From: a virus
IMG/VR virus record: IMGVR_UViG_3300010354_000743
Location: 1-22,331 of that record
Direction: 5' to 3' (one strand)
Length of the DNA stretch: 22,331 nucleotides
Within the stretch, counting starts at the first letter, position 1. Every line of letters begins with the position of its first letter. Both the position numbers and the translations under genes were made by a program. The notes beneath the pieces are model-generated. The model was not told where the DNA came from. It worked only from the letters and a program-made list of their open reading frames with translations, and ran no database searches. Of this stretch, positions 1-22,331 are shown one piece after another.

Positions 1-625
1 CTTCAATTTTTTCTACATACAGCACATAGGGATGACCAATAGGAGTTAAATGTACACTAATAGTATGTTCTCTAACCAATCCTTTCCAATAATCTGGCAT
101 TTCGAGAATATTTCCTTTTCCCTTTCCATGAATATAGACACCAATTTCTGGACCTTCTAAACAAACATGACGCAATCTCCATCCTTTTTTAGTGGGGTGC
201 TCCATGTCAAAAGGAATATTTTTCTTTCTAGATAAAACATGTCCACCACACTGAGATTTTACCTCTCCTGCTGCAATAATATCTCCTCCAGATTGAATGT
301 TATCTGCAGCAATGATTTTATCATTTACATCCAGTTCATCAAACATTGCTGTTGGCCCATAAACTCCTAAAGTATATGGACTAGAGTTGAAAGAACCGCA
401 AGCACTGATAGATCCGCTAATACTAGGTTTTGGAGATTCTGGGTTTGTAAGTGGAGCAAGCATTACGCAGGCACCAACTCCTTTCCAATAGGTTGAACTT
501 CCAAAAATCATTGGACCCTGAATATAAGCAGATCCTCTAATTTCTTTTTTTCCAACACCTAAAGGAAATGGTTTTCCAAGTCCTACTTGAAGTCTTTTTC
601 CAACTGAAACATCAGGTAATAGCAT
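1..625 (-). CDS. Virion structural protein, fibre/S74-associated type, 3' truncated
   Basis: This gene is open from an ATG at 623-625 to the left edge, so only its first 208 codons are visible. No enzyme domain is seen. The last ~70 visible residues hold a pattern I recognise from marine phage fibre and virion proteins: a stretch reading roughly FDMEHPTKKGWRLRH, then CLEGPEIGVYIHGK, then MPDYWKGLV and LTPIG. In such proteins this segment often lies near peptidase S74-type intramolecular chaperone domains, but the end is missing here and no S74 catalytic residues can be checked. The middle (about residues 85-125) is glycine-rich with short beta-like repeats such as GGDIIAAGEV. It is the last visible gene of the hub block and follows the 200-aa beta-helix gene with a gap of only four bases, so it is probably co-transcribed and part of the baseplate or a fibre. 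The structural role is fairly secure; the exact role is unknown. Confidence 0.6.
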   Translation of the reverse strand, partial: MLLPDVSVGKRLQVGLGKPFPLGVGKKEIRGSAYIQGPMIFGSSTYWKGVGACVMLAPLTNPESPKPSISGSISACGSFNSSPYTLGVYGPTAMFDELDVNDKIIAADNIQSGGDIIAAGEVKSQCGGHVLSRKKNIPFDMEHPTKKGWRLRHVCLEGPEIGVYIHGKGKGNILEMPDYWKGLVREHTISVHLTPIGHPYVLYVEKIE

Positions 626-629
626 ATTT

Positions 630-1232
630 TTATCCGTTCACAACATCGGTCGATTGAATTTGATCATTTGGAGCACTATCCCATAAACAAGGTTTACTCT
701 CTCCACCACTGCAAGCATTATCAACTGCTGCAAATAGACCAGCAGTAAAATTCATTGAAGATTTTGCAGTTAGTTCGCAAGAACCAGCAGAAAAGAATTT
801 TACCACAGAACTACCATTTATTTCAACATTTTTAGATCTAATATCAACTTTTTCATTCCCTTCAATAGATACAACACCATTTTTATTATCGCCAGAAGAC
901 TGTTTGGCAACAATCATTACATTTTTTCCTTCAATTCTTACATCACCATTTTTAGCATTTAATACAATATCTCCATTCAATGCTTCTACTAGAAAAGCAA
1001 CACCTTTTCTTTTTGTATCATGTCCACATTTAATTTGATAAGTATTTGGAGTAACCGTAGTTATAGTTCCTTTTCTTTTTCCATCTGCATCCATCGTCAT
1101 ATATTGACGATAATCATATCCACTACGGATCATTACTGCAGACAAAACCTGATCGTTATGAATATGTCCGAATTTTATTTCTCCATTTCTAGTGCCATAT
1201 CTTGCAGCATCCCTAGATTCTTTTTTTGCCAT
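630..1232 (-). CDS. Beta-helix-like baseplate spike/structural protein
   Basis: A 200-aa protein whose centre (about residues 85-170) is made of short alternating strands of the form GDIVLNAKNGDVRIEGKNV, VSIEGNEKVDIRSKNVEING and similar. Such I/V-x-G/N periodicity is typical of the triple-stranded beta-helix at the C-terminus of T4 gp5 and of VgrG spikes. Its ATG overlaps the TAA stop of the gp5-like gene by one base (TAATG), so translation is probably coupled. A likely interpretation is that the needle part of the spike, fused to gp5 in T4, is encoded separately here. The N-terminal 75 residues resemble nothing I recognise. It could instead be another baseplate-associated beta-rich protein. 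Location and repeat pattern support a tail structural role; the needle assignment is inference. Confidence 0.6.
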   Translation of the reverse strand: MAKKESRDAARYGTRNGEIKFGHIHNDQVLSAVMIRSGYDYRQYMTMDADGKRKGTITTVTPNTYQIKCGHDTKRKGVAFLVEALNGDIVLNAKNGDVRIEGKNVMIVAKQSSGDNKNGVVSIEGNEKVDIRSKNVEINGSSVVKFFSAGSCELTAKSSMNFTAGLFAAVDNACSGGESKPCLWDSAPNDQIQSTDVVNG

Positions 1233-3526
1233 TACTTAATTAATCTCCCAACACAATCTATTACACTAACAATTTTTGCGCCTTCAGGAATTTTTGGTAG
1301 TTCCTCAACTCTATTTACACAAAAATTTGGAAGTATCTTTGCATTAAACCCCGTTTCACTGTCGATATAAATTGTTGGCCAAGTATCAAATCCAGTTCCA
1401 GGATTTATAACATTTATCTTTTCTAAATTTCCCATTGGACCAAACACAGGCTCTAGTTCAGCACCGCCCATGTTTGGTTCAATAACAATTTGATCTCCTT
1501 CACTATAATTTATACCTCCATTCTGTATCACTGGATTACATAAAGTAAGAATAACGCCATAACTATCAGCATTAGATTTTTGAGGTTGTTGAATTTGCTG
1601 GATTTGAGATAAAAGTTGTATTTCTGGATCTGGTTCTGGCGCAATAACGGTTACAGGCACTTGAATTGTAATGGGAATCCCTGGAGGAATTACTGTTGGA
1701 TAATCAATAATAGCATTATCTGGGATTGTTATTTGATCACCTGGTAATAATTCAATTTTTTGACCTGGATTGTATGGAGGTTCCCAAGTACTATCACTTC
1801 TTTTAACTATAGTTTGCTCTGGTCTTGCCCATACTCTACCATCACCACCTTTGCTTCCGTCAAAACGCGATAAATACCCATCTCCAGGAGATTCAATTAC
1901 AACTTGCTGAACTTTTGTAGGATTTTTAGGATCCATAATTGGGTATGCGTTTGCGCCAGATCCTTTTCTGCAGTCATCTACAATAGAAACAAATGGTTCA
2001 TCAGAACTTAATCCTGGTGCAACTATGTCGACTCCAAGAACATCTCCAACAGCACTTGTAATTACATTACCTTTTGGAGCAGAAAGACTTCCATAAAATT
2101 CAATTTTAGGAGGTCCACATTTTACTGGATCAGGAACACATCCCTTTACTCCAGAAACAACAGATTTTACTGCACTTGCAACATTAACAACACTTCCAAA
2201 ATCGATTGAAGCAACATCAGAAATAACACCTTTTAATCCTGAAGCAAAACTCATTGCTGCAGAAAAAATTGAAGTGATATCAAATTTTGGTTGTCCTCCA
2301 GGAACAGCACCTGGTCCATCCCAAAAACTCCAAGTAACAAGATCTGGACACTCTTCTTCTTCCTCACAAGAAAAGAATCCAAGAAGTCCTTTAATTAATC
2401 CAAGAATATTTCCTGCAAGAGATCCTGCAATCCCAAGAAGAGCAAGAAGAGGAGTCAGCAAATTATTGATAAGAGCAATAAGTGGTCCAAGAATTTGTGA
2501 TAAAAGTCCTCCTGCAAAATTTTGAGCAATGCAAACAGGTATATTTACTGCCTTCCCTACAAGACCTTTTAAAAGACTACTAACTATGCCTTTAATTCCT
2601 TTAATTACTTTATTAAAAAGACAAGAAATCTTATCCCAAACCTTATCTTGTATTTTCTTTAATTTAGGTCTATCTTCTGGCCATATTTTTCCAAATTGCT
2701 TTTTAATTTTTTTCTGAACAAGATCTAAAGTATTTTTTCTTACTTCTTCAATAATAGATTTCATTTTTCCAGAAATCCATTCTGTTGCTTTATTAATTGC
2801 CTCGGTTACATCTTTTTCAATATTCTGTGCTTTTTTATTGATTGCATCTTGTGCGCTTGTCAATGCTTTTTGAGCACTTTCGATGCTTGCAATCATATCA
2901 CGCATTGCCAATTGAATTCCAGGTACTTCAGCACCTCCACACTTTCTTTTCGTAGGAAGATCTGATGATTTTTTACCATCTTTTTCTTGATCATCATCGG
3001 ATTGAAGAGGAATAATATCACTACTTCCATCACTTACTTCTACAGGTTTTCCTCCAGGTTTTAATCCAAATACAGGTCTACCATCAGACTTCCTATAAGA
3101 ATCTCCCCCAACTCCAGTAACATTTTCAAATCCATTTTTTGGATTTGGTTTTGGTTTGAGTTCTGTTTGAGTTTGATTTGGAAGTGTTCCAACAATTAAA
3201 TATTCGGATCCATCTTCCCCATCGAGAGTAATTCCAATTACAACTGAACCTTGTCTTAAAGTGGCAGTTTGAGATGAATTCATATGCCCGCTACCAGCAG
3301 TAACAGGCATAATAACTCCTACCATTTCAAGTTCTTCATCTTTAATCTCTGCTTTATCATGCTTACCAACAATTCTCACACGGTATCTCTGTCCGTATCC
3401 TGGAACAGAATCTGTTTTTGTTCTATTTTCATTTTTGCACCAAGTCTCCTCTTTGGCGATTCTACCAATCCACCATTTAGTACTTTGAGATGCTAATTGT
3501 TGACTTGTTTCGCAAGCAAAATTCAT
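1232..3526 (-). CDS. gp5: gp5-like baseplate hub/spike protein with OB fold, no lysozyme domain
   Basis: A 764-aa protein. Residues 1-120 match the T4 gp5 N-terminal OB-fold region in character: WWIGRIAKEE near the start, YGQRYRVRIVGKH, then GVIMPVTAG, LRQGSVVIGI and YLIVGTLPNQ. It should bind the gp27-type hub and hold the spike. After a Pro/Gly-rich linker comes a likely coiled coil (about 207-282). Next is a long Leu/Gly/Ile-rich hydrophobic stretch (about 306-390) ending in a short CEEEEEC acidic-cysteine cluster. A C-terminal part then contains beta modules of the type SPGDGY and NPGTGF followed by WPTIYI. I see no T4-lysozyme-like catalytic segment between the OB fold and the C-terminus, unlike T4 gp5. 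The start follows the 71-aa gene by three bases with only a weak GAAG ribosome site. The gp5 call rests on the OB fold and on its place downstream of the gp27-like gene. Confidence 0.75.
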   Translation of the reverse strand: MNFACETSQQLASQSTKWWIGRIAKEETWCKNENRTKTDSVPGYGQRYRVRIVGKHDKAEIKDEELEMVGVIMPVTAGSGHMNSSQTATLRQGSVVIGITLDGEDGSEYLIVGTLPNQTQTELKPKPNPKNGFENVTGVGGDSYRKSDGRPVFGLKPGGKPVEVSDGSSDIIPLQSDDDQEKDGKKSSDLPTKRKCGGAEVPGIQLAMRDMIASIESAQKALTSAQDAINKKAQNIEKDVTEAINKATEWISGKMKSIIEEVRKNTLDLVQKKIKKQFGKIWPEDRPKLKKIQDKVWDKISCLFNKVIKGIKGIVSSLLKGLVGKAVNIPVCIAQNFAGGLLSQILGPLIALINNLLTPLLALLGIAGSLAGNILGLIKGLLGFFSCEEEEECPDLVTWSFWDGPGAVPGGQPKFDITSIFSAAMSFASGLKGVISDVASIDFGSVVNVASAVKSVVSGVKGCVPDPVKCGPPKIEFYGSLSAPKGNVITSAVGDVLGVDIVAPGLSSDEPFVSIVDDCRKGSGANAYPIMDPKNPTKVQQVVIESPGDGYLSRFDGSKGGDGRVWARPEQTIVKRSDSTWEPPYNPGQKIELLPGDQITIPDNAIIDYPTVIPPGIPITIQVPVTVIAPEPDPEIQLLSQIQQIQQPQKSNADSYGVILTLCNPVIQNGGINYSEGDQIVIEPNMGGAELEPVFGPMGNLEKINVINPGTGFDTWPTIYIDSETGFNAKILPNFCVNRVEELPKIPEGAKIVSVIDCVGRLIK

Positions 3527-3529
3527 AGA

Positions 3530-3745
3530 TTAATCTTCGTAAATTCTACATTCAAGAGCTTCTGGATTGGCATCACAATATAGTTCAAATCCTGTAGGAT
3601 CATGATCATTATCTGGATGGTTAACCTGATATTGCTCTAGAGCATCGAGTTCTCCTTCCAAATGGCGTCGTCTCTGACTACTTGTATTGGGATTATCTAG
3701 TTCGTCACGATCATCGTTGATGTGCTGCTGAAGTGTTCTATCCAT
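3530..3745 (-). CDS. Small conserved phage protein, unknown function
   Basis: A 71-aa hydrophilic, acidic protein sitting between the gp27-like and gp5-like hub genes. It has a charged helical N-terminal half (residues 1-40, rich in D, E, R and Q) and a C-terminal segment LYCDANPEALECRIYED with two cysteines. Small proteins with a similar C-CxIYED ending recur in T4-like cyanophages, to my recollection without an assigned role. A CTAAATA late-promoter-like element lies about 30 bases upstream of its ATG. That suggests it is the first gene of a late transcript running into gp5. It could be an assembly factor or a minor hub component, but no function can be assigned from the sequence. Confidence 0.6.
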   Translation of the reverse strand: MDRTLQQHINDDRDELDNPNTSSQRRRHLEGELDALEQYQVNHPDNDHDPTGFELYCDANPEALECRIYED

Positions 3746-3773
3746 ATGAACACAATTGATAAATTAATAAAAT

Positions 3774-3780
3774 TATTTAG
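3774..3780 (-). promoter_or_regulatory. Candidate late promoter element CTAAATA
   Basis: On the minus strand this reads CTAAATA, close to the T4 late element TATAAATA and to variants reported for cyanophage late genes. It lies in the 51-base gap between the gp27-like gene and the 71-aa gene, 28 bases upstream of the latter's ATG. That is a sensible distance for a late start feeding the 71-aa, gp5-like and beta-helix genes. AT-rich DNA yields such heptamers by chance, so this is moderate evidence. Confidence 0.4.
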
Positions 3781-3796
3781 TATGTTTTTTTAAGAT

Positions 3797-5767
3797 TTAA
3801 TCTGGACAATCTCTTCTTTTCAAAATCTTAGATCCATAATTTATCTGAGTTGTTTGCTGCGTTTGTTGAATAATTCTAGTTTCACCTGTTACTTGTTGGG
3901 TGGTTCCATTTGTTGTGGCAGTTGTAGTTTCAGGTGTTCCTATAGTTGTAGTTGTTCCTGTAGTTGTAGTTGTTTGTTGAGTAGATGCAGTTTCAGTAGT
4001 CAATGAACCTACAGAATTATTAAATTGAGATTGTACTGGTGTTGTAGTTTCAACAACATCAAGCACTGGAGATCCTTCACTTTGAATAATTCTAGTTTGA
4101 TCTCCAGGTATTCCTGTCGCAGACTGATTATTTGTTGTAGATAATGGAGGAGTTGGAGTTCTTTGTCCTCTTGTTGGTTTAACCCTTTCTCCTGGAATTT
4201 GACCAACTGTAGATCTTTCTGGAGATAATGTAGGACCAGAAGAATCTCTAGGCAGTGTAGCAACAGGACCAGTATAAACTCCAGGATTTCTTGGTTTTGT
4301 TGGAGTAGGTCTCTGTGTTTCTTCTTCAGTTTTTGGAGAAGATGGTGCAGATTGTGCCGAGGGAGAAGAAGAACTTTTTCCTTTTGACTTAGAACCAGAA
4401 CTACTATTTGGCGGACTACCAATTGTTGTTTTGCCAATATTTGGCGATGCACTTGCACCAGATTTTTTCTCTTCTGTATCACGAATAAGAGTTAATGATG
4501 TTACATTTGCTAATGGTTCTTTAGAACCAATATTTAATTGATGAGCAAGAGATTCTATCATATAAAGTCCACTCTTTCTTTTAGAAATTGTAACAACTTT
4601 TTTAAGAGATGGTTCTGGAAAATCTACTTCAACCATATCACCCGCTTTAACTTTAAAGTTGAGTGGTATTAATATTTTCAACTTTGACATTTGAAGTTGA
4701 TTATAACGAGATTTTGATTGACGAATAATATCATCAACTTTTAGATTAGTTTCTTTTGATTTACTAAATGAACCAGGTTTATCTGTAAGTTGTCCAGTAT
4801 CATCAATCTTTGAAGTAACTTTAAATGCTTTTCCTTTAATCATGCTGGGTCCAATATTTGAATCTTTTCCAGCATTATTCTTAACCATATTTTGAGATTT
4901 ATTATCTACACTATTTTCTCTATAATCATTTCTATATGGATTAAATCCAATATGATCCACTTTAGTGAATACACCATTCTCAATTATTTTTTTAAGATCC
5001 ATTGATCTCTTAAATTCAAAAGTCAAAATTTTTGCATCGTATCCTGGAGGAACTTTTTCTTCTACCTTATCATTATAAATTAATTTTAGTTTTGGTTTTT
5101 CTCCAAGCAGTTTATCGATAGATTTAAAATTAAGTCCATCTGCAGTGTGAAAAAGTAAATATCCAGCAAGTTTTCCCTTTGCTCCTGGCAAGTCAGGAAT
5201 AGATCTTGATGCCAACCAAAGAACTTTATCAAAAGGAGTATCAGTACTTTTATTTCCAGTAAAAGTAAACTTATTTAATGTTTTATCAATGTTAACTTTT
5301 AGTTTTGTCTTTAAAGTATTTTTTAAAATATCATCTACAGAATCTGAAATTAATCTATCATAATATTTTTTAATGACTCTATTTTTTGTATCTTCATTAT
5401 TAACAGAGTCCTCGGACCACATATTTAAAGTTACTACGACGCCTTTAACATCTTCAACAAAGTCATGATTTTTTACAAGTAGAGATGCTTTAAGTTTATT
5501 TTTATATCCATCAGTAAAAGCAAGTTCTACCTTTTCTCCAGTAGTTAATTTTAATCTATCGACAATATTTGGTTGACTTTTATCACCAACGTCAACTATT
5601 TCAGAATTAACCCTAACTGTTGTATCAAAAATACTTTCATAGTAAGTAAGAGATCTAAATCCCCTACCAACTTTGATAGAGGATCCAGAATTTGGTGTTA
5701 TTGTGTAAGTATCAACTTTGGCTTCATCAATATAAGCTGGTGTCGTCGCAAGCTTTTTATCTGCCAT
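3797..5767 (-). CDS. gp27: gp27-like baseplate hub protein with long disordered C-terminal tail
   Basis: A 656-aa protein. The first ~430 residues follow the order of T4 gp27. An N-terminal beta-barrel region has FRSLTYYESIFDTTVRV. A middle segment pairs a motif resembling the gp27 helix around its ~110th residue (TPFDKVLWLASRSI) with GYLLFHTADGLNFKSIDKLL. A later segment has SRYNQLQMSKLKILIP and VKAGDMVEVDFPE. In T4, gp27 forms a trimeric ring joining the tube to the gp5 spike, and the gp5-like gene is just downstream. The last ~220 residues are unlike T4 gp27 (391 aa): they are rich in Ser, Thr, Pro and Gln, including a near poly-Thr run at about 594-622, and are probably disordered. The start lies four bases after the stop of the 1383-aa gene. 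The hub assignment is by pattern and neighbours. Confidence 0.7.
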   Translation of the reverse strand: MADKKLATTPAYIDEAKVDTYTITPNSGSSIKVGRGFRSLTYYESIFDTTVRVNSEIVDVGDKSQPNIVDRLKLTTGEKVELAFTDGYKNKLKASLLVKNHDFVEDVKGVVVTLNMWSEDSVNNEDTKNRVIKKYYDRLISDSVDDILKNTLKTKLKVNIDKTLNKFTFTGNKSTDTPFDKVLWLASRSIPDLPGAKGKLAGYLLFHTADGLNFKSIDKLLGEKPKLKLIYNDKVEEKVPPGYDAKILTFEFKRSMDLKKIIENGVFTKVDHIGFNPYRNDYRENSVDNKSQNMVKNNAGKDSNIGPSMIKGKAFKVTSKIDDTGQLTDKPGSFSKSKETNLKVDDIIRQSKSRYNQLQMSKLKILIPLNFKVKAGDMVEVDFPEPSLKKVVTISKRKSGLYMIESLAHQLNIGSKEPLANVTSLTLIRDTEEKKSGASASPNIGKTTIGSPPNSSSGSKSKGKSSSSPSAQSAPSSPKTEEETQRPTPTKPRNPGVYTGPVATLPRDSSGPTLSPERSTVGQIPGERVKPTRGQRTPTPPLSTTNNQSATGIPGDQTRIIQSEGSPVLDVVETTTPVQSQFNNSVGSLTTETASTQQTTTTTGTTTTIGTPETTTATTNGTTQQVTGETRIIQQTQQTTQINYGSKILKRRDCPD

Positions 5768-5771
5768 ATTT

Positions 5772-8700
5772 CTATACTTTTACGTAAACAGTTTTTGTCA
5801 TAATAATAGGTACACCAGAAGAACCATACGAAGTATATTGCCCTATATTATCATATTTATCTAAAGATCCTCCACCTTGCCTATAAAGTTTTACTCCAGG
5901 GTTTTTGCGTTCAAAGTCTTTCTTTGCTTGTTCTTTTTTTCTTCTTTCTCTTTCAGCAGCAGCACCACCAAAGAACCCATATTTATCCCACCATGGACGA
6001 TCGGCTTGTATTTGAGCAGATCTTCTTGATGCTTGTTGAGATTGTCTACGATTTTGTTGCACTCTCAAATCAAAAAGAGTTTGTTGGTTTACTGGGTTGT
6101 CTGGAACCCACCTAGTTCCATTCCATAAAACTGATTTCCCATTTAATTTAGATTTTTCTCCTATAGTGTGCGTACTTCCTCTTTCTGGTTGTATTTCCTT
6201 TTTAACAACACCACTTGCAATTGCTGTCGTAAGTTCATTCAAAAACTCTTTATACTGTGGATGATTTGTAAAATTCTTTCCATATAATTCTTCCAGGTTT
6301 TCAAGAGATCCCAATTCTAAAAGAGCAGCAGGAGCTTGTCCTGCCAATCTAATTGTTCTATTTTGCTCAGTATCTATTCCATGATATCCTCCAGCAGTTT
6401 TGAATATTGAAGAATATTTTTCCAAAACTGGAGCAAGTTTTTCTGCTAAAGCACGATCTTGTGCATCATCTTTTTGAATTCTTGCTAAAAATCCTTTTCC
6501 TCCCTTACGAACATTAGCATCTAAATGGAAAGGTATTACAGAAGTTCCTTTTTTAGATTGATTTACAAGGAAATTATCATAATCTTCATAATTTCCAAAT
6601 TCTTCTGGAGTCATTATTTTGACTCTGTATCCTTGCTTTTTCAAACGTTCTGCAACATATTTCGCAATGCTATCTTGATATTCTCTTTCTCTTCCATCTG
6701 CGCCAGTTTTTGAGGCTGCATCAAATGTATTTCCTCCACGTTTATCTGGAATTAATCTTTCATTTCCAGGTTTTACATGATCTAGTGGAATAATAATATC
6801 ATATTCTCCTGTTGATCCTCCTTTTGGTTTTGATGCTTGTTCTAGGTTTGTTTTTGTTACATCCAATCCACCAGCGTAAGTATTGATAAAAGCTTTATGC
6901 CACTCTGAAGTTCCTTCAAGATGAGTATGAACTGCAGAACTACTTCCATATGCGGAAGACGCTCCTGGTCTTCCACCTTGAGTTCCAAAAAAAGTTCCTC
7001 CATTAAGAACTTTTCCATCAATACTTCTAGGGATGTTTTCTACGTGATGATATCTTGCAATAACCTTTCCAGTTTTTATATCTTCAAATCTAAGTGCATG
7101 TGGACCTTCAACAACTGCTTTTGCTTTTATTCCTAAAGGAACCACTAATGGTGCTCCTTCTCCCTCTAACATTTGAGAACCGCCATGAATTTGCGAGGTA
7201 ATTCCATAATCTCTTACTAATAATCCTCCTCTAACATCTTCACTACCATGATGCAAATAATCAGTTGGAGCAGATTCTCCAGGTTTTACTTGACGATATC
7301 CTGCTTGCCCAGACATTACAAGTAAATACTTTGCTTTTTCTTGAGAATTTGGAGATGGGGCAGCAGATTCCAAATTGACTGCTCCATCAGCTACCTTTAG
7401 TTTTCCTCCAGATTTTTGTGCATTAAAATTATCTTTAATTAGATCTGTAAATTTTGTTCCCTTAGTATTAAATCCATCAACGCCAACTTCTCCAGTTTCT
7501 AACCAATTTTTAGCACCACTCCAACCTTGATTATGAGCATATCCAAGAATTTGAAGTTTTCTTTCTGTATTAGCTTCTCTATATTCTTTACTAGAATTCA
7601 TTAAATATCTGTGGTTTGCAATTGTATATCCTGCAAACATTTGTTCTTGGAAAGATGAATTTTTTCTAAAAGCTTGACGAGCAGAATCATCATGTCCAGG
7701 ATTTCTAATTCCTAATATTTTTGCAGCGTCAGATTTTGCATCTGCTCCCATTTGATATCTTCCATCATAATGACCCCCACTGCCACCTGCAATATTATAA
7801 ACTCCTTTAGATTCTATTAGTGCTATAGAATTTCTATATAAGTCCCACTGGGATTCAGAAACTCCCAATTCCTTTTTAAGTAGTTCTGATGGAGCAGCAA
7901 CTGGAACATCTCCTCCACCCCCTTCATAATCACCAGAGGCGCCAGGTCCGCCAGGGCCGCCTGGACCACGTTGATTTCTTTCCAACATCTCATCACGACC
8001 AGTTGCACCCTTTCTAACTGTTCTTAAAGTTTCATTCAATTCCTTTTCAACAAGATTTGAAATTGCTCTACCTAAAAGATCTGCTTGGACTTGAGGATTT
8101 ACTGCATCTGGAGTGGCATTTGAAGGAATTTTTCCACCATCTGCCAAACCAGCAATTGCTCTTGTAACAGTTGATAACGTCATTGATGTTTGCTTTTCGG
8201 CGGAAGTTGTAATTAAATCACTTAATCCATCTCCAATCTGATTGAAAACTTGTCTACTCGTTCTTTGTCCCAACGTTGCATCCACAGCAGCTCCCATAAT
8301 TAACCCCAAGAATGAAGGAGCTTTTTTCAATTGCTCAGAACTTTTAAGTAAAGTTTTATATGGATTTGGTTTACTTAGTTCTTTTGGATTTGGATACAAT
8401 TTTTCAATTTGTTTTTTTCCACCAACGTCCTTCCCAGGGACTGTTTTTGGGGCAATATAACTCCTTTTTGCTTTTTTATTTTTATTTCCTCCTTGAATAT
8501 ACAAAGTTCTTTGTGCAGATCCCCCAACTAATTTACCACCTCTAGTTTGTATTCTTCCTCCACCAGCAGCTTTTTGCACTGGTTCATCTTTAGGAGCCCC
8601 CACCATAGCATCATATAAAGATCTTCCAAGAATATCACCAAGAATTGCTCCCCCAGTTGCTCCCAACCAAGTTCCAGCAAAAGGAATTGGAATTAAAGTT

Positions 8701-9923
8701 CCTAGCGCCCCTCCAATAGCAGTACCGACAGCATTTCCAACGGCACCAGCAGCTGCTCTTCCAGGTTTTTCTCTAAAAACAAATACACTAACTAAAAAGT
8801 CAACAATTGGACCAATTAAGGGAATTCTACCAAAACCTTTTGATATTCCTTTAACTGCGCCCTTAAATCCACCCTTTCCTAATGCTCTAGTCATTAGTCT
8901 TCCAGGAGCCTTTTGCACACCTTTTTTGAGAAGACTACTTCCACCTTTTTGCGCTAATCCTTCTCCCGCTTCCTGAGCGACAATTCTTCCAGACTTAATT
9001 GCTCTATCTACTGCTGCTTTTGCTTGCTGAGCAGTTTTACCATTCGCACGGGCATTTTCATAAATTCTAGCGGCATTATTACCATAACGTCTTTCAATTA
9101 ATTTTGATTGAGCATCTCTTCCAAGATAATTTCTAAGATTTACATTTGGTTTAGTAGATCCACCTCTTGGACCACCTCTTGGACCACCTCTTGGACCACC
9201 TCTTGGACCTCCACCTCCTTTTGGACGATTTAAACCTGGAATATTTTTTCCTTTAGATAATAAAATTCCTACAGCAATTGCGCCATTAATAAAAATGTTT
9301 AATTGCTTTGAAAACTCATCAAATTTTTTAGTTGCTTCCTTTCCACCAACCTTTCCAACTAATCCACGAACCTCATCATATTTTGTATAACTAAAGTCAA
9401 TAAAATTAACCAAAGAATTTAAAGTCGTATTCAAAACAGTATCAGCAAACTTTGTAATTGGTTTTATTGCAGAAACTACACCTTGAAGTTTACTTAAATT
9501 TTCTGGAGTAAAATATGTAAAAAATAGTTTTCCTAAAATTGTCCAGAATAAAAATCTTTTTATACTATCAAAAATTCCAATTTTTGGAAGATTAACTCCA
9601 GATATTCCTTTCTTACCTGCAACTTTTTTTTCTTCTAGTTTATCTTCCCTTCTTTTCCTTTTACTATACAACTCTTGTTTTTTCTTAAAAGACTCTGATT
9701 TTTTTGAAAGTAAAAGATTACTTTTCAACAACTTGTCTGTTGATATAACTTGTGTTTTTATATTGATAATTTTTTTTCTTACCACTAAAGATCCAGATTT
9801 TTCTTCCTTACTTTTTTGAAGTAGAGATTTTTTATCGGAAGAAACCTTTACTGTTTTATTAGAATATTTGACAATTGCAGATGAAGATGATCCTGGAAGT
9901 AATTTTTGAGTATTGATTGCCAT
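5772..9923 (-). CDS. Tape-measure-like tail protein with three peptidoglycan-hydrolase-like domains
   Basis: A 1383-aa modular tail protein. The N-terminus (1-110) is Lys/Ser-rich and helical. Residues 116-134 hold FLFWTILGKLFF, shared with the 887-aa neighbour. A GGPR repeat tract follows (about 239-254), then Gly/Ala-rich hydrophobic stretches (about 330-445). Domain A (about 680-830) is lysozyme/transglycosylase-like: IALIESKG with candidate catalytic E704, then GRYQMG and AGYTIANHRYL. Domain B (about 866-1020) is M23-like: H892-x3-D896 and H999-T-H1001 match the zinc-site pattern of lysostaphin-type peptidases. Domain C (about 1038-1240) is amidase_3-like: H1049, E1079/E1081, H1133 and E1203 in LLELGSLEN. 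Together these could cut glycan strands, peptide cross-links and the amide bond during injection. A strong GGAGGA ribosome site precedes the ATG, inside the end of the 887-aa gene. The tape-measure-like label rests on position and composition; it could instead be a hub or tail-tip lysin. Confidence 0.8.
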   Translation of the reverse strand: MAINTQKLLPGSSSSAIVKYSNKTVKVSSDKKSLLQKSKEEKSGSLVVRKKIINIKTQVISTDKLLKSNLLLSKKSESFKKKQELYSKRKRREDKLEEKKVAGKKGISGVNLPKIGIFDSIKRFLFWTILGKLFFTYFTPENLSKLQGVVSAIKPITKFADTVLNTTLNSLVNFIDFSYTKYDEVRGLVGKVGGKEATKKFDEFSKQLNIFINGAIAVGILLSKGKNIPGLNRPKGGGGPRGGPRGGPRGGPRGGSTKPNVNLRNYLGRDAQSKLIERRYGNNAARIYENARANGKTAQQAKAAVDRAIKSGRIVAQEAGEGLAQKGGSSLLKKGVQKAPGRLMTRALGKGGFKGAVKGISKGFGRIPLIGPIVDFLVSVFVFREKPGRAAAGAVGNAVGTAIGGALGTLIPIPFAGTWLGATGGAILGDILGRSLYDAMVGAPKDEPVQKAAGGGRIQTRGGKLVGGSAQRTLYIQGGNKNKKAKRSYIAPKTVPGKDVGGKKQIEKLYPNPKELSKPNPYKTLLKSSEQLKKAPSFLGLIMGAAVDATLGQRTSRQVFNQIGDGLSDLITTSAEKQTSMTLSTVTRAIAGLADGGKIPSNATPDAVNPQVQADLLGRAISNLVEKELNETLRTVRKGATGRDEMLERNQRGPGGPGGPGASGDYEGGGGDVPVAAPSELLKKELGVSESQWDLYRNSIALIESKGVYNIAGGSGGHYDGRYQMGADAKSDAAKILGIRNPGHDDSARQAFRKNSSFQEQMFAGYTIANHRYLMNSSKEYREANTERKLQILGYAHNQGWSGAKNWLETGEVGVDGFNTKGTKFTDLIKDNFNAQKSGGKLKVADGAVNLESAAPSPNSQEKAKYLLVMSGQAGYRQVKPGESAPTDYLHHGSEDVRGGLLVRDYGITSQIHGGSQMLEGEGAPLVVPLGIKAKAVVEGPHALRFEDIKTGKVIARYHHVENIPRSIDGKVLNGGTFFGTQGGRPGASSAYGSSSAVHTHLEGTSEWHKAFINTYAGGLDVTKTNLEQASKPKGGSTGEYDIIIPLDHVKPGNERLIPDKRGGNTFDAASKTGADGREREYQDSIAKYVAERLKKQGYRVKIMTPEEFGNYEDYDNFLVNQSKKGTSVIPFHLDANVRKGGKGFLARIQKDDAQDRALAEKLAPVLEKYSSIFKTAGGYHGIDTEQNRTIRLAGQAPAALLELGSLENLEELYGKNFTNHPQYKEFLNELTTAIASGVVKKEIQPERGSTHTIGEKSKLNGKSVLWNGTRWVPDNPVNQQTLFDLRVQQNRRQSQQASRRSAQIQADRPWWDKYGFFGGAAAERERRKKEQAKKDFERKNPGVKLYRQGGGSLDKYDNIGQYTSYGSSGVPIIMTKTVYVKV
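9160..9207 (+). repeat. 12-bp tandem repeat, four perfect copies
   Basis: The unit CCACCTCTTGGA (plus strand) occurs four times in a row inside the 1383-aa gene. On the coding strand it encodes a GGPR-type run joining the basic N-terminal part to the rest of the protein. Identical copies suggest recent slippage, so copy number may vary between relatives. It probably forms a flexible linker. Confidence 0.9.
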
Positions 9924-9927
9924 GAAA

Positions 9928-12591
9928 CTATCCTCCTATACCATAGTAAATACTCATAATTTTAGAACGAAATTCCATAGTATCACCATCCATTGGTTCA
10001 GATGGAACATTAGGAGCTTTTGGAGTTCCAAGTTTTCCAGCAAAACCACCTTTACGTCCAGCATCAATAACTTCACTTGGCAAATTAATTACTCCACCAA
10101 TACCATTAGTTAGAGGTCCAATATTTTTATTTCGATATCCTTTCTTTGCCCACATGGAGTCATAATCCATATTTGCAATTCTTGTTCTAATATCATCAAG
10201 TCCACCACTCTCAACAAATTGTTTAGGGAATATTTCATGATGTTCCCCAGGTTGAACCGCAACTTGTAAAAGTTGAGTATCTCCTCCAAATTTACTAGAT
10301 CTCTCGCCAGTTTGAGTAGTTACTGGACCACCAACTTCTCTCCTTTGTGGTTGAATTAATTTAATAAAGTTCTTCTTGGGCCTAGTATTTTGCGCCAAGA
10401 GAGATCCTCCATCCTGTTTTTTTAGAAAAGAATCATATCCGAGTTGAAGTGCCAATGCTCCCCAACCAATTGGTCCAGGAATCATCGAAAGAACAGAAAG
10501 TCCTGCCCCTGCCCAATCACCTTCTTTTACTCTCATACCAGCATCTATTGCACCTAAAGCAATACCAACTCCAGGTACGAATCTACCAGCAGTTTTTCCA
10601 AGACCTCTTGCTCCTTTAAGAGATGCTGTAGTATATCCCTTTGTCATTAACTGTTTTGCTTTTGCACTCTTAGAATATTTTCCTGTATTGATTTTATTCA
10701 TCAAACGCATACCCTTTGTTAGGGTTTGTGGTTTAACAATTTGTTCTGTTGCTCCAGGAAGTCTTAAAAAGGATCCAGATCCCATAGGAGCAGCAACATC
10801 AATAATATCTCCAGTTCCAGCAACTCCTCTATTAAAACCTCTTTCAAGCATTCCTCTACCCGCAGATGTAGAGCTGGTTGCAAATCTCTGTGCGACTGGT
10901 AAATCTGGAGTCATAAAAGCATTACGAGTCATGTAAATATTTTGAGGAGATCCAGATCTAAATCCAAGTCCTTTTTGCTGCCAATCTTTGTAAAGATTTG
11001 CTTGACGAATAGAAGAAGCAGCTTCTTTGGAAGTTCCATGATATCCCTTTCTTATTGTTCCCCCCAATCCCTTTCCTCTAATACCTTGGAAAGGTCTAGA
11101 AACTGCTTTTAAAACTCCTCTTCCAAATTGAGATGCTGTTTCCCACCAATTTTTATTTTGCGATTGTTTTTTGACTGTTCCACCGTCTTTAAATCTTTGT
11201 GGTTTTTCTAGATCAAAAGATTCTTTTTCAAAATCAATTTTAGGTTTTGCAATTTTGACTGAGGAATTTAGATAATCTCCAATTAAACCTCCTCCCTTTG
11301 CCAGTCTAATTCCATCGGACCATTTAGGAATATTAGCGCCAGGTCCACCATATAGAGCATTCAATCCCAATAAATTATTGGCACCAACTGCATCAACTGC
11401 TGCCTTATTCATTACAACCTCTCCAGGTTGTGCAGCAATCAATTGAGTATCTGGACCAGCTCCAGTAATTCTTACTCCACTATTTCTATTAATATTTCCA
11501 CCACTTGCAAATAAAGATGCTGCAGGAATATTTTTAACAAGTCCTCCAGTATTAAATAAGTGTCCTCCAAGTCCACCAGAACTTGCATAATCTAAAAATG
11601 ATTTTTGAGGACTTGGTTTTTCACCATAATCTGGTTTTAATTCTTTAAATTCTTTATCCTGTTTTTCTACTCTATCTCCCCAAGAACTTCCCGCCCAAGC
11701 AGCAAGAACTCCAGTTCCAATTGCTGCAGTAAGAGCAGGATTCATTGCAGCAAGAGCAATTAATCCTCTACCAAGTGTTCCAACAATTGTTGCAACAAAT
11801 CCCCCTAAAGGTGTGCAAAAAGCAAGAAACCCCGTAAGAATTGCAGGAAACCAATCCTTAACAAATCTGGTTAAACTTTGAACTTTTTTCTGATTGGCAG
11901 GATTTCCCATCCAATCAATTAATTTAAAAAATGTTTTTCCTAATAAAACCCAAAAAAGAAATTTAAAAATTCTATCAAAAATACTTTGAAAGGGAGCAAT
12001 AAGAGTTTTAGCAACTCCTTTTAAAGCAGATCCTAACCCACCTTTTTCTAAACTTTCTTCTTTTTGTCTTCTCCTTTCATTTTCCGATTTTTTTCTATCA
12101 GAATTTAAAGAATTATTTAAAATTTTATTTTGATCTTTTACAGAGGACGCAATAGACTGAAGACCTTTTTTAATATCCTCAAATAATTTAGATAGTGACA
12201 GTTGTTCTTTTTTAGTATTAGTTGTAGATTCTACTTTTTGATTTGGTTGTTTCTTTTCTGGTGCTTGAGGTAGTAACTTATTTTGAGGTATTGATTTTGG
12301 TTTTGGTGTTGCTGTCTTTTTAGTTGCCTTTAAAGTGGAAACATTACCGACATTTATTTTTTTACTCTTTGGTTTAAATCTGCCAGTTTTATTTCTTACT
12401 CTTTTAAACTCATTTCTCAGTAATTCTGCCTCTTCTGTAGGAATTTTACTCTTGGTCATCTGTGCAGAGACCAAAGCTTCCTTCAGAAGAGTTTTATATG
12501 TTCCATAATCTAAATCAAATATATCCTGAAGACCAAGCAGCCTTAGAATTCTTTCGTCAATAATTTCTGTGACTAAATTCTTAGCTGCCAT
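9928..12591 (-). CDS. Tape-measure-like tail protein containing an ART-like segment
   Basis: An 887-aa protein just downstream of gp26, the usual tape-measure position. Residues 1-80 are helical. Residues 80-200 are Lys/Gln/Ser-rich and probably coiled. Residues 202-222 hold FKFLFWVLLGKTFF, shared with the 1383-aa protein, followed by hydrophobic Gly/Ala helices to about 300. At about 390-418 is QPGEVVMNKAAVDAVG, a motif common in phage tape-measure proteins; a second PGE motif (VQPGEHHEIFP) lies at about 781-791. Residues about 505-625 resemble an ADP-ribosyltransferase fold: GYHGTS with H518, NIYMT with Y553 and ATEQIV with E616, an H-Y-E arrangement. A Gly/Ala hydrophobic stretch (VPGVGIALGA, MIPGPIGWGALAL) follows. 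The ATG lies 11 bases inside the preceding 60-aa frame. The tail role is likely; the enzyme domain is a pattern-based inference. It may be the counterpart of T4 gp29, though no residue-level similarity is obvious to me. Confidence 0.7.
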   Translation of the reverse strand: MAAKNLVTEIIDERILRLLGLQDIFDLDYGTYKTLLKEALVSAQMTKSKIPTEEAELLRNEFKRVRNKTGRFKPKSKKINVGNVSTLKATKKTATPKPKSIPQNKLLPQAPEKKQPNQKVESTTNTKKEQLSLSKLFEDIKKGLQSIASSVKDQNKILNNSLNSDRKKSENERRRQKEESLEKGGLGSALKGVAKTLIAPFQSIFDRIFKFLFWVLLGKTFFKLIDWMGNPANQKKVQSLTRFVKDWFPAILTGFLAFCTPLGGFVATIVGTLGRGLIALAAMNPALTAAIGTGVLAAWAGSSWGDRVEKQDKEFKELKPDYGEKPSPQKSFLDYASSGGLGGHLFNTGGLVKNIPAASLFASGGNINRNSGVRITGAGPDTQLIAAQPGEVVMNKAAVDAVGANNLLGLNALYGGPGANIPKWSDGIRLAKGGGLIGDYLNSSVKIAKPKIDFEKESFDLEKPQRFKDGGTVKKQSQNKNWWETASQFGRGVLKAVSRPFQGIRGKGLGGTIRKGYHGTSKEAASSIRQANLYKDWQQKGLGFRSGSPQNIYMTRNAFMTPDLPVAQRFATSSTSAGRGMLERGFNRGVAGTGDIIDVAAPMGSGSFLRLPGATEQIVKPQTLTKGMRLMNKINTGKYSKSAKAKQLMTKGYTTASLKGARGLGKTAGRFVPGVGIALGAIDAGMRVKEGDWAGAGLSVLSMIPGPIGWGALALQLGYDSFLKKQDGGSLLAQNTRPKKNFIKLIQPQRREVGGPVTTQTGERSSKFGGDTQLLQVAVQPGEHHEIFPKQFVESGGLDDIRTRIANMDYDSMWAKKGYRNKNIGPLTNGIGGVINLPSEVIDAGRKGGFAGKLGTPKAPNVPSEPMDGDTMEFRSKIMSIYYGIGG

Positions 12592-12763
12592 TACGCTTAC
12601 TCTTTTGCTCTTCTTCTTCTAGATGATTGCTTAATAAAGTTACATAAATGTCCCTTTCCCAAGGTATCATATTTTCAATTTCTGTCAATGAATATTTATG
12701 GTACTGCATTAACGAAAAATTAAGTTTATAATATCCCTCTAGATCCATATGGATCATACTCAT
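12581..12763 (-). CDS. Small tail-assembly protein overlapping gp26, possible -1 frameshift extension
   Basis: A 60-aa frame: an N-terminal segment HMDLEGYYKLNF, a helical MQYHKYSLTEIENMIPWERDIYVTLL and a charged LEEEEQKSKR end. Its ATG overlaps the gp26 TGA (ATGA), and its own end overlaps the 887-aa tape-measure-like start by 11 bases. It can be made alone by coupled initiation. It can also be made as a gp26 fusion, because the slippery heptamer T_TTT_TTC at 12766-12772 puts ribosomes into exactly this frame, reading CGG then this ATG. By position it corresponds to the T extension of lambda-type tail chaperones. T4 gene 51 is another possible counterpart, but T4 gp51 is much longer and I cannot show similarity. 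The gene is real given its conserved-looking WERDIY helix and tight packing. Confidence 0.65.
   Translation of the reverse strand: MSMIHMDLEGYYKLNFSLMQYHKYSLTEIENMIPWERDIYVTLLSNHLEEEEQKSKRNGS
12742..12755 (-). other. Hairpin 3' of the gp26 slippery site
   Basis: On the minus strand this reads GATCCATATGGATC, a perfect inverted repeat able to form a GATCC stem with an ATAT loop. It begins 10 bases after the end of the T_TTT_TTC heptamer, close to the spacing of frameshift-stimulating structures. The stem is short, so it would be a weak stimulator. Confidence 0.5.
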
Positions 12764-13479
12764 CCGAAAAAACTAGAAAGACCCTCCAGTACAACTTCAC
12801 TTTCAATGCCAGTATTTGGATTAGTAACGCTTACTTTATGAGTAAGTTTAGGCATAGTATCAAAAAACTTTTCAACTTCTTTAAATTGATTAGTATTCAT
12901 TTGATCAATAAAATCAACCAATTCTTTTTTAGTAACCTCAGAAGATGTCCAAACTTCTTCTTCAGTAAAAATTTTATTAATGCAAGTTGCAATCAATTCA
13001 AACGATTTTTCCATAGTATTTTCAGTTGACATATCAAAGTTATTTTTAATGAATTGATCTAAAGATGGATATGTCATTTCCATCATAATATTATCATCAA
13101 CTTTAATAGTTGTTGTATGCTCTGGGTTTTTTTCTACATTAATATCATCAATATTAATTTTAACAGGAACTGAAGTTTCATCATCATCTGGGCAAATAAT
13201 ATTAACTTCAATTTCTTCCCCAACAGATTTTCCGCGAATATTGAGAAACAGATATTCAATATCAAAAGTTGGTAATGACTCTACTTTAATACCTTTGGTT
13301 TCAATGCAATTTTTAATTACTGTTTTAATTGCAGTAGTAATTTGCTTTGGATCTTCACTTTCTAAAGCGATTACTAGAAGTTTTTCTTCTCTTACTAAAA
13401 ATGGTCTATACTTAATTTTTTGACCAGATGAAGGTAGATCCAACTCATAAGTTGGTGTAGAAATTTTTGGTAAAGGCAT
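12760..13479 (-). CDS. gp26: gp26-like baseplate hub/tail assembly protein
   Basis: A 239-aa protein matching the T4 gp26 (T4_baseplate) family in its layout. The N-terminus has MPLPKISTPTYELDLPSSGQ, then YRPFLVREEKLLVIALES and LPTFDIEYLFLNIRGKSVGE. A C-terminal helical part carries MEKSFELIATCINKIF and a LVDFIDQMNTNQFKEVEKFF helix. The order of N-terminal recognition segment, FLVREEK and FDIEYLFLNIR is strongly diagnostic of this family, whose members lie just before the hub and tape-measure genes. It probably acts in hub assembly, perhaps as a tail-assembly chaperone. A good AGGAG ribosome site lies just before the ATG (complement of 13483-13487), and an AATAAATA late-type element lies upstream. 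The last codons read AGT TTT TTC GGA TGA, a canonical slippery site. Confidence 0.85.
   Translation of the reverse strand: MPLPKISTPTYELDLPSSGQKIKYRPFLVREEKLLVIALESEDPKQITTAIKTVIKNCIETKGIKVESLPTFDIEYLFLNIRGKSVGEEIEVNIICPDDDETSVPVKINIDDINVEKNPEHTTTIKVDDNIMMEMTYPSLDQFIKNNFDMSTENTMEKSFELIATCINKIFTEEEVWTSSEVTKKELVDFIDQMNTNQFKEVEKFFDTMPKLTHKVSVTNPNTGIESEVVLEGLSSFFG
12766..12772 (-). other. Candidate -1 ribosomal frameshift site T_TTT_TTC
   Basis: In the gp26 frame the codons run AGT TTT TTC GGA TGA. The heptamer T_TTT_TTC fits the X_XXY_YYZ rule. After a -1 slip the frame reads TTT TTT CGG ATG, entering the 60-aa frame exactly at its ATG. The fusion would be about 299 aa. A hairpin follows 10 bases downstream. 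Confidence 0.6.
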
Positions 13480-13505
13480 AATCTCCTATACAATTCAGGT
13501 AATTT

Positions 13506-13513
13506 TATTTATT
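13506..13513 (-). promoter_or_regulatory. Candidate late promoter element AATAAATA
   Basis: The minus strand reads AATAAATA, fitting NATAAATA, in the 39-base gap between gp54 and gp26. It is 26 bases upstream of the gp26 ATG, followed by a good AGGAG site. This would allow late expression of gp26 and the tape-measure-like genes independent of gp54. Confidence 0.5.
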
Positions 13514-13518
13514 AGATA

Positions 13519-14673
13519 TTATTGAGATATTCTTCCTGCAAATTCAACTTTTCCGCCAGGGGCAGATGTAGCATCAAATCCTTGCTGCCTCATAATTGAA
13601 GCAGATCTCATTGCTTGTAATTCTGCTACATCATCATTAATAGTTGTTCTCTTAGGTTGTTGGAGTCCAGGTACAGCTGGAGCGTTAGGAGCTGGTTTTG
13701 TTGGGACTTTAGAAGCAGCGTTTCCACCTCTCTTAACTTTAATTAAAAATTTAGTAAATGAAAAAGATACTGTAACCTTTAATAACTGGGAAGATTCATA
13801 TGAAATTGGAATGGAATTAAGTCCTATTGGAAAAGCTTCAAAAAATTGATACTCTAATGTTGCTCCAGAATCAGACCTTCCCGTGTCTTTTTCAAATTTT
13901 GTAATATACAAACTATCGCATTTATATTCTTTTGGATAATTCATCCTATAAAAATAATTTGGGTTTGTAAATCCAGGTGATCCATGTTCACCTTCTACAC
14001 TTTCACTAACAATATAAGACATCCAACCTTCAAAAAATTTAATTGTAGTGTAATCTCTATCTACATAAAAAGTAAAATCTGCTCTATCATCATATAATCT
14101 TCTGTATGCATTTTTTTGTGTCACTCCATGAAAATCATTAGTAATTTCATGGGTAGCTAAAGTAGATCCTGGTAAAGATGCCTCGCAACATAAAAGCTGA
14201 ATATATTCAGTATTAACTGCATTATATGCTGCTCCAGCATAGTTTCCAGATTCTTTTCTTCCTTCCCAACCATCAACTGATTTTGGTGGTTGGAAGTTGC
14301 AAATAAAATGAGAAGTTGTTGCAGGTCTTAAAAGTATAGATTTAATATCTGCAACACTTTTTGGTTTTATTGATGCTCCTGCTCCTCCAGAACTAGAGGC
14401 ATTTGACTTTGGTTGTTGTGGTGCTGGTGCTAATGCATTAGCACCACTTAAATTTGGATTTAATTTACTTATAGATGGATCTACACTAAATTTATTATTA
14501 GCAGGATCAAAATAACCAGTACCCAGAGAAGAACCTAATTTTTGAGAATTGGCAGACTCTTGAATAAATCCACCACCTCCCCCAGGAGCATTTGCAGCAT
14601 TTATTTTTGCTTGGTCAGCTGGACTAGTAAAATCCGAAGAAAAATAAGAGTTTGTTGCTGATCCGCCTGCCAT
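13519..14673 (-). CDS. gp54: gp54-like baseplate tail-tube initiator
   Basis: A 384-aa protein. The first ~105 residues are Gly/Ala/Ser/Pro/Asn-rich and probably disordered. Residues about 105-330 look like a tail-tube-type beta-barrel fold: FICNFQPP, EYIQLLCCEASLPGSTLATH, GVTQKNAYRRLYDDRADFTF and YITKFEKDTG, ending with YQFFEAFPIGLNSIPISYES and LKVTVSFSFTKFLI. The FPxxLNSIPxSY type of ending and the strand preceding it occur in T4-like tube-related baseplate proteins. With the gp48-like gene elsewhere in the window, gp54 is the better match here. In T4, gp54 sits on the hub as the base on which tube polymerisation starts. Its start is 41 bases from the divergent gp4 gene. No clear ribosome site is seen. 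gp48 or another tube-related protein cannot be fully excluded. Confidence 0.7.
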   Translation of the reverse strand: MAGGSATNSYFSSDFTSPADQAKINAANAPGGGGGFIQESANSQKLGSSLGTGYFDPANNKFSVDPSISKLNPNLSGANALAPAPQQPKSNASSSGGAGASIKPKSVADIKSILLRPATTSHFICNFQPPKSVDGWEGRKESGNYAGAAYNAVNTEYIQLLCCEASLPGSTLATHEITNDFHGVTQKNAYRRLYDDRADFTFYVDRDYTTIKFFEGWMSYIVSESVEGEHGSPGFTNPNYFYRMNYPKEYKCDSLYITKFEKDTGRSDSGATLEYQFFEAFPIGLNSIPISYESSQLLKVTVSFSFTKFLIKVKRGGNAASKVPTKPAPNAPAVPGLQQPKRTTINDDVAELQAMRSASIMRQQGFDATSAPGGKVEFAGRISQ

Positions 14674-14674
14674 C

Positions 14675-14682
14675 TATAAATA
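14675..14682 (+). promoter_or_regulatory. Late promoter element TATAAATA for gp4 operon
   Basis: A perfect match to the T4 late promoter consensus TATAAATA, in the 41-base divergent gap between gp54 and gp4. It points toward gp4. Transcription would start near 14688, which puts any start codon upstream of that (such as TTG at 14652) outside the message. Confidence 0.75.
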
Positions 14683-14714
14683 TTCTTATTGATATACTAT
14701 GTATAAGAAATTTC

Positions 14715-15164
14715 GTGCGAAAAGAAAACAAATATCATCAGGGAAGATTTCACCCACAATACCCAGAAAAATATGTCGGAAATGCAAACAACATAATATA
14801 CAGATCTAGTTGGGAATTAAAATTCTTAAAGTGGTGCGATAGAAATTCAAATATTCTTCGTTATGGATCTGAAGAAATTTCTATACCATACTATGATCCC
14901 GTTAGAAAAAAAGTGAGAAGATATTATCCAGATGCTTTTGTTGAAATAATTCATAGAGATGGAAGAAAATGCAAGTATCTTGTTGAAATAAAACCCAAAA
15001 AACAAACTATACCACCCAAGCAAAAATCCAGAGCAACTAAATCTTACATCAATGAAGTTTATACTTATGCAACAAATGAAGCAAAATGGAAAGCTGCAAT
15101 AGAATTTTGTAAAGATAATTTGATGGAGTTTAAAATTATCACGGAAGAAGATTTAGGAATTTAA
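14715..15164 (+). CDS. gp4: gp4-like head completion protein
   Basis: With a GTG start at 14715 the product is 149 aa, close to T4 gp4 (150 aa). It has KYHQGRFHPQYPEKYVGN, IIYRSSWELKFLKWCDRN, SEEISIPYYDP and KYLVEIKPKKQTIPP, all typical of the gp4/gp50 head-completion family. That family has a nuclease-like core related to TnsA-type enzymes: E in SSWELK, D in the following YYPDAF strand and the E-x-K of VEIKPK. T4 gp4 closes the filled head before tail joining. The frame is open upstream to a TTG at 14652, but that would lie inside gp54 and before the late promoter at 14675-14682, so I reject the longer version. No strong ribosome site precedes the GTG, and an ATG at 14699 is in another frame, so the start stays uncertain. 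The following gene begins two bases after the stop. Confidence 0.85.
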   Translation: MRKENKYHQGRFHPQYPEKYVGNANNIIYRSSWELKFLKWCDRNSNILRYGSEEISIPYYDPVRKKVRRYYPDAFVEIIHRDGRKCKYLVEIKPKKQTIPPKQKSRATKSYINEVYTYATNEAKWKAAIEFCKDNLMEFKIITEEDLGI

Positions 15165-15165
15165 A

Positions 15166-15525
15166 ATGAAAGACGAAAAAAATTCACGAATAAATCTTCT
15201 TAAAAAAAGAATTAAAGGAATGAGTGATCCCGAAGATATTATGATAGAAATCATTAGTATTTTTGATCGTACAGAATTAATTCCAGAGGTAGGAAAATAT
15301 TATACTTTTATATACAATGCAAAAACACCAGAAATAAATTATGATCAGCACCCATTAATTGCATGTATTGAAATATCTAAATGGGGATTTGCTGGTATAA
15401 ACTTTCATCTTGGATCAAGAAGACATTATACTTGGGAAGAAATTGCAGGACAACTTCATATAATAGAAGATTCTGAAATAAGTTATATTAGACAATTAAA
15501 TTACGCAAAATACATCAATAAATAA
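15166..15525 (+). CDS. Conserved T4-like phage protein, unknown function
   Basis: A 119-aa protein whose ATG starts two bases after the gp4 stop, so translation is probably coupled. The N-terminal 35 residues form a charged helix. The rest looks compact and alpha/beta, with PEVGKYYTFIYNAKTP, HPLIACIEISKWGFAGINFH and a C-terminal HYTWEEIAGQLHII. Similar small proteins lie next to gp4 in T4-like marine phages as I recall, with no function assigned. Its stop codon overlaps a late-promoter-like AATAAATA that probably serves gp48 downstream. It may be a virion or assembly protein given the late context. Confidence 0.65.
   Translation: MKDEKNSRINLLKKRIKGMSDPEDIMIEIISIFDRTELIPEVGKYYTFIYNAKTPEINYDQHPLIACIEISKWGFAGINFHLGSRRHYTWEEIAGQLHIIEDSEISYIRQLNYAKYINK
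15517..15524 (+). promoter_or_regulatory. Candidate late promoter element AATAAATA for gp48
   Basis: AATAAATA fits NATAAATA and overlaps the final codons of the 119-aa gene, 25 bases before the gp48 ATG. This is consistent with extra late transcription of gp48 and gp53. Confidence 0.5.
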
Positions 15526-15549
15526 CTAGAAGAAAATAAGACTAATTAA

Positions 15550-16815
15550 ATGTCGTCCATTATAAATGGTCCAACTACATCTACAATAATCTCTTCTGTA
15601 GGATCACTTACAACTTCCGCAGGAACAGGTAGAGTAAATGCTTCAATGCAAGTAGCAACATCAGCTCTAAGTGGAGGAAATGTTGTCTCAGCAGTATCTA
15701 CAGGAGCAAATGTAACATTAAATACCATTGATAAAACAGGAAATGCATCTCAAGTTGCTAATTATTTTTTTCCTGCAAATGGAGGAACTCCTCAATTTAC
15801 TCCTGGGACAGCTTTTAACGGATTATCATCTCCAGCAAAAGGAATAGTATCTGGTCAAGGTGGAGCAGAACTTGCCAAAGGATTGATGAATGGTGCAATT
15901 ACAGATCTTGGATTAAAAAATCAAACTCCACTAGCTCCTGGAGGAAAAGCAGGAACTCCTGCTGCTGCAGCTGCTCCTGGAACTGCTGGAGGAGGAACAC
16001 CATCTCAAGGATCTCAAGCAGCATCTGGTGGAGGAATTTTGCAATATCCATTTAACATGAGTGGATCTCAAGATAGAATACAATTTAAGTCAGAAAGTGG
16101 AAAATATGTAGTGATTGGTTTACAAAATCAAATATCAGATCAAAATGGTGTTGAATGGAGTGGATCGACAATAAATTTTATTCAAGAACAGTTGGTAAAA
16201 GAAGCAAAGAATTATATTCAAAATAATAATAAAAATGCGTTAGAAGGACTTGGTGATATGGCAGGAAATCTAACAAGAATGTTTGGAAAATTTGCAGAAT
16301 CATTACAAAATAGAGGTGCAGACAGAGCAACTATTGCTACAATGTTTGCTGAGCAAGCATTAGGTCTTCAGGGATTGTCTGCAAGAAATGACAACGGAGG
16401 GCAAATATTAAACCCGAATTTAGAATTAGTTTTTACTGCACCAACATTAAGACCTTTTAATTTTACATTTCGTTTTACTTCAAGAGAAGAAGCAGAATCA
16501 AAAAATATACGAAAAATAATTAGATTCTTTAAAGAAGAAATGGCACCCAGATCAGGCACTGGAGTTTTTATGAAGAGACCATATTATTTTGAGTTGGAAT
16601 ATAAAGGAAAAGCCGCTGATAGTGGATCATTGAATAAATTTAAAAAACAGTGTGCTTTATTGAATTGTAGTGTAGATTATACACCAGATGGATCATATAT
16701 GACATACAAAGATGGTACAATGACAGCGTACCAATTGAATTTACAGTTCCAAGAAGTAACTCCAGTTACTGATGAAGATTATAAGAGTCTATCTCCAGAA
16801 ATTATAGGTTACTAA
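15550..16815 (+). CDS. gp48: gp48-like baseplate tail-tube cap protein
   Basis: A 421-aa protein. Residues 1-165 are Thr/Ser/Gly/Ala-rich and low in complexity. The C-terminal half is characteristic of T4 gp48: ILNPNLELVFTAPTLRPFNFTFRF, then SREEAESKNIRKIIRFFKEEMAP, then LNKFKKQCALLNCSVDYTPDGS followed by MTYKDGTMTAYQLNLQFQE and TPVTDEDY. These are arranged as in the tube-like domain of that family. In T4, gp48 sits on gp54 and forms the platform from which the gp19 tube grows. gp53 follows immediately, as in other T4-like cyanophages. The start at 15550 has only a weak ribosome site (AGAAG). The family call is strong on the C-terminal motifs. Confidence 0.85.
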   Translation: MSSIINGPTTSTIISSVGSLTTSAGTGRVNASMQVATSALSGGNVVSAVSTGANVTLNTIDKTGNASQVANYFFPANGGTPQFTPGTAFNGLSSPAKGIVSGQGGAELAKGLMNGAITDLGLKNQTPLAPGGKAGTPAAAAAPGTAGGGTPSQGSQAASGGGILQYPFNMSGSQDRIQFKSESGKYVVIGLQNQISDQNGVEWSGSTINFIQEQLVKEAKNYIQNNNKNALEGLGDMAGNLTRMFGKFAESLQNRGADRATIATMFAEQALGLQGLSARNDNGGQILNPNLELVFTAPTLRPFNFTFRFTSREEAESKNIRKIIRFFKEEMAPRSGTGVFMKRPYYFELEYKGKAADSGSLNKFKKQCALLNCSVDYTPDGSYMTYKDGTMTAYQLNLQFQEVTPVTDEDYKSLSPEIIGY

Positions 16816-16816
16816 T

Positions 16817-17905
16817 ATGGCAGGTTATTTTAGCAACGTTCCAGATTTTGATTACGTTGATAGAAATCCAAACTCTCAAAGTATTTCCGATTTTACAACA
16901 GTAAAAAATCTGTTCAAAAGAGGAAAAATAAGAGAAGAAATATTTGGAAAATCTGAATATTTTAACATATACAATATTATTGGTGATTCTAGACCAGATA
17001 ATATTGCATTTGAAATCTATGGAGATGAAACTTATGATTGGGTAATTCTTTTATCCAATAATATTATGAATTTAAATTCTGAATGGCCAAAGACTCAATA
17101 TTCCTTTGACAAATATCTTCTAGAAAAATATGGAAAAGATTTGGATAATGATGAAGAAATTTATAACCGAATTTATAATGGAATTCATCATTATGAAACA
17201 AGAGAAATAACAAATTCAAAAGGTGTTAAAGTATTAAAATCTGGACTAAGAGTATCAAATCAATGGAGAACAAATGGAAATTGGATAGAAACAAATACTT
17301 CCAAAATTTTGAATATTTATTCTGGAAATGGAACAAGATCATCAACAACAGTGACAGTTGTTCTTTATGGATCGGGAATTGCAAATTTAAAAGTAGGAGA
17401 TGAAGTTAGAATTGAAAATATAAAGCAAGAACCTTATAATGGAGTACATCTTGTCTCCGAATTAGTTCAATATACACAGTTAAATTCATCGACTTATTCT
17501 GTTACATCCTTTTCATATGAATTACCTACACCACCAGAAATTGCTAAACCCGAATTAAGTTTTGTTTTAGATAATCAAGGTATTCCAGTAGGTGCTCAAT
17601 TAGAAGAAGCAAGATTTACAATCAAAGATGGATCTATAACTGGCAACGCATATTACTTTGAATATTTTGACTATAGGTTACAAAAAACCATTCAGGTAAA
17701 ATCAAGTGATTTCTTAACGCCAGTAACAAATTATGAATATGAAGCAGCAGAGGAAGATAAAAAAAGATCTATCTATATTTTAAAACCAGAATTTTTATTC
17801 TTACTATTAGAAGATATTGATGCAATTATGCCGTATCAAGAAGGTGGAGAACAATACATTGGACCATATTTAAAGCGAGGAGAAAATATAAAATTATTCG
17901 AATAA
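16817..17905 (+). CDS. gp53: gp53-like baseplate wedge protein
   Basis: A 362-aa protein starting two bases after the gp48 stop. The N-terminal part matches T4 gp53: YFSNVPDFDYV, TVKNLFKRGKIREEIFGKSEYFNIYNI, then SRPDNIAFEIYGDETYDWVILLSNNIMN and EWPKTQYSFDKYLLEKYG. gp53 links neighbouring wedges and is a LysM-like fold in T4. At 362 aa it is much longer than T4 gp53 (196 aa). An inserted beta-rich region (about 165-240) contains VTVVLYGSGIANLKVGDEVRI-type strands. The C-terminal IDAIMPYQEG and YLKRGENIKLFE may return to a conserved end. It converges with gp32, and a GC hairpin separates them. Confidence 0.88.
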   Translation: MAGYFSNVPDFDYVDRNPNSQSISDFTTVKNLFKRGKIREEIFGKSEYFNIYNIIGDSRPDNIAFEIYGDETYDWVILLSNNIMNLNSEWPKTQYSFDKYLLEKYGKDLDNDEEIYNRIYNGIHHYETREITNSKGVKVLKSGLRVSNQWRTNGNWIETNTSKILNIYSGNGTRSSTTVTVVLYGSGIANLKVGDEVRIENIKQEPYNGVHLVSELVQYTQLNSSTYSVTSFSYELPTPPEIAKPELSFVLDNQGIPVGAQLEEARFTIKDGSITGNAYYFEYFDYRLQKTIQVKSSDFLTPVTNYEYEAAEEDKKRSIYILKPEFLFLLLEDIDAIMPYQEGGEQYIGPYLKRGENIKLFE

Positions 17906-17935
17906 AAAGGGGGGCATATGCCCCCCCCCATTTTA
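17903..17935. terminator. Bidirectional intrinsic terminator between gp53 and gp32
   Basis: A hairpin GGGGGG-CATATG-CCCCCC (17909-17926) lies between convergent genes. Read from gp32 (minus strand) it is followed by TTTTTATT, a good U-tract. Read from gp53 (plus strand) it is followed by CCCATTTTAT, which is weaker. It very likely ends gp32 messages and probably gp53 messages. Confidence 0.85.
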
Positions 17936-18883
17936 TCAACGATCTACAAGTTTACTAAAGTAACTGAGAGCATCGTCTTCATCATCCTCAGATTCATCAT
18001 CAATGCGAGCGACAGATTCAGGAACTGCTTTGCTCTTGGCATAAGATGCCTCAAGTTCTTCCATAACACTAGTTTCTTTAGAAGGAGTTTGAACATAAGA
18101 TTCATACTCTTCTTCTTCTTCAGTAACAGGAGAACTTGAAGTGACCTTCTGACCCAAAACAGACTTCAGACGGGCATTCAGTTGATCATAAGTCTTAAAT
18201 TGGTCTGCAGCAACAATTGCCGTCAAAGAATACTCTTTCTTCCAGAGTGATTCAAGAGCATCATCATCATCAAGAAGAACAGACGAAGATTCAAATTCCG
18301 ACTTATCATAGTTCCAATAACCGTCAACCTTACGGATTTTCAGTTTGAAATTGGCACCTTGCCAGAAATCAAAAGGATTGATTGGTTCTTCATCTTCAAA
18401 CTCGGGTTGCATTGCTGCCATGATCTTGTCAAAGATCTTCTTACCATACTTGAAGAGGAATACTTTACCCTCGTTCTGAGGATTTACAGGATCTTTCACA
18501 ACATAAATGTTGGAATAGAAAGACAGTTTACGCTTTTGCTTACGCACAGTTTCTTTGTCCTTATCATTACCACTGTTCCAGAGTTCACGGTTATACTCAG
18601 AAACAGGATCTTTTTGACCAATAGTGGTCAAAGAGTTTTCAATATACCATCCGCCAGGACCTTGGAATGCATGAGTGTAGAGTTTGACCCATGGCAGATC
18701 TTCTTCATTGGGAGCGGGAAGGAAACGGATTACAGCATAACCATTACCAGTTTTATCAAGTTCAGGTTTCCAAAGACGTTCATCATCACCGCTACTGGTG
18801 GTATTCATTTTCTCAACTTCTTTCACCAGTTTTTGAGTGAGAGAACCAAGTTTGGATTGCTTTTTAAGATTTTCAAAAGACAT
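17936..18883 (-). CDS. gp32: gp32-like single-stranded DNA binding protein lacking the zinc cysteines
   Basis: A 315-aa protein matching T4 gp32 (301 aa). It has a basic N-terminal cooperativity region (FENLKKQSKLGSLTQKLVKE), then an OB-fold core with GYAVIRFLPAP, GGWYIEN, KRKLSFYSNIYVVKDP, NEGKVFLFKYGKKIFDKI and FWQGANFKLKIRKVDGYWNYD. It ends in a very acidic tail (RIDDESEDDEDDALSYF) as used for partner binding. T4 gp32 holds zinc with one His and three Cys; here the matching stretch GGWYIENSLTTIGQKDP has no cysteine, and the whole protein has none. One histidine (about residue 71, YTHAF) is retained. It protects ssDNA in replication and recombination and recruits gp59. The ATG follows a GAGGT ribosome site. 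A sigma-70-like promoter lies inside the end of the upstream DUF1825-like gene. Confidence 0.93.
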   Translation of the reverse strand: MSFENLKKQSKLGSLTQKLVKEVEKMNTTSSGDDERLWKPELDKTGNGYAVIRFLPAPNEEDLPWVKLYTHAFQGPGGWYIENSLTTIGQKDPVSEYNRELWNSGNDKDKETVRKQKRKLSFYSNIYVVKDPVNPQNEGKVFLFKYGKKIFDKIMAAMQPEFEDEEPINPFDFWQGANFKLKIRKVDGYWNYDKSEFESSSVLLDDDDALESLWKKEYSLTAIVAADQFKTYDQLNARLKSVLGQKVTSSSPVTEEEEEYESYVQTPSKETSVMEELEASYAKSKAVPESVARIDDESEDDEDDALSYFSKLVDR

Positions 18884-18926
18884 TTGTGTACCTCGGATTA
18901 AATGGATTTGGCTTTTGTGTACTTCG
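18883..18926 (-). repeat. Direct repeat in the gp32 leader, one copy covering the ribosome site
   Basis: On the message strand CGAAGTACACAAA (18926-18914) is repeated as CGAGGTACACAAA (18895-18883), 12 of 13 bases identical, 31 bases apart. The second copy contains the GAGGT ribosome site and ends at the gp32 start. T4 gp32 represses its own translation by binding its leader, so a role here is plausible but untested. Confidence 0.6.
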
Positions 18927-18928
18927 TT

Positions 18929-18957
18929 ATCTTACAGGTCAGAACCTGTTTTGTCAA
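18929..18957 (-). promoter_or_regulatory. Sigma-70-like promoter of gp32 with a palindromic spacer
   Basis: On the minus strand TTGACA (18957-18952), a 17-base spacer and TAAGAT (18934-18929) fit a host sigma-70 promoter. The spacer and the first base of the -10 contain the inverted repeat ACAGGT-TCTG-ACCTGT (18949-18934). The site overlaps the end of the DUF1825-like gene and would start gp32 transcription near 18922. Confidence 0.65.
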
Positions 18958-19276
18958 TCCTTTCCCTCATAGATTTAATAAGGGCAGTCATGTTATTGAA
19001 AATTACGTTCAAATCAACATTTGAGGGAAGACCCATCATAGAAGCAGATTGAAGAATACGTTCCTTCATCTCTTTTGCTTTTGGATCATCAGATAAACTC
19101 AGACGAGTATAAAGAACTTTTTGTTTGTCAAGAAGTCTTTGAAGTAAATCAATATGATGCAATTTATCTTCAACTGCCATTGAAGGAAATTTAAAGACAT
19201 TATTATAGATTGTTTCTTGCAGATCTGAAATTTCTGCCATCTCTGCTCTAACAACCTCAGAATCAAAAAAGCTCAT
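18932..19276 (-). CDS. DUF1825-like cyanobacterial-type protein
   Basis: A 114-aa mostly helical protein. Its start SFFDSEVVRAEM and its middle (HIDLLQRLLDKQKVLYTRLSLSDDPKAKEM) with a C-terminal MMGLPSNVDLNVIFNNM helix and MRERID end closely follow the pattern of the cyanobacterial DUF1825 family: FFDSEIV, a helix, LMERYKxFxxRxELSxD, M-x-Q-L, FGMTPxQMFDQMNxTLxxMK. That family is widespread in cyanobacteria and has no established function I can cite. Here the gene lies between gp59 and gp32, its start overlapping the gp59 stop (ATGA) with a good AAGGAG site, so it is co-translated with replication genes. It supports a cyanobacterial host and suggests a host-derived gene kept by the phage. Confidence 0.75.
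   Translation of the reverse strand: MSFFDSEVVRAEMAEISDLQETIYNNVFKFPSMAVEDKLHHIDLLQRLLDKQKVLYTRLSLSDDPKAKEMKERILQSASMMGLPSNVDLNVIFNNMTALIKSMRERIDKTGSDL
18934..18949. repeat. Inverted repeat ACAGGT-TCTG-ACCTGT in the gp32 promoter
   Basis: Perfect 6-base arms around a 4-base loop, lying between the -35 and -10 elements of the gp32 promoter and overlapping the first base of the -10. It could be an operator or a chance hairpin at the end of the DUF1825-like gene. Confidence 0.5.
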
Positions 19277-19863
19277 AAAATAGACTCCTTTAAAATTTTC
19301 TTATAACGAAATACATCAATATTTAGAAATGGATCATACTTCTTCATTCTCATAGAAGTTAGTTCCCAAATTGGATCAAGTAACTTTTTGTCAAAGTCAA
19401 TCTTGAATCCTAATATTTTATCAAGAATAATCAAGGTTTCTATAGATAGATTTCCCTGGAGATGTTCTTTTAAAATTTGAGGATGTCTATTTTCTTCAAT
19501 AAAAAACAAAGAATCAAATTCTTTTCCTAGAAATATTTTTTCTACTTCATCTTTAAAAATATAAGAAAGAGATTGAACTCTCTTCATCCAATTTTTATAA
19601 TTAGATTCTCCATTACGAATTATTTCCCCAATCCATAAAGATTGAGGATCACTACATGAAACAAAATTAGCGACAAAAAAATCTAAGACTTCTTTGTCGC
19701 TTTTAGAACGTGATAATTTTTCAAACCAAAATCTATCTTTTCTTTTATAGAAAGACTGAATTCCTGCTTTACTTTTACCTTGATACTTATGATAATCATA
19801 AGTATGCTTTGTAAAATGATTTTTTAGGGCAAGATAACTTTTATATACATCAAAAGGAATCAT
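19273..19863 (-). CDS. gp59: gp59-like loader of the replicative helicase
   Basis: From the ATG at 19861-19863 the product is 196 aa; a TTG one codon earlier is less likely. The sequence follows T4 gp59 (217 aa): IPFDVYKSYLALKNHFTKHTYDYHKY, then SFYKRKDRFWFEKLSR, DFFVANFVSCSD, LWIGEI and a C-terminal QILKEHLQGNLSIETLIILDKIL with LDPIWELTSMRMKKYDPFLNID. These match the two-domain all-helical helicase assembly factor, which binds forked DNA and gp32 and loads the gp41 helicase. It starts just three bases after the gp33 stop and overlaps the DUF1825-like start by ATGA, so gp33, gp59, the DUF1825-like gene and gp32 appear to be one unit. Confidence 0.9.
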   Translation of the reverse strand: MIPFDVYKSYLALKNHFTKHTYDYHKYQGKSKAGIQSFYKRKDRFWFEKLSRSKSDKEVLDFFVANFVSCSDPQSLWIGEIIRNGESNYKNWMKRVQSLSYIFKDEVEKIFLGKEFDSLFFIEENRHPQILKEHLQGNLSIETLIILDKILGFKIDFDKKLLDPIWELTSMRMKKYDPFLNIDVFRYKKILKESIL

Positions 19864-19866
19864 CAA

Positions 19867-20160
19867 TTAAAAAACAAGTTTAGCTCGAGAAGTTTTCTTC
19901 AAAAAGTTAAGTTCCATAGCATCACACTTAATTTTTTCTTTAAGTGGTTTAGAAATTAACTTTGGGACTGACTCTAAATCAATATTGTTTTTTTCGCAAA
20001 AATGAACTATTGCATCAATATAATTCATATCATTGTTAGCATGAACTAGTTTCTCAATTTCTTGAGCAAATTTAGATGGGCAAAAAAACTTACTTTCTAA
20101 AACTTTTTCTAATTCTTTATTAAAGGTATTCTCCATGAGTTCTAGTACTGTTAGTTGCAA
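19867..20160 (-). CDS. gp33: gp33-like late transcription coactivator
   Basis: A 97-aa protein, or 89 aa from the ATG at 20134-20136. It has a short N-terminal helix, a second helix FAQEIEKLVHANNDMNYIDAIVHFCEKNNIDLESVPKLISKPLKEKI in pieces typical of gp33 (YIDAIxxFCE and KPLKEKI), and ends with ALELN-like helical residues and a hydrophobic SRAKLVF tail. In T4, gp33 bridges RNA polymerase and the sliding clamp, using a hydrophobic C-terminal end to touch the clamp. The LVF end here fits that role. The TTG start at 20160 is supported by GGGTGA six bases upstream; the ATG has no visible ribosome site, so I keep the longer form with reserve. A sigma-70-like promoter lies directly upstream. Confidence 0.78.
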   Translation of the reverse strand: MQLTVLELMENTFNKELEKVLESKFFCPSKFAQEIEKLVHANNDMNYIDAIVHFCEKNNIDLESVPKLISKPLKEKIKCDAMELNFLKKTSRAKLVF

Positions 20161-20186
20161 ATTAATTCACCCATAAATCTTATAAG

Positions 20187-20215
20187 AGTTTAACAAGAAG
20201 ATTGGTTTGTGTCAA
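20187..20215 (-). promoter_or_regulatory. Sigma-70-like promoter of gp33
   Basis: On the minus strand TTGACA (20215-20210), a 17-base spacer and TAAACT (20192-20187) fit a host-type promoter. The -35 overlaps the stop codon of the exonuclease gene. It would drive gp33, gp59, the DUF1825-like gene and gp32. Confidence 0.55.
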
Positions 20216-20889
20216 GAAATTTCTAGAAGTTTATCATTAACAAACTTCTTAATGTATTTTGTTAGTAACCGAATATATTTTGCTTTATCTCTTTCTTCAT
20301 AAACTTCAACTTCACCATTCTCACATGCCATAATAATTACAAATTTTTTTACGGTGAGTCCTGTCATTTCGTGCAGCATACATGCATATGCACAACACTG
20401 CACAAAATATCCCTCAATCCATTCTCTTGGTTTTGGTTTTGCTGAAGTTTTGAAGTCAATGATAGAAAGTTCTCCATCAAATTCGGCAATACAATCTACA
20501 GTGCCAGCAATTCCCAAAAAAAGACTATAAAGAGAACCTTCTAAGGCATGAATATTATTTATACGATTTAATGCTGGTTTAGCAATTTTAAATAACATAT
20601 CGGAGATAGGAAGAATATCACCTTGGTATTTTTCATTTTTAAGGTGATGTTCTACAAGAGTATGCATATCAGTGCCACGACTGGTTGCTTTTCTTGTAAT
20701 CCTATCTGCTTCTTCTACACCAACTCGCTTTCTCCAATTATTAAAGAAATCTTTTTTGTAGTGACTGATCACAGAAGTAATGGAAACCAATCTTTTTAAA
20801 TCGGTTTCCTTTTCTATTTTATAGTAACGAACTCCATTTATAGTTTCCCTTTCAAGTTGAGGGAGATTCAATTCAATATGATTAAACAT
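20212..20889 (-). CDS. PD-(D/E)XK exonuclease, RecB/Cas4-like
   Basis: From the ATG at 20887-20889 (225 aa; a TTG one codon earlier is less likely) this is a RecB/Cas4-type nuclease. Conserved parts are the N-terminal YYKIEKETD and SITSVISHYKK, the helix TSRGTDMHTLVEHHLK, and the core GTVDCIAEF (D near residue 130) followed by LSIIDFKTSAKPK. There the D-x-K of IDFK and the earlier D form the metal site. The helix EGYFVQCCAYACML has the Q and Y of the QxxxY motif. It probably degrades or processes DNA ends in phage recombination or host DNA breakdown. Its ATG overlaps the stop of phoH, so it is coupled to it. Similar nucleases are common in T4-like cyanophages, and no CRISPR array or Cas partners are present here. 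Confidence 0.85.
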   Translation of the reverse strand: MFNHIELNLPQLERETINGVRYYKIEKETDLKRLVSITSVISHYKKDFFNNWRKRVGVEEADRITRKATSRGTDMHTLVEHHLKNEKYQGDILPISDMLFKIAKPALNRINNIHALEGSLYSLFLGIAGTVDCIAEFDGELSIIDFKTSAKPKPREWIEGYFVQCCAYACMLHEMTGLTVKKFVIIMACENGEVEVYEERDKAKYIRLLTKYIKKFVNDKLLEIS

Positions 20890-21644
20890 CAAAAACCTAA
20901 TCCCATTTTTGCAATAATATACTCTTTAACCAGTCCTGAACGTACAATATCTTCCACACCAAATTCAATCATTTCAAAAGAAGGCATTATGCGAAGAATT
21001 TTCATAAAGTCAATAATGCCATTTTTTTCATTAGTTTTGATTAAGTCAGACTGAGTAGCGTCTCCGCAGAAGATAATTTTAGAGTCTTCTCCCACACGAG
21101 TAATAATAGAGTCTAATTCATGGAAGTTTAAGTTTTGGAATTCATCAACAATAATGATTGATTTATCCAGAGTTGTACCACGAATAAAAGAAGTGCTCCA
21201 AAAACTAATAGTACCTTGAGTCTTAAGATTTCCATATAACATTTCAAAAGAAGCATCATCTGGCATTTCAAACATATACTTTACCATATTTTTGTAGGGA
21301 ATTTGGTAAAGTGAGGATTTATCTTCATGGTCCCCAGGAAGAAAACCAATTTCTCTTGTTGCCACCAAAGATCTTACAATATAAATTTTTTCATATGGAG
21401 AGCGTTCATCCAGAACATCTTGGAGAGCATTATACAAAGCAATAAAAGTTTTTCCTGTTCCTGCTGCTCCATAGGCAACAATATTTTGGTCTAATCCATA
21501 AGATTTGAAAAACTTTTCTTGATTTTCTGTAAGAGGTTCAATATCTCTCATAAGATCAATATTGATTGGTTTCTTACGTTTCATTTGTTTGGCAGTCATG
21601 CCAACTCCAATTGGTTGATCAGATGCTCTTTTTCTTCTTGCCAT
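20889..21644 (-). CDS. phoH: PhoH-like ATPase
   Basis: A 251-aa P-loop protein of the PhoH family. It has a short basic N-terminus, LTENQEKFFKSYG, the Walker A AYGAAGTGKTFIA (about residues 56-68), IYIVRSLVATREIGFLPGD, and Walker B SIIIVDEFQNLN (about 162-173). After that come IITRVGEDSKIIFCGDATQSDL and an aromatic C-terminal part. PhoH genes are a marker of marine phages and were named after the E. coli phosphate-starvation gene; the role during infection is unsettled and may be in RNA or nucleotide metabolism. The gene follows the 81-aa gene by five bases and shares its stop with the exonuclease start. No strong ribosome site is visible. Confidence 0.95.
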   Translation of the reverse strand: MARRKRASDQPIGVGMTAKQMKRKKPINIDLMRDIEPLTENQEKFFKSYGLDQNIVAYGAAGTGKTFIALYNALQDVLDERSPYEKIYIVRSLVATREIGFLPGDHEDKSSLYQIPYKNMVKYMFEMPDDASFEMLYGNLKTQGTISFWSTSFIRGTTLDKSIIIVDEFQNLNFHELDSIITRVGEDSKIIFCGDATQSDLIKTNEKNGIIDFMKILRIMPSFEMIEFGVEDIVRSGLVKEYIIAKMGLGF

Positions 21645-21649
21645 AAAGA

Positions 21650-21895
21650 TTACATAATTGGTTTTACGTTTGATCCAGGAACTTTAGATACTTTATGAAG
21701 TACGTCATTCCATCCAGAATGTTTCTTCATCAGTTTATCTTTCCATTCTCCAACTTCACCAACCCCAGCACATCCCCGAGACCAGTCTTTATCCCAATCT
21801 GGATTTTCTTTTCTCCATTCTTCATAAGCAGAAATTGTCATTACAAGTTCTTGAGTCTCGCCAGTTTTTTGATTAATTACAGGATACGTTGGCAT
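21650..21895 (-). CDS. Small conserved cyanophage protein, unknown function
   Basis: An 81-aa protein: an N-terminal MPTYPVINQKTGETQELV, a helix SAYEEWRKENPDWDKDW, SRGCAGVGEVGEWKDKLM and a tail with GWNDVLHKVSK. The MPTY start followed by TGE recalls the FmdB zinc-ribbon family, but the four metal cysteines are absent: only one Cys is present. Proteins of this shape are common beside phoH in T4-like cyanophages as I recall. A CATAAATA late-type element is upstream, so it may be expressed late, unlike its early-type neighbours. Function unknown. Confidence 0.7.
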   Translation of the reverse strand: MPTYPVINQKTGETQELVMTISAYEEWRKENPDWDKDWSRGCAGVGEVGEWKDKLMKKHSGWNDVLHKVSKVPGSNVKPIM

Positions 21896-21916
21896 AATTT
21901 AAAATTCTATATACGG

Positions 21917-21924
21917 TATTTATG
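21917..21924 (-). promoter_or_regulatory. Candidate late promoter element CATAAATA
   Basis: The minus strand reads CATAAATA, fitting NATAAATA, over the end of thyX and 21 bases before the 81-aa gene. A TATATAGA stretch follows it. One motif in AT-rich DNA is weak evidence. Confidence 0.35.
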
Positions 21925-22331
21925 GAATAATTACGGAAGGAGCATCAACACATTCTGGACAATCTTCATTTGGTTCCCAACCAAGTGCTTTAGCAATATC
22001 AGGGAACTGGCAGATAAAGACGCACCGTGCTGCTTCTGCGATATCCATATGCTCCTTCTGGGTGCCGTGAGCAGAGCGTAGGTCAATGTAATGGATCCAT
22101 GACCTTACAGAGCCCTTCATGTAGATTCTGGTGGGGGTTGCGAGTGGAAGCACAAACCTTGCACATTCCTTTGCAACTCCATGATCAAGCATCTTATCAT
22201 AGAGACGCTGCGCCTCTTCAAAATGCTGCTCAATCATTCCCTCAAACTTTTCACGCACATGCTCATCCAGATCATTGGTTGAGTTCTGACGGTTCTTCTC
22301 ATCTTGCCTACGAAGTTCAGGAACTTCAGGA
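21920..22331 (-). CDS. thyX: Flavin-dependent thymidylate synthase ThyX, 5' truncated
   Basis: The C-terminal 136 codons of ThyX; the frame stays open to the right edge, so the true start lies beyond the window. The apparent GTG at 22258 is an internal valine. Visible motifs are PELRRQDEKNRQNS, a helix FEEAQRLYDKMLDHGVAKECARFVLP, and ATPTRIYMKGSVRSWIHYIDLRS followed by AHGTQKEHMDIA. These are the ThyX substrate and flavin-binding region, including the R of ARFVLP and the RSWIHYIDLR segment. The signature RHR part would lie upstream, outside the window. It makes dTMP from dUMP with FAD and folate, giving a supply for phage DNA. It is the first gene of this minus-strand run. Confidence 0.93.
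   Translation of the reverse strand, partial: PEVPELRRQDEKNRQNSTNDLDEHVREKFEGMIEQHFEEAQRLYDKMLDHGVAKECARFVLPLATPTRIYMKGSVRSWIHYIDLRSAHGTQKEHMDIAEAARCVFICQFPDIAKALGWEPNEDCPECVDAPSVIIP

Follow-up and report, generated by a model that had tools for sequence, protein, structure and literature searches.

Our analysis supports a model whereby a 1383-aa protein encoded in a 22,331-nt stretch of viral DNA (IMG/VR record IMGVR_UViG_3300010354_000743, positions 1 to 22,331; the window) belongs to a pair of proteins in the baseplate hub slot of a T4-like cyanophage. In this model, which we consider very probable, the protein combines a conserved scaffold with three exchangeable wall-cutting modules that would open the host wall on infection. 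We refer to the protein, encoded on the minus strand at 5772..9923, as Y, and to its 887-aa neighbor, encoded on the same strand at 9928..12591, as X. The folds, the conservation of catalytic residues, the gene slot, the swapping of modules among relatives, and the pairing of enzyme classes were all established by computation.

The Y reading frame starts with ATG, has no internal stop across 1383 aa, and is bounded exactly by 5772-9923. We place Y in the baseplate-hub/tape-measure slot on the basis of this open frame, its gene neighborhood, and the virion proteomes of orthologs; a preliminary description of this DNA had called it a tail protein, and its gene does occupy a tail/baseplate slot. 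On the minus strand, Y is preceded by the baseplate hub protein gp26 (12760..13479; Pfam T4_baseplate, E 8e-75; 73% identical to gp26 of Synechococcus phage Bellamy), a 60-aa gp51-like baseplate hub assembly catalyst located between gp26 and X and identified by position and eye only (12581..12763), and X, whose N-terminal region is related to Y (blastp, 31% over 143 aa). Directly downstream of Y lies a gp27-like hub/tail protein (3797..5767; phrog_350, E 2e-59), followed by a gp5-like central spike protein with an OB domain (1232..3526; phrog_1922, E 2e-80; Pfam Gp5_OB, E 6e-5, just under the curated cut-off). This order, gp26-gp51-X-Y-gp27-(CP12)-gp5, is kept across the Kyanoviridae, and we saw it in S-WAM1, Sf-CH1b, RN05-S, S-SCSM1, SynMITS9220M01, S-8S29, S-SM2, Bellamy, S-H68, S-B05, P-TIM68, Sf-CH5, S-PRM1, Syn33, syn9, MA01, P-TIM40, ACG-2014f, and S-CREM2, the exceptions among these isolates being small genes that are inserted or lack annotation. 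From the common gene order, with gp26 up to 73% identical, the window is assigned to a T4-like cyanophage of Kyanoviridae type.

Like the T4 gp5 tail lysozyme, Y is a predicted virion-borne wall hydrolase encoded in a T4-like baseplate hub gene cluster. T4, however, has a single lysozyme inside gp5, whereas a Pfam search of the window's gp5 for a Phage_lysozyme domain detected none and the three predicted enzymes lie in a neighboring protein. With no lysozyme domain seen in gp5, the wall-cutting function appears to have shifted from there to X and Y. Proteins of the X/Y slot have been reported in virions: ORF213 and ORF214 of S-SCSM1 were detected by proteomics (PMC9602691), and ORF208/209 of S-CREM2, for which we confirmed the slot position, were found in the virion proteome with 73/71 peptides (PMC10665884). 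Unlike the window, S-SCSM1 has a glucosaminidase in X and a VanY module in Y. By analogy to these orthologs, the window's Y may likewise be located in the virion. Its N-terminal scaffold (aa 1-450; 8574..9923, minus strand) contains hydrophobic and glycine-rich segments and matches phrog_35997 (E 6e-25). By blastp, other Y proteins have this scaffold too, and X has a stretch of ~120 aa in common with it.

The C-terminal half of Y contains the three modules. Pfam detected the amidase alone, and the transglycosylase and M23 slices had no match among Pfam and PDB sequence profiles, so we turned to fold prediction. Two AlphaFold models were built with IMG/VR relatives and compared to the PDB by Foldseek; structural matches were obtained for the transglycosylase, M23, and amidase slices. 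Based on these matches, all three predicted folds stand, the M23 fold least firmly, which bears out the preliminary description in its central claim of three hydrolase-like domains on one protein and, at the level of modules, in their assignment to three bond-specificity classes (glycan, peptide cross-link, and sugar-peptide amide). Residue conservation was taken from two separate alignments, a single three-domain alignment having misaligned amidase fragments. The named key residues sit at the positions previously given and the catalytic ones are conserved; like virion-associated peptidoglycan hydrolases, Y contains a predicted hydrolase domain with intact catalytic residues. A scan of genome contigs with the C-terminal third of Y found no bacterial relatives.

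The first module is a predicted lytic transglycosylase/lysozyme-like domain with catalytic E704 (aa 682-834, about 680-835; 7422..7880, minus strand). It contains the motifs ES..GRYQ..AHNQG, and aa 678-855 match phrog_5867, labeled endolysin, at E 7.5e-59. The AlphaFold model has pLDDT >90 across most of the domain, and its top Foldseek matches are the phiKZ gp144 transglycosylase (3bkh), the phi6 lysin, and Slt, with probabilities of up to 1.00 and E-values of at least 0.004 (best 4e-3, none in that search below 0.001). The domain thus combines a predicted lysozyme-superfamily fold of gp144/Slt type with the catalytic Glu and the Gln and Asn-x-Gly motifs, and E704, Q724, and N798 are identical in 44/44 sequences covering it, in agreement with the earlier identification of a lysozyme/transglycosylase-like domain with E704.

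The second module is a predicted M23 metallopeptidase of the LasA/pseudoalterin type (aa 859-1029, about 860-1030; 6837..7349, minus strand). Both models match LasA (3it5; best E 2.9e-3, probability 1.00) and pseudoalterin (6ik4) with probabilities of 0.99-1.00; the best LasA E-value comes from the second model, and both structures were also matched by the second half of the first model. The module is therefore predicted to be of LasA (M23A) type, as are its best structural matches. In sequence it stands apart: the slice had no match in Pfam or, at E 10, among 50,697 phage records, hhalign against the canonical M23 modules of the same slot gave a probability of only 1.8%, and its sole IMG/VR relative is 80% identical (cyanophage L099; IMGVR_UViG_3300044591_002420). 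The M23 call rests on these two sequences and on models with medium confidence in the loops. H892, D896, D905, H960, H999, and H1001 are all kept in L099, including the candidate zinc ligands H892, D905 or D896, and H1001. The spacings H892-D905 (13) and H960-H999 (39) equal those of H23-D36 and H81-H120 in what we take to be the LasA numbering, making D905 the likelier ligand. The predicted fold is as proposed earlier, the His residues named there (H892, H999, H1001) are conserved, and the zinc-ligand Asp is probably D905 rather than D896. A docking study of LasA lists His23, Asp36, His81, and His122 among the contact residues (PMC12579053).

The third module is a predicted N-acetylmuramoyl-L-alanine amidase of the Amidase_3 family (aa 1038-1245; 6189..6812, minus strand). 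It matches Pfam PF01520 at E 1.4e-7 (32.2 bits, above the curated cut-off of 27) and LytH by sequence at E 8e-4 (phmmer), and in the second model it matches many Amidase_3 structures, the best single-domain match being 4rn7 (E 8e-7), as well as LytH, CwlV, and AmiC. All seven sequences keep the His-Glu-His zinc ligands H1049, E1079, and H1133, and the catalytic E1203 is unchanged in 6/6. The fold and these residues agree with the preliminary description, which had left the Glu ligand as E1079 or E1081; because E1081 varies among amidase sequences, E1079 is the ligand. Over the M23 and amidase block, the window and L099 differ at 27/17/49% of codon positions 1/2/3 and at 63% of fourfold sites, a pattern indicating that Y is under purifying selection.

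Comparison of relatives indicates that the modules behave as units of exchange. In two loci from different metagenomes, L018 and L135, the DNA is 92.9% identical upstream (2.2 kb) and 99.3% identical downstream (4.4 kb), and between these flanks L018 has a gp144-type module and L135 a SleB-type module. This is a direct module swap in which the family changed and the bond class was kept, as the families of both modules are classed as glycan cutters. The window and L099 differ by the same exchange: L099, like the window, has M23 (80% identical) followed by amidase (65%) in the same order and slot, but where the window has the gp144-type transglycosylase, L099 has a SleB-type Hydrolase_2. The M23 and amidase block of these two phages is 66% identical over 427 aa, compared with 45% for gp26, 34% for gp27, 30% for gp5, 29% for X, and 26-28% for the Y scaffold, as would be expected if the two-enzyme block had moved horizontally between the window's phage and L099.

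To place Y among its relatives, we gathered Y proteins from phage records and IMG/VR using the transglycosylase, the amidase, and gp26 as baits, and called modules by Pfam and module HMMs. The 91 proteins (89 non-redundant complete ones plus S-WAM1 and L020, which is cut at the 3' end) contain about 15 module types: gp144-type transglycosylase, SLT, glucosaminidase, SleB-type Hydrolase_2, phage tail lysozyme, DPBB, M23, LasA-type M23, M15_3, M15_4, VanY, Amidase_2, Amidase_3, and two tentative types, CHAP-like and HxH M15-like, recognized by motif without confirmation by Pfam. Among these 91 Y proteins, no module was recognized in 24, a single one in 43, two in 19, three in four, and four in one. 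The use of the transglycosylase itself to fetch many of the loci biases this survey, and in some of those loci the X and Y assignments may be exchanged. In the subset sampled via gp26 or isolates (n=42), the corresponding numbers are 18, 18, and six, with none carrying three. X carries hydrolase modules in 55/153 loci. A three-enzyme protein is thus rare (5/91 overall, 0/42 in the gp26/isolate set) and not unique: L099, L032, L014, and L017 also have at least three modules. By inspection of the sequences, L014 and L017 apparently contain additional lysozyme-like stretches that are not assigned to a module type.

The module content of X and Y taken together shows a further regularity. All 24 Y proteins with at least two modules combine one recognized glycan cutter with peptide/amide cutters, and both classes are held by 39/39 X+Y kits with at least two recognized modules and by 12/12 kits without the bait transglycosylase (permutation p 0.0017), counts in which related phages are non-independent and class labels are taken from family names. 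S-CREM2, added after the 39 kits had been counted, has only glycan cutters as judged by Pfam, with GH19 in X and a phage lysozyme in Y, and is an exception to a rule that both classes are always present; L020, L044, and L094 rule out exactly one glycan cutter per kit. The pairing suggested by these sequences is therefore a strong tendency and not a law. The earlier view of the enzyme set in Y as unusual holds for three modules in one protein and does not extend to the combination itself, since kits of glycan and peptide/amide cutters spread over X and Y are usual where at least two modules are recognized. We tentatively suggest, at a little less than even confidence, that X and Y constitute a two-protein exchangeable wall-opening kit in which natural swaps bring in an unrelated enzyme while keeping the bond class, selection keeps at least one cutter of each class per virion, and composition could record adaptation to the host wall.

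Enzymatic activity, timing, and tail delivery of Y are what we infer in our model. The N-terminal half of Y would act as the scaffold that holds the protein in the tail and the C-terminal half as the three enzymes. Upon tail contraction during infection, the hub would bring Y to the periplasm, where the transglycosylase would cut glycan strands, the LasA-type M23 module would cut the cross-linking peptides, and the amidase would strip stem peptides off MurNAc, the three activities together opening the wall locally so that the tail tube can pass. Making this opening is the job of the gp5 lysozyme in T4, which is apparently missing from gp5 here. The modules would function as interchangeable cassettes, with relatives keeping the scaffold, swapping the enzymes, and usually retaining, in X and Y together, at least one enzyme of the glycan-cutting and one of the peptide/amide-cutting class. 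The Y proteins without a recognized hydrolase (24/91) and the break of strict pairing in S-CREM2 run counter to this reading.

The glycine-zipper matches, although weak, in the scaffold of relatives and the RefSeq name of the S-SCSM1 ortholog, 'tail length tape measure protein', raise the possibility that Y is mainly a tape measure that sets tail length, with the hydrolases carried along, as is the case for T5 pb2 and other tape measures. The length of Y, however, ranges from 386 to 2214 aa and is largely set by module content, with a common scaffold of only about 450 aa, and we regard a mainly tape-measure function as rather unlikely; it is compatible with our model and not exclusive of it. 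Degenerate M23/LytM and amidase domains with a purely binding or regulatory role are known, and given the ambiguous Asp assignment in M23, one or more modules of Y might be catalytically dead and serve to bind the wall. We consider this improbable: the transglycosylase and the amidase have invariant catalytic residues, and M23 has kept its key His residues and both candidate Asp residues at 63% fourfold divergence.

The labels attached to phrog_5867, to the slot proteins of S-CREM2, and to X of RN05-S would make Y an endolysin, a late lysis enzyme merely sticking to virions, and the authors of the S-SCSM1 study allow for a role in release or for carry-over after CsCl purification (PMC9602691). 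Against this stand the long scaffold related to X, the location of the gene inside the baseplate cluster, the many virion peptides of the S-CREM2 slot proteins (73/71; PMC10665884), and a gp5 without detected lysozyme; we consider an endolysin very improbable. We favor the model of Y as a wall-opening protein of the hub slot.

Virion-associated hydrolases, including two-enzyme ones, are already known. Phi29 gp13 (lysozyme and endopeptidase) and the phiMR11 VAL (CHAP and lysozyme) each combine a glycan cutter with a complementary peptide (or amide) cutter in one virion protein; Y differs in having three predicted enzymes, with an amidase among them, in its long scaffold, and in the swapping of modules between relatives. 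PhiKZ gp144 shares the predicted fold of the transglycosylase module of Y; it is an endolysin in its own right and has a binding domain, whereas in Y the module forms part of a larger protein of the hub slot. We found no description of an exchangeable X/Y kit in the literature searched, which was covered in part. T4-like cyanophages are abundant, their entry through the wall is poorly described, and most annotations of the X/Y slot read 'hypothetical'. Should our model be correct, two genes would suffice to predict the wall-cutting enzymes of a cyanophage virion, the enzyme sets could be tested against host wall chemistry, and the roughly 15 interchangeable types of hydrolase module would form a natural collection open to mining.

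The slot proteins of S-CREM2 (1565 and 1456 aa; positions 3984-13055 of relative locus L188) carry GH19 and Phage_lysozyme domains, adding both to the module types found in the X/Y slot. The module-richest architecture among the Y proteins surveyed is that of another relative locus, L014, in which Y (868-7509, 2214 aa) combines Amidase_2, M15, gp144-type transglycosylase and tentative, motif-called CHAP-like modules; an additional lysozyme-like stretch lies besides these four.

Many Y proteins share a short C-terminal motif beyond their last hydrolase module (window 5772-5870, minus strand), in which ASYE or YTSY precedes a hydrophobic strand, often together with IPIP; it may be a docking tail. 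The neighboring gp27-like protein (3797-5767, minus strand) has 656 aa, compared with 434-480 in relatives, and a long Thr/Gln/Ser-rich tail, which a 157-aa frame at 4009-4482 overlaps.

On visual inspection, a stretch of X (9928-12591, minus strand) at residues ~510-640, which starts with YHGTSKEAASSIRQ, looks similar to a motif of the ADP-ribosyltransferase type; a Pfam search of this segment gave no match. X could be an ejected protein acting within the host.

What the first reader, a model, noticed from the sequence alone, without database searches (positions are those of the whole stretch)
10700..11075. ADP-ribosyltransferase-like segment inside a tape-measure-like protein
Residues about 505-625 of the 887-aa protein read GYHGTS (H518), then about 35 residues on NIYMT (Y553) with an A-x-x-FA after it, and later ATEQIV (E616). 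This fits the H-Y-E plan of PARP/diphtheria-toxin-type ARTs. It is flanked by Gly/Ala hydrophobic segments. If real, an enzyme carried in the tail tube could be delivered with the DNA and modify host proteins at once, as T4 Alt does from the head.
Basis: partly seen in the sequence, partly recalled or inferred. Interest (0 to 1): 0.76.

Follow-up and report, generated by a model that had tools for sequence, protein, structure and literature searches.

The report
ADP-ribosyltransferase-like cargo in cyanophage tail protein
A virus of cyanobacteria appears to carry, inside a tail protein whose relatives usually hold a cell-wall-cutting enzyme at that place, a diverged version of an enzyme that tags host molecules with ADP-ribose, but the enzyme's fold and activity remain unproven.

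Summary
The motif is real: residues 513-625 of the 887-aa protein (9928-12591, minus strand) hold YHGTSKEAASSIR, an aromatic-MT motif followed by A-x-x-F, and ATEQIV. No Pfam, PHROGs or NCBIfam model hits it and both AlphaFold runs failed (pLDDT 39-40), so the fold is not shown. Sequence evidence still favours an HY-type ADP-ribosyltransferase (ART): the segment is homologous (0 of 1000 shuffles, z=8 with flanks) to a domain in the same slot of two other cyanophage contigs, which in turn matches ART-like inserts of cyanopodovirus internal virion proteins and a MuF fusion that Pfam calls ART-PolyVal (E=3e-12). Profiles place F559, not Y553, at the tyrosine site, and the two relatives lack E616, so catalysis is uncertain. 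The gene follows gp51 in T4-like cyanophages; its middle is an exchangeable slot, mostly for peptidoglycan hydrolases. One orthologue was detected in virions by mass spectrometry (PMC9602691). Independently, S-PM2's orthologue bears an R-S-E-type ART above Pfam cut-offs. Best reading: a tail-borne ART effector in a cargo-swapping slot. Virion-packaged ARTs are known; those I found described are head-packaged, so this is a new variant.

The parts
9928..12591 (-). 887-aa gp51-adjacent virion (tail) protein with exchangeable enzyme slot
   Evidence: ORF; synteny with cyanophage orthologues; PHROG 35029; S-SCSM1 orthologue ORF213 found in virions (PMC9602691)
10717..11055 (-). ART-like domain, residues 513-625 (H518 nt 11038-11040; Y553 nt 10933-10935; F559 nt 10915-10917; E616 nt 10744-10746)
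   Evidence: Alignments and profile tests; no curated family match; AlphaFold uninformative
11281..11511 (-). Conserved DTQ...QPGE module, residues 361-437, which precedes the variable slot
   Evidence: BLAST among orthologues, e.g. 64% identity over 67 aa with S-PM2p207; alignment A1
11698..11850 (-). N-terminal hydrophobic stretch, residues 248-298
   Evidence: Hydropathy scan
10390..10614 (-). Gly/Ala hydrophobic module, residues 660-734, shared with other proteins of this gene family and with mycobacteriophage tape measures
   Evidence: tblastn, BLAST E 6e-8 to 4e-6
5772..9923 (-). Partner 1383-aa protein with endolysin-like and Amidase_3 domains; shares an N-terminal stretch with the 887-aa protein
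   Evidence: Pfam PF01520 E=1.4e-7, PHROG 5867 endolysin E=7.5e-59, shared stretch E=9e-9
12581..12763 (-). gp51-like baseplate hub assembly catalyst
   Evidence: PHROG 634 E=9.6e-29
12760..13479 (-). gp26-like baseplate hub protein
   Evidence: PF12322 E=8e-75, PHROG 150

Best explanation
The 887-aa protein is the gp51-adjacent virion protein of a T4-like cyanophage. Its N-terminal half is conserved; its middle is a slot in which relatives carry peptidoglycan hydrolases or other modules. Here the slot holds a diverged HY-type ART-like domain followed by a Gly/Ala hydrophobic module, while the neighbouring 1383-aa protein supplies wall-cutting enzymes. Most likely the protein sits in the tail hub or tube, leaves with or ahead of the DNA on contraction, and its ART domain ADP-ribosylates a host target early in infection. 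Shown: sequence, synteny, slot variability, statistical similarity to ART domains; virion presence of one orthologue (literature). Inferred: the fold, the catalytic residues, activity, tail location, entry into the cytoplasm and the target.
For: Slot cargo varies among orthologues: M23, glucosaminidase, GH19, Hydrolase_2, lysozymes, M15, Amidase_2. Residues 496-660 align with the L034 slot domain, 0 of 1000 shuffles, z=8.2. A profile of P60-type domains alone finds L034 at E=3.8e-6 and the window domain at E=0.01, above all 10,000 shuffles; with Schubert and L098/L099 added, E=3.8e-4. Three-member family vs seven ART-PolyVal-like domains: hhalign 68%, 4.8e-5. Schubert domain is ART-PolyVal at E=3e-12. 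Profile's only PDB matches, sub-threshold, are two ARTs. S-PM2p207, same gene, carries an R-S-E ART over Pfam cut-offs. S-SCSM1 orthologue and its partner were detected in virions.
Against: No curated model matches the window domain. Both AlphaFold models are below pLDDT 41 and Foldseek found no ART. Without the flanks the match to L034 is weak (z about 3), and the profile match rests mainly on YHGTSKEAASSIRQA. The tyrosine site holds Phe and relatives lack the Glu. P60, S-CBP42 and Schubert were found with L034 as query, so tests using them are not fully independent of L034. Virion detection in S-SCSM1 may include carry-over, as its authors say.
Confidence: 0.5

Rival explanations
1. The domain is an ART relic: the fold is kept but catalysis is lost, and it now serves as a spacer or as a binding module inside the tail protein.
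For: F559 instead of Tyr, and no E616 equivalent in L033/L034; other slot members have no recognisable enzyme at all.
Against: H518 and a plausible ATEQIV Glu are kept in the window protein; another member of the wider set has Trp at the Tyr site (GIWFT, L183), so the site tolerates other aromatics.
Confidence: 0.2
2. It is not an ART: the YHGTS...A..F...E string is a chance likeness in a diverged linker or in an unknown slot module.
For: No curated family match, failed structure prediction; core-only match to L034 is z about 3; the loose motif occurs 2.7 times per 556,070 shuffled residues.
Against: Whole-segment homology to L034 and profile support above 10,000 shuffles; real ORFs with the loose motif are all ART-type.
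Confidence: 0.22
3. The ART-like enzyme does not act on entry: it hydrolyses NAD or modifies nucleic acid or phage components inside the producing cell, and is only later built into the tail.
For: ARTs of these clades include NADases, and an action tied to the packaging apparatus was proposed as an alternative (PMC9503650); an NMNAT was found in S-SCSM1 virions, hinting at NAD handling.
Against: No direct evidence for any substrate; a place inside a virion protein fits delivery at least as well.
Confidence: 0.08

Closest known systems
ART-PolyVal (PF18760) and other HY-[EDQ]-clade ARTs of phage polyvalent and MuF-fusion proteins (PMC5512222, PMC9503650)
   Same: YHGT strand, SIR helix, GF..aromatic strand, A..F/Y helix, late E-hh strand; embedded in a virion protein
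   Different: Below every curated cut-off; Phe at the Tyr site; compact, with a short gap to the Glu; host protein is a tail rather than a head protein
S-PM2p207 (Synechococcus phage S-PM2)
   Same: Orthologous gene position and DTQ module; carries an ART
   Different: ART is of the R-S-E type, lies N-terminal of the module, and a tail lysozyme is also present
S-SCSM1 ORF213
   Same: Orthologous scaffold, same gene position, detected in virions (PMC9602691)
   Different: Cargo is a glucosaminidase, a peptidoglycan hydrolase
Domain in IMG/VR cyanophage contigs L033/L099 and L034/L098
   Same: Same slot of the orthologous protein; homologous H-type domain and C-terminal flank
   Different: Tyr present (GVYGS) but no Glu at the E616 position
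T4 Alt
   Same: ART carried in a T4-like virion and thought to act at entry (works-like comparison)
   Different: R-S-E type, packaged in the head, a protein of its own
Internal virion proteins of cyanopodoviruses P60 and S-CBP42
   Same: H-type ART-like insert in a virion protein of a cyanophage
   Different: Podovirus internal protein, not a tail slot; keeps Tyr and Glu motifs

Membership tests
ART superfamily, HY-[EDQ] clade (ART-PolyVal-like) | Match to a curated ART model above cut-off | tested here: not met
   No match for the window domain in Pfam, PHROGs or NCBIfam
ART superfamily, HY-[EDQ] clade (ART-PolyVal-like) | Significant sequence homology to confirmed members | tested here: inconclusive
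   Supported through L033/L034 and P60-type domains, E 0.01 to 3.8e-4 and above all shuffles; window domain alone is borderline
ART superfamily, HY-[EDQ] clade (ART-PolyVal-like) | Histidine in strand 1 | tested here: met
   H518, invariant in alignment A10
ART superfamily, HY-[EDQ] clade (ART-PolyVal-like) | Tyrosine (aromatic) in strand 2 | tested here: inconclusive
   Aligned residue is F559; Y553 fits only with an insertion
ART superfamily, HY-[EDQ] clade (ART-PolyVal-like) | Glu/Asp/Gln in strand 5 | tested here: inconclusive
   E616 in ATEQIV resembles ATETLIFDP of L269, but the homologues L033/L034 lack it
ART superfamily, HY-[EDQ] clade (ART-PolyVal-like) | ART fold | tested here: inconclusive
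   Two AlphaFold models with pLDDT 40.0 and 39.2; Foldseek meaningless
ART superfamily, HY-[EDQ] clade (ART-PolyVal-like) | NAD-dependent ADP-ribosylation | not testable with these tools
   Needs a biochemical assay
T4 Alt family | R-S-E type ART domain | tested here: not met
   No match of the window protein to PF01129/PF03496; only S-PM2p207 has that type
gp51-adjacent virion protein of T4-like cyanophages | Gene directly after gp26 and gp51, before a wall-hydrolase partner | tested here: met
gp51-adjacent virion protein of T4-like cyanophages | Conserved N-terminal half and DTQ module | tested here: met
Tail tape measure protein | Sets tail length, lies in the tube lumen | not testable with these tools
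   Only position and weak profile hits

The most novel reading that the evidence does not exclude
The gp51-adjacent tail protein of T4-like cyanophages is an effector-exchange slot that has at least twice independently taken up ARTs (H-type here and in L033/L034, R-S-E type in S-PM2), so that the tail rather than the head delivers a host-modifying enzyme at the moment of entry.
Probability: 0.35. Interest if true: 0.72.

Novelty: new variant of a known kind. Interest (0 to 1): 0.5.

Why it matters
ARTs packaged in phage virions are a recognised first-strike strategy, but the surveys I read (PMC9503650, PMC5512222, PMC7824862) describe head, MuF, portal or polyvalent proteins. A swap slot in a tail protein that holds either wall-cutting enzymes or ARTs would show a second delivery route, in one of the abundant virus groups of the sea. 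S-PM2 is a cultured isolate, so the idea can be tested directly there.

Tried and rejected
Close-relative searches with the domain alone gave nothing in viral contigs, genome contigs or phage records. Two AlphaFold jobs (3 and 6 sequences) and one Foldseek search were uninformative. A DNA pattern scan for YHGTS..A..I found one chance hit in a contig of an RNA phage. A PF18760 hit in G014 lay in an unrelated ORF. The NCBIfam triculamin match and the phmmer PDB hit to a tail spike were judged chance. Y553 as the active-site aromatic was set aside in favour of F559 because several alignments agree on a gap-free register there. The Tsukamurella plasmid hit covers only the hydrophobic module. Proteins of four further cyanophages that share the hydrophobic module have no ART next to it.

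Full report
WHAT IS THERE. The window is a 22.3-kb virus record with the late-gene order of a T4-like cyanophage: gp26-like (T4_baseplate, E=8e-75), gp51-like, the 887-aa protein, a 1383-aa protein with endolysin-like and Amidase_3 domains, a tail protein and a gp5-like hub lysozyme.

THE SCAFFOLD. The 887-aa protein belongs to the family that follows gp51 in T4-like cyanophages. The N-terminal half and a short GAGPDTQLIAAQPGE module are shared. What follows the module (in S-PM2 also what precedes it) changes from phage to phage. Pfam finds M23 peptidase, glucosaminidase, GH19, cell-wall hydrolase, phage tail lysozyme, phage lysozyme, M15 and Amidase_2 there. The partner gene also carries hydrolases, for example Hydrolase_2 and VanY in L034 and M23 in S-PM2. 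In the window the slot has no recognisable hydrolase, while the partner has more than one. In S-SCSM1 both proteins (ORF213, ORF214) were detected in purified virions by mass spectrometry, though those authors allow for carry-over (PMC9602691).

THE DOMAIN. No curated family matches residues 496-647. Among roughly 200 related contigs from three capped and partly overlapping scans, only two others, L033 and L034 (also held as L099 and L098), have an H-type domain in the slot. The window segment 496-660 aligns with L034 along its whole length, including the flanking SGKY..AKA; no shuffle of 1000 scores as high. The core without flanks is weaker, z about 3. The L034 domain's weak tblastn hits (E 0.3-6) in 50,697 phage records fell in four phages or contigs, three of which carry ART-like domains in virion proteins: P60, S-CBP42 and Schubert. 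Schubert's domain is ART-PolyVal by Pfam. A profile made only from P60-type domains finds L034 at E=3.8e-6 and the window domain at E=0.01, above 10,000 shuffles; with Schubert added E=0.0022, with L098/L099 added as well 3.8e-4. These E-values refer to about 1422 ORFs. hhalign of the three-member family with seven ART-PolyVal-like domains gives probability 68% over the first half only; the window sequence alone is borderline, 21.9 against a maximum of 21.87 in 200 shuffles. The family profile's only two PDB matches, at E 0.38 and 0.56, are both ART toxins (named only, not fetched).

THE ACTIVE SITE. H518 is invariant. In a gap-free register the ART tyrosine column holds F559, not Y553. E616 lies in ATEQIVKP, which resembles ATETLIFDP of L269, but L033 and L034 lack this Glu. 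So the domain may be active, altered, or a relic.

AN INDEPENDENT CASE. S-PM2p207, in the same gene position and with the same module (64% identity over 67 aa), has an N-terminal R-S-E type ART over both Pfam cut-offs (PF01129 9.9e-7, PF03496 3.5e-6 for the isolated region), related to a domain of head-associated proteins in Pseudomonas phages. By eye R134, S160 and E203-x-E205 fit the R-S-E plan (positions). GenBank calls it hypothetical. An ART in this gene is thus supported without relying on the window.

STRUCTURE. Both AlphaFold jobs failed (pLDDT 40.0 and 39.2) and Foldseek found nothing. This neither supports nor refutes the fold.

MECHANISM. Inferred: the protein is carried in the tail, the partner opens the wall, and the ART-like domain with its hydrophobic neighbour enters with the DNA and modifies an unknown host target. 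Membership: ART-like by homology, but not a certified member of any ART family, since curated cut-offs are not met and the fold is untested. It is not a member of the Alt family; it may work like Alt.

NOVELTY. Virion-packaged ARTs are established and enriched in myoviruses (PMC9503650); a head location is what those authors infer. An ART in a tail-protein slot is a new variant of that kind, if the reading holds.

Noticed in passing
L014 4281-7784 (S-PM2, AJ630128 151356-154859): S-PM2p207, annotated hypothetical, has an N-terminal R-S-E type ART (residues about 65-220) and a C-terminal phage tail lysozyme in one polypeptide.
   Followed up: partly
L095 (P60), L096 (S-CBP42), L269: Internal virion proteins of cyanopodoviruses carry a YH(A/G)T...GVY...ETxxFDP ART-like insert that Pfam does not call.
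   Followed up: partly
L037, L046, L053, L058, L080 and others, cargo slot: A recurrent unnamed slot module with the text LPGTGxVMAPxxxxLGYQNKFLGMNI, no Pfam match.
   Followed up: no
L015, L024, L025, L027, L049, L070, L085, cargo slot: A second recurrent unnamed slot module, WWNKGRNVRVPNE...GPTPAIRQ, no Pfam match.
   Followed up: no
window 5772-9923: The partner protein combines an endolysin-like region (678-855) and Amidase_3 (1074-1213), with a stretch between them that looks M23-like by eye.
   Followed up: partly
L007 4572-6704 (S-B43): The orthologous 710-aa ORF is not annotated as a gene in the S-B43 record.
   Followed up: no
window 10215-10290 (approximate): A second DTQ...QPGE-like module (FGGDTQLLQVAVQPGEHHEIFP) follows the hydrophobic segment; similar second modules (TADRQ...QPGEYVLP) end many relatives, so the cargo often lies between two such modules.
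   Followed up: no
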